Assembly (NCBI GenBank): GCA_014193315.1
Contig: BJHS01000007.1
Coordinates: 62,001 to 126,000, forward strand
Length of the DNA stretch: 64,000 nucleotides
Source: Verrucomicrobiota bacterium
GTDB lineage: Bacteria; Verrucomicrobiota; Verrucomicrobiia; Opitutales; UBA953
Direction: 5' to 3'
Both the position numbers and the translations under genes were made by a program. Below, piece by piece: positions 1 through 64,000 of this stretch. Below the pieces are notes generated by a model. The model had not been told where the DNA came from. It made no database searches and was given only the letters and a program-made list of their open reading frames with translations. How positions within the stretch are numbered: the stretch's first letter is position 1; every line of letters starts with the position of its first letter.

Positions 1-268
1 AGGCATGGCCGTCCGCGAGTAGCCGGTCGACGTCGAGGTCGAAGCCGTAGTCGGCCTTCAGGCGTTTGCAGGTATCCGCCGCGGACATGCCGCCCATCGA
101 GCAGAAGAGCGGCCAGGGGAAGTCGAACGGCCGGCCCAGCTGGAGGCTGATGATGTGCGTCCAGCTGCGGTGGTGGATCCACATCGTCGCGGCGAGGGTG
201 CCGTCGCAGTCGAAGATCCAGCCGCGGCGCGACAGCAGCGCGGGGTCGAACGGGTGCATCCGCGCCAT
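1..268 (-). CDS. HAD-superfamily phosphatase/phosphoglucomutase-like, partial
   Basis: The N-terminal 89 residues of a HAD-superfamily hydrolase are present; the gene runs off the left edge. The first beta strand carries the motif I signature FDCDGTLA, with the nucleophile Asp and the acid/base Asp two residues later. It is followed by a cap-type helix with H..W, as in the beta-phosphoglucomutase/YqaB subgroup. The ATG chosen lies 5 bp after the ffh stop, so the gene is probably co-transcribed with ffh; a second in-frame ATG lies three codons on. Substrate cannot be inferred from the fragment. Family assignment is firm, function is not. Confidence 0.8.
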   Translation of the reverse strand, partial: MARMHPFDPALLSRRGWIFDCDGTLAATMWIHHRSWTHIISLQLGRPFDFPWPLFCSMGGMSAADTCKRLKADYGFDLDVDRLLADGHA

Positions 269-273
269 GGCGA

Positions 274-1644
274 TCAGCGCATGCCCGGGAAACCGCCACC
301 GGGGAAGCCGCCGCGGCCGCCGCCCATCTGGCCCATGCGGCGCATGAGTTCCTTGCCCTTGCCGCCCTTCATCATGCGCATCATCTCGCGCATCTGGGAA
401 AACTGCTTGATCAGCGCGTTGACGTCGCTGACCTGGGTGCCGGAGCCCTTGGCGATGCGGAGGCGGCGGGAGCCGTTGAGGATGTCGGGGTTGCGTCGCT
501 CCTTGCGGGTCATCGAGAGCACGATGGCTTCGGTCTTGGCGAGATGCTTCTCCTCCTTGGCGCCGACCTGCACGTTGCCCATGCCCGGCATCATCTTCAT
601 GATGTCCCCGAGCGGGCCCATCTTCTTCATCTGCTGCATCTGCGCGAGGAAGTCCTCGAGGTCGAAGTCCGCCTTGCGCATCTTCTCGGCTAGGCGCTCG
701 GCCTCCTTCTGGTCGACGACCTCCTGGGCCTTCTCGACGAGGGAGACGACGTCGCCCATGCCCAGGATGCGCTGGGTCATGCGGTCCGGGTGGAAGGTGT
801 CGAAGTCGCCGGACTTCTCGCCCGTGCCCATGTAGCGGATCGGCACGCCGGTGACGGCCTTCATCGACAGGGCTGCGCCCCCGCGGGCATCGCCGTCGAG
901 CTTGGTCAGGATGATGCCGGTCAGCGGGGTCGATTCGTGGAACTTGCTGGCCACGTCGACGGCCTGCTGGCCGAGGGCGGCGTCGGCGACGAGGAAGACC
1001 TCGTGCGGCTGGAACGCGTCGCGTACGCGGCGGACTTCCTCCATCAGGTCGCCGTCGATCTGCAGGCGGCCGGCGGTGTCGACGATGACGAGGTCCGCGG
1101 CGGCGGCCTCGGCGTCCTTCACCAGGCGACCCACCATCGCGGCGACGTCGGTCGCGGCGCGGTCGGCGCGGAAGTCGAAGCCCTCGTTCCTCGCGAGCGT
1201 CTCGAGCTGGTCGATGGCCGCGGGGCGGCGCAGGTCGGCCGCGACGAGGGAGGGTTTGCGGAGGCCTTCCTTCTTCACGAGGTGCTTGGCGAGCTTGGCG
1301 GCGCTGGTGGTCTTGCCGGAGCCTTGGAGGCCGACGAGCAGGACGCGCAGGGGGCGGCGCGGGTCGATCGGGCGTTCCCCTTCGCCGAGGAGCTTGGTGA
1401 GCTCGTCGGAGACGACCTTGACGGCCATCTGGCCGGGGTTGACGGAGTCGACGACGGCCGTGCCGAGGCAGGCGGCCTTCACGCGCTCAGTGAAGTCCTT
1501 GGCGACCTTGAAATTGACGTCCGCGGACATCAGGGCCGAGCGCACCTCGACGAGGGCGGGGGCGATGTTGTCCTCGGTCAGCTTGGATAGCCCGCGGAGG
1601 TCGCGAAGGGCCTTGGTGAGTTTCTCGGTGAGGTTGGCGAACAC
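274..1644 (-). CDS. ffh: Signal recognition particle protein Ffh
   Basis: SRP54/Ffh GTPase (456 aa, normal length) binds signal peptides of nascent membrane and secreted proteins and delivers ribosomes to FtsY. An N-terminal helical N domain is followed by the G domain: P-loop GLQGSGKT at about residues 105-112, DTAGR at 189-193 and TKLDGD at 247-252. A methionine-rich M domain from about 300 to 430 (for example [17 protein letters not shown]) binds SRP RNA and signal sequences. The C-terminus is a Gly/Arg/Phe-rich tail of about 20 residues. I saw no SRP RNA gene beside it. The HAD gene follows 5 bp downstream. Identity is certain. Confidence 0.98.
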
Positions 1645-1800
1645 GGGAAGGTAAGGAGAACGAAGGCGGGCCGGAAAGGCAAGAGGGACAGGGGAGGGCG
1701 GGGTCGGCCGGATCCCGGAACCAAGCCCCCGCCCAGGTTTCCCGTGGCGACGGTCTTGCCATGTGCCCGGCCAGCGCTAGTTTGCCCCGACCCCACCCCC

Positions 1801-2619
1801 ATGCGCCTTGCCCGCTTCCTCCCACTGGTCTGCGCCCTGGCGGCTTTGGCCGCCGAACCCCTAGTCCTGCCGCTTTGGAAAGGCGATGCCCCTGAGGGCG
1901 ATGGGAAGTTCTCCTCCGCGGCCAAGGCGCGGCTCACCGTGCACCTGGCCGAAAAGCCGAACGGCGCCGCGGTCGTCATCTGCCCGGGTGGTGGTTACGG
2001 TGGCCTGGTGGTCGGCGGTGAAGGCCACGGGATCGCGAAGTGGCTCAATCAAAGCGGTATCACCGGACTCGTCCTCGAGTACCGCCTGCCCGCCGGCCGG
2101 CCGTTCGTCCCGTTGCTCGACGCCCAGGAGGCCATCAAGACCGCCCGCGCCCGCGCCGCCGAGTGGAAGATCGACGTCAAGAGGGTGGGCATCATCGGCT
2201 TCTCCGCGGGGGGGCACCTCGCCGCGACCGCCGCGACCCATTTCACGACTGAGACCCGCCCGGATTTCGCGATCCTTGTCTACCCCGTCGTGACGATGAG
2301 CACGGGCACCCATGGCGGCTCGAAGAGGAACCTGCTCGGGCCGAACCCGACCGAGGAGCTGGCCAACCTCTTCTCGAACGAGAAGCAGGTGACCAAGGAC
2401 ACGCCGCCGACGTACCTGGCCCACGCTTTGGACGACAAACCCGTCCCGATCGAGAACAGCCGCCTCTTCCACCAAGCCTGCCAGGCCAAGGGGGTACCCT
2501 CAAAGCTGCTGGAGCTGCCGAATGGCGGCCACGGCTTGAATGGTTACAAAGGCCCCTCCTGGGACGCCTGGCAGAAGCAGTCCCTGGAATGGCTCCGGGA
2601 ACTCAAAATCATTCCCTGA
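1801..2619 (+). CDS. Secreted alpha/beta hydrolase, acetyl-esterase-like
   Basis: Predicted exported esterase (272 aa) of the BD-FAE/acetyl xylan esterase type of alpha/beta hydrolase. A signal peptide covers about residues 1-18. The oxyanion-hole segment CPGGGYGGL (about 61-69) precedes the nucleophile elbow GFSAGGH with Ser at about 135. Candidate acid Asp211 or Asp212 lies in HALDDKPV, and His244 in NGGHGL completes the triad. The ATG at 1801 was preferred over an in-frame ATG 57 nt upstream because it begins the signal peptide. Removal of acetyl or feruloyl groups from plant or algal glycans is inferred from family and context; the substrate is unknown. It is transcribed divergently from ffh. 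Confidence 0.85.
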   Translation: MRLARFLPLVCALAALAAEPLVLPLWKGDAPEGDGKFSSAAKARLTVHLAEKPNGAAVVICPGGGYGGLVVGGEGHGIAKWLNQSGITGLVLEYRLPAGRPFVPLLDAQEAIKTARARAAEWKIDVKRVGIIGFSAGGHLAATAATHFTTETRPDFAILVYPVVTMSTGTHGGSKRNLLGPNPTEELANLFSNEKQVTKDTPPTYLAHALDDKPVPIENSRLFHQACQAKGVPSKLLELPNGGHGLNGYKGPSWDAWQKQSLEWLRELKIIP

Positions 2620-2662
2620 GGACGCAACCGGACCGACCCTCTGCTGACTAACTTTCAAACCG

Positions 2663-3637
2663 ATGCGATTCCCTCTTCTGTTCGGTGCCTGTTGTGCCTC
2701 CTTGCTGTCGGCCCGGGCCGCTGATGCCCCCAAGGCCGCCACGCCCCCGCCGGAGCCGACTTACCTGACCCCCGAGACCGCCGGCCCGGATTTCCTGCTC
2801 CAAGGCGAGTACGGCGGCGACAAGCTTGGGGCCGACGTCATCGCGCTCGGTAAGGACACCTTCCGCCTGGTGCTGCACAAGGGCGGCCTGCCCGGTGCCG
2901 GTTGGGATGGTTCCGCCAAGACCGAGGTCGAAGGTAAGCGCAACGGCGAGGGCGTGAGCTTTGCCGGCTCGATCAAGGCCGAGCTTAAGGACGGGGTCAT
3001 CTCGGGCCAGAACGCCGCAGGCGAAGGGTTCGTCCTCAAGCGCATCGTCCGCCATAGCCCCACCGAGGGCGCCCCGCCGCCGCCCGGTGCGGTGATCCTT
3101 TTCGATGGCAGCAACGCCGATGCCTGGAAAGGCGGGCATCTGGACGAGCGCAAGCTGCTCGCCGCGGGCACGTCTTCCAAGCAGTCCTTCCAGGACTGCG
3201 CGCTGCACCTCGAGTTCCTCCTGCCGTTCAAGCCCCTCGGCCGCGGCCAGGGCCGCGCCAACAGCGGCGTCTACGTCCAGAACCGCTACGAGGTCCAGGT
3301 GCTCGACAGTTTCGGTCTCGCCGGCTTGGACAACGAGTGCGGTGGGGTCTACAAAAACAGCGCCCCGAAGGTGAACCTGTGCTTCCCGCCCCTCCAGTGG
3401 CAGACCTATGACATGGAGTTCACGGCGGCGAAATTCGACGCGGCCGGCAAGAAGACCGCCAACGCCGTCCTGACCGTGAAGCACAACGGCGTCGTCGTGC
3501 AGGATCGCCTCGAGCTCAAGGGCGCGACCCCCGGCGGCGGCTTCAAGACCGAGGTCCCCGCGCCCGGCCCCTTCCAGCTCCAGGGCCACGGCAATCCGGT
3601 CTTCTACCGCAACATCTGGGTGGTCGAGCGTAAGTAA
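2663..3637 (+). CDS. Secreted DUF1080 (3-keto-disaccharide hydrolase family) protein
   Basis: A 324-aa exported protein. Signal peptide at about residues 1-20, a small N-terminal beta region to about 130, then a DUF1080 (PF06439) concanavalin-like domain opening at GAVILFDGSNADAWKG. Family members cleave 3-keto-glycosides or bind glycans. The segment ANSGVYVQNRYEVQVLDS is the characteristic core of the domain. It starts 43 bp after the esterase stop and probably shares its transcript. It converges on a second, smaller DUF1080 gene across a shared hairpin terminator. The N-terminal region is not covered by DUF1080 and is unassigned. Confidence 0.88.
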   Translation: MRFPLLFGACCASLLSARAADAPKAATPPPEPTYLTPETAGPDFLLQGEYGGDKLGADVIALGKDTFRLVLHKGGLPGAGWDGSAKTEVEGKRNGEGVSFAGSIKAELKDGVISGQNAAGEGFVLKRIVRHSPTEGAPPPPGAVILFDGSNADAWKGGHLDERKLLAAGTSSKQSFQDCALHLEFLLPFKPLGRGQGRANSGVYVQNRYEVQVLDSFGLAGLDNECGGVYKNSAPKVNLCFPPLQWQTYDMEFTAAKFDAAGKKTANAVLTVKHNGVVVQDRLELKGATPGGGFKTEVPAPGPFQLQGHGNPVFYRNIWVVERK

Positions 3638-3658
3638 GGCCGGCCCCGTCGGACGACA

Positions 3659-3683
3659 AAAAAGCCCCGCGACGCGGGGCTTT
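3659..3683. terminator. Bidirectional intrinsic terminator
   Basis: A perfect 10-bp inverted repeat, AAAGCCCCGC at 3661-3670 and GCGGGGCTTT at 3674-3683, with a 3-nt loop lies between two convergent DUF1080 genes. The A-run on one side and T-run on the other give a U-tract in either direction. Confidence 0.85.
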
Positions 3684-3706
3684 GGCTTGGGCGGTCGGGC
3701 CGGTGC

Positions 3707-4366
3707 TTACTTGGCGTCGAGGTCCGTGACCGTGAGGTTCTTGATCCAGCAGGGGTCGCCGTGCTCGGTGATCATCAGCTTGCCCTTGCCCGGAGCGAAG
3801 CCGACTTTCTTGGCGAACTTGCTCTTGGCGAGCGCGGCCTTCCAGGCGTCGGACTTGGTATCGACCGCGGCGCAAGGCTTGCCGTTGAGGAAGTGCTCGA
3901 TTTTGCCGTCCTTCACGACGACGCGGCTATGGTTCCATTCGCCGATCGGCTTGAGGACCTTGTCCGCGGCGGAGTCGATCAGGTCGTAGACGCTGCCGGA
4001 ATTATGCGAGCCGCCACGCTTGCCGTCGGGGTGCTTGGCGTCGTCGATCATCTGGTACTCGATGCCCAGCCACTCGCCTTTGCCCTTGGCGTCCTTGATG
4101 TTGGCGACCCAGTACTTGATTCCGTTGTTGCCGGCGTCGGCGAGCTTCCAGTCCCACTCGAGCTCGAAGTTCGCGTACTCCTTCTTGGAGATGAGGAAGC
4201 CGGTGCCCTTGCCGGGGGTGAGACGGATGACGCCGCCGTCCTCGGTGGTCCAGCCCGCGCCGGGCTTGCCGCCGTTGGCGTCGGTGAAATCTTCAAGGGC
4301 GAGCTTCTCGGGGGCGGCCGCGAGGAGGCTGGCGCTGGCCAGGAGGGAGAGCAGGAGGGCTTTCAT
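3707..4366 (-). CDS. Secreted DUF1080 domain protein
   Basis: A 219-aa single-domain DUF1080 (PF06439) protein with an N-terminal signal peptide (MKALLLSLLASASLLAAAP). Typical motifs are visible: EFELEWDWKL-like strands (ANFELEWDWKLA), then GNNGIKYW and GIEYQMIDD in the middle, and a C-terminal KNLTVTDL strand. The ATG at 4366 was preferred over one 24 nt upstream because it begins the signal sequence. It ends at the bidirectional terminator shared with the convergent DUF1080 gene, so the two make an inward-facing pair of paralogues. Role as a glycoside or 3-keto-glycoside hydrolase is inferred from family only. Confidence 0.88.
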   Translation of the reverse strand: MKALLLSLLASASLLAAAPEKLALEDFTDANGGKPGAGWTTEDGGVIRLTPGKGTGFLISKKEYANFELEWDWKLADAGNNGIKYWVANIKDAKGKGEWLGIEYQMIDDAKHPDGKRGGSHNSGSVYDLIDSAADKVLKPIGEWNHSRVVVKDGKIEHFLNGKPCAAVDTKSDAWKAALAKSKFAKKVGFAPGKGKLMITEHGDPCWIKNLTVTDLDAK

Positions 4367-4435
4367 GGGGAGGGGCTTACCTTGGGCCAAAGCCCGCCCC
4401 GCTTAAAGCCCGTTTTCCTCCTTCCGGGTCTCGCC

Positions 4436-4999
4436 TCAGCGCAGCTTGGCGAAACGCACGTCGGTGGTCGCCCCGACATGCAACGGCACCACCAGGAAGG
4501 CCATGCCGGTCGCGCTCGCGGTTTGCCGGGCCTTGCCCTGGCCGTCGAGATCCAGGCCGAGGGAGACCCCTTCCGCCGTGGTGCCGACCATGGGTTCGCC
4601 GGACCGCAGGCCAGCGACCCCCAGGCGCGGGTGGAGCCAGAGCCGCCCGTTCTCCCAGCGGAAATCCCGCCCCAAGGCATATTCCCCGACCTTGCGTACC
4701 CCGCCTTGACCTTGGGCGGTCACCCGCAGGGTTCGCGCACCGAGGATCTCCACCCCGATGGTCTCAATCTGTTCGTGCGGCAAGTTGGCATCTTCCGGCC
4801 AGAGCAACCGGCTCAGTAACATCGGGGCGGACGCCGCATTCGGAGCCTCCCCGCGGTTGCGGTAGACGCCGACGAGGGGCGCCAGCGAGGGCAACGGCGC
4901 GAAGTCGTCGCGGGTCGCGCTCGTCTCCACGCAGCCGGCCAGGCCGAGGACGAGGAGGAGCAGGGTCAGCGGCTGCCAAGGACGGTCGGGCGGAGTCAT
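4436..4999 (-). CDS. Hypothetical lipoprotein
   Basis: A 187-aa predicted lipoprotein. The N-terminus has a hydrophobic stretch ending in the lipobox LAGC at about residues 20-23. The rest is a beta-rich soluble domain with no family I recognise and no obvious catalytic motif. Length and composition fit a small envelope protein. It lies upstream of the DUF1080 gene on the same strand, 69 bp away, and downstream of the MBL-fold gene by 74 bp. Function unknown. Confidence 0.75.
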   Translation of the reverse strand: MTPPDRPWQPLTLLLLVLGLAGCVETSATRDDFAPLPSLAPLVGVYRNRGEAPNAASAPMLLSRLLWPEDANLPHEQIETIGVEILGARTLRVTAQGQGGVRKVGEYALGRDFRWENGRLWLHPRLGVAGLRSGEPMVGTTAEGVSLGLDLDGQGKARQTASATGMAFLVVPLHVGATTDVRFAKLR

Positions 5000-5073
5000 C
5001 CGCTTGTTTTATTACTCATAAGAAGGCCCCGGCAACCGGAAGCCTCTAGGCTGTTCCACCTAGGTGTGGCTAC

Positions 5074-5868
5074 TCAGCGTCCGAGCTTCACCCTTTTGCC
5101 GTCGTAGCACAAGCGGACCGTCGGGAAGGTGCGGCGGAGCTTCTCCGTGTAGGTCTCGTAGTCGATCTGGTAGGTCATGTGCGTGATCAGGGCCCGCTTC
5201 GCGCGCAGGGCCACCGCCGCCGCGCAGGCCTCGTCGATCGACAGGTGGGTCGGGTGGTAGTTCGGGCGCAGGCCGTCGATCACGGCGAGGTCCACGCCGG
5301 CCCCGAGCGCCAGAGCTTCCGGGGTGACTTCCTTGCAGTCGGTGTAGTAGGCGAAGCGCGCGCCGGTGGAGGGCTCCTCGAAGACCAGGCCCAGCGTGGA
5401 TTCGTTGCCGTGCGGGAGGATGGTCGACCGGACGATGCCGCCGCCGGGCAGGACCAGCTCGCTCGGCATGAGGTCGACGTCGAGGACGACGTAGCCCGAG
5501 GCGGCGGGCGCGCCGATGGCGTAGGGGAAGATGGCCTCGATCCGGCGCTTGCCGATGGGCGTCGTGAACACGGGGATGGCCGTGCCGCCTTGGTTGGTGC
5601 AGAACTGCCGAAGGTCGTCCATCCCGAGGATGTGGTCCGCGTGCCCGTGCGTGAGGATGAAGGTGCCGACGTCGCGGATGTCGTTGTGCAGGCACTGCAG
5701 CCGGAACTCTGGGGCGGCGTCCACCTGCACGTGGTGACCTTCGATCACGACGTGGACGCTGGTGCGCGTCCGCCAGTTGCGGCGGTTGCGCAGGTCGAGC
5801 CCGGGGTTTTCATGGGCGACCAAGGGGACCCCTTGGGACGTGCCGCAGCCCATGATGATGATTTCCAT
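5074..5868 (-). CDS. MBL-fold metallohydrolase, PhnP-like phosphodiesterase family
   Basis: A 264-aa cytoplasmic metallo-beta-lactamase-fold hydrolase. It opens with GCGTSQGVP, typical of the PhnP/tRNase-Z-like cyclic phosphodiesterase branch, and has the metal-binding motif THGHADHI (H-x-H-x-D-H). Later metal ligands are likely in LPHGNE, YYTDCKE and ALITHMTYQ. Relatives cleave 5-phosphoribosyl 1,2-cyclic phosphate or other cyclic phosphodiesters. No phn genes are nearby, so a C-P lyase role is not supported here and the substrate is open. The start ATG gives the standard family N-terminus. Confidence 0.85.
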   Translation of the reverse strand: MEIIIMGCGTSQGVPLVAHENPGLDLRNRRNWRTRTSVHVVIEGHHVQVDAAPEFRLQCLHNDIRDVGTFILTHGHADHILGMDDLRQFCTNQGGTAIPVFTTPIGKRRIEAIFPYAIGAPAASGYVVLDVDLMPSELVLPGGGIVRSTILPHGNESTLGLVFEEPSTGARFAYYTDCKEVTPEALALGAGVDLAVIDGLRPNYHPTHLSIDEACAAAVALRAKRALITHMTYQIDYETYTEKLRRTFPTVRLCYDGKRVKLGR

Positions 5869-5934
5869 GCTCCGAAGACAGCGGAAGAACGTTCGAAAGG
5901 CAAAGGCAGACGACGCTTTGGGCCGCCCGCCGAC

Positions 5935-5958
5935 AAAAAACCCCGGGGTCGCCGGGGT
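5935..5958 (-). terminator. Intrinsic terminator of the ThuA gene
   Basis: Read on the minus strand, a 7-bp stem (ACCCCGG at 5940-5946 on the plus strand pairing with CCGGGGT at 5952-5958) with a 5-nt loop is followed by a run of six T from 5940 to 5935. It sits 23 bp beyond the ThuA-family stop codon. Confidence 0.75.
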
Positions 5959-5980
5959 CGGGGGAGAGAAGCGCGGCGGC

Positions 5981-6835
5981 TTACTTCTTGGCGCCGTAGC
6001 CGGCGGCCGGCTTGCCTTCGGCGTCGAGCTTGTCGACCGACCAGAGGACGGCGCGGGCGACGAGGTCGAGATAGCGTTCGTCTTCCACGGTCTTGTTGTT
6101 ATGGCCGATCGTGGTCGAGAAGATGCGGGTCTTCTTGGGGCCGTACTCGTTGGTCCAGGCGACGATGTTGGTGGTCTCCTTGGCCGGAATGACCTTGCCC
6201 GCCTTATCCTTCTTCTCGGGGGAGGTCTGCGTGCCGGTGGCGAGACCCTTGCCGGTCAGGACCTGGACGTTGTTGTAGAGCTCTTCGTTGACCGTGGTCC
6301 AATCGGCCATGCCCTTGGTGATCGGGCTATCTTTGTCGGTGAACTTGATCGCGATCGGCATCTGGGCGCCGTGGCCGGTGGACTGGAGACCGAGCATCTC
6401 GTACCAATGCGAGTTGTCGTCGCCGGCCTTCACGGGCTGCTGGTACTTGCCCCAGCGGTAGCTGTGCATGGCGCAGTGCAGGTTGACGGCGGGGACGCCT
6501 TCGCGGTGGGCCTTGAGGATGTTCTCGACGTAGGCGGCATCGGTGATGTCGGCGGCGCACTCGTCATGGACGACCACGTCGAAGTCCTTGTGCCAGTCGG
6601 CCTTCTTGTAGATGTCGAACAGCGGCTTGGTGCTCTTGGTCGCGTCGTAGACGACGGTGACGGTGGCGTTGAGGCGGGCTTCGATACCCTTCTTGAGGAT
6701 GTCCTTCTGGTTGGCGTAGTCGTGGCAGCAACCGCCGGCGACGACGAGCACGCGGAGCGGCTTGACGTCTTCGGCGAAGAGCGGGGAGGCCAGGCTGGCT
6801 AGGAGCGCCAGGGCGAGGGTGGGGCTGAGTTTCAT
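5981..6835 (-). CDS. Secreted ThuA-like domain protein
   Basis: A 284-aa exported protein with a ThuA-like (PF06283) class-I-glutamine-amidotransferase-like fold. The signal peptide is at about residues 1-21 (ATG at 6835; an in-frame ATG 42 nt upstream was rejected because it precedes the signal sequence). Motifs include VLVVAGGCCHDY, VVHDECAADI, VNLHCAMHSYRWG and TRIFSTTIGHNN near the C-terminus. ThuA proteins are linked to trehalose and other keto-sugar catabolism and commonly accompany DUF1080 genes in PVC bacteria. It is the last gene of a three-gene minus-strand run with a PSCyt1 cytochrome and a membrane protein, and ends at an intrinsic terminator. Confidence 0.88.
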   Translation of the reverse strand: MKLSPTLALALLASLASPLFAEDVKPLRVLVVAGGCCHDYANQKDILKKGIEARLNATVTVVYDATKSTKPLFDIYKKADWHKDFDVVVHDECAADITDAAYVENILKAHREGVPAVNLHCAMHSYRWGKYQQPVKAGDDNSHWYEMLGLQSTGHGAQMPIAIKFTDKDSPITKGMADWTTVNEELYNNVQVLTGKGLATGTQTSPEKKDKAGKVIPAKETTNIVAWTNEYGPKKTRIFSTTIGHNNKTVEDERYLDLVARAVLWSVDKLDAEGKPAAGYGAKK

Positions 6836-6884
6836 GGGGGTGTCTGGGATAAAGGGCGGGGGAAAGGGGGTGGGCAAATCAAAC

Positions 6885-7361
6885 TTACTTCCTGGCCTTG
6901 GAATCGGCGTTGGCGGCTGCCTTGGCGGCGGCCAGGGCGGCCTGGGAGTCGGCGTTGGCGGCCTTCGCCAGGTCGGCCGGGATGGGTTGCCCTTCGACGA
7001 AGGCGTAGAGGGCTTCCTTTTGCGTCTCGGTCAGCGCTTTCTCCGCCTTGGGTGGCATGACGTCGCCGGCCGTGCGGTCTAGGAAGACGCGGGCGAGCAG
7101 CATGCTGCTGTCGGGCTTGCCGATCGCGAAGGTCGGGTTCTTGCCGCCCTTGAGCGTGGCTTCGAGCGTGTCGAGCCGCAGCTTACCCTTCTCCTTCTTC
7201 GGGCCGTGGCACGATACGCAGTGGACGTCGAACAGCGGTTGGATCACCTGGGCGTAGTCGGCCTTCTGCGCCGGGGTGAGGGGCGCGGCGGATACGGCCT
7301 TCTTCAGCGTGAGGGGCGCGGCCGTAAGCACGCCGACGGAGAGCAGCAGGGACGTGGGCAT
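6885..7361 (-). CDS. Secreted PSCyt1-type c-type cytochrome
   Basis: A 158-aa exported protein with a signal peptide (MPTSLLLSVGVLTAAP) and a planctomycete-type cytochrome domain PSCyt1 (PF07635). The haem-binding CxxCH is seen as VHCVSCHG, followed by KLRLDTLEATLKGG and the distal DVMPPKAEK loop with the expected Met-Pro-Pro. An Ala/Lys-rich tail of about 35 residues ends the protein. The start at 7361 was chosen because the upstream extension is Arg/Pro-rich without a signal. Probably periplasmic electron transfer. It lies 73 bp after a multi-TM protein gene and 49 bp before ThuA. Confidence 0.85.
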   Translation of the reverse strand: MPTSLLLSVGVLTAAPLTLKKAVSAAPLTPAQKADYAQVIQPLFDVHCVSCHGPKKEKGKLRLDTLEATLKGGKNPTFAIGKPDSSMLLARVFLDRTAGDVMPPKAEKALTETQKEALYAFVEGQPIPADLAKAANADSQAALAAAKAAANADSKARK

Positions 7362-7434
7362 CGCGGGGCGTTGGGAGGTGTTCGTCGGGCCGGCCCGGGC
7401 GCCGGCTCGGAACGGAGCCGACCGGTCAGCCGGT

Positions 7435-8007
7435 TCAGCCGAGCGGAATCGGCGGGTGGTCCGTCGCGGCCTTGGGTTCGGCCGCCTTAACGGCTTCGGC
7501 GTTCGGTTTGAAAAGGTCGCCATGGACCTTGGCCCCGCCGATATGGGCAGCGATCGTCATGACGGCTACCGCGGCGAGCTGCGCGATTACGCGGACGCGC
7601 CAGCTCTGGAAGATCAGGAGCCAGGCACCGGCGGCCACGAAGGAGGCCGCGATGCCGAGCCAGAGATGCTGGTCGAGACCGGTGTAGTCGCCTCCGTTGA
7701 AGCGGGCCTCGAGCAGGCCGAACAGGCAGGTGGCCCAGATGCTGACGGCCCCGAGCAGGCTGAGCCGGCGGATGAGCAGGCTCGCCTCGGTGTGGCGGTC
7801 CCAGATCTCGAAGAACGGCACAATCATCAAGATCGCGATCGGGAAGTGCAGGAGGATGAAGTGCTGGTGGCCGGCGATGGAGAGCAGGGCCGGGCCCCGG
7901 TCTTCGCCGTCGTGGGGCCAGAACCACGCGAGCGCGACGAGCAGGAGGTTGGGCGCGAGCGCGAGCCACAGGCGGGCGTACTTGGTCAAGGGGTGATGCG
8001 TGGTCAT
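7435..8007 (-). CDS. Multi-pass membrane protein, DUF2231-like
   Basis: A 190-aa inner-membrane protein with about four to five hydrophobic helices (about residues 13-30, 47-67, 80-101, 110-132, 140-155). The motif HQHFILLHFPIAI in the second helix and IAAHIGGAKVHGD near the last resemble the His-rich helices of DUF2231-type predicted membrane proteins, which may carry haem. It is first in a minus-strand run followed by a PSCyt1 cytochrome and ThuA, so a membrane anchor or electron acceptor for that cytochrome is a reasonable inference. ATG at 8007 chosen over an ATG 45 nt upstream. Confidence 0.75.
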   Translation of the reverse strand: MTTHHPLTKYARLWLALAPNLLLVALAWFWPHDGEDRGPALLSIAGHQHFILLHFPIAILMIVPFFEIWDRHTEASLLIRRLSLLGAVSIWATCLFGLLEARFNGGDYTGLDQHLWLGIAASFVAAGAWLLIFQSWRVRVIAQLAAVAVMTIAAHIGGAKVHGDLFKPNAEAVKAAEPKAATDHPPIPLG

Positions 8008-8103
8008 GGGGCGGGGTGATGTTCTGGTTTTGGTCGGCGCGGTCAAACCCAAGCGTGAGGCGCGACTTTATGAGACAACGCGGCGCCGGAATGGTTCGGG
8101 CAC

Positions 8104-8134
8104 AAAAAAGCCCGCGGGGTGAGCCGCGGGCTTT
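8104..8134 (-). terminator. Intrinsic terminator of the PSCyt1 gene
   Basis: A perfect 11-bp stem (AAAGCCCGCGG at 8107-8117 with CCGCGGGCTTT at 8124-8134) and 6-nt loop. On the minus strand it is followed by a T-run, 22 bp beyond the PSCyt1 gene stop. Confidence 0.85.
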
Positions 8135-8155
8135 CGGTGACCTCGGTGATGAGGC

Positions 8156-8542
8156 TTACTTGTTGGACTCGATGAAGGCCTTGACCTTCTCGAGCTGTTC
8201 CTTGGTCAGCGGGTGACGCTCCTTGGCCTTTTTCGGGGGCATGGCGAGGTCGTCTTCCGGGCTGGAGATGCCGAGTTCAGCGGACTTGTAGAGAGCACTT
8301 TTGGAGGCGTCGCCCCAGGTGATGCCGGCGCCGTTTTCCTTGCCGCCCTTGACGACGGTGGCGAAGGAGGTGGCGTCGAAGCCGCCCTTCGGCTTCTTGG
8401 CCTTGTCCTTGCCGTGGCAGCCGATGCAGCTCTTTTCGAGGATCGGGGCGATGTCGGCCTTGAAGGCCTTCTCGCGGTCGGCGTCGGAGGCGGCGAAGGC
8501 CGAGGTGGCAGAAACGAGGGTGAGGAGGGCGAGGATGCGCAT
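8156..8542 (-). CDS. Secreted PSCyt1-type c-type cytochrome
   Basis: A 128-aa exported mono-haem protein with a signal peptide of about 17 residues. The haem site CxxCH is in KSCIGCHGKDK, followed by the GGFDATSFATVVKGG segment and the distal LAMPPKKAK loop with Met. It is the second PSCyt1 protein within 1.2 kb but forms its own transcription unit, with a terminator downstream and an AT-rich upstream gap (8543-8598) that likely holds its promoter. Periplasmic electron transfer is inferred. Confidence 0.87.
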   Translation of the reverse strand: MRILALLTLVSATSAFAASDADREKAFKADIAPILEKSCIGCHGKDKAKKPKGGFDATSFATVVKGGKENGAGITWGDASKSALYKSAELGISSPEDDLAMPPKKAKERHPLTKEQLEKVKAFIESNK

Positions 8543-8598
8543 AGGATTATGTTGGCTCGTTAATAAATAACCCCCGAAAGAAAGGAAAGTTTAACTTT

Positions 8599-9915
8599 TC
8601 AGGGGCTGGCGGGGACCGCCCAGGGGAGGCAGAGGACCCGGAGCCGTTCCGGGATTATGGCTTCGACCCGGGTCCCGGTATCCTCGGCCTTGGCGGAGAG
8701 GACCGTGGCTCCGCTATGAATCTTGCCTAGGAGGGGGTATTGGTCGTGGGGGATGAGGAGGGTCATCCGGTGGTCCCGGTCGGCCGCGCACCGCTCCAGC
8801 ATCTCCAGCAGGGCAGGGATACCCTCCCCGGTGTGGGTGCTGATCAGGAACGAATCCGGGTGGGCCGCGAGGGTCTCCGCCCGCTCCACTTCATCCTCCA
8901 GTAGGTCGGCCTTGTTCAGGACGGTGATGACCGGTCGCTCGCCGGCACCGATTTCCTTCAAGACCTGCAAGGTCGTCTCGGCGTGCTTCATCCGTTCCGG
9001 CGAGGAAAGGTCGACCACGTGGAGGAGGAAGTCGGCCTGAATCGCCTCCTCGAGGGTCGCCTTGAACGCCTCCACGAGTCGGTGGGGTAGGCGGCGGACG
9101 AAGCCCACGGTGTCCGTCAGCAATAAGGCCCGCCCCGAAGGTAACTCCAGCCGGCGGGTCGTCGGGTCCAAGGTCGCGAAGAGTTGGTTGGCCGCGAAGA
9201 CGTCGGCCCCCGTGAGGCGGTTGAGCAGCGAAGATTTGCCGGCGTTGGTGTACCCGACGATTGAAAGGGTGGGTAGCGGGACGCGCTGGCGTTGCTTGCG
9301 TTGCGTGGCGCGCTGGGCCACGACGGACGCCAGCTCGCGGCGGACCTTGGCGATTTTATCGCGAATCTTGCGTTGATCCATTTCCATCTGGGTCTCGCCC
9401 GCGTCGCGTTGCATGGCGCCACCGCCCCGTTGACGGTCGAGGTGGGACCAGAGGCGCTTGAGTCGCGGCAGCATCTGCTCGAGCTGCGCCAGCTCGACCT
9501 GTAGCACGGCTTCGCGCGTCTTCGCGCGGGAGACAAAGATATCGAGGATGATTTCTTGGCGGTCGATGGCCTTGAGGCCGTTGGAGTCCTTCTCCCAGTT
9601 ACGCTGCTGGGCGGGTGTCAGTTCGTCGTCGAAGATGATCAGTCCGCATTCCTTGGCGTGGGCGAGGGCGGCGATCTCCTCCATCTTGCCCGAGCCGACA
9701 AGGTGGCGCGGGCTCTCCTCGCGGAGTTTGGCGATGAGGGAGCCACGGATCTCCACGCCCAGGTTGCCGACGAGCTCATGGAGCTCGTCGAGGAGTGACT
9801 GCGCCTCTTGGGCGGTCTCCCCTTGGCGTTGCAACCCGATCAAGATGGCCCGGTTGGCGCGGGCGAGGACCTCGGGGTCGTAGGGGTCGAAAGGCTTCGG
9901 CGCGGAGTCGGACAC
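8599..9915 (-). CDS. hflX: Ribosome-associated GTPase HflX
   Basis: A 438-aa HflX-family GTPase that splits or rescues stalled ribosomes. The N-terminal HflX domain contains HLVGSGKMEEIA and IIFDDELTPAQQRN. A coiled linker with the family signature GGGAMQRDAGETQ (about 164-176) leads to the G domain with P-loop GYTNAGKSS (221-229), DTVGFVRRLP and NKADL. The start is GTG. It is separated from the PSCyt1 gene by 56 bp. No hfq or hflKC genes are adjacent. Identity is firm. Confidence 0.96.
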   Translation of the reverse strand: MSDSAPKPFDPYDPEVLARANRAILIGLQRQGETAQEAQSLLDELHELVGNLGVEIRGSLIAKLREESPRHLVGSGKMEEIAALAHAKECGLIIFDDELTPAQQRNWEKDSNGLKAIDRQEIILDIFVSRAKTREAVLQVELAQLEQMLPRLKRLWSHLDRQRGGGAMQRDAGETQMEMDQRKIRDKIAKVRRELASVVAQRATQRKQRQRVPLPTLSIVGYTNAGKSSLLNRLTGADVFAANQLFATLDPTTRRLELPSGRALLLTDTVGFVRRLPHRLVEAFKATLEEAIQADFLLHVVDLSSPERMKHAETTLQVLKEIGAGERPVITVLNKADLLEDEVERAETLAAHPDSFLISTHTGEGIPALLEMLERCAADRDHRMTLLIPHDQYPLLGKIHSGATVLSAKAEDTGTRVEAIIPERLRVLCLPWAVPASP

Positions 9916-9977
9916 GTGGGACGGGACGGAGGGTCAAGCCTGCAGGGGTCCCGCCGGTCGGCAAAGCGAAACTTCCT

Positions 9978-11153
9978 TCACTTCAGCCAAAGCAACGGTT
10001 GGGTAATTGCCCGATTGCGGCGCACTTCCGGGTCCGTCGGGTCGCCGTCGAGGCGGCGCCAGAGGTCGACCGAAGCCGGGCGATCCAAAGCGACGCCCGC
10101 GAAGAGCAGAAAGACCGGCCGGGCGGGCCAACCTTCCCAGGCTTGGACATCCGGGGGGCGCGTCCATCGGGATTTGTCCTGCACGTAAGGCGTCATGAAC
10201 TCGGCACCCTTGGCTAGGCCGCGACCATCTGGGAGGGTGTAGTGCCAGTAGTTGGTGCCACCGTCGGTGGAGAGCACCCAGCCCAAGGTCGACAGGTTGT
10301 CCAATTGAAAGAGCGAGTAGGCGTAGGGCTTGGTTCGGGCGAGCTCGAGCGGGAAGCCGCCGTCCAGCGCCATCTGCATACCGATGAATTTTTGCGTGAA
10401 GCGGGCCTGGCATTCCCGGAGCGCGGCGGGGTCGCCGGTGAACTCGGCGAAGACCGCGACTTGGAGCCAGAAGGCGACGGCATGGTTGTTTTTCTCATTG
10501 GCCTCCTCCTTGCCGTTGTCGCTGGCCAGCATCCAGTCCTTGTAATCGCTGAACCATCGGCGCAGCCCGGCCGCGCGTTCCACGGTGAGCGCCCGCGAGC
10601 CGCGCAGGGCGGCGATGGCCTTGGGGATTTCGATTAAGTGGAGCGTGTCGATGATGCCGATGCCGCGGCCAGGGTTGCGACCGGGGATGGCCTGGGCGAA
10701 CTTGAGGTGCGGGTTCATCCGCGTCGACGGGTCGAGCAGGAAGGTGTCGAGGAACCGGACCGCGTGGGCCGCATACTTCTCCTCGTGCGTCAACCGGTAG
10801 GCGGCGGCGAGCGCAGCCACCTGGTCGCGGAAGGTGTTGAGGGCGTTACGGTGCGCACCGAAGTTCTCCGGGTTGGTCTGGCCGTCGCGCCGGAGGTAAG
10901 GCAGCCCGTTGGGTTTCGTGGGATCTGGCCACCAGTAGTCCCCGTTGGAATAGAAGTCGTTCCGGCCCCCTTCGCTGAGCTTGGCGGGGAACGACGTGAT
11001 CGTCAGGGGGGTGGCGTTGAGGGCACGTTCCGCCGCCGCGAGGATCCGGGGTCGCTCGTGGGTCGCGATCGCCGAGTCCGCCGGGGCTGCGGTCGGTGCG
11101 GAGCACCCGAGCAGCGTCCAGGCAAGCAGGCAGGCCGAGAGCAGGCGGGGCAT
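9978..11153 (-). CDS. Alginate-lyase-family lipoprotein
   Basis: A 391-aa predicted lipoprotein: signal peptide with lipobox LLGC at residues 14-17, then an (alpha/alpha)-barrel of the alginate lyase family (PF05426). Landmarks are DYWWPDPTKPNGLPY, the long helical repeat with NTFRDQVAALAAAYRLT, and the NNHAVAFWLQ segment where family members keep the catalytic Asn-His. It begins 3 bp after the stop of the large sugar-dehydrogenase/cytochrome gene, so they form one operon. Beta-elimination of alginate or another uronate glycan is inferred; several members of this clan act on other substrates or are uncharacterised. Confidence 0.85.
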   Translation of the reverse strand: MPRLLSACLLAWTLLGCSAPTAAPADSAIATHERPRILAAAERALNATPLTITSFPAKLSEGGRNDFYSNGDYWWPDPTKPNGLPYLRRDGQTNPENFGAHRNALNTFRDQVAALAAAYRLTHEEKYAAHAVRFLDTFLLDPSTRMNPHLKFAQAIPGRNPGRGIGIIDTLHLIEIPKAIAALRGSRALTVERAAGLRRWFSDYKDWMLASDNGKEEANEKNNHAVAFWLQVAVFAEFTGDPAALRECQARFTQKFIGMQMALDGGFPLELARTKPYAYSLFQLDNLSTLGWVLSTDGGTNYWHYTLPDGRGLAKGAEFMTPYVQDKSRWTRPPDVQAWEGWPARPVFLLFAGVALDRPASVDLWRRLDGDPTDPEVRRNRAITQPLLWLK

Positions 11154-11156
11154 CGG

Positions 11157-13841
11157 TCAGCGGTCGAATTGGACCCAGTCGATGTTCATCAAGCCGCCAC
11201 CCTTCTTCGGGTTGGTCAGCACGAGGTAGACGTCATGGCGTCCGGTCGAGGGACCTAGTGGAGCCTTGTTCTCGACGAGTTTATTCCAGTCGCCGGTGTA
11301 GGTGATGTCGACGGTCGCGAGCAGCGGGCCGGTCGGGGAATCCAGTCGGACTTCCACCTGGCTGCCTTTGGCCCCGCCAGTGGAGGCCAGGATGGTGATG
11401 CCCTTGCTGTTCGCGAGGTTGAGGCCGGTGAATTTCAGCGTCGCACCATGGTTGGTCGACCCGACGACTTTCCCGGCCTTCTTCCCGCCGTCGACCTCCG
11501 CGGACTCGGCCTCCAGTCGCCGATGCCGCAGGGTGACCGTTCCTTTACCCGACAGCGAGCCCGCGGGGCCGGCCCCGAGGTCGGTGTAGGTGGCTTCTAG
11601 GAGCAACGTGCCGGGCTTGCCGTCCTTCGGCGCGGTTACCTGCCCGTCGAGGCCGCGTGAGAGCGTCGGCCCGCCCTTGCCCTTCTCGAGGGCGAGGAGC
11701 CAGCGTAGCATGATGGCGACCTCATCCTCGGTGTGCTGCGGGTGGGCGAGCATCGGGATCTGCCCCCAGACGCCGCTACCGCCGAGGCGGACTTTCTGGT
11801 TGAGGAGTTCAGGCGCATCGGGCTGCTTGCGGTACTTGTCCGCGATCGCGAGGAAGGCTGGTCCGACCAGCGGGGTTTCCATGGCGTGGCAGTTGAGGCA
11901 ATCGCTCTGGCGCATCAAGGAGAGGCCCGGGTCCACCGCGGCGGCCTTGCCGTCCGCGGCGAGGAAGGTGGAGGTCACTAAGGTGCGGGCGCCGAACTCG
12001 ACGGGCTTGGCCTCCGAGGCACCATCCTCGGCGTCCTGCACCGCGACCTTGTAGTCGACTTTACCGCCGGGCGTGAAGAAGTCGCCATCCAGCGGGGTGA
12101 CGAAGCGTACGGCCGGGGCGTGGTTGCCGATGACGATGGGGACGCCGCGGGTGACGCTGGCGCCTTGGTCGTCCTTCACGGTGAGTTCGATCGTGAAGTT
12201 GCCGGGGGTGGCGATTTCCACGGCTAGTTCCTCGCCTTCGCCCAGCTGCTTATCGCCAGGTTGTAGCTTCCAAGCGAAGCTGAGTTTGCCGCCGTCGGGG
12301 TCGCGCGAGCCCTTGGCGGAGAGGGTGGTCTTCAGCGGGGCCGGGCCGGCCGAAGCCGAGAGGGCGAGCTTGGCCACGGGTGGCAAATTGCCGCGGAGGT
12401 AGGAAATCTTGTAGAGCGCCGAGTCCCGGTTGGCACCCCAGGTTTCGCCGTAGTCCAGGAGGTAGAGGCAACCATCAGGGCCGAAGGTCGCGTCGACTGG
12501 GCGCCGGAGGACGGTCGCGCCATTGTCGACCAAAGCCTTCTGCTTCTTCAGCTGGTCCTCGGTGTTGGCGGCGACGAAGGCCGTCGGCGCGAACGATTCG
12601 ATCCCGGCGAGGTCGGAGTGGGCGTCGAGGCGGGCCCACTTGATGAACGGGCGTTGCCAATCCCAGAATAACAGCGAGCGGTCGAAGTGCTTCGGGAAGC
12701 CATTGGTCCGTTCAAAGGATTCTTGCCAGTAGAAGACCGGGCCGGCACAGGCGGTGCGGCCGCCTTCGCCGAGCTCGGGCCACTTCTCCGAGACCGCGTA
12801 AGGCCAGTAGAGGAAAGCCGGGACGGCGGGCGGCAGTTCGACGAGCCCCGTGTTGTTACGGCTCTTGTTGAGCGGCGCTTTCGGGTCGAAGAGCGGACCG
12901 ACCTTCTTGGTCTCGTAATCGTATTCCGCGTAAGGGGAATTGTTGCCCACGAACAGCGGGTACCCGAAGTTGCCGGCCTGCTTGGCCTGGTTGATCTCGT
13001 CGTAGCCCCGCGAGCCGCGGGGCCCGTCGTTACGAGCGTCGGGACCCACCTCGCCCCAGTAGATGAAGCCGGTCTTCGGGTCGATGCTGAGGCGCCAGGG
13101 GTTGCGCGTGCCCATGGCGAAGATTTCGGCGCGGGTCTTCGGGGTGCCCGGCTTGAAGAGGTTGCCCGGAGGAATCGAGTAGGTGGCGTCGTCGTGGACG
13201 CGGATGCGGTTCACCTTGCCCACGAGGGTGTTCGTGTTGGCCGAGGTGCGTTGGCCGTCGAAGGCCTCCTTGCCGACCCGTTGGTCAAGCGGGCCAAAGC
13301 CCTGGCTGTCGCCGAAGGGGCTGGTGTTGTCGCCGGTCGAGAAAAACAAGCACCCATCAGGGCCGAACTTGAGGGTGGCGCCATGGTGGCAACATTGCAG
13401 GCGCTGTTCCTCGTACTTCAGGATGACTTTCTCGCTGCCCGCCACCAGTTTGTCGCCTTTCACTTCGAAGCGGGAGAGGTTCTGGCCATCGAAGCCGAGG
13501 GGGGAGTAGATGAAGTAGATCCAGCCGTTCTGCGCGAACTTCGGGTCGAGCGCGAAGGCGAGGAAGCCGTTTTCCTGCTGCTTGAAGGATTCGATCTCGG
13601 CGACGAGCGTCACGCGCTTGGTCTTGGGGTCGTAGATCTTCAGCGCCCCGGTGTACTCGTTGAACCAGATGCGTCCATCGGGCCCGAGCTCGAGGTGCAT
13701 CGGTTGCGGCAGGCCTTCGAGCAGCTTCTCCACCTTGAAGCGGGCGTCCTCCGGCGGAGCCTCGGCCGCTCGGCTAGTGGGCGCGAGGGCCAGCACGGCG
13801 GCACCGAGGAGGGAAAGAAAGCGGGAGGGGGAGGGAGCCAT
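11157..13841 (-). CDS. Secreted sugar dehydrogenase (GSDH)-PKD-cytochrome c-CBM multidomain protein
   Basis: An 894-aa exported modular protein. Order: signal peptide (1-26); six-bladed propeller of the PQQ-type glucose/sorbosone dehydrogenase family (about 35-470), with LQCCHHGATLKFGPDG and GTRNPWRLSIDP; PKD-like domain (about 490-575) around SRDPDGGKLSFAWKL; cytochrome c segment (about 630-720) with CLNCHAMETPLVGPAF and an MLAHP loop; C-terminal CBM6-like carbohydrate-binding domain. Propeller and cytochrome together suggest periplasmic oxidation of sugars on a captured glycan with direct electron transfer. The ATG at 13841 starts the signal peptide. The alginate-lyase-family gene follows 3 bp downstream. 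PQQ dependence is inferred, not visible. Confidence 0.88.
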   Translation of the reverse strand: MAPSPSRFLSLLGAAVLALAPTSRAAEAPPEDARFKVEKLLEGLPQPMHLELGPDGRIWFNEYTGALKIYDPKTKRVTLVAEIESFKQQENGFLAFALDPKFAQNGWIYFIYSPLGFDGQNLSRFEVKGDKLVAGSEKVILKYEEQRLQCCHHGATLKFGPDGCLFFSTGDNTSPFGDSQGFGPLDQRVGKEAFDGQRTSANTNTLVGKVNRIRVHDDATYSIPPGNLFKPGTPKTRAEIFAMGTRNPWRLSIDPKTGFIYWGEVGPDARNDGPRGSRGYDEINQAKQAGNFGYPLFVGNNSPYAEYDYETKKVGPLFDPKAPLNKSRNNTGLVELPPAVPAFLYWPYAVSEKWPELGEGGRTACAGPVFYWQESFERTNGFPKHFDRSLLFWDWQRPFIKWARLDAHSDLAGIESFAPTAFVAANTEDQLKKQKALVDNGATVLRRPVDATFGPDGCLYLLDYGETWGANRDSALYKISYLRGNLPPVAKLALSASAGPAPLKTTLSAKGSRDPDGGKLSFAWKLQPGDKQLGEGEELAVEIATPGNFTIELTVKDDQGASVTRGVPIVIGNHAPAVRFVTPLDGDFFTPGGKVDYKVAVQDAEDGASEAKPVEFGARTLVTSTFLAADGKAAAVDPGLSLMRQSDCLNCHAMETPLVGPAFLAIADKYRKQPDAPELLNQKVRLGGSGVWGQIPMLAHPQHTEDEVAIMLRWLLALEKGKGGPTLSRGLDGQVTAPKDGKPGTLLLEATYTDLGAGPAGSLSGKGTVTLRHRRLEAESAEVDGGKKAGKVVGSTNHGATLKFTGLNLANSKGITILASTGGAKGSQVEVRLDSPTGPLLATVDITYTGDWNKLVENKAPLGPSTGRHDVYLVLTNPKKGGGLMNIDWVQFDR

Positions 13842-13941
13842 GGAGAGGTGACCTTGGAGTGGGGAGGGGGTTCCCGCAGGGTTAGGAAAAAACGGGGGAG
13901 GGCAAGGGTGCGTGAGGCGTTTGGATGCAGGGGGCAGGGGA

Positions 13942-14070
13942 GTAGGTATTAGGTAGTGGGTTTTAGGGACGGGGTGTAAGGGAGAAGCCGCCCGGGAGGG
14001 CAGGCAGGCGACTGGGCATGGGCTCACGAGGGGTTGGTGAATCGCCCAACCCCCAACCCCTAATCCCTTT
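13942..14070. repeat. Intergenic degenerate heptamer island A (inverted arms)
   Basis: Six consecutive 7-nt units run from 13942 to 13983, for example TTAGGTA (13949-13955) and TTAGGGA (13963-13969). The opposing arm at 14043-14063 has three C-rich units (CGCCCAA, CCCCCAA, CCCCTAA) that read TTAGGGG, TTGGGGG and TTGGGCG on the other strand. The arms thus face each other like a loose inverted repeat between the sugar-dehydrogenase gene and sufT. No reading frame of credible coding quality crosses it. Confidence 0.65.
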
Positions 14071-14074
14071 TCGG

Positions 14075-14701
14075 TCAGATCAGCCCCAACTGCATCTTCC
14101 CGTCTTCGGAGATCATGGTCTGGGTCCACGGCGGGTCCCAGACGATGTCGACGCGGGCTTGGTTGACGCCTGGTACCGCCAGCACCCGATTGCGGGCGTC
14201 CTCGGCGATTACCGGCCCCATGCCGCAACCCGGCGCGGTCAGGGTCATGGCGACGACGACGCTATGTCGGTCGGCGGAGCCTTCGAGCGGATCAACCTTA
14301 AGCGAATACACCAGACCAAGGTCGACGATGTTCACCGGAATCTCAGGGTCGAAGACCTTCTTGAGGCTATCCCAGACGGCTTCGTCGGACGGCTTGCCGG
14401 TGTGGCCGGGGTGTTCGGCGGTGCCCACCGAGCCGTAGGCGTCGGTCTTGCCCTCGTTCTCGGTCGCGTCCGTGGGCGCGCTTTCGCTCAAGGCGTCGGC
14501 GTCGACTCCCTTGATGCGGAACATGCCGCTATCGCACACGACGGTGAAGTTGCCGCCAAGTCGGTGGGTGATGGTGACCTTGGTGCCGGCGGGTAGCACG
14601 GCGGGCTCGCCGGCGGGGATTACGGTGGCCGCGACGTCGCGCGTCAGGTTACGGTCGTGCGGGCTGGGCGCGTGGCGGTGGCCGGTGGTGTCGTCGCTCA
14701 T
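14075..14701 (-). CDS. sufT: SufT-like Fe-S assembly protein (DUF59/MIP18 domain)
   Basis: A 208-aa protein with a C-terminal DUF59/PaaD-like domain from about residue 100. The motif [16 protein letters not shown] and the conserved cysteine in [11 protein letters not shown] are the hallmarks of the SufT/MIP18 group, which assists Fe-S cluster maturation or transfer. The N-terminal half (about 1-95) carries a beta-rich extension with [16 protein letters not shown], seen in SufT proteins of this kind. The start lies 2 bp after the sufD stop, so it is the last gene of the suf operon. Confidence 0.9.
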
Positions 14702-14703
14702 GA

Positions 14704-16029
14704 TCAGGCGTGGTGGAATTTGCCGCGGAGCATGCCGCGGACGGACTCGGTCGCCTCGGCGTGGCCGACCTTGGCGAGGACTTCCTCGAGGAAGCCTTGG
14801 GCCAGGAGTTCTTGGGCGACGGCCAGCGGGATGCCGCGGGTGCGCAGGTAGAAGAGCTCCTCGGGCGAGACCTGCCCGGTCGTCGCGCCGTGCGAGCACT
14901 TGACGTCGTTGGCCTCGATCTCGAGACCCGGCAGGGAGTCGGCCTCGGCCTCCGGCGAGAGCAGAAGGTTGCGATTTGTCTGGTAGGCGTCGGTGCGCTG
15001 CGCGTCGGGATCGACCTTGATGAGGCCGGAGAAGATCGTGCGGGCTTTGCCGAGCAGGGCGTTCTTGAAGAGGAGGTCGGACTTCGCCTGACCGGCGGCG
15101 TGGACCTGCAGGGTGCGTTGGTCGAACTCCTGGTCGCCGGAGGCGACGCTGATGCCGTAGAGGCGGACATCCGCCCCCGGGCCGTCGATGCGCACCGTGT
15201 TCTCGAGGCGGGCCCGGCGGGCGCCGACCGCGGCGTTGACCGAACTGATGAGCGCGTCGCGGCCGCCGCAGGTGTTGTCGACCTGGAAGGATTGGGTCGC
15301 GGAGCCCCAGGCTTGCACGGCTAGCCGATGGACCTGGGCCCCGGTGCCGGCGTGGATGTCCGCGGCCGAGATCGCGAGCGCCCGTTGGTCGGGGCGGGCC
15401 GCGAGGTGGAAGTCATGGACGTCGGCCTTGGCCCGCTCGCCCGCGATGATTAGGGCGTGAGGGAAGACCGCGACGCCTTCGGTGAGCGTCCAGGTGACGG
15501 CGACGAAGGGTTGTTTCACCTCGACGCCCTTGGGGACATGGAGGACGTAGCCGGCCCGCAGCCAAGCCCGGTGCAGCGCGCCGAACTTATCGCCTCCGAG
15601 GAGGATCGGGTGCTTGAGCAGGTGCTCCTGCAGGAGGGCGGGGTGGGTGCGGATGGCATCCTCGAGTGAGGCGAAGACCACGCCTTGGGCGATGAGCTCG
15701 GGGGCGAGCGTCGGCTTCAGCACACAATGCCCATCGACGTGCACGATGAGTCCGGCCGCGTCCGAGATGAGGCGGGAGCGGGCGATGAGGTCCGCGGCCT
15801 GCGGGGCGGTGGGGGCTGGCGCCGGGGCATACCCCTCGAGCGATAGCGAGCGCGTGTCGGAGAAACGCCACTTCTCGTCGTCGCGGCGGGGCAACGGGAG
15901 GGATTGGAAGGTGTGCCAGCCCTGCTGACGCAGGATGGCGAACCAATCCTGCGCCCGGAACTGGGCGGTCTCGGCGGACTGCCTCGCGGCGTCGAGGATG
16001 CCGGCGGGGGCGGGGGCGACGACGTTCAT
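14704..16029 (-). CDS. sufD: Fe-S cluster assembly protein SufD
   Basis: A 441-aa scaffold subunit that pairs with SufB on SufC. The beta-helix core and the C-terminal SufBD signature ([27 protein letters not shown], split here as [10 protein letters not shown] and ELFYLRTRG) are present, including the His implicated in cluster assembly in E. coli SufD. The ATG overlaps the sufB stop by 4 bp (ATGA), a strong sign of translational coupling and the reason for this start. An upstream in-frame extension lies inside sufB. Confidence 0.95.
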
Positions 16030-17453
16030 CCGACGGACCCTTCCATCTGCAACTCGATCAGGCGCTTGAGCTCGACGGAGTATTCCATGGGGAACTCCTT
16101 GACCAGGTCGTTGACGAAGCCGTTCACGGCGAGGGACATCGCTTCGCCTTCCGACAGGCCGCGCTGCATCATGTAGAAGATCTGTTCGGCCGAGACCTTC
16201 GAGACGCTCGCTTCGTGCTGGACGGAGTTCTTGCGGCCGCGGACGGAGATCGCCGGATAGGTGTCGGTGCGGCTGTGCTCGTTGATGAGCAGCGCGTCGC
16301 ACTCGGTATTATTACGGCAGTTCGAGAGGGTCTTCGGGATGTGGACCAGGCCACGGTAGGTCGAACGGCCTTGGCCGACGGAGATGGACTTCGCGATGAT
16401 GTTCGAGGTCGTGTCATCGGCCGCGTGGATCATTTTGGCGCCGGTGTCCTGGTGCTGGCCATCGTTGGCCAGTGCGATGGAGAGCACCTCGCCGCGGGCG
16501 CGCTTGCCGCGCAGGACCACGCCGGGGTACTTCATCGTCAGGCGGGAACCGATGTTGCAATCGATCCAGCGGACTTCGGCGTCCTCTTCGGCCACGCCGC
16601 GCTTCGTCACGAGATTGAAGACGTTGGCGGACCAGTTCTGGACGGTGATGTACTGAATCTTCGCGCCCTTGAGGGCGACGAGCTCGACGACCGCGGAGTG
16701 CAGGGTGGCGGTCTCGAACTTGGGGGCAGTGCAGCCCTCCATGTAGGTCACTTCGGCGCCTTCGTCGGCGATGATGAGCGTGCGCTCGAACTGGCCGAAG
16801 TTCTCGGCGTTGATGCGGAAGTAGGCCTGCAGAGGCTGGGCGACCTTCACCCCCTTTGGGATGTAGATGAACGAGCCGCCGGAGAAGACCGCGGAATTGA
16901 GGGCGGAGAACTTGTTATCGCCGATCGGGATGACCTTGCCAAACCACTTGCGGAAGATCTCCGGATGGTCGCGGAGGCCTTCGGTCGGGCCGCAGAAGAT
17001 GACGCCGAGTTTTTCGAGTTCCTCCTTCATGCGGGAGTAGACGGCCTCGGAGTCGAACTGGGCCTCCACGCCGGCGAGGAACTTACGTTCCGACTCCGGG
17101 ATGCCGAGGCGTTCGAAGGTCTTCTTCACGTCGTCGGGGACTTCTTCCCACGTGCGGACGGGCTTCTGGCCCTTGGAGAGGTAGTAGCGGATGTCCTCAA
17201 ACTTGATGTTCTCGAGGTCGGCCGTGGCCCAATGCGTCGGCATCGGCATGTCCTGGAAGATCTTTAGGGACTTCTGGCGGAACTCGCGGATCCATTCCTC
17301 CTCGCCCTTGACCTTGGCGATATAGTCCACGGTCGCGGCGCTGAGGCCCACTCCGGCGTCGAAGGTATAGTTTTCCGCGTATTTGAAGTCGCCCTTGGAG
17401 CGATCGACTTCGATTGCTTCGCGCTGCGCCTGGGATTCGTCGATTTCGGCCAT
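16026..17453 (-). CDS. sufB: Fe-S cluster assembly protein SufB
   Basis: A 475-aa SufB scaffold, normal length. Typical segments are [54 protein letters not shown] and the catalytic-region [14 protein letters not shown], whose Cys is the cluster/persulfide site in SufB. The ATG at 17453 lies 5 bp after the sufC stop. It partners the downstream sufD. No sufS, sufE or sufU gene is present in the window, so sulfur must be supplied from another locus. Confidence 0.97.
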
Positions 17454-17458
17454 CTGGT

Positions 17459-18217
17459 TTAGGCGGAGGCGAGTTCGGTTTTCACCCAATCATAGCCCTT
17501 GGCTTCGAGTTCGAGGGCGAGCTCCTTGGGGCCGCTGTGTACGATGCGGCCGTCCCACATGATGTGGACGCGGTCCGGGACGATGTAGTCGAGCAGGCGT
17601 TGGTAGTGGGTGATCACGCAGAAGCCGGTGGCCGGGCCGCGCATGGCGTTCACGCCCTCGGAGACGATGCGGAGTGCGTCGATGTCGAGGCCGGAGTCGG
17701 TCTCGTCGAGCACGGCATACTTCGGTTTAAGCATCATCAGCTGGAGGATCTCACAGCGCTTCTTCTCGCCGCCGGAGAAGCCTTCGTTGACGAAGCGGGA
17801 GGTGAACTTCCGGTCCATCTTGAGGGCGTCCATCTTTGCGTAGAGCTCGGTGTAGTAGGCCTTGGCGTCGAAGGGCGCACCTTTGACCTGGCGGGCGACG
17901 ATGGCGGCGCGGATGAAATTGGCGATGGTCACGCCGGGGATTTCGCTCGGGTATTGGAACGCGAGGAACAGGCCGGCGCGCGCGATGGCGTCGGGCTCCT
18001 TTCCGAGCAGTTCCTCGCCGTCGAGCAAGGCCGAGCCGGAGTGCACGGTGTAGTCGGGATGGCCGGCGAGGACCTTGGCGAGCGTGCTCTTGCCGGTGCC
18101 GTTGGGCCCCATGATGGCATGCACCTCTCCCTTCGGGATGGTGAGGCAGAAGTCCTTGAGGATCGGGCGGTCGCCAATCGCGGCGTTCAGGTTATGGATG
18201 GCAAGTTGGTCGGGCAT
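17459..18217 (-). CDS. sufC: Fe-S assembly ATPase SufC
   Basis: A 252-aa ABC-type cytosolic ATPase that energises the SufBCD scaffold. Walker [10 protein letters not shown] at 37-45, the SufC-type signature [11 protein letters not shown], and the Walker B region [15 protein letters not shown] are all intact. It begins 9 bp after the Fur-family regulator stop, which places regulator and suf genes in one transcript. Confidence 0.97.
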
Positions 18218-18226
18218 GGGCGCAGG

Positions 18227-18676
18227 TCAGAGGGTGGGGTGGGCATCGCCGGCGAGGGCGCGGCCATGGAAGCTCACTTCGATCGCCTCCGGGTCGAAGC
18301 CAGGCGGGAGGATCGAGCGAAGGCTTTGGATGACCTCGGGCGGCAATTCGATGTCGTGCACGCGGCCGGTGGCGGCGTCACGGAAGTGGGCATGGGGGGC
18401 GAGGTTGGGGCAGTACCGGGTGGACTCCCGTTCGTGGTTCACCTGGCGGATCAGCCCGCAGCCCACGAAGGTCTGCAAGCAGTTGTAGACCGTGGCGAGG
18501 CTCAGGCCGGGCATCGTCTCCCGGGCGCGGTGGAACACTTCATCGACGGTGGGGTGGTCGCGTTTGGCGAGCAGGACGGAAAAGACGACCTCGCGCTGCG
18601 GCGTTACTTTCTGGCCGCTCTTGGCTAACGATTCCTGGAGGTTTTCCCGGTCATGTTCGGAGATGTTTTGAATCAT
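18227..18676 (-). CDS. Fur-superfamily regulator lacking zinc CxxC motifs (Irr-like), likely suf operon regulator
   Basis: A 149-aa Fur-family winged-helix repressor. The DNA-binding region has GQKVTPQREVVFSVL and SLATVYNCLQTFVGCGLI. The regulatory domain keeps an H-x-H (APHAHF) and VHDIELP, but the two CxxC pairs that hold structural zinc in Fur/PerR are absent: the usual position reads RDAATGRVHD and the C-terminus has no Cys. This pattern, and the PPGFDPEAIEVSFHG tail, resembles Irr, the haem-responsive iron regulator of alphaproteobacteria. It is the first gene of the suf operon. The ATG at 18676 gives the usual N-terminal arm. Iron or haem control of suf is inferred. Confidence 0.88.
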   Translation of the reverse strand: MIQNISEHDRENLQESLAKSGQKVTPQREVVFSVLLAKRDHPTVDEVFHRARETMPGLSLATVYNCLQTFVGCGLIRQVNHERESTRYCPNLAPHAHFRDAATGRVHDIELPPEVIQSLRSILPPGFDPEAIEVSFHGRALAGDAHPTL

Positions 18677-18682
18677 TCTAAA
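18666..18682. promoter_or_regulatory. Candidate iron/ICE-type operator over the regulator start codon
   Basis: An inverted repeat with 7-nt arms and 3-nt spacer: TTTTGAA (18666-18672), TCA, TTCTAAA (18676-18682); 6 of 7 arm positions pair. On the coding strand it reads TTTAGAATGATTCAAAA and contains the regulator ATG. It resembles both the Fur/PerR 7-1-7 box and the ICE motif associated with Irr. Autoregulation of the regulator-suf operon is the natural inference. Confidence 0.55.
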
Positions 18683-18827
18683 TGGAGAAAGAGTTGGAAT
18701 GAGACCGAGTTGCAAGAACGAACCTTGGAAAGGTGCCAAATAACGCTTCCAATGGGGCTTTGGGCTGCGCGATACCGAAGTCAGCAAACATTTAAGCCCC
18801 TGATATGTATTTATTTATGAAACATCA

Positions 18828-19419
18828 ATGAACGGCTTTCGCCGCAAGATTCCCCTGGTTACCGCCCCTTTGTCTTCTGGGCCGCCGTGCTTGCCACCAG
18901 CACCGTCGGCACGACCTTGGCCGACCGATCGATCGCACGCAGGGCTTAGGCTATGGCCTCGGCTCCGCGTTGCTGCGGTGTTTATTGGCGGTAGTCTTCA
19001 TCGCTTGGTGCGCCTCGGGCGAGTCTCTTTCGGTCGACACCGTGCAGACTCGCCTAACCGAGGGCTATTATTGGGCGGCGATCGTCATCTCCAACACCTT
19101 GGGCACCGCGCTCGGGGATTACCTGTCCAAGGAGTCGGCCAAGGGTGGTCTGGGGTTCGAGGTCATCGCGGGTACGTTGGTCATGGGCGGGGCCTTGTTG
19201 CTGCTCCTCCTGCTCTGGCGCTTCACCGCGCTCTCCCGCGTCGCGCTCTTCTGGTTCGCCTTCATCCTGACGCGCCCATTCGGGGCGAACCTCGGGGACT
19301 TTCTCGCCGAGGAGATGCACTTCGGGACGACGCTCGTCTCGATCATCCTGGGCGCCGTCCTGCTGGGGCTCGTCCTCCGCGAGCACCGCAAGCAACTGCC
19401 GATCGCGGGCCAAGCCTGA
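18828..19419 (+). pseudogene. Degraded COG4705-type membrane protein gene
   Basis: Three reading frames carry consecutive pieces of one multi-TM protein of the COG4705 family, which normally has four repeated modules. The start MNGFRRKIPLVT (from 18828) is in frame 3. The second module YRPFVFWAAVLATSTVG..LAD is read in frame 2 from 18860. From 18931 the frame changes again to DRTQGLGYGLGS and stays open through two full modules (GYYWAAIVISNTLGTALGD and LFWFAFILTRPFGANLGD) to 19419. Most of module 1 is missing, and the second shift lies in a GATC tandem (18927-18934). Sequencing error could explain one shift but not the missing module. The intact 3' part could still be read from an internal start at 18970. 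Confidence 0.75.
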
Positions 19420-19427
19420 GCCTCACG

Positions 19428-20747
19428 ATGCGCTGGCTTGGCCTTTGGCTGTCGGGTTGCTTCTCGCTTTGGGCCGCGCCGGTCGCGGACGTGCTGCCCA
19501 TCGAGAAGGTCTGGGCCGGCCACCCCGTGGCTTTCGCCCTGTTGACGGCCCCACATTACCAGTATGCGGCCTACTTCGACGCCGACCGCCGGATGACCGT
19601 GGCGCAGCGCCGACTGGATCAGGCGGGGTGGGTCTTTTGCAAACTACCCACCTCGGTGGCATGGGATTCGCACAACGCGGTGACGCTGGCCTTGGATGGC
19701 GCGGGGCAGCTGCATGTCGCTGGTAACATGCACGTGGCGCCGCTATGCTACTTCCGCACGACCAAGGCCGGGGATATCGCCAGCCTCACCGCGGCCCCGA
19801 TGACCGGGGAGCGCGAGCAGCGGATGACCTACCCGGTTTTTCTGAAAGATCGGCAGGGTCGGCTCCTGTATCGTTACCGCGACGGGAGCAGTGGCCGCGG
19901 CGACGACCTCTACAACGTCTACGACGAGGCGACGCAGCGGTGGCGGCGGCTTTTGGCCGGGCCGTTGCTGGACGGGCAAGGCCGGATGAACGCGTATTGT
20001 ACGGCGCCCTTGCTCGGGCCTGACGGCATATTCCACTTGGCTTGGGTCTGGCGGGATTCGCCCGACTGCGCGACGAACCATGACCTGAGCTACGCGCGTA
20101 CGGCCGATTTCCTTCATTGGTTCGATGCGGCCGACCGCGAGTTGACCCTGCCGATTACCGTCCGCTCTGGGGCGGTCGTCGACCCGGTCCCACCCAGGGG
20201 CGGGATCATCAACTCCAACCTGCAGGTTGGCTTCGACACGCGCGCCCGCGTGATTTTGACCTACCATAAGTATGACGCGCAGGGCGACCTGCAGATCTTC
20301 GCCGCGCGTCGCGATTTCGACGGGTGGGCGATCATTCGCGTCAGCGATTGGAAGGGGTATCGCTGGGAGTTTGCCGGCGGCGGCACCATCGTCTCCGAGG
20401 TTTCCCTCGGGGCGGTCGAACCCATCGGCGATGGTAAACTCACGCTCTCCTACCGATACCCGCAGGGAGCGGGGACCTGGGTCCTGGATGAGCAGACGTT
20501 GCAGCCGATTCCCGGGGCCCGCGCCCCAGTGCGGCCCGCGCCGCGTTTTCCCGCCTCGGCCCGGCTCGGGACGTCGACCTTCCCGGGGATGCGGGTGCAC
20601 GAGGCCGGCGATGGCGGCAGCGCGGACGATGGCTTCGCTTACAAATTGGTCTGGGAGACTTTGGAGGCCAACCGCGACCGTCGGCGGCCAGAGCCCTGGC
20701 CGGCGCCGGCGATGCTCCGCCTCGTGCGCGGGGAGATCCCGCGGTAG
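19428..20747 (+). CDS. Secreted BNR_4-type beta-propeller protein, possible polysaccharide lyase-like
   Basis: A 439-aa protein with a short signal peptide (about 1-20) and a BNR repeat family (PF15892) propeller. Landmarks are AWDSHNAVTLALDGAGQLHVAGNMH, RMTYPVFLKDRQGRLLYRYRDG, GPDGIFHLAWVWRDSP and TYHKYDAQGDLQIFAAR, each split over blades. Related propellers include ulvan lyases and other glycan-active enzymes, which would fit the sulfatases and lyases of the window, but activity is not demonstrable here. The start lies 8 bp after the decayed membrane-protein gene. It converges on the Lon-N gene. Confidence 0.8.
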   Translation: MRWLGLWLSGCFSLWAAPVADVLPIEKVWAGHPVAFALLTAPHYQYAAYFDADRRMTVAQRRLDQAGWVFCKLPTSVAWDSHNAVTLALDGAGQLHVAGNMHVAPLCYFRTTKAGDIASLTAAPMTGEREQRMTYPVFLKDRQGRLLYRYRDGSSGRGDDLYNVYDEATQRWRRLLAGPLLDGQGRMNAYCTAPLLGPDGIFHLAWVWRDSPDCATNHDLSYARTADFLHWFDAADRELTLPITVRSGAVVDPVPPRGGIINSNLQVGFDTRARVILTYHKYDAQGDLQIFAARRDFDGWAIIRVSDWKGYRWEFAGGGTIVSEVSLGAVEPIGDGKLTLSYRYPQGAGTWVLDEQTLQPIPGARAPVRPAPRFPASARLGTSTFPGMRVHEAGDGGSADDGFAYKLVWETLEANRDRRRPEPWPAPAMLRLVRGEIPR

Positions 20748-20753
20748 CGCGGC

Positions 20754-21416
20754 TTAGTTCATCCCCGGCTCCGCCGTGCGGTCACCGTGCTCGTCAAGCA
20801 CGCGGCGCGCGTCCAGCCGGGCTAGTTCCTCCGCCACCGCGTGCAGGCGGCGTTCCGGGGAGAGGCATTCGAGCAAGGTGCGCCGCACGACCGTCGCCTC
20901 CACCAGGTGTCCCGCGGCGGCGTCGGCCAAGGCGCCGGGTTGGTTCGTCAACCCGCGGAGGCGTTCGAGCAACGGCTGGGCTTCGGCGCCGAGTCCGGCG
21001 ACGATCCGCTCGGAGAGGGCCAGGATGCGCGCGACTTCCCGCATGGTCACCGCCGCAGGTGGAAGCTCCTCGTCGACCACGGGAGCGATCTCGAGTCGAG
21101 GGTAGGGCGTGCGGCGTTGGACCTTGATGACGCGGGCGCGTCGCAGGCCCTCCAGGACGAGGTGCGAGGTGCCGTCGGGGAGCTCGACGTGGCCGACGAT
21201 GCGACCCACGCAGGTGAAGGGGCAGGGCGGTTCCGCGTTGTCGGGCGCGAGGCTTTCCTCGTCGAGTTGCGAGACCGCGAACAGCCGGTTCCCCGCCAGG
21301 GCATCTTGGAGCATCTTCCGGTAGCGTGGCTCAAAGATCCGCAAAGGCAGGAGCTGCTGCGGGAGGAGGACGCAGTCGCCGAGGGTCATGACCGGGATGA
21401 CGATTGTGGGCACCAT
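20754..21416 (-). CDS. Stand-alone Lon N-terminal (LON substrate-binding) domain protein
   Basis: A 220-aa cytoplasmic protein consisting of a LON N-terminal domain (PF02190), without the AAA+ ATPase or protease parts of Lon. The PUA-like beta domain covers about 1-115 (LLPLRIFEPRYRKMLQDAL, GRIVGHVELPDG, LVLEGLRRARVI), and a helical part follows to about 205. It probably binds unfolded or specific proteins as an adaptor. Start ATG at 21416 chosen because the domain begins there. It sits alone between a convergent BNR gene and ThuA. Confidence 0.87.
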   Translation of the reverse strand: MVPTIVIPVMTLGDCVLLPQQLLPLRIFEPRYRKMLQDALAGNRLFAVSQLDEESLAPDNAEPPCPFTCVGRIVGHVELPDGTSHLVLEGLRRARVIKVQRRTPYPRLEIAPVVDEELPPAAVTMREVARILALSERIVAGLGAEAQPLLERLRGLTNQPGALADAAAGHLVEATVVRRTLLECLSPERRLHAVAEELARLDARRVLDEHGDRTAEPGMN

Positions 21417-21472
21417 GGGTTCAGCATGGCCAGGTCGGTCGCCGTCGCAAGCGGGGGCGACGCTTTTACCGC

Positions 21473-22498
21473 TTACTTCGCCTTCGCCGGGACGACCGGG
21501 AAGATCGGGCTGGCGTAGTCCGCGAGGTCCTGCGGCTTCGCCGCGCCGGCGCGCTTCAGGGTGCCAAGCCAAGTCGGGTTGTAGGGGCCGACGAGGTCGA
21601 TCTTCAGGTCCGGCTTGATCGCGGCCTCGAGGCCGGTGGTCCAGAAGCAGGCGTTGACGAGCAGGCGGCGGAAGCCGTCATTCGCGAGGTCGCCCGAGGC
21701 GCCGTACGTCGAGGCGAAGACGCGGCCTTCCTTGCCCGAGGTGGACTTGTAGGTGCGCACCCAAGCCCCGGGCATCGGCTTCTTGGTGGCGTCGGTCGGG
21801 GAGTCGGGCTTCATGCCGGTGAGCGGCTGCGCCATCGCGAGGATCGTGCTACCCTCGATCGGGCTGGCGTTGTACGCGCCGATCTCGGCCCAGACATCCT
21901 TCACGCCGCGCAGCACGGGGTGTTCCGCTTGCGCCGGCACCAGGTCGAGGCGGGTGCTCGACTTGTGGTTGGGACCATAGTGGCCGACCCAGGTCTCGCC
22001 CAGGATCTGCCGGCCGAAGCCGCCCTTGAAGTCGTCGCCTTTGTAGTCGAAGGAATATTTATAGAGCGGGCTTTCCTTGGCGTAGCGGAAGCCGTGGGTC
22101 GCCGTGCGCAACCCGATGACCGCGCCGCCGCGGTTGAGGTAATCGAGGATGGGCTGCATCTGCTCGACCGGGATGGCTTGGAAGCGCGTGAAGATGACGA
22201 GGAGGTTGGCATCCTTCAGGGCCTCGGTGCCCGGGATGTTGCTCGGGCTGCCGAGCGCGATGTTACCGGTCTTCGGTTCGATGCCGAACAACACCGTGCA
22301 GCTGAAGCCTTGGTGCTTGGCGAGGATGCGCGCCAGCTGCGGCAAGGCCTCCTCGGACTTGTACTCATGGTCGTTGGCGATGAGGACGACCTTCTTGCCC
22401 TTGCCCGGGCCCTCGGTGCCGACGTAGGTGAGGGGGGCGTCGGCCGCGCGGGCCGTGAGGGCGAGCAGGGAAAGGCAGAGCAGGGCGAGGGGGCGCAT
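21473..22498 (-). CDS. Secreted ThuA-like domain protein
   Basis: A 341-aa exported protein, second ThuA-like (PF06283-type) protein of the window and larger than the first. Signal peptide at about 1-18. Motifs KKVVLIANDHEYKSEEALP, IFTRFQAIP, GGAVIGLRTATHGFRY and ETWVGHYGPNH follow the class-I amidotransferase-like fold. The C-terminal part has VFASTYGASGDLANDGFRR and NPTWLGTLKRAG. ATG at 22498 begins the signal peptide; the frame is open further upstream through the repeat island but is not credible coding. Role in keto-sugar catabolism is inferred from the family. Confidence 0.87.
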   Translation of the reverse strand: MRPLALLCLSLLALTARAADAPLTYVGTEGPGKGKKVVLIANDHEYKSEEALPQLARILAKHQGFSCTVLFGIEPKTGNIALGSPSNIPGTEALKDANLLVIFTRFQAIPVEQMQPILDYLNRGGAVIGLRTATHGFRYAKESPLYKYSFDYKGDDFKGGFGRQILGETWVGHYGPNHKSSTRLDLVPAQAEHPVLRGVKDVWAEIGAYNASPIEGSTILAMAQPLTGMKPDSPTDATKKPMPGAWVRTYKSTSGKEGRVFASTYGASGDLANDGFRRLLVNACFWTTGLEAAIKPDLKIDLVGPYNPTWLGTLKRAGAAKPQDLADYASPIFPVVPAKAK

Positions 22499-22538
22499 GG
22501 GGGCATTAAGGAGGGGAAGGGGGGCGGGGACGAGGAAA

Positions 22539-22730
22539 GAGTGCGGAATATGGGGTAGCGTGCGGGATCGAGTACAGAGGGCTGTATCGAGGGCTGAATC
22601 GAAAGGAGAATACAAAGGAGGGCGGGGAGGGTGGGCGATATCTCCGGCCTTCATGTAACCATCGAAGCTGGCGCCGACCCAGCACTCGATTCAGCACTCT
22701 GTACTCCGCACTCCGGACTCCGCGGTACTC
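22539..22730. repeat. Intergenic degenerate heptamer island B (inverted arms)
   Basis: The right arm (22681-22730) is built of units ending in ACTC: AGCACTC (22681), AGCACTC (22693), TGTACTC (22700), CGCACTC (22707), CGGACTC (22714), with 5-nt spacers GATTC and CGCGG. The left arm contains the complementary forms GAGTGCG (22539), GAGTACA (22570), GAGGGCT (22577 and 22589) with 5-nt spacers GTATC and GAATC. Read on one strand, both arms show the same unit order GAGTACA, GAGnGCT, GAATC, so the island is an imperfect inverted repeat of tandem units. It fills the gap between the ThuA gene and the helix-hairpin-helix gene. Confidence 0.75.
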
Positions 22731-22737
22731 CCCACCC

Positions 22738-23031
22738 TCACTGCCACTGATCAAGAAATAACTTCTTCGGGTCCGGGCGGTCGGACTCCGCGAAGTAGAC
22801 CGCCATGCGCAAGGAGGGTAGGAAATGCGCGGGGAGCTTCTCCTTGTTCCGCGCCCCGATCTCCGTGAGGAGCGAATCGGGCGAACGGCCGGCGAGTTGG
22901 TCCACGCGGTAGTAGCCGGCGTCGAGCAGTTCGCGGGCGACGTCGACCGGGAAGCGCGTGATGCGCATGAACGGACTGCACACGGCCTCCCGCCGTCGTT
23001 CGGCCGCGCGCTGTCGTTCCGCTTCGTCCAC
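22738..23031 (-). CDS. Cdd1-like helix-hairpin-helix protein
   Basis: A 97-aa protein similar to the 'pathogenicity locus' Cdd1 family (PF11731), a small helix-hairpin-helix domain: RITRFPVDVARELLDAGYYRVDQLAGRSPD followed by the family's RMAVYFAE segment. Such HhH modules usually bind DNA non-specifically. The GTG start lies 2 bp after the leuB stop, so it is co-transcribed with leuB. No link to leucine biosynthesis is evident. Function unknown. Confidence 0.7.
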   Translation of the reverse strand: MDEAERQRAAERRREAVCSPFMRITRFPVDVARELLDAGYYRVDQLAGRSPDSLLTEIGARNKEKLPAHFLPSLRMAVYFAESDRPDPKKLFLDQWQ

Positions 23032-23033
23032 GG

Positions 23034-24128
23034 TCAGAGTCGGGCGAGGATCGCCGCACCCATGGCCTTCGTGCCCACGGATTTACCGCCGCCGGCGATG
23101 TCGGCGGTGCGGATGCCTTCCGCGATGGTCTGCTCGACCGCGCGCTCGATGGCCTTGGCTTCGGCTTCCAATCCGAAGGAATGGCGGAGCATCAGGGCGG
23201 CGGAAAGAATCTGCGCGCAGGGGTTTGCCTTGTCCTGACCGGCGATGTCCGGGGCGGTACCGCCGGAGGGCTCGTAGAGGCCGTAGCCAAGGCCGTGGCG
23301 GTTGCGGTTCGCGCCGAGGGAGGCGGAGGCCATCATGCCCAGGGAGCCGCAGATCACGGCCATCTCGTCGGAGAGGATGTCGCCGAACATGTTCTCGGTC
23401 AGGAGTACATCGAACTGCGCGGGCTTGAGGACGAGCTGCATCGCGGCGTTATCGATGTACATCACCGTGAGGGTGATGTCCGGGGCGGTCGCCTTGAGGC
23501 GCTCGGCGACGACCTTGCGCCAGAGGACGGAGGTCTGGAGGACGTTGGCCTTGTCGACGAGGGTGATGTGCTTGCGGCGGGCGCGCGCGGTGGCGATGGC
23601 GACGTCGGTGATGCGCTCGATCTCCGACTTGCGGTAGACCATGGTATCGATGGCCTCGATGTCCCCGTCGGCAAGTTCGGTGGTGGATTTTGGTCCGAAG
23701 TAAAGGCCGCCGGTCAGCTCACGGATGCAGACCATGTCCACGCCGTTCGGGATGCGATCCGGGCGAATGGGCGAGGTGTCGATCAGGTTCTTCAGGAGCA
23801 GGCCGGGGCGGACGTTGGCGTAGAGCGTGAAATGCTTGCGCAGGGGCAGGAGCGAGGCGCGCTCAGGCTGTTCGGCCGGAGGCAGTTTCTCCCACTTCGG
23901 GCCGCCGACGGAACCGAAGAGGATGGCGTCCGCGGCGCGGCAGGCCTCGAGGGTCGAGTCCGGCAGGGCCTTGCCGTGGTTGTCGATGCCGGCTCCGCCC
24001 ACGTCATGGGTGGAGTGCTCGAGGGTGTGGCCTGACTTCTTCAGGACGGCCTCAAGGACGGGCAGGGCGGCGGCCATCACTTCGGGGCCGATGTAATCGC
24101 CAGGCAGGACAGCAATCTTCAGGTGCAT
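23034..24128 (-). CDS. leuB: 3-isopropylmalate dehydrogenase
   Basis: A 364-aa NAD-dependent beta-decarboxylating dehydrogenase catalysing the third step of leucine biosynthesis. Conserved sequences include AVLPGDYIGPEVM, ILFGSVGGPKW, the substrate-loop RELTGGLYFGPKS, TLVDKANVLQTSVLWRKVV, the ENMFGDILSDE metal-binding region with its two Asp, and GGTAPDIAGQDKANP. Length is normal. leuA lies 14 kb away on the same strand, and leuCD are not in the window. Confidence 0.96.
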   Translation of the reverse strand: MHLKIAVLPGDYIGPEVMAAALPVLEAVLKKSGHTLEHSTHDVGGAGIDNHGKALPDSTLEACRAADAILFGSVGGPKWEKLPPAEQPERASLLPLRKHFTLYANVRPGLLLKNLIDTSPIRPDRIPNGVDMVCIRELTGGLYFGPKSTTELADGDIEAIDTMVYRKSEIERITDVAIATARARRKHITLVDKANVLQTSVLWRKVVAERLKATAPDITLTVMYIDNAAMQLVLKPAQFDVLLTENMFGDILSDEMAVICGSLGMMASASLGANRNRHGLGYGLYEPSGGTAPDIAGQDKANPCAQILSAALMLRHSFGLEAEAKAIERAVEQTIAEGIRTADIAGGGKSVGTKAMGAAILARL

Positions 24129-24290
24129 AGGAGAAAGGGTGGGGAGTAAAGGCGAACGGCGGCGCGGAGGGCAAGGAGAAGCGAGGGGTGTGACCGCTTA
24201 AATGGCGCTTTTTTCCCGTAGATTTCGACGCGAAGGGTTGCCCTGCCTCGGCCCCGCACTTTTGAATGTCCGTCCCTCTCCTGACCCAGC

Positions 24291-25550
24291 ATGTCCACCC
24301 CTCCTCTCGTCATCGGTAAATTCTCCCTCGGCATGGGCGACCGCTTCGCCCACGAAGCCGAAGCCCAACTCGCCGCCTGCCTCGCGGCCAAGCAGCTCGG
24401 CGTCGAGATCGTCCCGGTCTGGAACAAGTCCAACCGCGAGCATAACATCATCGGCTCCGAGCCAACCAGCACCCGCGCCGCGGCCGATGCCGCCGTGAAG
24501 ACCCTCGGCTGGACCGCCCCCTACTTCCTCGATGCCGACCACATCGGCCTGAAGACCGTCGAGCGCTTTGTCGGCGTCTCCGACTTCTTCACCATCGACG
24601 TGGCCGACTTCATCGCCCAGCCCGCCGACCCCGCCGCGGTGCAGGCCTTCGTCGACCGCCACCCCGAGCTTGTCGGCACGCTCACCCTCGCCGGCATCGA
24701 CCGTCCGTTCACGACCGCGCGCGCCGATGTCGAGCGCACGGCCGCCAAGTTCCTCCTGGCCGTCCAGGAAGCCGGCAAGGTCTACCGCCACATCGTCGCC
24801 GTCAAGGGCGTCGGCCTTTTCGTCCCCGAAATCTCGATGGACGAGACCGATAGCCCGCAGACCCCGCCCGAGCTCCTCATCATCCTCGCAGCCATTGCCG
24901 ACGAAGGCGTGCCGATCCAGACCATCGCTCCGAAGTTCACCGGCCGTTTCAACAAGGGCGTCGACTACGTCGGCGACCTCGCGCAGTTCGAACGCGAGTT
25001 CAACGACGACCTCTGCGTCATCGCGCACGCCGTCAAGCAGTATGGCCTCCCGGCCAACCTGAAGCTCTCCGTGCACAGTGGCAGCGACAAGTTCTCCATC
25101 TACCCGGCCATCCGCCGGGCCCTCGCCAAGCACGGCGCCGGTGTCCACGTGAAGACCGCGGGCACCACCTGGCTGGAAGAAGTCATCGGTCTCGCCGAAG
25201 CCGGCGGTGCCGGGCTCGCGCTCGCCAAGGAAATCTACGGCGAAGCCTTGTCCCACATGGACGAGCTCTGCCAGCCCTACGCGACCGTCATCGATATCGA
25301 CCGCTCCAAGCTCCCCGCCGCCGTCGTCGTGAACGCCTGGACCGCCGAGCAGTTCGTCGGCGCCCTGCGCCACGACCAGCAGAACCCGCTCTATAACGCC
25401 AACATCCGCCAGTTGATCCACGTCGGCTTCAAGGTCGCCGCCAAGATGGGGCCGCGCTACCTCGAACAGCTCAAGGCCTGCCGCGAGTCCTGCGCCCGCA
25501 ACGTCACCGGCAATCTCCTGGACCGCCACATCAAGCCGCTCTTCCTGTAA
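24291..25550 (+). CDS. uxaE: Tagaturonate epimerase UxaE
   Basis: A 419-aa protein of the UxaE family (PF16257), which interconverts D-tagaturonate and D-fructuronate during galacturonate/uronate breakdown. Recognisable stretches are GMGDRFAHEAEAQL at the N-terminus, DADHIGLKTVERF, APKFTGRFNKGVDYVGD, KLSVHSGSDKFSIYP and the C-terminal NLLDRHIKPLFL. It is a single-gene unit ending at a strong hairpin. No uxaB, uxaC or kdg genes are in the window, so the rest of the pathway lies elsewhere. It fits the alginate-lyase-family and sulfatase content of the region. Confidence 0.92.
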   Translation: MSTPPLVIGKFSLGMGDRFAHEAEAQLAACLAAKQLGVEIVPVWNKSNREHNIIGSEPTSTRAAADAAVKTLGWTAPYFLDADHIGLKTVERFVGVSDFFTIDVADFIAQPADPAAVQAFVDRHPELVGTLTLAGIDRPFTTARADVERTAAKFLLAVQEAGKVYRHIVAVKGVGLFVPEISMDETDSPQTPPELLIILAAIADEGVPIQTIAPKFTGRFNKGVDYVGDLAQFEREFNDDLCVIAHAVKQYGLPANLKLSVHSGSDKFSIYPAIRRALAKHGAGVHVKTAGTTWLEEVIGLAEAGGAGLALAKEIYGEALSHMDELCQPYATVIDIDRSKLPAAVVVNAWTAEQFVGALRHDQQNPLYNANIRQLIHVGFKVAAKMGPRYLEQLKACRESCARNVTGNLLDRHIKPLFL

Positions 25551-25568
25551 GCCGAAGCCCGTTCGGCG

Positions 25569-25606
25569 AAAGCCAGGCGTGGGGCGACCCGCGCCGGCTT
25601 TGTTTT
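25569..25606 (+). terminator. Intrinsic terminator after uxaE
   Basis: Arms AAAGCC and GGCG (25569-25579, with one bulged A) pair with CGCC and GGCTTT (25592-25601), followed by GTTTT. A smaller hairpin, GCCGAA (25551-25556) with TTCGGC (25562-25567), precedes it. It lies between uxaE and the convergent membrane-protein gene and just touches the end of the latter. Confidence 0.65.
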
Positions 25607-26042
25607 ACGGGCGTCCGCGCCAACGGTGCCAGGCTGCGGCCAGGCCGAGGCACAGGCCGAGGGCGGCGAACTGGTAGACCGGCAGGAAGAGGAGCGTCAG
25701 GGCTTCCAGCGCGTCGGGTTTGACGAGTCGGAAGGCGAGCTGGGCGTAGTACCAACAACTGGCCAGCGCGAGCAGCTCGAAGATCAGGCAGCCGACCAGC
25801 ATCGGCGTGGCGCGTAACTTGGCGGCGGCCGCTCCGACGGCGAGGAAGGGGGTCAGGGGGAGGATGACGAGGAAGGCCTGGAAGAGCAGGGTGATCAGGT
25901 CGAGGTTGTGCGGGCCGTCGAGGCTTTGGCTTAGGTACTTGAGCATCAGCCCGAGGGCGGTGAGGCCGCCGAGCCCGGCGCCGAAGACGGCGAGTCGACC
26001 GAGAAGGCTCAGTGCGCTCTTCGACACAAGGGGTGGCGGCAT
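25605..26042 (-). CDS. Hypothetical four-helix membrane protein
   Basis: A 145-aa predicted inner-membrane protein with four hydrophobic segments (about residues 10-33, 45-66, 72-93, 106-133) and a basic C-terminus (HRWRGRP). No motif or family recognised. The ATG at 26042 is used; an in-frame GTG four codons upstream (26054) is possible. It is divergent from the first sulfatase gene, separated by about 130 bp. Confidence 0.65.
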   Translation of the reverse strand: MPPPLVSKSALSLLGRLAVFGAGLGGLTALGLMLKYLSQSLDGPHNLDLITLLFQAFLVILPLTPFLAVGAAAAKLRATPMLVGCLIFELLALASCWYYAQLAFRLVKPDALEALTLLFLPVYQFAALGLCLGLAAAWHRWRGRP

Positions 26043-26179
26043 GGGGTCGGACACGTCGGTTATCTTGGCCGCAGGGTGGCCAGGTCGCCAATGAAATCAG
26101 TCCCAACTGCCCATTAAAGAGGGTAGGCTCGACCTTGTGGCAACTTTTCGCCCTGCTTGGGGGTATCCTTCTGCACACC

Positions 26180-27532
26180 ATGCGTTACCTGCTTCTCCTC
26201 CTTGTCGCCGCCCTCGGTGCCGCCGAGCGCCCCAACATCCTGTTGATCGTCGGTGACGACATGGGCTATGCGGATGTCGGCTTCCATGGGTGCAAGGATA
26301 TCCCCACGCCGCATCTCGATGCGCTCGCGACCGCCGGCGTGCGCTGCACGAACGGTTACGTCACCGGCCCGTATTGCTCGCCGACCCGGGCTGGCTTGCT
26401 CACTGGCCGTCAGCAGAACCGCTTCGGTCATGAGTATAACCCTGGCGGGGTCAATGGGCTGCCCTTGACCGAAGGTATCTTACCCGAACGCCTGGCTAAA
26501 GCGGGTTACGCTACCGGCATGGTCGGCAAGTGGCACCTCGGTTCCCTGCCGACGCAGACCCCGCCGAGCCGCGGTTTCGCGGAGTTCTTCGGCTTCCTCG
26601 GCGGCGCGCACAGCTACTTCAATGCCAGCGGCATCGTGCGGGGCAACCAGCCCGTGAAGGAGATGGACTACACGACCGATGCCTTTGGTCGCGAGGCCGC
26701 GGCCTTCGTGCGTGCGCATGCGGATAAGCCCTGGTTTCTTTACCTCGCGTTTAACGCTGTCCACACGCCCATGGATGCGACCGACGCGCGCTTGGCCAAG
26801 TTCGCCGGTATCCCGGACAAGAAGCGCCGCACCTACGCCGCGATGATGTCGGCGTTGGATGATAATGTCGGCCGAGTCCGCCAGGCCCTCCAGGACAGCG
26901 GTCAGGCGGGACGAACGCTGGTCTTCTTCATCAGTGACAATGGCGGCCCCACGATGAATGGCACCACCACCAACGGCTCCGTGAACCTGCCTTTGCGCGG
27001 TTCCAAGCGGACGACCCTGGAAGGCGGGGTTCGCGTGCCTTTCCTAGTCGCTTGGCCCGATCGGATCAAGCCGGCGGTCTATGATCTCCCGGTGGTGCAA
27101 CTCGACCTGCACGCCACCGCGCTCGCCGCGGCCGGGGTGGCGCCGCTGGCCGAGTGGAAACTGGAAGGCGTGGACTTGCTGCCTTATTTCGCGGGGACCG
27201 CCAAGGCTGCGCCGCATGAAGCGCTTTATTGGCGTTTCGGCGAGCAGATGGCCATCCGCCAAGGCGACTGGAAACTCGTCCGCTACGACGGCAATGCCGA
27301 TACCAACACCGGTAAGCGGCAGCCGGTCTCGGCCGCCAGACTTTACGACCTCTCCAAGGACATTCATGAGGACAAGGATCTGGCCGCCGAGCAGCCGGAG
27401 AAGGTGAAGCAGCTGCAGACGCGGTGGGACGAGTGGAATCGCGGTAACGTGAAGCCGCTCTGGGGGGCCGACTTCTCTGACAACGATGGCCCGGAACCAG
27501 GTGCGGCCAAGAAGAAGAAGGCCGCGAAGTAA
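26180..27532 (+). CDS. Secreted sulfatase (S1 family)
   Basis: A 450-aa exported arylsulfatase-type enzyme. Signal peptide at about 1-14, then PNILLIVGDDMGYADVG with the paired metal-binding Asp. The maturation motif CSPTRAGLLTG has Cys at about 66 for conversion to formylglycine. GKWHLG and SDNGGP provide further active-site residues. The Cys-type motif needs a formylglycine-generating enzyme, not seen in the window. A Lys-rich tail (KKKKAAK) ends it. It converges on two other sulfatase genes with a 14-bp gap. Hydrolysis of sulfate esters on algal or host glycans is inferred; the subfamily cannot be fixed. Confidence 0.93.
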   Translation: MRYLLLLLVAALGAAERPNILLIVGDDMGYADVGFHGCKDIPTPHLDALATAGVRCTNGYVTGPYCSPTRAGLLTGRQQNRFGHEYNPGGVNGLPLTEGILPERLAKAGYATGMVGKWHLGSLPTQTPPSRGFAEFFGFLGGAHSYFNASGIVRGNQPVKEMDYTTDAFGREAAAFVRAHADKPWFLYLAFNAVHTPMDATDARLAKFAGIPDKKRRTYAAMMSALDDNVGRVRQALQDSGQAGRTLVFFISDNGGPTMNGTTTNGSVNLPLRGSKRTTLEGGVRVPFLVAWPDRIKPAVYDLPVVQLDLHATALAAAGVAPLAEWKLEGVDLLPYFAGTAKAAPHEALYWRFGEQMAIRQGDWKLVRYDGNADTNTGKRQPVSAARLYDLSKDIHEDKDLAAEQPEKVKQLQTRWDEWNRGNVKPLWGADFSDNDGPEPGAAKKKKAAK

Positions 27533-27546
27533 GCGGCGGCGGGCTT

Positions 27547-28971
27547 TTAGCGTTTGGTCGTCGCCGTGCCCAGCTCGGGCCCGCGGTCCGCGGGCATCGC
27601 ACGGTGCCAGGCGAGGAGGGCTTGCGTGAGCCGCTGGACGACGGCGGGTTCGCGGTCGACGAGGTTCATGGTCTCGCCGGGGTCGCGCTTGAGGTCGTAG
27701 AGGTGGGGTTTGGTCCCGTCGTACTCGCAAAGCAGTTTCCAGTCGCCCGTGCGGATGGCGAGGTCGGGCGCCGGGTCCGGTAACGCCGGCGGCCAGGTCT
27801 TACGATCCGGCGGCCGGCTCCAGCACAGCGGCGCGGAGTGCGAGGCTTCGGACTTGCCGAGGAGGGTCGCCGAAAGGTCCTCCCCGTCGAGCTTGGTGCC
27901 TTCGGGTGGTTGGGCGCCGGCGAGCGCGGCGAGTGAAGGGGCGAGGTCAATCCCAGCGAAGACCGATGTATCATTGCGGCGGCCGACCCGATCCTTGGGC
28001 ATCAGGCCTGGGGCCCAGACGATGAGCGGTGAACGGATGCCGCCCTCGAAGAGCTGGGTCTTGTTTCCGCGGAAGGGGCCAGCTTGGCCGGCGCCCGGCT
28101 CAGGACCGTTGTCCGAGCAGACGACGACGATGGTGTTGTCGCGGAGGGCGACGTCGGTCCGGATACGGTCGAGGATGCGGCCGAGTTGCCGGTCCATCGC
28201 CTCGAGCACGGAGAGGTAAAGTCGATGTTTCCCCGGGCTCCATTTCTCCAGCGGAGGGAAGTAGGGGCTGTGCACGTCATCGGGCCAAAGGTTGATGAAG
28301 AACGGCTTTCGTTGGGCGGTGGCCTCGTCGATGAAGCGGAGGGCGGCGTCGGCGTAGCCCGTGGTGATTTTCGCCCGATCCAGCCAGGTCACGGGTCCGC
28401 CGAGGCGTTCGGCATCGGCCCAGATTTTCTTGAACTCCGGGACGTCCGGCGTGCGGGTCAGCGGTAAAAGCTTCGGGCCCATGCCCTCGAAATTCGTGAG
28501 CGAGGTATCGAAGCCATACCGGGTGATGGCGGGCGCGTCGGCGACGTCGCGTTGCCCGCCGAGGTGCCATTTGCCGAAATGCCCGGTCGCGAAGCCCGCG
28601 GCCTGCAGGGTGCGCCCGAGGGAGGGGGCCTGCGGGTCCAGCCATTGCGCCAGCCCGCGGCGGGAGTTGTCGGCTCGGTGGCTCAGGTAGGAAGTGATCC
28701 GCCAACGCTGCGGGTACTGGCCGGTGAGCAAGGCGCAGCGCGACGGCGAGCAGATCGGCGAGTTCACGTAGAACTGGTCGAACGCCAGCCCTTCCGCCGC
28801 GAGTCGGTCGATGTGCGGGGTCTTGGCCTCGGTGTTCCCGAAGCAGGAGAAGTCGCCCCAGCCTAGGTCATCGACGAGCACGAACAGGATGTTCGGGCGG
28901 CGAGGCTCGTCCGCGCGGAGGCCGGCCGCCAAGAGGAGCGCGGCGAGGAGCAGGCCGAGTCGGCGGGTCAT
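27547..28971 (-). CDS. Secreted sulfatase (S1 family)
   Basis: A 474-aa exported sulfatase. Signal peptide 1-20; PNILFVLVDDLGWGDFS with metal Asp residues; formylglycine motif ICSPSRCALLTG with Cys at about 74; GKWHLGG; CSDNGPEPG for metal binding. Compared with its neighbours it has the stricter C-x-P-S-R form. The ATG overlaps the stop of the upstream sulfatase gene by 4 bp (ATGA), indicating translational coupling of the two enzymes. Substrate unknown. Confidence 0.93.
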   Translation of the reverse strand: MTRRLGLLLAALLLAAGLRADEPRRPNILFVLVDDLGWGDFSCFGNTEAKTPHIDRLAAEGLAFDQFYVNSPICSPSRCALLTGQYPQRWRITSYLSHRADNSRRGLAQWLDPQAPSLGRTLQAAGFATGHFGKWHLGGQRDVADAPAITRYGFDTSLTNFEGMGPKLLPLTRTPDVPEFKKIWADAERLGGPVTWLDRAKITTGYADAALRFIDEATAQRKPFFINLWPDDVHSPYFPPLEKWSPGKHRLYLSVLEAMDRQLGRILDRIRTDVALRDNTIVVVCSDNGPEPGAGQAGPFRGNKTQLFEGGIRSPLIVWAPGLMPKDRVGRRNDTSVFAGIDLAPSLAALAGAQPPEGTKLDGEDLSATLLGKSEASHSAPLCWSRPPDRKTWPPALPDPAPDLAIRTGDWKLLCEYDGTKPHLYDLKRDPGETMNLVDREPAVVQRLTQALLAWHRAMPADRGPELGTATTKR

Positions 28972-30320
28972 TTGGTGGCCGCGTTCCCCGGGGGCACCGC
29001 GTCCTTGAGCAGCTCGGTGAGACGGACCCGCATCGCCTTCACGCGTTCCGGTTGGGCGGCGGCGAGGTTCCGCGTCTCGCCCGGATCCTCGGTCAGGTGG
29101 TAGAGCACGACCGGCTCGTATTTGGCGGCGGCTTTGGCGTTCTTGCCCTTGGTCTTCGGCGCGTCCGCCTCGTCGGCTTCCGCGGCACCCCCGTTCACCA
29201 GCAACTTCCATTCTCCCATGCGCACGGCGGCCCGCGCGGGCCCTTGCGTCGAGACGCAGAGGATCGCGTCGTGGGGCGAGGCCGCCTTCGCCGTCAGCAT
29301 CGGCCAGACGTCGAGCCCGTCGATCGGCAGTTTCTGCTCGAGCGAACCGCCGCCTTGCTTGATCAGGGTGGGGTACCAGTCGACCATGTGCATCGGCTCG
29401 CGCAGGCGCTGGCCGGCGGGGATGCGTCCGGGCCAGCAGGCGAAGGCCGCAGAGCGGACGCCGCCCTCGAAGATCGTCCCCTTGTGGTCGCGCAAGGGGG
29501 TGTTGTCGCCCGGAGGCGGGCCGCCGTTGTCGCTGGAAAAGACGATCAAGGTATTCTCGAGCCGCCCGGCTTGGCGCAGGGCGTCTTCGATTCTGCCGAC
29601 GGCCTCGTCGATCGCCGCGAGCATCCCGGCGAGCTTCTGGCGATTGCCTTTCAGGTCCGGGTAGGGCTTCAGGTAGGTCTCGGGTACCTGGAAAGGTCCG
29701 TGGACGCCATTGAACGGCACATAGAGGAACAGCGGCTTGTCCTTGGGTTGGCGGGCGATGACGCGGCAGGCTTCGTCGCGGAGGAGGTGCGTGGTGTAGC
29801 CTTCCTCCTTCACCTTCTGTCCGTCGCGATACCAGTCGAGTTCCCCGCCGCGCTGGTGGCTGAAGTAATCGAGCATCCCGAAGTAGTGTCCGTAGTGATG
29901 CTCGAAGCCGCGCGCCCGCGGCAGGTAGGCCGGCTGGAATTCGCCCAGGTGCCATTTGCCGACGATCTCGGTGGCATAGCCGGCTTGCTTGAGGGCGTCG
30001 GCGAGCGTGCGCTCGGCGAGCGGCAGGCCCCAGGCCGCGTGCGGGCTGACGATGGAGTAGACCCCCGTGCGCGTCGGGTAGCGGCCGGTGAGCAAGGTCG
30101 AGCGGGTCGGGGAGCAGACCGGTTGGACGTAATGGTGCTCGAGGATCGCGCCGGCCTTGGCCAGGCGGTCGATGTTCGGGGTCTTGAGCTGCTGGCCGCC
30201 GTTGAAACCGCAGTCGGCGTAGCCCAGGTCGTCGATCAGCAGGAAGACGATGTCGGGTTTGGCGGCGGCGCAGAGCGACCAAGGCAGAAGCAGGGCAGCG
30301 AGCAGGAGACGGGGGTTCAT
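28968..30320 (-). CDS. Secreted sulfatase (S1 family, arylsulfatase B/J-like)
   Basis: A 450-aa exported sulfatase. Signal peptide 1-19; PDIVFLLIDDLGYADCGFNGG; formylglycine motif CSPTRSTLLTGRYPTRTG with Cys at about 69. The PTR variant and the HHYVQPVCSPTR context recall the arylsulfatase B/J branch acting on GalNAc- or hexose-sulfates. GKWHLGEFQ and FSSDNGGPP follow. A Lys/Ala-rich insertion lies near residue 390. The ATG at 30320 begins the signal peptide. It is the first gene of a two-sulfatase operon. Co-translation with a second sulfatase suggests two cuts on one glycan, an inference. Confidence 0.93.
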   Translation of the reverse strand: MNPRLLLAALLLPWSLCAAAKPDIVFLLIDDLGYADCGFNGGQQLKTPNIDRLAKAGAILEHHYVQPVCSPTRSTLLTGRYPTRTGVYSIVSPHAAWGLPLAERTLADALKQAGYATEIVGKWHLGEFQPAYLPRARGFEHHYGHYFGMLDYFSHQRGGELDWYRDGQKVKEEGYTTHLLRDEACRVIARQPKDKPLFLYVPFNGVHGPFQVPETYLKPYPDLKGNRQKLAGMLAAIDEAVGRIEDALRQAGRLENTLIVFSSDNGGPPPGDNTPLRDHKGTIFEGGVRSAAFACWPGRIPAGQRLREPMHMVDWYPTLIKQGGGSLEQKLPIDGLDVWPMLTAKAASPHDAILCVSTQGPARAAVRMGEWKLLVNGGAAEADEADAPKTKGKNAKAAAKYEPVVLYHLTEDPGETRNLAAAQPERVKAMRVRLTELLKDAVPPGNAATK

Positions 30321-30398
30321 GGGGGGTAGGACTCTTATGTCCACGCCCGGACTCCCTGGCACGAAAAATAGCGGACCCTGCGGTGATACGTACCAGGG

Positions 30399-31409
30399 TT
30401 AACCCCGCGCCGCGAAATCGCGGGCGTAAGCCTCCGCGAAATAGGTCAGGATCACGTCGGCCCCGGCCCGGCGGATGGCCAGTAGCGTCTCGTCGCGCGT
30501 GGCGCGCAGGTCGAGCCAGCCTTTCTCGGCGGCGGCGTGCAGCTGGGCGTACTCACCCGAGACCTGGTAGGCGGCGATCGGCAGCGCGGTGGCTTCGCGC
30601 AGGTCGCGGATGATGTCGAGGTAGGCGCCGGCCGGCTTCACCATGATGAGGTCCGCGCCTTCCTGCACGTCGAGCAGGCCCTCGCGGAGCGCCTCGTTCC
30701 GATTGGCGGGATTCATCTGGTAGCTGGCCTTGGAAATCGGGGCGGACCCTGCGGGGCGGGTGCTGCCTACCGCGTCGCGGAAGGGGCCGTAGAAGGCCGA
30801 GGCGTATTTCGCGGAGTAGGCGAGGATCCCGGTGGAGGTGCGGCCGGCGAGGTCGAGCCCGCGGCGGATGGCGGCCACGCGGCCATCCATCATGTCGGAG
30901 GGCGCCACGAAGTCGGCCCCGGCCTGCGCGGTCAGCAAGGCCATCTTCACGAGCGACTCCACCGTCGCATCGTTATCCACGTCCTGCCCGTCGTCGGTCA
31001 GGATGCCGTCGTGGCCATGCGTGGTGTAAGGGTCGAGGGCGATGTCGGCGAAGATCACGGTGCCGGGGGACTTGGCCTTGACCTCGCGGATGGCGCGGAG
31101 GGCGAGGTTCGCCGGGTTGAGTGCCTCGGCGCCTTCGGCGGTCTTGCGGCGCGGGTCGATCTTCGGGAAGAGGGCGACCCCATGGATACCGAGGAGTTTC
31201 AGCTCCGCGCACTTGGCGGCGAGCTCCGCGAGCGGGATGCGGTTGATGCCCGGGAGGGAGGCGATCGGCTCCGCGGCCTCGGCCTCGGTCACGAAGATCG
31301 GCTGGATGAGGTGGCGAGGCTCGACGGTGGTCTCCGTCAGCATCGCCCGGATCCCGGCGGAAGCACGCAGGCGGCGGAGGCGGAGGGCGGGAGAGGGGTC
31401 GGCCGACAT
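30399..31409 (-). CDS. hemB: Delta-aminolevulinic acid dehydratase (porphobilinogen synthase)
   Basis: A 336-aa cytoplasmic haem-pathway enzyme that condenses two 5-aminolevulinates to porphobilinogen. The two Schiff-base lysines are in AYSAKYASAFYGPF and LIMVKPAGAYLDI. The metal loop reads IALDPYTTHGHDG with Asp in place of the zinc-binding cysteines, so this is the magnesium-type enzyme. ATG at 31409 chosen as the start of the conserved N-terminus; an in-frame start lies 21 nt upstream. It is divergent from dnaK across 210 bp; hemL is 4 kb away. Confidence 0.96.
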   Translation of the reverse strand: MSADPSPALRLRRLRASAGIRAMLTETTVEPRHLIQPIFVTEAEAAEPIASLPGINRIPLAELAAKCAELKLLGIHGVALFPKIDPRRKTAEGAEALNPANLALRAIREVKAKSPGTVIFADIALDPYTTHGHDGILTDDGQDVDNDATVESLVKMALLTAQAGADFVAPSDMMDGRVAAIRRGLDLAGRTSTGILAYSAKYASAFYGPFRDAVGSTRPAGSAPISKASYQMNPANRNEALREGLLDVQEGADLIMVKPAGAYLDIIRDLREATALPIAAYQVSGEYAQLHAAAEKGWLDLRATRDETLLAIRRAGADVILTYFAEAYARDFAARG

Positions 31410-31572
31410 AGGAAGGGCGAGTGAAACCAAGGACGAGGGTAGGGCAACGGCGAAGCCAGCCAGACCGCCCCCGCCGGGTCAAGTGGTGTGACACTTTGTC
31501 CGTCCGCCCCTTCTGGCACAGGTTGGCCCCGGTCCCGGTCTGTCAAATCCTTAATAAAACAGGCGTTATTCC

Positions 31573-31589
31573 TTGGCACAGCCCCTGCC
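31573..31589 (+). promoter_or_regulatory. Candidate sigma-54-type (-24/-12) promoter of dnaK
   Basis: The sequence TTGGCACAGCCCCTGCC has GG at 31575-31576 and GC at 31587-31588 with exactly 10 nt between. It matches TGGCAC-N5-TTGC at 9 of 10 positions and lies about 31 nt before the dnaK ATG. It is also an inverted repeat TGGCA-N7-TGCCA and may instead be an operator. No CIRCE repeat was seen. Confidence 0.3.
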
Positions 31590-31619
31590 ACAAGGAGTTC
31601 AAACCAACCTACTTCTACT

Positions 31620-33563
31620 ATGAGCAAAATCATCGGCATCGACCTCGGCACCACCAACTCCTGCATGGCCGTCCTGGAAGCGGGCGAATCCATCGTCATC
31701 GCCAACTCCGAAGGGGCGCGCACCACGCCCTCCATCGTGGCGTTCACCAAGAACGGCGACACCCTCGTCGGTCAGGCCGCCAAGCGCCAGGCCGTGACCA
31801 ACCCCAAGAACACTGTGTTCTCGGCCAAGCGCCTCATCGGCCGCAAGTACTCCGAGGTGAAGTCCATCGCGGCGAAGCTGCCTTACAAGGTCGTCGAAGG
31901 TAAGAACGGCGATGCCGCCATCGAGTGCGAGGTCGACGGCAAGCCGCGCGTCTTCGCCCCGGAGGAGATCGCCGCCAAGGTCCTCGCCAAACTCAAGGCC
32001 GATGCCGAGGCCTACCTGGGGGAGAAGGTCACGCAGGCCGTGATCACCGTCCCCGCTTACTTCAATGACGCGCAGCGCCAAGCCACCAAGGATGCCGGCA
32101 CCATCGCCGGCCTCGAGGTGCTCCGCATCGTCAATGAGCCCACCGCGGCCTCGCTCGCCTACGGCCTCGACAAGAAGGGCGACGAGAAGATCGCGGTCTA
32201 CGACCTCGGGGGCGGTACGTTCGACGTGTCCGTGCTCGAGATCGGCGGCGGCGTCTTCGAAGTTCGCGCCACCAACGGCGACACCGAGCTGGGCGGCGAC
32301 AACTGGGACGAGCGACTGATCCAGTGGCTCGTCGACGGCTTCCGCGTGGAGCAGGGCATCGACCTCTCGAAGGACCCGATGGCTCGCCAACGCCTGAAGG
32401 AGGAGGCCGAGAAGGCCAAGATCGCCCTGTCGTCCTCCAACTCGGTCGACATCAACCTCCCGTTCATCACCGCCGACGCCTCCGGCCCCAAGCACCTCAA
32501 CGTCACGCTCACCCGCGCCCAGATGGAGAAGGTCTGCGACGACCTCTCCGAGCGGACTCGCCGCCCGTTCGAGTCCTGCCTCAAGGACGCCGGCCTCAAG
32601 ATGAGCCAGGTCGATGAGCTCGTGCTCGTCGGCGGTATGACCCGCATGCCCAAAATCATCGAGATCGCCCGCGGTCTCGCCGGCAAGGAGCCCCACAAGG
32701 GCGTCAACCCGGATGAAGTCGTCGCCATCGGCGCGGCCATCCAGGCCGGCGTGCTCAAGGGCGACGTCAAGGATGTGCTCCTGCTCGACGTCACCCCGCT
32801 GACGCTCTCGATCGAGACCATGGGGGGCGTGGCCACGTCCATGATCGACCGCAATACCACGATCCCAACCAAGAAGTCGCAGGTCTTCTCGACCGCCGCC
32901 GACAACCAGCCGGCCGTCGACATCGTCATCGTCCAAGGCGAGCGCCCGATGGTGAAGGACAACAAGCACCTCGGGACCTTCAAGTTGGACGGGATCATGC
33001 CTGCCCCGCGCGGCACCCCGCAGGTCGAGGTCACGTTCGATATCGACGCCAACGGCATCCTGCATGTCTCCGCTACCGACAAGGGGACGGGCAAGGAGCA
33101 GAAGATCTCCATCACCGGCTCCTCCGGCCTGTCCAAGGAGGAGGTCGAGAAACTCCGCAAGGAAGCCGAGCTGCACGCGGCTGATGACAAGGTGGCCCGC
33201 GAACTCGTCGAGACCCGCAACCAGCTCGACGCCGTGATCTTCCAGGCCGAGAAGCAGCTCAAGGACAACGGCGACAAGTTCCCTGGCGACACCAAGGCCC
33301 GTACCGAGGCCGCCATCAAGGAAGGGCAGGACTTGCTCAAGAAGGAAGGGGCGACCGCGGCCGAGTTCGAGAAGGGGCGCGAAGCCATCTTTGCTCCGCT
33401 GAGCGAGGCCGCCCAAGCGATCTACGCTGACGCCGCCAAGCAGGCCGAGGCTAACCCGACCGCTGGGGCCAACGCTGCCGGCGCGGACGACGGCAAGAAG
33501 AAGTCCAAGGACGGCAAGGTCGTCGATGGCGACTTCGAGGTCGTCGACGAAGGGAAGAAGTAA
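31620..33563 (+). CDS. dnaK: Molecular chaperone DnaK (Hsp70)
   Basis: A 647-aa Hsp70 chaperone. The ATPase domain starts at [18 protein letters not shown], with [36 protein letters not shown] and [11 protein letters not shown] as phosphate and adenosine motifs. The linker [16 protein letters not shown] leads into the substrate-binding domain, a helical lid and an acidic/Lys C-terminal tail ending EVVDEGKK. grpE and dnaJ are not adjacent. The ATG chosen gives the exact family N-terminus. A hairpin terminator follows 37 bp after the stop. Confidence 0.98.
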
Positions 33564-33599
33564 GCGCCGGACCCGGGTGAGGTGAAGCGAACCCAGCCG

Positions 33600-33636
33600 G
33601 GGTCGGGGCCGAGCGGTCCCGACCCCTTGTATTTTA
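33600..33636 (+). terminator. Intrinsic terminator after dnaK
   Basis: Perfect 9-bp stem GGGGTCGGG (33600-33608) with CCCGACCCC (33619-33627), extendable by three pairs inside the loop, followed by TTGTATTTT. Confidence 0.85.
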
Positions 33637-33693
33637 GATAGAAATCCGTCCGGGTTAAGGCAACCTTCCTTGGTCCACCCTGTCCACCCATCC

Positions 33694-34296
33694 ATGAATA
33701 AGTCTGCCCTCGCCCTCATCCTGCTGTTCGTCATCGGCTGTGTGGTCGTCGTCTCTGGCCTCGTCACTGGGCGGACCGCGGCGCCGGTCGCCGCCCCGGT
33801 CGCACCGCCCGTCGCGGCGGCTCCCGAGCCGGTGGCTCGGCCGGTGAAGCGCGAGAAGTCGGTCACGGTCGCCGCCGCCCCGACGAAGCAGGAGCCGGCC
33901 GCCGCGGCGGTGATGGAGACGCGTTTCGCCGATTTTCGCGAGGAAGGCCGCCGGCTCCGCCAGCTGCTCAGTGAGTCTGATCCCAAGGCGGGGCAAGCTT
34001 TCCAGAACGCCGCCCAAAGTCCGGATTACCGGGCCTTGACCGATCGTCGTCACGAACTGGAGCGCTCCTGGGCGGGGGCCTCCGAGGCCGATAAAGCCAC
34101 CATCCTGGCCGAGATGAACGCGATCCGCGAGCGCACCACCGGGATGGTCATGATGGAACTCTCGAAGTTGAACGCCGCCCCGGCCGCCCCGGCCTCCACG
34201 TTGCTGAAGACCGAGCCGGGCCGCTTGACCCTCGGGACGGATATTCAGACCGGGCAGCCTGCCGCGCCGCCCGCTCCCCCGGTCGTCATCATGTAA
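33694..34296 (+). CDS. Hypothetical single-span envelope protein
   Basis: A 200-aa protein with an N-terminal hydrophobic helix (about 5-25, [20 protein letters not shown]), then a Pro/Ala-rich linker (about 29-65) that could cross the periplasm. A charged helical region (about 72-150, [12 protein letters not shown] and [17 protein letters not shown]) and a Pro-rich tail follow. No family recognised. The cysteine in the hydrophobic segment lacks a good lipobox. It lies between dnaK and hemL; co-transcription with hemL (67 bp) is possible. Confidence 0.7.
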
Positions 34297-34363
34297 GGAC
34301 CGGGCGTGCCGCCCGCCCCAGTCAACCCTTGCCCAGCGGGGCTCCGTCCATACGCAAGAGGGC

Positions 34364-35641
34364 GTGAATTCCTCGGAGCAACTCTTCCAGCGTGCCCTCG
34401 CGATGATCCCGGGCGGCGTCAATTCCCCGGTCCGCGCCTTCCGCTCGGTCGGCGGTACGCCCTTCTTCACGAAATCGGCGAACGGTGCCCGCCTGACCAC
34501 CGCCGATGGCCAAGAGCTGATCGATTTCGTCCTCACCTGGGGGCCGGCCATCCACGGCCATAACGACCCGGATATCCGAGCCGCCATCCGCGAGGCCCTC
34601 GACCGTGGCACCAGCTTCGGCACGCCGAACCCCCTGGAGGTCGAGATGGCCGAACTCCTCCTCGCCTGCGTCCCCGCCGTCAAGAAGGTCCGCATGACCA
34701 ATAGCGGCACCGAGGCCACGATGTCCGCCATCCGGCTGGCTCGCGGCTTCACGGGTCGCCCCAAGATCATCAAGTTCGCCGGCTGCTACCACGGCCATGT
34801 CGACTCGCTCCTGGTCAAGGCCGGCTCCGGCGCGCTCACGCAGGGCAATCCTGACTCCGCCGGCGTCACCCCGGGCACCGCGGCCGATACGCTTGTCGCG
34901 GAATACAACAACCTTCCGGCGCTCGCCGCGCTCTTCGAGGCCAACGCCGGTCAGGTCGCCGGCCTAATCGTTGAGCCCTTCCCGGCCAACGTCGGCCTCA
35001 TCCTGCCCGACGACGGTTTCCTCGCCGGCCTCCGCGACCTGTGCACGAAGCATGGCGCGGTCCTCATCTTCGACGAGGTGATGACCGGCTTTCGTCTCTC
35101 CCTCGCGGGTACCCAAGGTCTGCATGACGTCGTCCCCGACCTCGTCTGCATGGGCAAGATCATCGGCGGCGGCCTCCCGGTCGGTGCGTTCGGCGGCAAG
35201 GCCGAGATTATGGACAAGCTCGCCCCGCTCGGCCCAGTCTACCAGGCGGGCACGCTCTCCGGTAACCCCCTCGCCATGGCCGCCGGCCTGGCCGCCGTCC
35301 GTAAACTCAAGGACCAGAATCCCTATGCTCGGCTCGACGTCTTGGGCCGCCGCGTCCGCGACACGTTGCTCGCCGCGGCCCAGGCCAAGGGGCTCCCGCT
35401 GCAGGTTCCGCAGGTCGGCTCGATGTTCTCGATGTTCTTCAACGCCCAGAAGGTTCGTAACTACGACCAGGCCATCGCCTCCAACGGCGACCTGTACCGC
35501 AAGGTCTTCCGCACCGCACTCGACCAGGGCGTGTACCTGGCGCCTTCGCCTTACGAGACCGCGTTCCTCTCCACCGCCCACGAAGGCAGGGACATCGACC
35601 GGGCTTGCGAAGTCCTCGCCGCCGCCGTGCGCGCCCTCTGA
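34364..35641 (+). CDS. hemL: Glutamate-1-semialdehyde 2,1-aminomutase
   Basis: A 425-aa PLP-dependent aminomutase of the C5 haem pathway, making 5-aminolevulinate from glutamate-1-semialdehyde. Key segments: [61 protein letters not shown] and the PLP-binding lysine in [19 protein letters not shown] start, with no alternative ATG before the conserved N-terminus. proC begins 2 bp after the stop. Presence of HemL and HemB indicates the C5 route rather than ALA synthase. Confidence 0.97.
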
Positions 35642-35643
35642 TC

Positions 35644-36444
35644 ATGAAGCTCGCGTTCATCGGGGCGGGACGGATGGCCGGGGCCATGGTGCGCGGCTTG
35701 CTGCGTTCCGGGGCCTGCCAGCCCGCCGACATCGCCGTCATCGGCGGAGCCAGCGCGTCCGCCGCGAAACTCTCCGCCGAGACGGGCGTCCGTCTCGCGA
35801 CCTCGGCGGCCGATTTGCTGCTGGGCGCCGACGCCGTCGTGGTCGCCTGCAAGCCGCAGGTCTTCCTCAAACTCGACCCTTCCTTCGGTCCGCCCGCCGC
35901 CGGTAAACTGGTGCTCTCCGTTCTGGCCGGCACGCGGTTGGCGAAACTTGGCGCGTTCTTCCCGGGCGCGCGCGCGCTCGCCCGCGCGATGCCCAACACC
36001 CCAGGCGCGGTGGGGCAGGGTATCACCGCCCTCTGCTCCGCACAGGCGCTTTCGCCGGTCGATACCGCGACCGTGCAGGCGATTCTCTCCGGTCTGGGCT
36101 CCGTCGTCGATGTGCCCGAGACGATGTTCGACGCCGTCACGGCCGTTTCCGGCAGCGGTCCGGGCTTCTTCTTCGAATACGTGGCTGCCTACGAGCAGGC
36201 CGCGGTCGGTCTCGGCTTCACGCCGGAGCAGGCCCGGTCGCTCGTCCGCCAGACTTTCAGCGGTTCGCTCGCCTTGCTCGCGGCCACCGGGGAGACGCCG
36301 GACAACCTGCGCGACCAGGTCACCTCGCCCGGCGGCACGACCCGCGCCGGGCTCGATGCCCTCGAAGCCGGGAAATTCCGCGACGTCGTCGCCGCCGCCC
36401 TCATCGCCGCCCGCAAGCGTGGCGAGGAACTGGGGAAGGCTTAG
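35644..36444 (+). CDS. proC: Pyrroline-5-carboxylate reductase
   Basis: A 266-aa NAD(P)H-dependent reductase for the last step of proline synthesis. It starts with the dinucleotide-binding motif FIGAGRMAGAMVRGLL, has ARAMPNTPGAVGQG in the middle, and the C-terminal signature AVSGSGPGFFFEYV and QVTSPGGTTRAGLDALE. The start lies 2 bp downstream of hemL, so both are translated from one message. Confidence 0.96.
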   Translation: MKLAFIGAGRMAGAMVRGLLRSGACQPADIAVIGGASASAAKLSAETGVRLATSAADLLLGADAVVVACKPQVFLKLDPSFGPPAAGKLVLSVLAGTRLAKLGAFFPGARALARAMPNTPGAVGQGITALCSAQALSPVDTATVQAILSGLGSVVDVPETMFDAVTAVSGSGPGFFFEYVAAYEQAAVGLGFTPEQARSLVRQTFSGSLALLAATGETPDNLRDQVTSPGGTTRAGLDALEAGKFRDVVAAALIAARKRGEELGKA

Positions 36445-36489
36445 ACAATAGCAAGGGCTTGGGCCGGGGGCTCCCGGGTTGGCTTGTCA

Positions 36490-36840
36490 CTAGTCCGCGG
36501 AACTCGAATGCGTCGCGCTATCCGAGGAACTGAGTTCGGCGAGTGCTTTCATGGTTGCGGTGTCTGGGGCGCTCGCGCCACCGGGGAGGGCCAGCGAGGC
36601 CAGGCCATAGCCGAGGCCCTTGAGTTCGTTGGTCCAGAGGATCTTGCCGGTGGCGAGCTCCAGGCAGCTGACGGCGCCGCGCGCATGCGCAAAGACCAGC
36701 TGGTCGTCGGCCAGAAGGGTCACGAAGTCGCCCACCCAAGAGCTGCTCAGCTTGGTCTTCCAGAGGACCTCGCCGGTGTCCTTGTGCAGGGCCACGACGT
36801 GATTCTTTGTCGCGAGGAGCAGGAGGTCGGCGGGGTTCAT
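36490..36840 (-). CDS. Short PQQ-like beta-propeller repeat protein
   Basis: A 116-aa protein with two PQQ-type propeller blades: VVALHKDTGEVLWKTKL (about 15-31) and SCLELATGKILWTNELKGL (about 58-76), followed by an Ala/Ser-rich tail. Two blades are too few for a closed propeller; it may pair with itself or be a trimmed relic of a larger BamB/PQQ-like protein. No signal peptide is visible. It starts 10 bp after a lipoprotein gene and is co-transcribed with it. It converges on proC. Confidence 0.65.
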   Translation of the reverse strand: MNPADLLLLATKNHVVALHKDTGEVLWKTKLSSSWVGDFVTLLADDQLVFAHARGAVSCLELATGKILWTNELKGLGYGLASLALPGGASAPDTATMKALAELSSSDSATHSSSAD

Positions 36841-36850
36841 GGGGGAAAGG

Positions 36851-37444
36851 TCACCAGGCCTGCTCGACGGCGATCGGGCCTTCGAGCGGCAGGCGCACGA
36901 AGGAGCGCCCGGCGAAGCTAGGTTCACCGTTGAAGCCGTTCAGCGGACGATGCTTCTCGCACGTGCCGAGTAGGCGGAGGTTGGTCTTGGACGTGATCGA
37001 GAGGTCGAACTGCAGGAAGCCCCAGGCATCATAACGCTGCCCCTTCCAGGCCGGGCAGTACGCTTCCACGACGACCTTGCCGTCGATGATTTGGTAGCGC
37101 CCCGCGTACCACTTGCCGAGCTCGAGCTTGAGCAGGACGGTGTTCATGAGCGCCGCAGCGGGGGTCTCGACGACGCCGCCGGCGTAGCTGGCGTTGGTCA
37201 GCACGCGGCCGTCGGGCAGGAAAAGGAAGGCGAGGCGTTTTTCGGCGGGCGCGTTGCCCAGGGACGGGCGGGCCTGCGAGATGTAGAGCCGTGGCTCGGT
37301 CGCGGGTTTCTCCCCCGGCTTCGGGGCCTCGATCGACCAGAGGCCCGCGGGCGGCAGGTTCGGGCCGGCCTCGGCGGTGGGGGCCGGGGCGGAGCCGCAG
37401 CCGACCAGGAGGGCGGCGGCGAGGGCGGTCAGGACAAGACGCAT
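36851..37444 (-). CDS. Hypothetical lipoprotein
   Basis: A 197-aa predicted lipoprotein with lipobox LVGC at about residues 13-16, then a Pro/Ala-rich stretch. The soluble domain from about 50 is beta-rich (FLFLPDGRVLTNASYAGG, YQIIDGKVVVEAYCPAW) and fits an envelope protein with a lipocalin-like look, but no family is recognised. Gene order with the downstream two-blade PQQ protein suggests a shared role. Function unknown. Confidence 0.7.
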   Translation of the reverse strand: MRLVLTALAAALLVGCGSAPAPTAEAGPNLPPAGLWSIEAPKPGEKPATEPRLYISQARPSLGNAPAEKRLAFLFLPDGRVLTNASYAGGVVETPAAALMNTVLLKLELGKWYAGRYQIIDGKVVVEAYCPAWKGQRYDAWGFLQFDLSITSKTNLRLLGTCEKHRPLNGFNGEPSFAGRSFVRLPLEGPIAVEQAW

Positions 37445-37487
37445 GTAGGTCCGACGATGCGGGGCGGTCGCCTTTTGACTAGTCTTA

Positions 37488-38009
37488 TCAGCGGTTCCAG
37501 GGCGCGCGGGCCAGGAGCAGCCCCAGACCGCACCAGTCGGTGACGCCGGCGAAGACGAGGCCGGCTCCGATGAAGCCGCTTAAGCCGTAGAAGCCCGGGT
37601 GGACGAAGGTGCCCAGCACCACGCCGGCCAGTACCAAAGTGCCCGCGGCGATGCGGACCTGCCGTTCGATTGAGATCACGCCGTCCGCGGTCCGCTCCAG
37701 GGGGAGCCCGGCCTGGGCGCAGGCGGCGACGCCGCCGGCGACCACAAGCAGGGCGAGTCCTTGGTCGCCGAGCCGTTCCGCCGCGACCGCGGCACGCTTG
37801 CCGGCGGCGCAGAGGAGCACCACGCGACGAGCCGCCTCCGGGCCGCGCAGCGTGCCGACTTTGGCGGCGGTGACGGCTTCCAGGGGAAGGTTGATCGCGC
37901 CGCGGACATGACCGCCGCGGAATTCGCCGGGCGAACGAACATCCAGCAAGAGCGCTCCGGCCTCGCGTTCGGAAGGCACCTGGTTGGCGGCGATGGTCTC
38001 GATGAACAT
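37488..38009 (-). CDS. Rhodanese-DUF2892 fusion, membrane-anchored
   Basis: A 173-aa protein. An N-terminal rhodanese domain (about 1-105) has the LLDVRSPGEFRGGHVRGAINLP motif, split here as LLDVRSPGEF and HVRGAINLP, and an active-site loop LLCAAGKRA with Cys at about 67. A DUF2892-type two-helix membrane domain (about 115-170) follows. Such fusions handle persulfide sulfur at the inner membrane. The start codon overlaps the leuA stop (TGATG), so translation is coupled to leuA, a functionally surprising partner. Confidence 0.88.
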   Translation of the reverse strand: MFIETIAANQVPSEREAGALLLDVRSPGEFRGGHVRGAINLPLEAVTAAKVGTLRGPEAARRVVLLCAAGKRAAVAAERLGDQGLALLVVAGGVAACAQAGLPLERTADGVISIERQVRIAAGTLVLAGVVLGTFVHPGFYGLSGFIGAGLVFAGVTDWCGLGLLLARAPWNR

Positions 38010-39670
38010 CAGCCCAGCCGGTTCGCCGCGCTGACGAGGGCCTTGAGGCCGGCGAGCTCGATGTTCGCGTCGACGCCGCAGCCCCAGACGGTCCGGCCAT
38101 CCCTGGCCTGCAACGAGACATAGGCGGCCGCGGCGGATTCCGAGCCGGCCGTCAGCGCGTGCGAACGGTAGTCCTTGAGGGAGAAGTTCGCCCAGCCCCG
38201 CGTCTCGAGGGCGTGCACGAGGGCGCTGATCGGCCCGTTGCCCTCGCCGGTGAGGGTGACGGTCTCGCCGTCGTGGCGGAGCTTAGCCTCGCAGGTAAAG
38301 GACTGGGGGCCATTCTGCTTGGAGGTGAAGGCCGCCAACTCGAGCGGGGCGGCGAGGTTCACGAAGTTCGCCCGGAAGCACTCGTGAATCTCCCGCGGGG
38401 AAAGCTCCTTGCCCAGCTGGTCGGCGTGCTTGCCGATGAGGTTGCCGACTTCCGGGTGCATCAGCTTCGGGAGGTCGAAGCCGAACTCACGGTCGAGCAC
38501 GTAGGCGACGCCACCCTTGCCGCTCTGTGAGTTGATGCGGATGATGGCCTCGTAGGAGCGGCCGATGTCCTTCGGGTCGATGGTTAGGTAGGGTACGTCC
38601 CAGAGGGCGTCGTGGCCGATCTTCGCGCGGCGGTCCATGCCCTTCTTGATGGCGTCCTGGTGCGAGCCGGAGAAGGCCGTGAAGACGAGGTCGCCGCCGT
38701 AAGGGTGGCGGTCGTGGACGCTCATGCGCGTCACGCGCTCGTAGACCTCGCGGATGCGTCCGAGGTTGCGGAAGTCGAGGTGGGGGTCGATGCCGTGCGA
38801 GAACAGGTTCAGGGCCACCGTCACGATGTCGAGGTTGCCGGTGCGCTCGCCGTTGCCGAAGAGCGTGCCTTCGACGCGGTCCGCCCCGGCCATCAAGCCG
38901 AGCTCGGTGGCGGCGACGCCCGTGCCGCGGTCGTTGTGCGTGTGCAGGGAGACCACCGCCATCGCGCGGTTGCTGAGGTGGCGGCAGAACCACTCGATCT
39001 GGTCGGCGTGCGTGTTCGGCGTGCCGGCTTCGACGGTCAGGGGGAGGTTCAGGATGATCTGGCGCTGGCCCGAGGCGCCCCAGGCCTGGGCGACCGCTTC
39101 GCAGACCTCGAGGGCGTAGTCGGGCTCGGTGAGCACGAACGTCTCGGGGCTGAATTCCAGCTGCCATTGCGTTTCCGGCCGGGCGTCGGTGAGCTCGCGG
39201 ATGAGCTTGGCGCCGTTCACGGCCATCTCGAGGACTTGGGCCTTCGACAAGCCGAAGACGATCTCGCGCTGGGCCGGGTTGGTCGGCGTGTAGAGGTGGA
39301 CGATCGCGCGCCGGGCGCCCTTGAGGGAGTCAAGCGTGCGGCGGATGAGGTGCTCGCGGGCCTGCACCAGCACCTGAATGGCGACGTCCGCGGGGATGAG
39401 CCGTTGCTCGATCAGCTCGCGGGTGAAGTTGAACTCGGTGTCGGAGGCGGAGGGGAAGCCGATCTCGATCTCCTTGAAGCCGATGCGACAGAGCTCCTGG
39501 AAGAGTTCGTGCTTCTCCGCCACGTTCATGGGGATGGCCAGGGCCTGGTTGCCATCGCGCAGGTCGACGGAGCACCAGCGAGGGGCTTGCTCGATGCGGG
39601 CGTCCGGCCAGCGGCGATCGGGCAGGCGGACGGTCTCGAACGGTCGGTATTTCTTCCAGGGCGATTCCAT
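38009..39670 (-). CDS. leuA: 2-isopropylmalate synthase (LeuA type 2)
   Basis: A 553-aa enzyme for the first committed step of leucine biosynthesis, condensing acetyl-CoA with 2-oxoisovalerate. The TIM barrel shows SVDLRDGNQAL (metal Asp), EIEIGFPSASDTEF and the metal motif SLHTHNDRGTG. A C-terminal allosteric domain (about 430-553) probably mediates leucine feedback. Length and the N-terminal WKKYRPFETVRLPDR are typical of the type 2 group found in actinobacteria and fungi, rather than the approximately 520-aa type 1. ATG at 39670; a terminator separates it from the small basic protein gene. Confidence 0.96.
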   Translation of the reverse strand: MESPWKKYRPFETVRLPDRRWPDARIEQAPRWCSVDLRDGNQALAIPMNVAEKHELFQELCRIGFKEIEIGFPSASDTEFNFTRELIEQRLIPADVAIQVLVQAREHLIRRTLDSLKGARRAIVHLYTPTNPAQREIVFGLSKAQVLEMAVNGAKLIRELTDARPETQWQLEFSPETFVLTEPDYALEVCEAVAQAWGASGQRQIILNLPLTVEAGTPNTHADQIEWFCRHLSNRAMAVVSLHTHNDRGTGVAATELGLMAGADRVEGTLFGNGERTGNLDIVTVALNLFSHGIDPHLDFRNLGRIREVYERVTRMSVHDRHPYGGDLVFTAFSGSHQDAIKKGMDRRAKIGHDALWDVPYLTIDPKDIGRSYEAIIRINSQSGKGGVAYVLDREFGFDLPKLMHPEVGNLIGKHADQLGKELSPREIHECFRANFVNLAAPLELAAFTSKQNGPQSFTCEAKLRHDGETVTLTGEGNGPISALVHALETRGWANFSLKDYRSHALTAGSESAAAAYVSLQARDGRTVWGCGVDANIELAGLKALVSAANRLG

Positions 39671-39737
39671 GCGGGTCGAAGGGAGAGGGTGGGAAAGGGA
39701 GGGTGGGCTGGCGAGCGTGGTTTGACCCCTTGAAAGC

Positions 39738-39770
39738 AAAAAGCCCGCCCGGGAGTCCGGGCGGGCTTTT
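39738..39770 (-). terminator. Intrinsic terminator of the small basic protein gene
   Basis: A perfect 14-bp stem (39739-39752 with 39757-39770; arms AAAAGCCCGCCCGG and its complement) with a 4-nt loop GAGT. On the minus strand it ends in a T-run, 22 bp after the small gene's stop and about 70 bp before leuA. Confidence 0.9.
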
Positions 39771-39792
39771 CGCAAACGAGCGAGACCCGGAC

Positions 39793-39951
39793 TTAGGCGT
39801 CGGGCTTGGTCTTCGGAAGCTTGGTCACGCGCTTCAGGTCCTTGACCGTGCCGCGCTTCTTGAGCAATTCCACGCGTTCAAAACGCTTGAGGACGTTGCG
39901 CTTGGCGCCGGAGGAGGAGGCGCTGGCTTTGAAACTGTTGTGCTGGGTCAT
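39793..39951 (-). CDS. Small basic protein of the Chlamydia/Verrucomicrobia type
   Basis: A 52-aa Lys/Arg-rich protein starting MTQHNSFKASASSSGAKRNV and continuing LKRFERVELLKKRG, with a C-terminal KLPKTKPDA. The MxQHxSFK start and KRNVLKRFERVELL core match the small basic protein family described in Chlamydiae and Verrucomicrobia (the TIGR04137 model, as I recall it), thought to be ribosome- or rRNA-related. It has its own strong terminator 22 bp downstream and a 114-bp upstream gap, so it is a separate, probably highly expressed unit. It is a useful PVC lineage marker. Molecular role is unproven. Confidence 0.88.
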   Translation of the reverse strand: MTQHNSFKASASSSGAKRNVLKRFERVELLKKRGTVKDLKRVTKLPKTKPDA

Positions 39952-40065
39952 GGCCGTAAGGTGGGTGAGGTTTTGAGCAAAGGGGTGCGGACTCCGGGGG
40001 CAAGGGGAAAAAGACGGGAAAACCCTCTTTTATCCCATTCTTGCCACGACCGCAGGGGCGAGGCC

Positions 40066-41529
40066 TTAGGCCATGATGCCCTTGACCGGCTTCCCGTGCA
40101 CGTCGGTGAGGCGGAATTGACGCCCTTGGTAGCGGAAGGTGAGCGCTTCGTGGTTGATCCCGCAGAGGTGGAGCAAGGTCGCCTGCATGTCATGGATATG
40201 TACCGAATCCTTCGCGACGTTCCAGCCGAAGTCATCGGTCTCGCCATAGACATGACCTTTTTTGACGCCCCCGCCGGCGAGCCACCAGCTGTAAGCCCGG
40301 CCGAAGTGATCGCGCCCCTTGTACCCTTGGCCCTGTTGGTTTTGGCCGAAGGGTGTCCGGCCGAATTCCCCACCCCAGATGACCAGGGTGTCGTCGAGCA
40401 ACCCGCGTTGCTTCAGGTCTTTGACCAGTGCGGCGCTCGGTTGATCCGTGTCGCGGCACTGGTTCTCCAGCTGCGTGAACAGGTTATTGTGCTGGTCCCA
40501 GCCTGCGTGCATCAGCTGGGTGAAGCGTACCCCGCGTTCGGCGAGGCGTCGGGCAATCAGGCAGTTGTTGGCGAAGGTGCCCGGCGTCAGCACGTCTGGT
40601 CCGTACATCTCCAGGACGGCCTTCGGCTCGTTGCGGAAGTCCAGCAAGTCCGGTACCGAAGACTGCATCCGGAACGCCATCTCGTACTGCGAGATGCGCG
40701 TGTCGATCTCCGGGTCGCCGGCGATCGCGAAATGCTCGCGGTTGAGGGCTTGCAAGTCGTCCAGCATCGTGCGGCGCCCCACCGGGTTCACGCCCGCCGG
40801 GTTGCTCACGTAGGGGACGGGCTCGCCGACGCCGCGGAAGCGGACGCCCTGATGTTTGCCCGGGAGGAAGCCGTTGCTCCAGTAGTGCTCAAAGAACAGC
40901 TGACCGCAGGTCTTGGTCTTGTCGGAGGACGTCATGACCACATAGGACGGCAGGTCCTCGTTCATCGTACCGAGGCCGTAAGATAGCCACGCCCCGACCG
41001 CGGGCCGCCCGGGGATCTGCGAGCCGGTCATGAAGAAGGTGACGCCGGGGGCGTGGTTCACCGCCTCCGTGTTCATGGAGCGGACCACGCAGATCTCGTC
41101 CGCGATCGAGCCGATGTGCGGGATAAGGGTGGAGAGTTCCCGGCCGCACTGACCGTGGCGGGCGAACGGCTTGATCGCCGGCACGGCGGGCCACTTGGCG
41201 TAGCCGCTCGACATCGAGGATAGTCGGGTGTCGCCGCGGATGCTGGGGGGAATATCTTTGCCGGCTTCTTTCGCCAGGGTCGGTTTGTGGTCGAAGAGGT
41301 CGACGTGCGAGGGGCCGCCGCCTTGCCAGAGGCAAATCACGCGCTTGGCCTTAGGGGCGAAGTGCGGGAGGCCGGGCAGCGTCCCGATCGCGTCCGGCTT
41401 GGCCGCGAACAGGTCCTTGCTCAGGAGGGAGGAGAGGGCCACGGTGCCGATGCCTTGGACGCCGGCGCTGAGGAAACTGCGGCGCGTCAACTGACGTCGC
41501 CATTCGGAAGGGGAGAGGTTGGGGGTCAT
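40066..41529 (-). CDS. DUF1501 protein with Tat-type signal
   Basis: A 487-aa exported protein of the DUF1501 family (PF07394), related to the alkaline-phosphatase/sulfatase fold. The N-terminus carries a twin-arginine motif (TRRSFLSAG) and hydrophobic stretch. Family segments are ICLWQGGGPSHVDLFDHKP, VVRSMNTEAVNHAPG, MHAGWDQHNNL and IWGGEFGRTPFGQ. These proteins are very common in Planctomycetes and Verrucomicrobia next to PSCyt1-DUF1549-DUF1553 genes, as here (5-bp gap). A catalytic role is not established. Confidence 0.92.
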   Translation of the reverse strand: MTPNLSPSEWRRQLTRRSFLSAGVQGIGTVALSSLLSKDLFAAKPDAIGTLPGLPHFAPKAKRVICLWQGGGPSHVDLFDHKPTLAKEAGKDIPPSIRGDTRLSSMSSGYAKWPAVPAIKPFARHGQCGRELSTLIPHIGSIADEICVVRSMNTEAVNHAPGVTFFMTGSQIPGRPAVGAWLSYGLGTMNEDLPSYVVMTSSDKTKTCGQLFFEHYWSNGFLPGKHQGVRFRGVGEPVPYVSNPAGVNPVGRRTMLDDLQALNREHFAIAGDPEIDTRISQYEMAFRMQSSVPDLLDFRNEPKAVLEMYGPDVLTPGTFANNCLIARRLAERGVRFTQLMHAGWDQHNNLFTQLENQCRDTDQPSAALVKDLKQRGLLDDTLVIWGGEFGRTPFGQNQQGQGYKGRDHFGRAYSWWLAGGGVKKGHVYGETDDFGWNVAKDSVHIHDMQATLLHLCGINHEALTFRYQGRQFRLTDVHGKPVKGIMA

Positions 41530-41534
41530 GTCGG

Positions 41535-44033
41535 TCAGTCGCGGGTGAGCGCGGCGTCGAGGTTGAAGAGGGCCAGGCAGGCCGCGGTCAGGGCGGCGTG
41601 CTCGGTGGCGGGGATGGCGGGGTCGCGCCGGCTTTCCCCGTGGGTCAGCAGGGCCTCGGCCGCCTTGGCATCCGCGGCGTAGAGCCGACGTTGGTGCGCG
41701 AGCAGGTCGGCCAGCAGGGCGGGCTCTCGTCCAGTCGGCGCCCGGCCGAGCACCAAGCGGTAGGCTTGGGCCAGGCGGGCGGCATCATCGCCGGCCGGCC
41801 AGACGCGTTGGGCGAGCGTGCGGGAGGCCTCGACCCAAGTCGGGTCGTTGAGTGTCGTCAACGCATGCAGCGGCGAGGAGGTCGTGGAAAGGCGGACGCG
41901 GCAGGTCTGGCGCGCGGAGGTGTCGAACATGTTCACCGGCGCGATGGTACGGCGCCAGAAAGTGTAGAGCGATCGGCGGTACAAGTCCGCGCCCTTGGAG
42001 GTCGGGTAGGTGAAGTCGCGCTCCTTCGTGATGGCGAGGCTCTCCCAGGGGGAGGGCGGCATGTAGGGGTAGACGGGCGCCCCGCCTTGTTTATCCACGA
42101 GCAGACCGCTGGCACCGAGGGCGAGGTCGCGGAGGAGGAGGGACGGTAAGCGGAGCCGCGGGGCGCGCCCGAGTAACTTATTCTCCGGGTCCTTCTGGAG
42201 TTGGGTCGCGCTCACCTGGCTGGACTGACGGTAGGTGCGGCTGGTCACGATGAGGCGTTGTAATGACTTGGTCTTCCAGCCGGATTCCCGGAACTCCACC
42301 GCAAGCCAGTCGAGGAGCTCGCGGTGGCTGGGTTGCTCGCTCTGCACCCCGAGATCCTCGGAGGTGCGGACGATGCCCTTGCCGAAGAAGAGCTGCCATT
42401 GGCGGTTCACCTGCACGCGGGCGGTCAAGGGGTGCTGGGGCTGGAAGAGCCACTGGGCGAGACCGAGCCGGTTGCGGGGCGCCTCCTTCGGCATCGGCGG
42501 CAGGAAGCCAGGCGTGTCGAAGGTCACCTTGTCCTTCTTCGAGAGGTAGGCCCCTCGGTCGAGGAGGTTCGTCTCGCGGGCCTTGTCGTCGGACATCACC
42601 ATCACCCGGGGCCAGTTGTCGCTGCTCTTGAACTTATCCATCGCGGCCTTGGCGGCATCGAGCGCGACCAGCGCCGGCAATTTCTTCCGGTCGTCCGGGA
42701 AGACGTTCTTGTTGTAGTGGGCGCGGAGGGCTTTCTCCTCGGCGGCGGTCCGCTTCCTTGCCGGCGTCAGCGCGGCTTCGAGCTCCGCGGGCACCTTGCC
42801 GCGGTCCTTGGCGGGTTTGGCCAACCAGGCGGCGTAGGTCTGGTTTTGCAACTCCGGGAACGCTTGGTTCCGGGTGTTGAAGTCGGCCTCCAGTTTGGCG
42901 AACTGGGCGGCTTGCTCGACGGTGGGGAATTCCAGCAGCGGCTGGTCCAGCCGAAAGCGGGACGGGCCGCCGCCGGGGACGCCGCGTTCCGGCGCATGGT
43001 TAAAGGCATCCATCCAACGGTAATAATCCTGCTGGGTCACGGGGTCGTACTTATGGTCGTGGCATTGGGCGCACGCCATCGTCAGGCCCAGCCAAGTCGT
43101 CGCGGTCGCATCCACGCGATCGAAGAGGCTGACGTAGCGTTGTTCTTCGGCGATGTTACCGCCTTCGCCGTTCAGGATGTGGTTCCGGTTGAAGGCCGTC
43201 GCGAGGCGTTGCTCGGGCGTCGCGTTCGGCAGGAGGTCGCCGGCCAGCATCTCCGTGCTCAGCTGATCGAAGGGTTTGTCCGCGTTGAGCTGGCGCACCA
43301 GCCAGTCGCGCCAGACCCACTGGAACGTGTCGCCATCCTGCTGGAACCCGTTGCTATCCGCGTAGCGGGAGGCGTCCAGCCACGGGAGTACCATCCGCTC
43401 GCCGTATCGGGGCGAGGCCAGCAAGCGGTCGACCTGCTTCTCGTAGGCGTCGGGTGAGCGGTCCGCGAGGAAGGCATCGGTCTCCTCGGGGGTGGGGGGG
43501 AGCCCCGTCAGGTCGAGGGTCACGCGACGCAGCAAGGTCGCCTTGGGGGCTTCCGGCGAGAGGCTGAGCCCGACGGTGTTCAGCTTGGCGGCCACGAAGG
43601 CGTCGACGGGGTGCCGTTCGCCGTGGGCGGGGAGGGGCGGGCGGGTCGGGGCGATGAAAGTCCAGTGCTCCTGGTAGTTTGCGCCTTCGGCAATCCAGCG
43701 TTTCAGCAGGTCCTTCTGCGCCGCTGTCACGGTGCGGTGCGACTCGGGAGGTGGCATGACTTCCTCGGGGTCGCGGGAGGATAGCCGATTGATGAGCTCG
43801 CTCTCCTCTGGCTTGCCGGGGAGGAAGGCTTTCTTGGCCAAGGCCTCGGCGCGGATGTCCAGCCGGAGCTTAGCCTTGCGCTTGTTGGCGTCGGGCCCGT
43901 GGCAATAGAAGCAGTTCTCGGAGAGGATTGGGCGGATCTCCTCATTGTATTGCAATGGCGTGGTCTCGGCGGCGGTGAGGTGGGCGGCTGCGGTCAGCAG
44001 GATGCCGAGGGTGGCGAGGCGAAGCGGAACCAT
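41535..44033 (-). CDS. PSCyt1-DUF1549-DUF1553 multidomain protein
   Basis: An 832-aa exported protein. Order: signal peptide (1-22), PSCyt1 cytochrome (about 30-115) with haem site NCFYCHGPD and EVMPPPESH, DUF1549 (PF07583, about 140-345) with LPWLDASRYADSNGFQQD, then DUF1553 (PF07587) in the C-terminal half with QWLFQPQHPLTARVQVNR and TSRTYRQSS. A second CxxCH is visible in MACAQCHDHKYDP. This layout is a PVC hallmark. With DUF1501 it forms an operon of unknown biochemical role, widely suspected to act on complex glycans. Confidence 0.95.
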   Translation of the reverse strand: MVPLRLATLGILLTAAAHLTAAETTPLQYNEEIRPILSENCFYCHGPDANKRKAKLRLDIRAEALAKKAFLPGKPEESELINRLSSRDPEEVMPPPESHRTVTAAQKDLLKRWIAEGANYQEHWTFIAPTRPPLPAHGERHPVDAFVAAKLNTVGLSLSPEAPKATLLRRVTLDLTGLPPTPEETDAFLADRSPDAYEKQVDRLLASPRYGERMVLPWLDASRYADSNGFQQDGDTFQWVWRDWLVRQLNADKPFDQLSTEMLAGDLLPNATPEQRLATAFNRNHILNGEGGNIAEEQRYVSLFDRVDATATTWLGLTMACAQCHDHKYDPVTQQDYYRWMDAFNHAPERGVPGGGPSRFRLDQPLLEFPTVEQAAQFAKLEADFNTRNQAFPELQNQTYAAWLAKPAKDRGKVPAELEAALTPARKRTAAEEKALRAHYNKNVFPDDRKKLPALVALDAAKAAMDKFKSSDNWPRVMVMSDDKARETNLLDRGAYLSKKDKVTFDTPGFLPPMPKEAPRNRLGLAQWLFQPQHPLTARVQVNRQWQLFFGKGIVRTSEDLGVQSEQPSHRELLDWLAVEFRESGWKTKSLQRLIVTSRTYRQSSQVSATQLQKDPENKLLGRAPRLRLPSLLLRDLALGASGLLVDKQGGAPVYPYMPPSPWESLAITKERDFTYPTSKGADLYRRSLYTFWRRTIAPVNMFDTSARQTCRVRLSTTSSPLHALTTLNDPTWVEASRTLAQRVWPAGDDAARLAQAYRLVLGRAPTGREPALLADLLAHQRRLYAADAKAAEALLTHGESRRDPAIPATEHAALTAACLALFNLDAALTRD

Positions 44034-44208
44034 GGGTTAGTGGGGGCCGGATGAGCCAAGGCTCACACCGTCAAGGACTGGGACATTACGGGAGGGGTTG
44101 GGTTTCATACAGGTTCTTGGCCCGGCGTTTTCAACCCCAGACTGCCGGGGGCGCTCTTTGCGAGGTTTGAGGTTGCTGGCAACGGTGGCGCGGTTGTCAT
44201 TCCTGCAG

Positions 44209-45327
44209 GTGCGCATCCTCGATCGCTATATTCTCCGCGAATGGGCCAAGGTCTTCGGGCTCTGTCTCCTGGGGTTTGGTGGCCTGATCCTGATTTCGCA
44301 CTGCTACAACTGGATCCCCGATTTTCAGCGCTGGGGCTCGTCCTTGGGGGTCATCGCCGAGTTTCTCGCCATGCTTATGGTGGGTAGCATCCCGATGCTG
44401 ATGCCCATTTCGCTGCTCATCTCGGTCATCTTCACCCTCGGGGCGATGAACCGAAACCAGGAGTTGGCGGCGATTCGGGCCGCCGGTGTGGGCATGTGGC
44501 GGATCGCCGCGCCTCTCTGGGCCGCCGGCACCGGGTGCGCCTTGCTGTTGATGCTGCTCAACGCCTTCTGGATTCCTGATGCCTTGGAGCGTCAGCGGCA
44601 GATCATCGAAGTCGCCCAGTTCGATGCCATCCGCGCCCAAGGCAAGGCGCCCTTGCCTTCGGGAGAGACCGGGCTGGTCTCGTTCGAGAACACCAAGACG
44701 CACCGGCTTTGGTTGATCAGCCGGATGGGGTTCACGACGGGCCAAGCCTACGAGGTTGATGTCCATGTGTTTGACGACCTAGCGCGGGAGACGCGCTGCA
44801 TCTCGGCCCGGTTCGCGGAGTTTAAGCAGGTCGCTGGTCAATGGCGCTGGACTTTCCGGCAGGGGCGCGACCTGCGCTTCGACCCCAAGTCCGGGTCTTT
44901 GTTGGCTCAGCCGCCCTTCACCGAGCTGACCCCGGGGTTCGATGAGGATCCGGAAGTGATGCTTTTCGCCACGCGCGATCCCGACATGCTGTCCTTGCGT
45001 GAGGTGGGGCGTTTCGTGGAATCGGCCGGCCAGAACCCGACGGGGCACAACGCCGCCTACGTCATGCGCTACCATGCGATTCTTTCCGCCCCGGCCATTT
45101 GCTTCGTGGTCATCGCGGTGGCCATCCCGTTCGCCGTCGTCGGTGGCCGCGTGAGCCCCATGGTGGGTGTCGCCAAGACCTTCGGGCTATTCCTGGCCTT
45201 CTACTTTCTCACCGCCTTCTGTTCCGCCTTCGGCGATAACGGGGCCATCCCTCCCGTGGTCGCCGCTTGGTTGCCCACGGTCTTGACCGCCTGCTGGGCG
45301 ATCCCGAAGTTGAGGTCCGTCAATTGA
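44209..45327 (+). CDS. LptF/LptG-family permease (YjgP/YjgQ)
   Basis: A 372-aa inner-membrane protein of the lipopolysaccharide exporter (PF03739). Hydrophobic helices lie near the N-terminus (ILDRYILREWAKVFGLCLLGFGGLILI and the next two, given in part) and three near the C-terminus, flanking a periplasmic beta-jellyroll. The family motif AIRAAGVGMWRI follows the third helix. The GTG at 44209 was chosen because LptF/G proteins begin a few residues before DRYILRE; TTG at 44194 or ATG at 44098 are alternatives. F or G cannot be decided. The methyltransferase gene follows after 1 bp. Confidence 0.87.
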   Translation: MRILDRYILREWAKVFGLCLLGFGGLILISHCYNWIPDFQRWGSSLGVIAEFLAMLMVGSIPMLMPISLLISVIFTLGAMNRNQELAAIRAAGVGMWRIAAPLWAAGTGCALLLMLLNAFWIPDALERQRQIIEVAQFDAIRAQGKAPLPSGETGLVSFENTKTHRLWLISRMGFTTGQAYEVDVHVFDDLARETRCISARFAEFKQVAGQWRWTFRQGRDLRFDPKSGSLLAQPPFTELTPGFDEDPEVMLFATRDPDMLSLREVGRFVESAGQNPTGHNAAYVMRYHAILSAPAICFVVIAVAIPFAVVGGRVSPMVGVAKTFGLFLAFYFLTAFCSAFGDNGAIPPVVAAWLPTVLTACWAIPKLRSVN

Positions 45328-45328
45328 C

Positions 45329-46483
45329 ATGCTCCGCGCCATCCGTATCCGCCCTGGTCGCCCTGCTCGCGTCTTGCGAGGTCACCCTTGGGCTTTCCTT
45401 GGGGAAGTCGATTTCGCCGGCGAGCCGCCGCAAAATGGCGATTGCGTCGAGTTGACCGACCTCAAGGGCCGTTGCCTCGGGGCCGGGCTGTGGAATGGGA
45501 AATCCCAGATCGCCTGGCGCCGCTATTCCCGCCGCCCCCTTTCGTTGGATGGCCCGCTGCTGGAGGAACTCATCACCTTCGCGGTCAATCGCCGCGCCGG
45601 TAAGCCCGTCGGTCGGCTCATCTGGTCCGAGGCCGATGGCCTACCGGGGCTGGTCGTCGATCGCTACCATGAACTTCTGTCCGTCCAGGCCCTGACCTTG
45701 GGCATGGATCAGCGCCTCCTCGTGGTCACCGACGTTTTGCAGCGGTTGCTGCGCCCGCGGGAGATCGTCCTGCGTAATGATGCCCCCTCGCGTAAGCTCG
45801 AGGGTATGGAGACCTCGATAAGCACCGTCTCCGGGAAGCCTTTGGCGCCGGCGTGGATGGAGGTCGGCGGCGTGCAGGTGCTCGTCGACCTGACCGGCGG
45901 GCAGAAGACCGGCATGTACCTCGACCAGCTCGATCAGCATGCCCGCGTGGCCCAACTGGCGAAGGGTCGGCGCGTGCTGGATGCCTTTTGTAATCAAGGC
46001 GGCTTCGGCTTGGCCTGCGCCAAGGCGGGCGCGACCAGCGTGCTCGGCCTTGATCAGTCCGAAGACGCCATCTCCGCCGCGCGCTCGGCCGCCGCGCGCA
46101 ATGGGCTCAAGGCCGGCTTCGAGGTGGCCAATGTCTTCGACTGGTTCACGGAACACCGCGAGGCGACCTTCGACCTGATCGTCCTCGACCCGCCGCCCTT
46201 CGCCCGCAACAAGGATTCGATCGACGGCGCCTTGCGAGGGTACAAGGAGCTGAACCTCCGGGCGCTGCGGATGCTTGGTCCCGGGGGTATCCTCGCCACC
46301 TACTCCTGTTCGCACCGGGTTTCCGAAGAGATGTACCTCGAGGTCATCGAGGCCGCCGCGGCGGACGCTCGGCGCGAGGCGGTGGTCATGGAGCGTACCT
46401 CCCAGCCGGCGGACCACCCCGTCCTCCTCAACTTCCCGGAAAGCCGCTACCTCAAGGGCTTCCTGATCGAGATTCGGGCTTAA
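45329..46483 (+). CDS. Class I rRNA methyltransferase, RlmI/RlmK-like
   Basis: A 384-aa SAM-dependent methyltransferase. An N-terminal PUA-like domain (RPARVLRGHPWAFLGEV) is followed by an EEHUD-like region and the Rossmann domain. Motif I is AFCNQGGFGLACAKAGA, acidic LGLDQSEDAI, and the catalytic region VLDPPPFARNKDS is typical of RlmI-type 23S rRNA cytosine-C5 methyltransferases. YSCSHRVSEEMY supplies the second conserved Cys. Exact target nucleotide is not determinable. It starts 1 bp after the permease stop. Confidence 0.9.
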   Translation: MLRAIRIRPGRPARVLRGHPWAFLGEVDFAGEPPQNGDCVELTDLKGRCLGAGLWNGKSQIAWRRYSRRPLSLDGPLLEELITFAVNRRAGKPVGRLIWSEADGLPGLVVDRYHELLSVQALTLGMDQRLLVVTDVLQRLLRPREIVLRNDAPSRKLEGMETSISTVSGKPLAPAWMEVGGVQVLVDLTGGQKTGMYLDQLDQHARVAQLAKGRRVLDAFCNQGGFGLACAKAGATSVLGLDQSEDAISAARSAAARNGLKAGFEVANVFDWFTEHREATFDLIVLDPPPFARNKDSIDGALRGYKELNLRALRMLGPGGILATYSCSHRVSEEMYLEVIEAAAADARREAVVMERTSQPADHPVLLNFPESRYLKGFLIEIRA

Positions 46484-46514
46484 CTCCCCGCGTCTTCGCC
46501 CTTTTCCTTCGCCC

Positions 46515-47117
46515 ATGATCGTCTCCCTCCGCGGCAAGCTCATCGAAGCCGGCGTCCTGCGCGTTGTCATCGAGTCCGCCGGCGTGGGCTACGAGGTCAA
46601 CGTGCCCGTCACCACGGCGGAACGCCTGCCCAAGCTCGGCGCCGAGGTCTTCCTGCTCATCCACCATGTCTTCCGCGAGGACGGTCAGGCCCTCTACGGC
46701 TTCGCCGTGGCCGAGGAACGCGAGTTCTTCAAGTTGCTCGTGGAGAAGGTCTCGGGCGTCGGCCCGAAGATGGCGCTGAACATCCTCAGCCGCCTCTCGC
46801 TGCCGATCCTGCGGGACGCGATCCTCCGCGGCGACGTGGCCCTGCTTTCGCAATGCCCCGGCGTCGGCAAGAAGACCGCCGAACGCCTCGTCATGGAACT
46901 GAAGGACAAGGTTGGCCTCGAAGGCTCCGCGCCGAGCGTGGCGACCCTCGCGCCCGCCGCGGCCCTCGCGCCGACGCCGGCCTCCGATGCCCTGGCCGCG
47001 CTCGTGGCCCTCGGTTTCAAGCCCGCCGACGCCGACAAGGGCGTGCGCACCGCCGTCGCCAAGCTCGGTCCCGGCGCCACCGCCGATCAGTTGGTGAAGG
47101 CGGCGCTGGGGCGGTGA
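46515..47117 (+). CDS. ruvA: Holliday junction DNA helicase subunit RuvA
   Basis: A 200-aa RuvA, normal length. Domain I begins MIVSLRGKLIEAG and has the VHH-like LLIHHVFREDGQALYGF. The two helix-hairpin-helix motifs are KVSGVGPKMALNIL and CPGVGKKTAERLVMEL. A flexible Ala/Pro linker (about 138-160) leads to domain III (DALAALVALGFKPADADKGV) that contacts RuvB. ruvB and ruvC are not adjacent. It is probably the last gene of the permease-methyltransferase-ruvA run. Confidence 0.97.
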   Translation: MIVSLRGKLIEAGVLRVVIESAGVGYEVNVPVTTAERLPKLGAEVFLLIHHVFREDGQALYGFAVAEEREFFKLLVEKVSGVGPKMALNILSRLSLPILRDAILRGDVALLSQCPGVGKKTAERLVMELKDKVGLEGSAPSVATLAPAAALAPTPASDALAALVALGFKPADADKGVRTAVAKLGPGATADQLVKAALGR

Positions 47118-47121
47118 GGCG

Positions 47122-47336
47122 GAGCAGGTGGTAGCGGTTGGCGGTTGGTTTGAACACAAAAGCAGAGCCGGCTTGGCAAATCGCGACGCAGCCCTTTCCG
47201 CACCCTGTCTTTGGCCGGCGGGCAACTGGTTCAGCCAGGCAACTTGAGTTACCGGGACTGATGCCGGAAAATCCGGCCGCGACCTGTCATCCGCGAGGTT
47301 TCACCCATCCGCTAACCGCCAACCGCTGTCACCTTA
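47122..47336. repeat. Intergenic heptamer island C (inverted arms)
   Basis: Left arm 47126-47151 contains GTAGCGG (47131), TTGGCGG (47138), TTGGTTT (47145). Right arm 47309-47336 contains CCGCTAA, CCGCCAA, CCGCTGT, CACCTTA, the complement of TTAGCGG, TTGGCGG, ACAGCGG, TAAGGTG. The core AGCGGTTGGCGGTT is exactly inverted across about 160 nt. A perfect small hairpin GCCGGAAAATCCGGC lies inside at 47263-47277. No gene is seen in this 233-bp gap. Confidence 0.7.
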
Positions 47337-47350
47337 CGCTGCCTCTTGCT

Positions 47351-47701
47351 TCAGCCCTCGCCGACGTACCACAAGAACAACATCAGGAGCCCGAAGAACG
47401 ACAGGAACAGCTGGAGAAGGAGACTTCCGATGATGCAGAGCCAAAACGGGACAGGTTTTGAGCGGAAGTTAACGACGGAGAAGCGGATGTTTAGTGCCAG
47501 CAATGCGCACTGTGCGATGATCAGGCAAATGGCAGACAACCCAGGACGCTCTCTTATCGGCATGAGTGTCCAGAAAATGAATGGAGCCGCCGCATTGAGC
47601 GTGCCCCATTCGGCGAGCAGCCGATACCAACGGGAAGGCTCGGCTGCCGCGGGCGTCGCGGATGCGGAGGCCGGGTGGCCGCCCGAAGGTTGGCTAGACA
47701 T
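47351..47701 (-). CDS. Small hypothetical membrane protein
   Basis: A 116-aa protein with a Pro/Ala/Ser-rich N-terminus (1-22) and three or four hydrophobic helices (about 26-45, 53-72, 84-113, the last with a Phe/Leu-rich core LLLQLFLSFFGLLMLFLWY). No family recognised. Base composition is clearly more AT-rich than its neighbours. It is enclosed on both sides by heptamer repeat islands, which makes it look like an inserted cargo or a poorly conserved gene. Confidence 0.6.
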   Translation of the reverse strand: MSSQPSGGHPASASATPAAAEPSRWYRLLAEWGTLNAAAPFIFWTLMPIRERPGLSAICLIIAQCALLALNIRFSVVNFRSKPVPFWLCIIGSLLLQLFLSFFGLLMLFLWYVGEG

Positions 47702-48090
47702 GAACCAAACTTTGCCCCCCGTTTTGGCCTAGCAATCCCCGGTTTTAAAACCGTGTTCGACGCCATAGCGAGGGGTACGGGACAAGGGGAGTCGCGAAGA
47801 GGCCCGGAGGCCCAGAGGCTCATTGACCAGAACAGAGCCAACGCGAGTTGATCCGTTGATCGGTTGGCCCGTTGGCCAGAGGGGATAATCGAGTGCATGT
47901 CTCGCTCCAGGTGGCGGGTGGCGGGAACAGCATTTTCAGGTCCCGGGTCTCGGCCGTCGGGTATCTCGTTCAGGTATTCAGGTCCAGGTGTAGGTCCCGG
48001 GGCTGATCCCCGAACCCCTGACTTAAGCCGAGACCTCATACCCGAAATGTCTCTCCCATTCGCTAACCGCTGACCGCCTCTACCTTTCGC
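47702..48090. repeat. 389-bp non-coding stretch with short tandem repeats (island D)
   Basis: No credible gene. Contents: a perfect 14-bp palindrome CGGTTTTAAAACCG (47740-47753); four in-phase octamers GTTGATCC, GTTGATCG, GTTGGCCC, GTTGGCCA (47847-47878); two exact heptamers GGTGGCG (47910-47923); two separated elements GGTCTCGGC and CGGGTAT in the left half (about 47946-47964) that recur inverted at about 48027-48044; a hairpin CGGGG-CTGAT-CCCCG (47998-48012); and heptamers CGCTAAC, CGCTGAC (48061-48074) nearly identical to the right arm of island C. Confidence 0.65.
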
Positions 48091-48834
48091 TCACTTCAGC
48101 CCCAACACGTCTTCCATGCCGTACAGGCCGGCGGGCCGGCTGCGGAGCCAGCGGGCGGCGCGGACGGCCCCCCGCGCGAAGATCTCGCGGTTCGAGGCCT
48201 TGTGCGTGAGTTCGAGGCGTTCGCCTTCGGCGGCGAAGAGCACGGTGTGGTCGCCCACGACGTCGCCGCCGCGGATGGCGTGCACGCCGATCTCGTTCAG
48301 CGGGCGTTCGCCGATGAGCCCGTCGCGACCGTGTTGGAGCGCGGCCTTGGTCAGTTGGCGTTCTTCGAGGAGAATCTTGAGGAGCGTCTCGGCGGTGCCG
48401 GAGGGCGCGTCCTTCTTGAGGCGGTGGTGCATCTCGAGCACCTCGACGTCCCAGCGGCCCGCGTCGGCGAGCGAGCGAGCGGCCTGGCGGACGAGCGCGT
48501 TGAGGAGCGTGACGCCGACGGAGTAGTTGCCGGCCCAGACGACCGGGAGGCCCTTGATGGCGGCGGTGATGGCGGCCTTCTCTTCAGCGGTGTGGCCGGT
48601 GGTGCCGATCACGAGGGGCTTCCGGTGCTGCGCGCAGAGCTGCGCGACGCCAAGGGTCGCGGAGTGGTAGGAGAAATCGATGACCACGTCGGCGGCGCCG
48701 AGGTGCGCGGCGAGGTCATCGCCTTGATCGACGCCGGCGGCGATCAAGGCCTTCTCATCGGCGGCGACGTTGGCGATGGCGAGGCCCATGCGGCCCTTGG
48801 CGCCGTTAAGGAGAATGCGGGTGGGCGAGCTCAT
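48091..48834 (-). CDS. dapB: 4-hydroxy-tetrahydrodipicolinate reductase
   Basis: A 247-aa NAD(P)H-dependent reductase of the lysine/diaminopimelate pathway. The nucleotide-binding start RILLNGAKGRMG, the VIGTTGHTAEEK loop, the active-site EMHHRLKKDAPSGTA with catalytic His and Lys, and the C-terminal FARGAVRAARWL are all present. The ATG overlaps the dapA stop by 4 bp (ATGA), giving a coupled dapA-dapB unit. Confidence 0.96.
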   Translation of the reverse strand: MSSPTRILLNGAKGRMGLAIANVAADEKALIAAGVDQGDDLAAHLGAADVVIDFSYHSATLGVAQLCAQHRKPLVIGTTGHTAEEKAAITAAIKGLPVVWAGNYSVGVTLLNALVRQAARSLADAGRWDVEVLEMHHRLKKDAPSGTAETLLKILLEERQLTKAALQHGRDGLIGERPLNEIGVHAIRGGDVVGDHTVLFAAEGERLELTHKASNREIFARGAVRAARWLRSRPAGLYGMEDVLGLK

Positions 48835-49763
48835 CGGAGGGAGGCGAGGGTGGCGTCGGCGACCCGCTCGACGAGCAGGCGGTTGGCTTCGGACATCTCG
48901 CAGAGGGGCAGGCGGACTTCGTCGGAACCGATGATACCCGCCCGCATCATGCAATGCTTCACCGGTACCGGGTTCGGTTCGACGAACAGGGTCTTGAAGA
49001 TGTCGGCCAACTGGTCGTGCAGGACCTTGGCTTCGGCGAACTGCTGCGTGCGCGCGAGCAGGGCGAGCTTAGCCACCGGGCCGGGGATGAGGTTCGACGC
49101 CACGGAGATGATGCCTTGGCCGCCCACTTCGGCGAAGGGTAGGGTCAATGAGTCGTCGCCGCTCAGGACGATGAATTCCGGGTCGGCTTCGCGCACGAGG
49201 CGCGCCGCTTTGTCGACCTGACCGCCGGCTTCCTTGATGCCGATGATATTCGGGTACTTCTTTCGCAGGCGCAGGGTGGTCTCGACGGTGATCTCGATGC
49301 CGCAGCGGCCTGGGATGGAGTAGAGGATGATCGGTTTCGCCGTCGATTCAGCCAGGAGCGCGAAGTGACGGAATAGACCTTCTTGGCTGGGCTTGTTGTA
49401 ATACGGGGCGACGAGCAGGAAGGCGTCGGCGCCGGCTTCGTCGGCGCGCTTGGTGAGGTCGAGGGCTTCGGTCGTGGCGTTGGAGCCCGTGCCAGCTATG
49501 ACGGGCACGCGACCGGCGGCGAATTCGACCGTCCGGCGGATGACCTCGATGTGCTCGTCATAGTCGAGGGTGGGGGACTCGCCGGTGGTGCCGACGGCGA
49601 CCAGACCGTCGATGCCGTTCTGAATCTGAAATTCGACCAGCTTCCGTAGGTCATCCCAGGCCACCGCCCCGTTGAGGAACGGGGTGACCAAAGCCGTGTG
49701 GGCTCCCACGAAAGCGCGGGGGCCGAAGGGACGGCGAGAGGAGGTGGAACCGGTCAGGGACAT
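48831..49763 (-). CDS. dapA: 4-hydroxy-tetrahydrodipicolinate synthase
   Basis: A 310-aa TIM-barrel aldolase that condenses pyruvate with aspartate semialdehyde. Motifs: ALVTPFLNGAV, AVGTTGESPTL, YYNKPSQEGL, the catalytic Tyr in ILYSIPGRCGI and the Schiff-base Lys in IIGIKEAGG. About 15 extra residues precede the barrel. ATG at 49763 chosen; an earlier start adds nine residues. It is translationally coupled with dapB. Confidence 0.96.
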   Translation of the reverse strand: MSLTGSTSSRRPFGPRAFVGAHTALVTPFLNGAVAWDDLRKLVEFQIQNGIDGLVAVGTTGESPTLDYDEHIEVIRRTVEFAAGRVPVIAGTGSNATTEALDLTKRADEAGADAFLLVAPYYNKPSQEGLFRHFALLAESTAKPIILYSIPGRCGIEITVETTLRLRKKYPNIIGIKEAGGQVDKAARLVREADPEFIVLSGDDSLTLPFAEVGGQGIISVASNLIPGPVAKLALLARTQQFAEAKVLHDQLADIFKTLFVEPNPVPVKHCMMRAGIIGSDEVRLPLCEMSEANRLLVERVADATLASLR

Positions 49764-49847
49764 TGGGCGGGAAAGGGACCCCCGAACCAACCGCCCCTGA
49801 CCGAAAGAGACAAACCCAAAAACCCTGCCGAACCGCTTGAACCCCGC

Positions 49848-50900
49848 TTAAGTGGCCGGACCGACGAGGATTCGGTTGTTGTAGGTGTCCGTCACGGTGA
49901 GACGGCCGTCCGGCCCGAGGCGGGCACCGTGTGGGCGATTGAGCTGCGTGCCGGCCCAATCCGCTCCGACCGTCGCGCCTTTTTTGCCGTTGCCGACGAT
50001 GGTGCGGATGGTCTGTTTGACGGGGTCAAAGAGGCGGAGGCAGTGGTTCTCGGTGTCGAGGATGAGCACGTTGCCCTTCGCGTCCATCGTCACGTATTTT
50101 GGGCCGTTCATGCGGGCCTCGGCGGCGGGGCCGTCGGTGGCCGGGCCCGGTTTGAGGGCCTTGTTCACGACGAGGGTGACCTTGCCGTCCTTGACCGCCC
50201 CGAGTGCGTGGCTGTTGCGGAGCAGGACGTAGGTCGTGCCGTCCGGGGCCATACAGGCCGCGCGGGCGTCGCCCATCGGCGTCTGGAGCGCGTCGTCGCC
50301 GTCCTTCGGGAACCCCTTCTGGCCGTTGCCGGCAATCGTGGTGATCGTTTTCGTCGCGAGGTCGATGCGGCGGACGCGTTGGTTGACCAGATCGGCGACA
50401 ATCATGAACTTCCCCGATGGGTCGATGACGGCGCACATCGGGATGTTGAACTGCGCCCGGTCGGCGGGGCCGCCGTCCCCGGCGAAGCCGGCCTTACCCG
50501 TGCCGGCGAAGCCCGTCGTGGCGTGCGTCTTCGGGTCGAGGCGGATGATGCGGTGCTGAAAGCTATCGGCCGCGTAGATCGACCCGTCCGGGCCGACGGC
50601 GATGTCGTGCATGCCGTCGTAGACGGCCGGCGAAAGGTCGAGGCGTTTGGCCGGCGCGGGCGGCTGCTGTCCCTTGGGGGCGCTATCCCAGCGCACACCG
50701 GAGATGTAATCGATTCGGCCGTCGTGCAGCTTGAAGATGCGGTTGGTCGGCTGGAACTCGACGCCGTAAGCGTCGCCTTTCGCGTCGAAGGCGAGGCTGA
50801 AGGGTTCGTGCAGGTCTGCGGAGCCCGGGCCCTTGAAGACCTCGATGGCGCCGAGCGGTGCGCAGGCCAAGGCCAGGAGGCAAGGGAGCAGGCGGGACAT
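49848..50900 (-). CDS. Secreted NHL-repeat beta-propeller protein
   Basis: A 350-aa exported protein: signal peptide 1-18, then about six NHL-type repeats, including MHDIAVGPDGSIYAADSFQHRI, TGFAGTGKAGFAGDGGPADRAQF, TTIAGNGQKGFPKDG and YVTMDAKGNVLILDTENH. The Gly-rich AGxGxxGFxGDGGPA motifs are typical of extracellular NHL propellers. Ligand unknown; binding of glycans or proteins is inferred. It is divergent from the PilT-like gene across 100 bp. Confidence 0.87.
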   Translation of the reverse strand: MSRLLPCLLALACAPLGAIEVFKGPGSADLHEPFSLAFDAKGDAYGVEFQPTNRIFKLHDGRIDYISGVRWDSAPKGQQPPAPAKRLDLSPAVYDGMHDIAVGPDGSIYAADSFQHRIIRLDPKTHATTGFAGTGKAGFAGDGGPADRAQFNIPMCAVIDPSGKFMIVADLVNQRVRRIDLATKTITTIAGNGQKGFPKDGDDALQTPMGDARAACMAPDGTTYVLLRNSHALGAVKDGKVTLVVNKALKPGPATDGPAAEARMNGPKYVTMDAKGNVLILDTENHCLRLFDPVKQTIRTIVGNGKKGATVGADWAGTQLNRPHGARLGPDGRLTVTDTYNNRILVGPAT

Positions 50901-51000
50901 GGCCGCTGGTTTAACTCCTCGGGAGGCCGCTTTCAAGCCCGGGCCCGAGCCAGATTGGGTTCGACCGTCCCCGACAGGGTTGCACGATGGGGTCGTCCCC

Positions 51001-52110
51001 ATGGCCGCCGTCCCTTCCATCATCGAAGACCTCTTCGCCCTCGCCGTGGAGCACGGCGCGAGCGACATCCATCTCAAGGCCGGCCGGCCGGCCCTCTTCC
51101 GCGTCAACGATCGGTTGGTCGCGACCGAGATGCCTCCGCTGGCCGCGAGCGACCTGACCGACTTCATCCTCGCCACGGTTCCGGAGCGCTTTCGCCCGCG
51201 TTGGTTTGCCGACAATCAGGTCGACTACGCCTTGGACCGTTCAGCGGTCGGCCAGGGGCGTTACCGCGCGAACGCTTACGTGCAGCGCGGCCAGCCAGCG
51301 GTGGCCCTGAGGTTGGTGAAGTCGCAACCGCCTGATTTTGCCGGGCTCAACCTCGATGCTCCCTTACTCGGTGGCTTGTTGGCGTCCCCCCAGGGGCTGA
51401 TTTTGGTCTGTGGCCCTACGGGTTCCGGCAAGAGTTCCACCCTTGCCGCGATGCTGCGCCACCTCAACGAGCATGCCGCCCTGCACATCGTCACGCTGGA
51501 GGATCCGGTGGAGTATGTGTTCGCTGACCTGAAATCCTCTTTCAGCCAGCGTGAAGTGGGCATCGATGTCGCCGATTTCCCTGCCGGGTTACGGGCGGCC
51601 TTGCGGCAGGACCCCGATGTCATCCTGGTGGGCGAGATGCGTGACCGCGCCACCTTCGAGACCGCCCAGCAGGCCTCCGAGACGGGTCATTTGGTGCTCT
51701 CCACCTTGCACGCCGGCTCCGCCCAGCAAGCCATCCAGCGGCTGTTCGAGTTCTACCCGCCCGAACAACTTAGCCTTGCCAAGCGTTCGATTGCGGCGGC
51801 CTTGCGGGCGGTGGTGGTCCAGACCTTGGTCCCGCGTGCCGATGGGACGGGCGTGCTGCCGGCCTGTGAGGTCTTGGTAATCGATCCGCTCGCCCGCCGC
51901 ATGCTGGGCGACGGGCAGTTCGAACGGGTGCCCGAACTTGTTGAGGCTGGCACCGCCCAAGGTTCGCGTTCCTTGAACAAGGACCTGACGCGCCTGATTC
52001 GCGCGGGGCTCGTCACCAAGGAGGTCGGCTTGCAGGTCTCGCCGAACCCGAAGGGCCTCGAGATGAATCTTGCCGGCATCAGTTTCGCCGCCTCGCGCAT
52101 AGTCTCGTGA
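51001..52110 (+). CDS. PilT/PilU-type retraction ATPase
   Basis: A 369-aa secretion-family AAA ATPase of the twitching-motility type. The N-terminal PAS-like part has GASDIHLKAGRPALFRVN. Walker A is GPTGSGKSST, the Asp box is TLEDPVEYVF, Walker B is PDVILVGEMRD, and the His box is TGHLVLSTLHAGSAQQAIQR. The C-terminal helices are shortened relative to classical PilT. It likely powers type IV pilus retraction at the inner membrane; no other pil gene is in the window. The downstream hydrolase start overlaps its stop (GTGA). Confidence 0.9.
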   Translation: MAAVPSIIEDLFALAVEHGASDIHLKAGRPALFRVNDRLVATEMPPLAASDLTDFILATVPERFRPRWFADNQVDYALDRSAVGQGRYRANAYVQRGQPAVALRLVKSQPPDFAGLNLDAPLLGGLLASPQGLILVCGPTGSGKSSTLAAMLRHLNEHAALHIVTLEDPVEYVFADLKSSFSQREVGIDVADFPAGLRAALRQDPDVILVGEMRDRATFETAQQASETGHLVLSTLHAGSAQQAIQRLFEFYPPEQLSLAKRSIAAALRAVVVQTLVPRADGTGVLPACEVLVIDPLARRMLGDGQFERVPELVEAGTAQGSRSLNKDLTRLIRAGLVTKEVGLQVSPNPKGLEMNLAGISFAASRIVS

Positions 52111-52880
52111 GCGCCCCGCTGACCCTGGCTGTCCGCGAACTCAGCGGGACGGGCGCCCCGCTGGTCGTGTTGCACGGCCTCCTGGGATCCTCGCGTAATT
52201 GGCAGTCCGCGGGCGTGGCCTTGGCCGAGCGCGGGTATCGCGTTTTCGCTCCCGACCTGCGGAATCATGGCGCCTCCCCATGGGGCGAGGCGTGTGGCTA
52301 TCCGGCGCTGGCCAGCGACGTGGTGGCCTGTCTGGAGCGGCTCGCCCTTGGTCCCGTCCACCTCGTCGGGCATAGCATGGGCGGTAAAGCCGCCATGCGC
52401 CTCGCCGTCGACCGCCCCGACCTAGTCTCCCGGTTGACGATCGTGGACATCGCCCCGCGCGTCTACGGCGACCTCGTGCGCGTGGAGTTTGCCGCGATGA
52501 ACGCGCTTGACCTCACCGCGGTGACCTCGCGCAAGGATGCGGAGGCCCGGCTCGCCGCCCAGGTGTCGGAGTGGGGGATGCGGCAGTTCATCCTGACGAA
52601 CCTCGGGCAGGATGCCGAGGGGCGTTGGCGTTGGACGGTCAATCGGGCCGCCTTGACCGCGGCCCTTCCGGGGATTCTCGGGAATCCCTTGGTGCCTGGC
52701 GAAGTCTTCGCCGGACCGACGCGCTTCATCCGCGGAGGGAAGTCGGGCTATGTGCGCGAGGAGGATCTGCCGGAGATCCGCGCCCACTTCCCGCAGGCGG
52801 ACCTCGTGACCTTGGCGGAGAGCGGGCATAACCCGCACTTCGATGCGCGGGCCGGGTTCGTCGACGCGGTGACGGGCTAA
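52107..52880 (+). CDS. Alpha/beta hydrolase, YbfF-like esterase
   Basis: A 257-aa cytoplasmic alpha/beta hydrolase. LVVLHGLLGSSRNW holds the oxyanion loop (HG), APDLRNHGAS follows, and the nucleophile elbow is VGHSMGGKAAM. The catalytic His is in ESGHNPHFD. The DLRNHG and GHSMGGK motifs are those of the YbfF/ABHD11 group of small-acyl esterases. GTG start overlapping the ATPase stop by 4 bp. It converges on a membrane-protein gene whose stop overlaps its own. Physiological substrate unknown. Confidence 0.87.
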   Translation: MSAPLTLAVRELSGTGAPLVVLHGLLGSSRNWQSAGVALAERGYRVFAPDLRNHGASPWGEACGYPALASDVVACLERLALGPVHLVGHSMGGKAAMRLAVDRPDLVSRLTIVDIAPRVYGDLVRVEFAAMNALDLTAVTSRKDAEARLAAQVSEWGMRQFILTNLGQDAEGRWRWTVNRAALTAALPGILGNPLVPGEVFAGPTRFIRGGKSGYVREEDLPEIRAHFPQADLVTLAESGHNPHFDARAGFVDAVTG

Positions 52881-53548
52881 GGCTTCCGCTTCCGATCCAG
52901 CCATTCGCCGATGCGGTTCAGCCTGAGGGCGAACCAGACGAGCAGCATCGCGGCCACCGTCGCAATCGCGGGGATGACGAAGTCGCTGATGCCCGGGCTG
53001 AGCCACCAAGGCAGCTCACGCCGGGGTTCGGGGGCGCTGAGCTGGATCAGGGGCGACTCATCGCCGCCGATGAGCATGACCCAGCGGGGCTCACCCTGGG
53101 GCTGGCGTTCGTCGACGAGCCAGAGAATCACGGTATGCGGGTTCTGCTCGGGCGTACGCAAGGTGAACTTGGCCGGAGGGTCGTCCCAGCGCCAAGTCGC
53201 CTGTAGGAGCGTGTAGCGGCGGGTCAGTTCCTCGGTCGTGTGGCCGAGCGGCGCCGCCGGATCGAGCCGGTCCGTCTGGCTGAATGTCGGCGTGGGCGCG
53301 AGGTCGGCCCAGGGGCGGGTCTCCTTGCCGTCGTTCAGGAGTAGCAGCCCCTTTGCCTCGCGGGCGAGGGCCGCCCGATCCTTGATGAGGAAGTTCGCCT
53401 CGGCGTCGGCCGTGACCCGCAAGGTGATCCCGCCTTCGCGACCGATCGTGAGTTTCGCCAGCAGCCACTCGCCGTTATGGGCGGACACGAACAGGGGGAG
53501 CAACACGGCTCCCCCTAGTAGGCAGGCCTGGTGCAGCCCGCCGATCAC
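52877..53548 (-). CDS. Hypothetical membrane-anchored protein
   Basis: A 223-aa protein with an N-terminal hydrophobic segment (LLGGAVLLPLFVSA), a beta-rich periplasmic region (about 25-160, HNGEWLLAKLTIGREGG), a C-terminal TM helix (about 185-208, FVIPAIATVAAMLLVWFAL) and a basic tail (EWLDRKRKP). The pattern fits a periplasmic sensor or scaffold anchored at its C-terminus. No family recognised. The GTG start overlaps the stop of the upstream propeller gene (GTGA), implying coupled translation. Its stop overlaps the convergent hydrolase stop. Confidence 0.7.
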   Translation of the reverse strand: MIGGLHQACLLGGAVLLPLFVSAHNGEWLLAKLTIGREGGITLRVTADAEANFLIKDRAALAREAKGLLLLNDGKETRPWADLAPTPTFSQTDRLDPAAPLGHTTEELTRRYTLLQATWRWDDPPAKFTLRTPEQNPHTVILWLVDERQPQGEPRWVMLIGGDESPLIQLSAPEPRRELPWWLSPGISDFVIPAIATVAAMLLVWFALRLNRIGEWLDRKRKP

Positions 53549-54534
53549 TTGGCGTCCCAGCGCAGCACGCGGCCGAACTGGTTCCACTCGGTCTCGAGGA
53601 TGTTGCCCTTGCCGTCGAAGGTGATGCCGTGGGGCGAGGTCACGATGCCGGTGCGCCAAGCGTCGGGCTTGACGCCCGGGGTGTTGGTCTGGCCCTTGGT
53701 GTCGTTGGCGCCGAGCTCGGCGACCATCTTGCCTTCCTTGTTCCAGACGGAGACGCGGCCCGCAATCTCGGCGACGCACATCAGGTCGCCGTGGAACGAG
53801 GCCGAGGACGGATTGCGGAGACCCTTGTCGGCGATCATCAGCGGGTTCGTGCCGTCGAGGTTGAGGTGGAACATGCGGTTGTTGCCGCGGTCGAGGCAGA
53901 GCAGGCGGGCCGGGGCGTAGCGGTTGTCGACGAAGACCTTGTGGGTGTTGGCGAAGGCCTTGCCGTCGACCTTCTGGGTCGGGCCACCGAAGACCTGCTT
54001 GAACTTGCCCGTCTTATCGAACTGGAAAATCCAGCTCTTGCCGTAGCCGTCGACGATGTAGATGTCGCCGTTCGCGGCCACGTCGCAGTTGGTGAGCTTC
54101 AGGGCATTCGCGTCGACGCCATTCTTGACCTTGGTCTTGCCTTGGGCGGCGGGGAAGTCGTCCGCCTTGATTTCCATCACGATGGTGCCGTCGAGCGTGC
54201 ACTTGATGAGGCGCTGTTCGTTGAGGACGGCGGCAAAGAGGAACTCACCTTCGTCGGTCTTGCGGATGACGAAACCGTGCAGGGAGGCGGGCAACTTGAG
54301 CGCCTTGACGAACTTCCCGGTCTGGTCGTAGACCTGGATGCCGGCGTCCTTTTCCTGCACGCTGACGTAGATGAGCCCGGCGGAGTCGACGGCGATCTCG
54401 CCGTGGCCGTTCCCGATGGTCTTGCGACCTTCGGCGGGCTTGATGAAGTCCGGGAGAAGTTCGTACTTCTTTTCCGCCGCGAAGGCGAGGGAACCGACGA
54501 CAAGGAGGGCGAGGGTGGGGAGGAGCGGACGCAT
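53545..54534 (-). CDS. Secreted NHL-type six-bladed beta-propeller protein
   Basis: A 329-aa exported protein with signal peptide (about 1-19) and propeller blades of the NHL/peptidyl-amidating-lyase type: NGHGEIAVDSAGLIYVSVQE, CDVAANGDIYIVDGYGKSW, LLCLDRGNNRMFHLNLDG and ITFDGKGNILETEWNQFGR. DGYGK and CLDRGNNR resemble metal- or ligand-binding loops of that fold. Coupled with the downstream membrane protein by a 4-bp overlap. It is divergent from a DUF1080 gene; a long palindrome lies between them. Confidence 0.85.
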   Translation of the reverse strand: MRPLLPTLALLVVGSLAFAAEKKYELLPDFIKPAEGRKTIGNGHGEIAVDSAGLIYVSVQEKDAGIQVYDQTGKFVKALKLPASLHGFVIRKTDEGEFLFAAVLNEQRLIKCTLDGTIVMEIKADDFPAAQGKTKVKNGVDANALKLTNCDVAANGDIYIVDGYGKSWIFQFDKTGKFKQVFGGPTQKVDGKAFANTHKVFVDNRYAPARLLCLDRGNNRMFHLNLDGTNPLMIADKGLRNPSSASFHGDLMCVAEIAGRVSVWNKEGKMVAELGANDTKGQTNTPGVKPDAWRTGIVTSPHGITFDGKGNILETEWNQFGRVLRWDAK

Positions 54535-54578
54535 AGGGGTGAGGCAGATAAAGGGCCGCGGGCGGGGGCTGGCAATTT

Positions 54579-54614
54579 GAAACACGGGCAAGGCTTGCAA
54601 CTTGCCCGTGTTTC
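54579..54614. promoter_or_regulatory. Perfect 14-bp inverted repeat between divergent genes
   Basis: Arms GAAACACGGGCAAG (54579-54592) and CTTGCCCGTGTTTC (54601-54614) pair perfectly around an 8-nt loop GCTTGCAA. It lies 44 bp before the propeller ATG and 20 bp before the DUF1080 ATG. There is no T-run on either strand, so a terminator is unlikely; an operator shared by both promoters or a 5'-leader hairpin is more plausible. Confidence 0.6.
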
Positions 54615-54634
54615 GGGTGGTTTTCGGAACCCCC

Positions 54635-55270
54635 ATGCGCTCCCTCCGCTTCCTCTCCCTCCTCGCCGTTGCCTTGGCCGCGACCCTCCGTGCCGCCGAC
54701 GCCCCGGCCGCCGAGCCGGTGCCTAAGGCCGATTTCGTGTCCGCCTTCAATGGCAAGGACCTCACCGGCTGGAAGGACGCCAAGGAGAATAAATTCTGGA
54801 AGGTCGTCGATGGCGTCCTCGTCGGTGAGAATGATGAGAAGCTGAAGGGCAACATGCTCTACACCGAGAAGGCCTATGGTGATGTCATCATTTCCCTTGA
54901 TTGCCGCTTCAGTGGTGAAATCGACAGCGGCATCATGGTGCGCCGTGATAAGACCGGGAAGAAGGACATGCAGATGCAGATCGGTGTCTCGCGTAGCCTG
55001 AAGAAGGACATGACCTGTACCTACTACGTCGGTAAGTACCCCGAAGCTGGTTTTGCTCCGAAGGTCGAGAAACTTTGGAAGAAGGACGACTGGAACCAGA
55101 TCGTCTTCCGCGCCAAGGGCGACACCTACACCGTTTGGCTCAATGGCGAGCAGGTCTCCCAGCTCACCGATCCCGCCTACCCGACGCCTTACTCGGTCGG
55201 ACTGCAGATCCACGGGGGGCTGAAGATGAAGGTCGAGTACCGGAACATCACGATCGCCGAATTGAAGTAA
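54635..55270 (+). CDS. Secreted DUF1080 domain protein
   Basis: A 211-aa exported protein with signal peptide (about 1-21) and one DUF1080 (PF06439) domain starting FVSAFNGKDLTGWKD. Core strands YGDVIISLDCRFSGEIDSG and QMQIGVSRSLKKDM follow, then the C-terminal EYRNITIAEL. It differs from the other two DUF1080 proteins of the window in the middle region, and lacks the extra N-terminal domain of the 324-aa one. ATG at 54635 begins the signal peptide. A weak hairpin follows downstream. Confidence 0.9.
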   Translation: MRSLRFLSLLAVALAATLRAADAPAAEPVPKADFVSAFNGKDLTGWKDAKENKFWKVVDGVLVGENDEKLKGNMLYTEKAYGDVIISLDCRFSGEIDSGIMVRRDKTGKKDMQMQIGVSRSLKKDMTCTYYVGKYPEAGFAPKVEKLWKKDDWNQIVFRAKGDTYTVWLNGEQVSQLTDPAYPTPYSVGLQIHGGLKMKVEYRNITIAELK

Positions 55271-55295
55271 GCCCGTCACCCGATGGTGACGCCGC

Positions 55296-55325
55296 CCGGC
55301 GGAATCCCGGGGTCCCGCCGGCTTT
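55296..55325 (+). terminator. Possible terminator after the DUF1080 gene
   Basis: Stem CCGGCGG (55296-55302) with CCGCCGG (55315-55321), 12-nt loop, followed by CTTTGT. A smaller hairpin GTCACC-CGAT-GGTGAC lies just before at 55275-55290. The U-tract is poor. Confidence 0.4.
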
Positions 55326-55376
55326 GTCTCTGGGGTTTCGGCTGGCGAGCGGAAGGGTTCAGGGTAGGAAAGAGCC

Positions 55377-56468
55377 ATGGCTCTCCCCGATCTTGGTGGC
55401 CCTTCGCGCCGTGACTTCCTCCTCCGCACCGGCGCCCTCTCGCTGGGCTTCGTCCCGTTCCTCGCTCGCGCCGCGGACGCGCCCAAGCCGGAGGACGAGA
55501 ACGCGCCGCGGAACCCTTACGCGGACGCGGTCTTCGTCGACGGCGAGCCCCCGCTGCCCGCGGAGGGCGCGTTCACCTTCGCGGTGCTGCCGGACACCCA
55601 GTTCTACGCGCAGAAGCATCCGGACACCTTCCTGGCCCAGACCCGCTGGATTGTCGAGCAACGCGACCGCCGCCGGATCGCGGGCGTGTTGCATCTCGGC
55701 GACATCACCAATAGCAACACGGTGCCCCAGTGGGAGAATGCCCGCAAGGCGCTGCAGGTGCTGGTCGCGGCGAAGATGCCGATGTGCCTCGTCCCGGGCA
55801 ACCACGACTACGGCCCGGGGGGCGGTTGCGCCGATCGCACGACGATGATGTCGCGGTTCCTGCCGGTGGCCGAGCTTTCCCAGGCCCCGCATTGGAAGGG
55901 GAATTACGACAAGGAGCCGGACCGCTCCGAGAACAGCTGGCATTTCCTCGAGGCCATGGGGCGCCGCTTTCTCGTCCTCTGCCTCGAGTTCGGCCCGCGC
56001 GACGACGTGCTCCGCTGGGCCAACGAGGTCGTCGCCGCCCACGCCGACCGCGAGGTCATCCTGGTCACGCACGCGCACATCTACCACGATGACACCCGCT
56101 ACGACCAGGCGCGCTTCGGCAAGAAGCAGAACCATAACCCGCACACCTATTTCGCCAAGGCGAAGCCTGATATCAACGATGGCGAGGAGGTCTGGGCCAA
56201 GCTGATCTCGCGACACGAGAACTTCATCCTGACGTTGAACGGCCACGTCACGGCGGACGGGTTAGGCCGGTTCGTCTCCGCCACCCCGAAGGGCCATCCG
56301 GTGCCCCAGCTGCTCGTTAATTTCCAGATGAAGCCCAACGGCGGCGACGGCTGGCTGCGTCTGATCGAAATGCGCAAGGACGGCACGATGCGGACGTTCG
56401 ATCACTCCCCGACGCGGAAGCAGACCAACGCGTCGCCGCAGAACCAATTCGCGATTCCTTGGGCCTGA
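55377..56468 (+). CDS. Tat-exported calcineurin-like metallophosphoesterase
   Basis: A 363-aa protein with a twin-arginine signal (SRRDFLLRTGALSLGF) and a complete metallophosphoesterase motif set: LPDTQFY, HLGDITN, GNHDYG, VTHAHIY and LNGHV. D-x-Q instead of D-x-H at motif I is a recurring variant in secreted members. Two-metal hydrolysis of phosphoesters outside the cytoplasm is inferred; substrate unknown. It lies about 106 bp downstream of the DUF1080 gene and converges on the lipoprotein gene. Confidence 0.9.
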   Translation: MALPDLGGPSRRDFLLRTGALSLGFVPFLARAADAPKPEDENAPRNPYADAVFVDGEPPLPAEGAFTFAVLPDTQFYAQKHPDTFLAQTRWIVEQRDRRRIAGVLHLGDITNSNTVPQWENARKALQVLVAAKMPMCLVPGNHDYGPGGGCADRTTMMSRFLPVAELSQAPHWKGNYDKEPDRSENSWHFLEAMGRRFLVLCLEFGPRDDVLRWANEVVAAHADREVILVTHAHIYHDDTRYDQARFGKKQNHNPHTYFAKAKPDINDGEEVWAKLISRHENFILTLNGHVTADGLGRFVSATPKGHPVPQLLVNFQMKPNGGDGWLRLIEMRKDGTMRTFDHSPTRKQTNASPQNQFAIPWA

Positions 56469-56478
56469 GGCCCAAGGG

Positions 56479-57795
56479 TTATTGCGGTGCCGGCTCCGGC
56501 GCGAGGAAGCGGAGTAGGGCTTGGCTGAGCCGTTCTTGCTCGGTCAGACGCAGCTTTTCTTCCTGACTGGTGCGGGTGCGTTGTTGCGCTCGCCAGAGCT
56601 GGTGCGCTTGCTCGTCGGAAATCCATTCGCCGAGCCGGAAGGGGAGCGGAAGCCGGCTTTCGGCAGGTTTGGCGCTCGCACCGGGGCGGAGGGTCGGGCT
56701 AGGCGATCCAGCGCGGGCTGGGGCACCCGCCATGCCGGGATGCGGGTTCAGTGAGACAGGAAGCTCTTGGCCGTTCGCCGGGCCGGCTTCCGGCGAACTC
56801 GGCGCGAGGGGGCTCGTCGTTCCACGGTTCGGGCGTCCCGTCCCGTTGGACGCGGGCAGCGCGAGCGAGCCGGTCGCTTTTGCAGGGGTGGGTGACGCCG
56901 AGAGCAAGCCATCCCGTGCGATCGGTAGTGGCGGGCTTTCGTCAGGCCGGCTGGCCGGCGACCTTGGGGCCGGGAGGGGCAAGGTATCCGTGCCGCGGAC
57001 GCTCGCCGTCGCGCCGGGCACGTCGAGACCTGGGAGGCTCGAGCCAGTCGGCGGGCGACGGGTCGTGTCCTCCGGGCCAAGGAGGCGGGACGGGCTTGCC
57101 TCGTACTCGCGGGAGGGGGCGGCGTCGAGGTCGGGCAGGTGGCGTGCGTTCGGTCCAGCGGACCTCGGCGTGTCCTGGTCGAAGCCGGGTAGTTTCAATG
57201 AGGCCGAGGTGCTGCGTCGGGCGGTGGACACGGCTGGGGCCGGGAGCGGGACTTTGCCGGATGCGTTCGTCGAACGGGGCCTCGTCGTCAGTTCGATCTC
57301 TAGTGCAGGACCAGTCTTGCCGGGCGGCCTCGGCGCGTTCGGGATGTCGACGTCGATGCCGCGGGTATCGCGGCGCGTCCGGGGTCCTTCCGGAAGGGTG
57401 GGGAGACTTACCGCGGTGCCGGGTTCCCGCTCATTAGGGCCACAGGTTTCCGGTAACCCGATGGCCGACTTCGGGTTGGTCGCGCGGGCGCCGCCGGCGG
57501 GCGTTTGCACCGTCAACGATGGCGGGGGCGCCGTGGGGCTGGTGCCGACTTCAGGTTGAGTCGCAGGTGGTGGGCGGGCCGCAGGTTTCGGCGGCAGGGC
57601 TTGCGGGACGGAGTCGGCCCGCGGCGGCGGGGTCTTGGCGTGGTCGCCGCCGGGGCCACTGCCGTGGCCGCCGCGACGGGAGGAGAAGTTATACCAAGAG
57701 GAACTCTCCTCGCTCCCCGTCTCGGTGTGGCAACCGACCAGGGCGACGATACCCGCGGCCACGAGCCACAGGTTTCTGGTGCCACGTCGGTCCAT
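56479..57795 (-). CDS. Proline/serine-rich lipoprotein, hypothetical
   Basis: A 438-aa predicted lipoprotein (lipobox ALVGC at about 18-22). Most of the chain, about 30-370, is low-complexity Pro/Ser/Arg/Ala-rich sequence without predicted fold, with dispersed short LPxLD/LPGLD elements (LPGFDQ, LPDLDA, LPGLDVP). The last 70 residues form a charged helix (SDEQAHQLWRAQQRTRTSQEE). It suggests an outer-membrane-anchored, disordered tether. It lies 9 bp after the large coiled-coil membrane protein gene, so the two probably work together. No family recognised. Confidence 0.7.
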   Translation of the reverse strand: MDRRGTRNLWLVAAGIVALVGCHTETGSEESSSWYNFSSRRGGHGSGPGGDHAKTPPPRADSVPQALPPKPAARPPPATQPEVGTSPTAPPPSLTVQTPAGGARATNPKSAIGLPETCGPNEREPGTAVSLPTLPEGPRTRRDTRGIDVDIPNAPRPPGKTGPALEIELTTRPRSTNASGKVPLPAPAVSTARRSTSASLKLPGFDQDTPRSAGPNARHLPDLDAAPSREYEASPSRLLGPEDTTRRPPTGSSLPGLDVPGATASVRGTDTLPLPAPRSPASRPDESPPLPIARDGLLSASPTPAKATGSLALPASNGTGRPNRGTTSPLAPSSPEAGPANGQELPVSLNPHPGMAGAPARAGSPSPTLRPGASAKPAESRLPLPFRLGEWISDEQAHQLWRAQQRTRTSQEEKLRLTEQERLSQALLRFLAPEPAPQ

Positions 57796-57804
57796 CGGCG
57801 GTGC

Positions 57805-60441
57805 TTACTGCGTCAGGATCTGCATCGCCGTGACCAAGGGCGGGCCCGCTTTCGGGTCGAAGCGCGCGGAGATCGTGAACTTGGCATCGCGGCCGGTCGG
57901 CACCGTTTTCTCGACCCGCACCAGCTGCGCACCGGGCCGCTTGTCGTCGCCGAGGGCGCCGCGCATCCGTTCGATCAGCGAATCGTAGTCGAGCGTGTCG
58001 GCGCAACGGTTCATCAGTTTCCAGCCGAGGTCGGGCACGGCCGGGGCCTCGAGCTTCGCCATCAGCTTCACCGGGTCGCGCGTGGCACCGTCGGCGAAAC
58101 GGTCGAACTGGTAGAGGTAACTCGCCCCGATCGAAAGCGAATCGTTACCGGCGGCCTGCAGCGCGAGCAGCAACTCGAACTCCATCGCCGGGCGCATTTG
58201 CTCGTAGCGGCTGCGCGTCGCCGGGTTCATGGGCAGCCGGCGGAAGAAGCGGTTGGCGTCGAGCCAGAGGGTCAGGGCGCCTGGCTGGTCGCTCGCGTAG
58301 TGCGGGAGTTTCTCCGGAAGTTCGCCCGCCTTGCGCAACCGTGCCTCGGGGCGCGTCAGGCAGAGGCGGATCTCCTTTTCCACGCAGGGAGCGGCGGGGT
58401 CGCCTTCGAACTCAACCAAGATGACCGCGGTCCGGTTCGTCAGACCAAAGGTAAAAAAACCGCCTTCCGGGTCCATGTAACGGCCCTCCCCATGCTTGAT
58501 CATCGAGCGGCTGCGAGTGAGGTTCGAGGCGCTCTTGCCGGTCTCGCCCCGGAGGGAATTGTTGAGCTGGTCCGCGATCCGCGAGAGGGCCGCCTCGGCC
58601 ACCGTCGGGTCGACGACGCGGATGACGAGGCCGCAGAGCATCACCGGGCGGGAGCCATCGCCCGCATCCTTGGCGTCCGCCGGGAATTTCGCGAAGGCGT
58701 AGATATCGGAATGCGCGTCGAGGCCGTTCTTCACCAGCTCGGCCACGGCGGTGGACATACCCTTGCCGCCGGTGCGTTCCAGCCACTCGGGGAAGGCTTT
58801 GTTGCCTTTCTGGCGGAGTTCATCCGGGCGAAAGGCCATCACCGCGAAACTGTCGCCAGGGATGACGTTCGCCGAGCCGAAGTTCCCGCGGGCGGCTTGT
58901 TCGGTGCGCTCGGACGACCACAGCCAGAGGAAGAGGCCGAGTAGGACGCTACCCAGAATCGCCGCGACGACGATTTCGAGCGGCGACCACTGGCCGCGTC
59001 GCCGGGGGGCGGGGGCCGGGGCGGGCGCAGGCAGCGCGGCGGGAGCGGGGTTGGCGGTCTCCGCCCCGGCGCCGGCGAGTGCCGCCGTTGGTTGCCCCCG
59101 ACCGCGGGTCAGCGCCATGTTGAAGGCGACGACGAGCGTCACGGCGAGCGGGTCGAACACCGCGACAAGCGCCAACATCAGCCACTTCACGACGTCGGTG
59201 GCCTCGGCGTCGAAGGCCCGGGCGACGAAGCGGTAGGACCCGATGTCGGTGGCGGCGATCTGGTCGCGCAATTTGTGGATCTGCTCGGTGCGCTCGCGGT
59301 TGACCTTGTAGAGGGCCTCCACTTCGGCCTCGGTCAGGCCGGCCTTCGTCTGGCCCTGCTCCTGGAGACTGGCGAGTTGTTTCTCCAAGGCGGCGAGGCT
59401 CTCCTCGCCGGTCTTGCGCAGGCTTTTTTCCTCGTCGTCGAGGCGGGCGAGCTCGCCTTTGAATTGGTCGCGGAGCAGGCCGGTCTCCCTGGCGGCGTCG
59501 GTGTTCACGCGCGCCTGTTCCGCCCGGAGCCGCTCGACGCGGGCGGAGCCGTCGGCCCGTAACCGGGTGATGGCGCCGGAGGCTTCGACGACCTTGGCGA
59601 GGATGGCCTCGCGTTCCGGCTTCTGCTGCTCGCGGAGCTCCTGGCCTTTCTTCACGTTGTCTTGCTCGAAGATCAGGTAGGTGCTGGTGGTGCCTTGCGC
59701 CGTGTAGGCGGCGACGGCCTGGTCGAGCACCTTCAAGCGGTCGTTGAGGCCGGCGATGGCGGCTTCTTCGGCGGCGAGGCCCTTGGCGACGGCGCTCTCT
59801 TCGGCGGCGATGCTCTTGGCCAGCGTGGCGCTGAGGTCGGCGCCGCGTTGGGCGGGCGCGGCGGTGTCCTGGGCGCGCCGGGTGTCGAGCGCCTTGCGCT
59901 GCTCCTGCAGGCGGGCCAGCGACTGGGCGAGGGTCTCGCCGGCCTGGGTGATGCGGCCTTGCAGCTTGGCGATGTCCTCGCGGCTGGCGGTGTTGACGCG
60001 GACCGTCTTGCCGCGGGCGTCGTCGATTTGGCGCTGGCTCTCGGCGATGGTCTTCTCGATGGCGGCGATCTCGGTCTCGTTGCGCGTGATCGTGGTGGCG
60101 GTTTTTTCGTAGGCGCGGGCGAGGTAGCCGTAGTTGCCGAGCGAGGTGATGGCGATGAGGACCAAGACCGCCAAGGTCAGGTAGAAACGCAGGACCCCGG
60201 TGATCAGGTGCCAGTAGCGATAGAGGAAGGAGGCGGCGACGAGTTTACCCACCTCGAGGGAGGCGGCCATGACCATGACCGGCCCTTCGGAGCCGGTGAA
60301 GAGCTGGCCGAGGCCCAGGACCGAGAAATAAGCCGAACAGCCCGCGATATAGAGGGCCGAGGTGAGGAGGACGACCCGGAAGCCCCAGGTCAGCGCCTTG
60401 GGTTCCTCGCTCGGTTTTTCGTCAGGGGAGGGGGTGGTCAT
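57805..60441 (-). CDS. Large coiled-coil inner-membrane protein, hypothetical
   Basis: An 878-aa protein. Three TM helices (about 22-46, 54-74, 84-106) precede a long alpha-helical coiled coil (about 110-400). A fourth TM (about 419-443) has the motif FDAEATDVVKWLMLALVAVFD. An Ala/Pro linker (about 455-482), a fifth TM (about 488-508) and a soluble C-terminal domain (about 515-878) follow. That domain starts NVIPGDSFAVMAFRPDEL, reminiscent of DUF4836/DUF3352-like envelope domains. The TM4 region resembles coiled-coil membrane proteins I recall from marine phages and bacteria; this is memory, not a search. The lipoprotein gene follows after 9 bp. Function unknown. Confidence 0.75.
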   Translation of the reverse strand: MTTPSPDEKPSEEPKALTWGFRVVLLTSALYIAGCSAYFSVLGLGQLFTGSEGPVMVMAASLEVGKLVAASFLYRYWHLITGVLRFYLTLAVLVLIAITSLGNYGYLARAYEKTATTITRNETEIAAIEKTIAESQRQIDDARGKTVRVNTASREDIAKLQGRITQAGETLAQSLARLQEQRKALDTRRAQDTAAPAQRGADLSATLAKSIAAEESAVAKGLAAEEAAIAGLNDRLKVLDQAVAAYTAQGTTSTYLIFEQDNVKKGQELREQQKPEREAILAKVVEASGAITRLRADGSARVERLRAEQARVNTDAARETGLLRDQFKGELARLDDEEKSLRKTGEESLAALEKQLASLQEQGQTKAGLTEAEVEALYKVNRERTEQIHKLRDQIAATDIGSYRFVARAFDAEATDVVKWLMLALVAVFDPLAVTLVVAFNMALTRGRGQPTAALAGAGAETANPAPAALPAPAPAPAPRRRGQWSPLEIVVAAILGSVLLGLFLWLWSSERTEQAARGNFGSANVIPGDSFAVMAFRPDELRQKGNKAFPEWLERTGGKGMSTAVAELVKNGLDAHSDIYAFAKFPADAKDAGDGSRPVMLCGLVIRVVDPTVAEAALSRIADQLNNSLRGETGKSASNLTRSRSMIKHGEGRYMDPEGGFFTFGLTNRTAVILVEFEGDPAAPCVEKEIRLCLTRPEARLRKAGELPEKLPHYASDQPGALTLWLDANRFFRRLPMNPATRSRYEQMRPAMEFELLLALQAAGNDSLSIGASYLYQFDRFADGATRDPVKLMAKLEAPAVPDLGWKLMNRCADTLDYDSLIERMRGALGDDKRPGAQLVRVEKTVPTGRDAKFTISARFDPKAGPPLVTAMQILTQ

Positions 60442-60625
60442 GAAGGCGGGGTGTATCAAGGGGTTCTACGGGGGGGGTTCGGGGTTGTCAAAAGGTAGAT
60501 TGGGGCGGGAACCGCCCGCCGGGGGCGGCGGTCCCTCTTACCGGGTACGACAGGCATAATTTTGTTATTTTAAGGCAACCCGGACCAGATACACCTGTCT
60601 CATCCCCAAATCCCACCCCGTCGTC

Positions 60626-61957
60626 ATGAAAATGCATCGCAATTGTCAAGGAGACCACCCCGACATCCGTACCACCTGGCGTCGACGGGAGTTTCTCCAG
60701 GTCGGGATGTTCGGCACCCTGGGTTTGACGCTGCCCGGGATGTTGCGGCTCCGGGCGAACGAGTTGCCGAAGGTCGAAGCCTTTGACGCCCTCGCCGACG
60801 CCGTCATCCATATCTACCTGCCGGGCGGCATGGCCCAGCATGAGTCGTGGGACCCCAAGCCTTTCGCAGCGCCCGAATACCGCGGTCCCTTCACCCCGAT
60901 CAAGACGACGATCCCCGGGGAATACGTCGGCGAGAAGTTCGTGAACATCGCCAAGATCATGAACAAGCTCACAATCGTCCGCTCCATGACGCACGGTGAG
61001 GCGGCGCATGAGCGTGGCACGCACAACATGTTCACGGGCTATCGCCCGAGCCCGGCCATCAAGTTCCCCAGCTTCGGTTCGGTGATCTCGCACGAGCAAG
61101 GCTCGCGCAACAACCTGCCTCCTTACGTGGTGGTGCCCAGTCAGAGCATCCCGGAACAGGGCACGGGCTACATGAGCAGTGCCTTCGGTCCCTTCGCCCT
61201 CGGCAGTGACCCGGCGGACAAGGCCTTCACGGTGCGCGACCTGCTTTCCCCGAAGGATATCGCCCCGGCCCGCTTCGACCGCCGGCGCGGCTTGCTCGCC
61301 TCCGTCGACGAGCACTTCCGCGCGACCGAGAAGTCCGACGCCATTGGCTCCATGGATAGCTTCCAGCAGGCCGCCTACGGGCTCGTGAGCAGCGCCAAGG
61401 CCCGCCAGGCCTTCGACCTCTCACGGGAGTCCGAGAAGTTGCGCGACGAGTACGGCCGCAACACCGCGGGGCAGCGCTTCCTGCTCGCCCGCCGGCTCGT
61501 CGAGTCCGGCGTCCGCATGGTATCGGTGACCTTTGGCGGCTGGGATCACCACTCGAACATCAAGGGCGGCTTCGAGGGCCAGGCCTCGCAGTTCGACCAG
61601 GCTTTTGCCCGCCTCATCACCGACCTGGCCGACCGCGGTATGCTCAAGCGCACGCTGGTGCTGGTCAGTTCCGAGTTCGGCCGCACGCCCAAGCTCAATG
61701 GTACCAACGGCCGCGACCATTGGCCGCGCGTCTTCTCCGTTGCCATGGCCGGTGGCGGCGTGAAGGAAGGTTACGTCCATGGTGCCTCCGACGCGCTCGG
61801 TGGTGAGCCCGATCGCGACGCGGTCGGCCCGGAGGATCTGGCCAAGACGATGTACCGGCTGCTGGGTATCAATGCCGACAAGCGCATCGTCTCCGACGGC
61901 GGGCGGCCAATCGATATCGTCAACGGCGGTAGGATCATGGCCGACTGGTTGGCCTGA
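60626..61957 (+). CDS. DUF1501 protein with Tat-type signal
   Basis: A 443-aa protein of the DUF1501 family (PF07394). The N-terminus has an arginine-rich Tat-like motif (WRRREFLQVGMFGTLGL). Conserved stretches are IHIYLPGGMAQHESWDPKP, IVRSMTHGEAAHERGTHNM, VTFGGWDHHSNI and VSSEFGRTPKLNG. It is the second DUF1501 protein of the window but, unlike the first, is followed by a PPC-domain gene (18 bp) rather than by a DUF1549/1553 gene. An AT-rich stretch at about 60557-60575 upstream may hold its promoter. Confidence 0.92.
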   Translation: MKMHRNCQGDHPDIRTTWRRREFLQVGMFGTLGLTLPGMLRLRANELPKVEAFDALADAVIHIYLPGGMAQHESWDPKPFAAPEYRGPFTPIKTTIPGEYVGEKFVNIAKIMNKLTIVRSMTHGEAAHERGTHNMFTGYRPSPAIKFPSFGSVISHEQGSRNNLPPYVVVPSQSIPEQGTGYMSSAFGPFALGSDPADKAFTVRDLLSPKDIAPARFDRRRGLLASVDEHFRATEKSDAIGSMDSFQQAAYGLVSSAKARQAFDLSRESEKLRDEYGRNTAGQRFLLARRLVESGVRMVSVTFGGWDHHSNIKGGFEGQASQFDQAFARLITDLADRGMLKRTLVLVSSEFGRTPKLNGTNGRDHWPRVFSVAMAGGGVKEGYVHGASDALGGEPDRDAVGPEDLAKTMYRLLGINADKRIVSDGGRPIDIVNGGRIMADWLA

Positions 61958-61975
61958 CCTGCCTGCCCGCGCGTC

Positions 61976-64000
61976 ATGCCCGTCCGACTTCTCGCGCTGC
62001 TCCTGCTGACCGTCGCGGTCGCGCGGGCAGCCTACCCTGATTTTAGCGGCACGAAGCCGCACGGCGGCCAGCGTGGGGCCGAGGTCAAGTTGACCTTGAC
62101 CGGTGCCCGCTTGGCGGACTTCGAGGACCTGCTGTTCTACACCCCGGGCTTTCAGGTGAAGGGCGTGCAAAGCGTCGCCTCCGGTAAGGTCGAGCTCACG
62201 CTCGCCATCGGCCCGGAGGTCCCGCTGGGCAACCATCTGGTCCGGCTGCGCACCAAGTCCGGCGTTTCCCATGCCCGTCAGTTCTTCGTCAGTCCCTACC
62301 CGAACGTGGAGGAGAAGGAGCCGAACGATGACCTCGCCCGCGCTCAGCCGGGGGCCCTTGACCAGACCATCGAGGGCGTGGTGCAGTCCGAGGATGTCGA
62401 TTATTTCAAGGTGACGATGAAGAAGGGGCAGCGCCTGAGCGTCGAAGTCGACGGGTTGCGCCTCGGTTACGGCATCTTCGATCCCTACCTCGCGATCGTG
62501 GATAAGGATCGTTTCGAGAAGGTTTTCTCGGATGACACCATCCTGCACCGGCAGGATGGCTTCTGCTCCTTCGTCGCGGAGTATGATGGTGACTACTATG
62601 TCATGGTCCGGGAGTCCTCCTACCGGGGGAGCGGCAATTCCTTCTACCGCCTGCACATCGGTAGCTTCCTCCGCCCGGACGCGATCTACCCGGCGGGCGG
62701 CAAGGTCGGAGAGACGCTGACCGTCAACTTCGTCTCGGCGCGGGAGTCCTTCGCCGAGACGGTCACCCTGCCGGGCGAGCCGAAGGCCGACTTCCAGCTC
62801 TTCGCCCGCACGCAGGCTTCCGCCCCTTCGGGCAATGTCTTCCGGCTCTCCACCATCGATAACTTCCTTGAGGTCGAGCCCAATGACGAGCGCGAGTCCG
62901 CCAACGTGGTGCCGCCGGCCGAGGCCTACGCGCTCAACGGCGTCATCGGCAAGCCGGGCGATGTCGATTACTTCAAGCTTTCCCTCAAGAAGGGGCAGGT
63001 GCTCGAGGGGCAGTGCCTCGCCCAGGCGTTGGGTTCCCCCCTTGACCCGACCGTGCGCATCGCGACGCCGACCGGTGGCGACCTCATCTCCAATGACGAT
63101 GGCGGCGGCATGCGTCGCCTGGATTCCAAGTTCAAGGTGACCGTGCCCGCCGACGGGGTCTACACCGTGCGGGTGCGCGATCACCTCGAGCGCGGCGGGG
63201 CCAATTTCGTCTACCGCGTCGAGCTCACCGCCGCGCAGCCGAGCCTGACCTTCGCTTCCCCGGATTACACCGTCAACGACACGAACTACCGTCAGTTCAT
63301 CGCGGTGCCCCGCGGTGGGCGCATGGCCTTGCTCGAGAACTTCACCCGGTCGGGCGTCTCCGGGGATTACCGTTTCGACGCCCCGGGCCTGCCGGCGGGC
63401 GTGAAGTTGCTCGTGGACACCGCGCCGAAGGACTTGCCGAATGTCCCGCTTGTCTTCGAGGCCGCGGCCGACGCCCCGCTCGGCCAAGCGATCGTACCGC
63501 TGCGGCTCCTGCCGACCGACCCGAAGCAGGCCGTCGTGGGGCGCTTGCGTCAGGTCTATGATATCGTCCGGAACGGCAACGTGATCTATTACCAAGGGAT
63601 CGAATACCGCCTGCCGGTGGTGGTCGTCGAAGCGGCGCCTTATAGCCTGGAGATTGAGACGCCGAAGGTGCCCGTCGTGCAAAACGGGGTGCTCGGTTTG
63701 ACGGTCGTGGCCAAGCGTAAGGAGGGCTTCAAGGGCGCGATTCGCGTCTTCATGGTCTGGACGCCTCCGGGAATCACCTCGCTGGGCGAGCAGTCCATCG
63801 CCGAGGGCGCCGATCGTTGCGAGTTCGAACTCAACGCGAGTGCCGGGGTGACGCCGGCCGACTGGAATTTCGTCGTCATGGGCGAGGCCGATGCGGGCGG
63901 TGGTCGCATCTACAACGCCTCGCCTTTCGCCAAGGTCACGACTGCGCCGGCGTTCGTCGCCGCGAATCCGATTCCCTTGGCCGCCATCGAGCAAGGCAAG
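61976..64000 (+). CDS. Secreted PPC-domain protein, partial at window end
   Basis: At least 675 codons, open through the right edge. Signal peptide (about 1-19), an IPT/TIG-like N-terminal Ig-type domain (PHGGQRGAEVKLTLTGARL), then two bacterial pre-peptidase C-terminal (PPC, PF04151) domains, each opening with an EPND motif (KEPNDDLARAQ and VEPNDERESANVV) and containing DVDYFKV or DVDYFKL. Ig-like beta modules follow. Such proteins sit beside DUF1501 genes in PVC bacteria and are thought to be surface or periplasmic adhesion or substrate-binding factors. Probably one operon with DUF1501. Confidence 0.88.
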   Translation, partial: MPVRLLALLLLTVAVARAAYPDFSGTKPHGGQRGAEVKLTLTGARLADFEDLLFYTPGFQVKGVQSVASGKVELTLAIGPEVPLGNHLVRLRTKSGVSHARQFFVSPYPNVEEKEPNDDLARAQPGALDQTIEGVVQSEDVDYFKVTMKKGQRLSVEVDGLRLGYGIFDPYLAIVDKDRFEKVFSDDTILHRQDGFCSFVAEYDGDYYVMVRESSYRGSGNSFYRLHIGSFLRPDAIYPAGGKVGETLTVNFVSARESFAETVTLPGEPKADFQLFARTQASAPSGNVFRLSTIDNFLEVEPNDERESANVVPPAEAYALNGVIGKPGDVDYFKLSLKKGQVLEGQCLAQALGSPLDPTVRIATPTGGDLISNDDGGGMRRLDSKFKVTVPADGVYTVRVRDHLERGGANFVYRVELTAAQPSLTFASPDYTVNDTNYRQFIAVPRGGRMALLENFTRSGVSGDYRFDAPGLPAGVKLLVDTAPKDLPNVPLVFEAAADAPLGQAIVPLRLLPTDPKQAVVGRLRQVYDIVRNGNVIYYQGIEYRLPVVVVEAAPYSLEIETPKVPVVQNGVLGLTVVAKRKEGFKGAIRVFMVWTPPGITSLGEQSIAEGADRCEFELNASAGVTPADWNFVVMGEADAGGGRIYNASPFAKVTTAPAFVAANPIPLAAIEQGK

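Follow-up and report, generated by a model that had tools for sequence, protein, structure and literature searches.

Operons for Fe-S cluster assembly are generally described as being under the control of IscR, SufR or a global Fur or PerR protein. In the Opitutales (Verrucomicrobiota) genome considered here, of which a stretch of 64,000 nucleotides (the window) was analysed, the suf operon is headed by a gene encoding a Fur-family protein, which raises the question of what kind of regulator this protein is, on which operator it may act and in which direction it may respond. An earlier reading of the DNA letters (the sequence-only reading) had proposed an Irr-type circuit, either independent or transferred. 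In literature searches, we found no published description of a Verrucomicrobiota suf regulator of this kind.

The suf operon and its first gene

The genes of the locus are the following:
18227..18676, minus strand: Fur-family (PerR/Irr-like) regulator, 149 aa (ORF, profile matches, residue mapping on B. subtilis PerR)
17459..18217, minus strand: sufC, Fe-S assembly ATPase (TIGR01978, 330 bits over cut-off)
16026..17453, minus strand: sufB (TIGR01980, 626 bits over cut-off)
14704..16029, minus strand: sufD (TIGR01981, 237 bits over cut-off)
14075..14701, minus strand: sufT (PF01883 FeS_assembly_P, 58 bits over cut-off)

The order regulator-sufC-sufB-sufD-sufT and the junctions given by the sequence-only reading were confirmed from the sequence, with 9 bp between the regulator and sufC, 5 bp between sufC and sufB, an ATGA overlap (-4) of sufB and sufD, and 2 bp between sufD and sufT, the identities of sufC, sufB and sufD being those of NCBIfam and that of SufT resting on PF01883. 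Of the span 18227-18682 that had been attributed to the feature, the gene end at 18227 stands, whereas the ORF stops at 18676 (its ATG being 18676-18674 on the minus strand) and 18682 is where an operator box ends, two codons ahead of the ATG. The 149-aa protein matches Pfam FUR with 73.5 bits and, as had been noticed before, is devoid of any CxxC motif. A Fur fold is seen in its AlphaFold model (pLDDT 88) and was confirmed by a fold search, in which the rows were tied within the family; by domain and by fold, the protein is thus a member of the Fur superfamily. SufR and IscR are likewise autoregulatory repressors of Fe-S assembly, but they belong to unrelated families carrying an Fe-S cluster, while the regulator here is a Fur-fold protein. 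This genome encodes a single strong Rrf2 protein, which contains no cysteine and is therefore not IscR or RirA. Elsewhere in the window, and outside the suf finding, positions 20754-22654 and 24291-25550 hold genes for a LON substrate-binding domain protein, a ThuA-domain protein and the tagaturonate epimerase UxaE.

Position within the Fur family and the putative sensing site

The regulator was placed against Fur, PerR, Zur, Mur and Irr in a tree of 83 proteins and 143 columns, in which the Irr rows came only from plasmid-collection records and several rows were long-branched. The suf-linked proteins form one clade (support 99/93) and alphaproteobacterial Irr a separate one (100/92), which rules out membership of the regulator in the Irr clade; the PerR/Irr half of the tree contains both, away from Mur, Fur and Zur, so that a grouping with any of these three is ruled out as well. 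By this phylogeny, the regulator is a member of the PerR/Irr half of the Fur family, as a clade of its own. A distant affinity to Irr is conceivable, as an AU test with the suf-linked and Irr clades constrained as sisters did not reject this relation (p 0.45). Profile scores stay below the NCBIfam cut-offs for Irr (56 bits, with 170 required), IrrA (58 bits, with 150 required) and PerR (at best 77 bits, with 180 required); the best PDB profile match is B. subtilis PerR (92 bits). An unannotated Azospirillum match, first labelled Irr, grouped with Mur/Fur in the tree.

When mapped on B. subtilis PerR, whose regulatory ligands are H37, D85, H91, H93 and D104, the corresponding positions are H41, C89, H95, H97 and D108; four of the five ligands are thus kept, and Asp85 is replaced by Cys. 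H41, N65, H95, H97 and D108 are invariant, and the Cys equivalent to C89 is nearly invariant throughout the suf-linked lineage, in zinc-bearing and zinc-free members alike, so that, as far as residue mapping can tell, H41, C89, H95, H97 and D108 likely make up the sensing site. D108 and N65 occupy the positions by which Fur, Zur, Mur and Nur can be told apart from PerR and Irr (PMC8638967). Besides the change of Asp85 to Cys, the regulator differs from PerR in lacking the structural zinc site (two CxxC motifs), in having G/C as base four of the operator half-sites and in being local to suf, with no peroxide genes recognised at the box sites read; a 7-1-7 operator is common to both. The residue after C89 is a proline in most members, but Cys-Ala is found in family f33 and the pair is absent from L059, L090 and L114-L116; since this proline is not universal, Cys-Pro is no dependable haem motif, which weakens its candidacy as a classical haem regulatory motif.

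With alphaproteobacterial Irr the regulator shares the absence of CxxC, the Asn of the recognition helix, the Asp at the PerR/Irr position and the HxH (criteria of PMC8638967). The helix itself reads SLATVYNCL, of which SLATVYN is identical to that of most Irr proteins compared, and this match may explain the ICE-like operator described below, itself near-identical to that found at Irr target genes. It differs from Irr, apart from its separate clade, by the Cys for Asp in the sensing site, by the absence of the G-x-HRHxT insertion and of FDTN, in place of which it has DHPT and YCPN, by heading the suf operon itself, and by having sister lineages which keep the zinc site. We know of no suf operon headed by Leptospira PerRA or PerRB. 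These two proteins (PDB 5nl9; PMC8638967) are likewise PerR-like without CxxC and have autoregulatory sites similar to the Irr box, but they keep Asp at the Cys position, and they grouped weakly with Irr in our tree.

The sister lineages were informative as to the origin of the zinc-free form. Elsewhere in the class, in families outside Opitutales, an ortholog heads sufC-sufB-sufD, mostly with a box (L308, L310-L316); two CxxC motifs are kept in the orthologs of families f33 and f35, and none is found in Opitutales or in family f29, a distribution that amounts to two changes on the tree. It follows that the zinc cysteines were lost secondarily, within one suf-linked lineage; judged from the aligned proteins, this loss is local and no mark of an imported Irr. 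The CxxC-bearing sister orthologs, together with the separate clades, rule out a transfer from alphaproteobacterial Irr. Of the Irr-type circuit proposed earlier, an independent circuit with an ICE-like operator therefore holds, while Irr identity and transfer fall, FDTN and HRH being absent too. In most of the Opitutales genomes sampled, as in several other families of the class, the suf operon has a Fur-family regulator dedicated to it and an operator to match. The zinc-bearing and zinc-free forms, sharing a conserved Asp-to-Cys change of the sensing site within one lineage, make up a natural series in which the passage between PerR-type and Irr-type sensing, and the repeated appearance of the ICE operator, could be studied.

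Putative operator boxes and the genes beneath them

Upstream of and across the start of the regulator gene, the following elements were found:
18666..18682, no strand: operator box 2, an ICE-like element that reads TTTAGAATGATTCAAAA on the minus strand and spans the start codon; of the 25 genus members compared, 24 have kept it
18693..18709, no strand: operator box 1, one half of which is eroded here (minus strand: CTCGGTCTCATTCCAAC); most genus members have it whole, as TTAGACTCATTCTAAC or TTGGAATCATTCCAAC
18710..18716, minus strand: CTTGCAA block adjoining box 1 on its upstream side, a possible -35 element; conserved in 25 genus upstream regions

The ICE-like inverted repeat that the sequence-only reading had seen over the ATG is indeed present (TTTTGAATCATTCTAAA, 18666-18682) and is one mismatch away from TTTAGAA-N3-TTCTAAA. 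This pattern, the ICE form named earlier, served as a reference for the ICE alongside the Rhodobacter site of PMC6956336. When the pattern was searched for, box 2 was the sole match in the window at up to 3 mismatches (dinucleotide shuffles averaged 0.08), and the 2.36 Mb genome contained two sites at 0-1 mismatch, namely box 2 and a perfect copy at C4:136594, where base composition predicts about 0.009. At 3 mismatches, the sites of this genome were close in number to those of a reversed-pattern control and were not taken as targets. Box 1 had been overlooked in the earlier reading; its left half is eroded in this genome and in its nearest relative (L021). Across the genus, the upstream region has a conserved CTTGC followed by box 1, at roughly 33 to 17 bases from the ATG, and by box 2, which overlies the ATG; the one compared member lacking box 2 (L077) has box 1 only. 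Such a pair, with one box within the promoter spacer and the other over the start, is the arrangement that would be expected of an autorepressor.

Conservation of the box upstream of orthologous operons, on which the earlier proposal had depended, extends across Opitutales, where regulator orthologs share 45-87% identity. In 98 distinct upstream regions, which were fetched by protein similarity alone and hence not selected for the box, TTRGAATNATTCYAA was present at up to 2 mismatches in 96 (43 exact, 51 with one mismatch), compared with 1 of 98 in a reversed-sequence control, and sufC lay directly downstream of the regulator in all 95 loci with enough sequence to see. The exact box core was found in 68 of 177 Opitutales genomes, while the reversed pattern gave about 3 matches in all; it was present in 63 of 111 regulator-bearing genomes versus 5 of 66 regulator-less ones (Fisher 1e-11), a comparison confounded by size since regulator-less genomes are mostly small. 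Two of these five regulator-less genomes are from the same family. In family f29, two lineages (L309 and L319) have no recognisable box even though the order regulator-sufC-sufB-sufD is kept. One record titled as an Akkermansia muciniphila MAG (L214) carries a regulator 82% identical to the Opitutales one described here, and its title is probably wrong. Taken as sequence evidence, the conserved box very probably lets the regulator control the suf operon and its own gene.

Other genes also lie under the box. The exact palindrome TTTAGAATTATTCTAAA (G000:C4:136594-136610; L016 position 6595) stands between tpiA and an operon for alternative complex III, which includes a multihaem cytochrome and an Fe-S/Mo-like subunit; a box precedes this operon in 12 of 29 genus members and is absent in the rest, so that it is not genus-wide. 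In four Opitutales families, the box precedes a gene for a heavy-metal P-type ATPase, the gene start being 11-27 bases off (L101, L102, L105, L106, L141, L151, L161); this protein is an NCBIfam heavy-metal/cadmium ATPase, was assigned to the P1B-4 type by reading its SPC and HEGST motifs, and is a candidate iron exporter. The box was also found before sufS in two genomes, before gltB in one and before a TonB receptor gene in one. None of the genes at the non-suf box sites read was recognised as encoding a catalase, a peroxidase, a ferritin or a haem synthesis enzyme. The katG gene of this genome adjoins, directly upstream of it, a different Fur-family gene bearing CxxC (L017, G000:C12, 5579-6955), and a weak ICE-like site (3 mismatches) lies about 70 bases before the matched region of the latter. 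In addition, at five loci of two families (L133, L135, L137, L139, L130) an rpoD-like sigma factor gene is preceded by a box at a distance of 130-280 bases, and a box lies at the start of a secreted protein without assigned role at four loci of one family (L091, L092, L093, L125), with a PEP-CTERM-like end in L125.

Possible modes of action

We lean, by no more than a little, towards a dedicated, self-regulating and metal-loaded suf repressor, vertically inherited in this class of Verrucomicrobiota and acting on an ICE-like operator. From the gene order, the conservation of the box, the clade and the conserved residues, we infer binding, repression, ligand and direction of response as follows. 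As a dimer, the regulator would occupy a single 7-1-7 palindrome (TTRGAATNATTCYAA) or a pair of them, placed within the promoter spacer and across the start, and would thereby shut off its own gene along with sufCBD-sufT; in some lineages, the same operator would have recruited a few further iron-linked genes (those for alternative complex III and the heavy-metal P-type ATPase, sufS, gltB). If PerR is a guide, the protein would probably repress when metal-loaded, with Fe2+ at H41, C89, H95, H97 and D108, and would be released once the iron is lost or the site oxidised, so that Fe-S assembly would rise when clusters are short. This metal-loaded mode is favoured because four of the five PerR ligands are kept and because the orthologs of sister families resemble PerR and have a zinc site; the second box targets, moreover, concern Fe-S or metals. 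Against it, the replacement of D85 by Cys means that PerR chemistry may not carry over, the iron-needing genes under the box (complex III, gltB) would also fit an Irr-like logic, and the box-less f29 lineages keep the gene beside suf. Streptococcus mutans PerR represses sufCDSUB with iron as its cofactor (PMC11631912) and Irr binds the isc-suf P3 promoter of Rhodobacter in gel shift, at the site TTAGAAATATTCTAGA (PMC6956336), so that both modes have a precedent.

The opposite direction, by convergence or deep common descent with Irr, is a less probable alternative: the apo-protein would repress suf and iron users at low iron, and haem or iron at the Cys/HxH would release it. The operator is nearly identical to the gel-shifted Rhodobacter site (PMC6956336), the SLATVYN helix, the lack of CxxC and the Asp and Asn of PerR/Irr type (PMC8638967) are shared with Irr, whose HxH is also a haem site (PMC3413700), and the iron-rich targets, the Cys-Pro pair of most members and the AU result point the same way. 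The separate clade, the zinc site kept by orthologs of ancestral type, the Cys-Ala of family f33 and the lack of any haem or ferritin gene found under the box argue against it. We would also put forward, tentatively, that the regulator may represent a new class responsive to Fe-S status, in which a Fur-fold protein would use a Cys-containing site (H41, C89, H95, H97, D108) to sense haem, labile iron or a cluster and would control Fe-S assembly from an ICE-type operator, a state reached separately from alphaproteobacterial Irr once the zinc site had been secondarily lost.

A strict peroxide sensor of PerR type, in which H2O2 would derepress suf and metal export through oxidation of His or C89, seems improbable. 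The PerR-like ligands, Asn65 and the PerR profiles as the closest ones recall PerR, and the ATPase read as P1B-4-type under the box in four families parallels the P1B4 iron exporter PfeT, which B. subtilis PerR controls (PMC9993123). However, D85 is not conserved, no catalase or peroxidase gene was recognised at the non-suf box sites read, and katG here has its own CxxC-bearing Fur-family neighbour. That the box belongs to another transcription factor, the regulator merely travelling with suf, is hardly credible: the two box-less f29 lineages and the five regulator-less genomes with a box would fit, but the box is of the Fur-family 7-1-7 type, co-occurs with the regulator and, for almost every ortholog, stands at the regulator's own gene.
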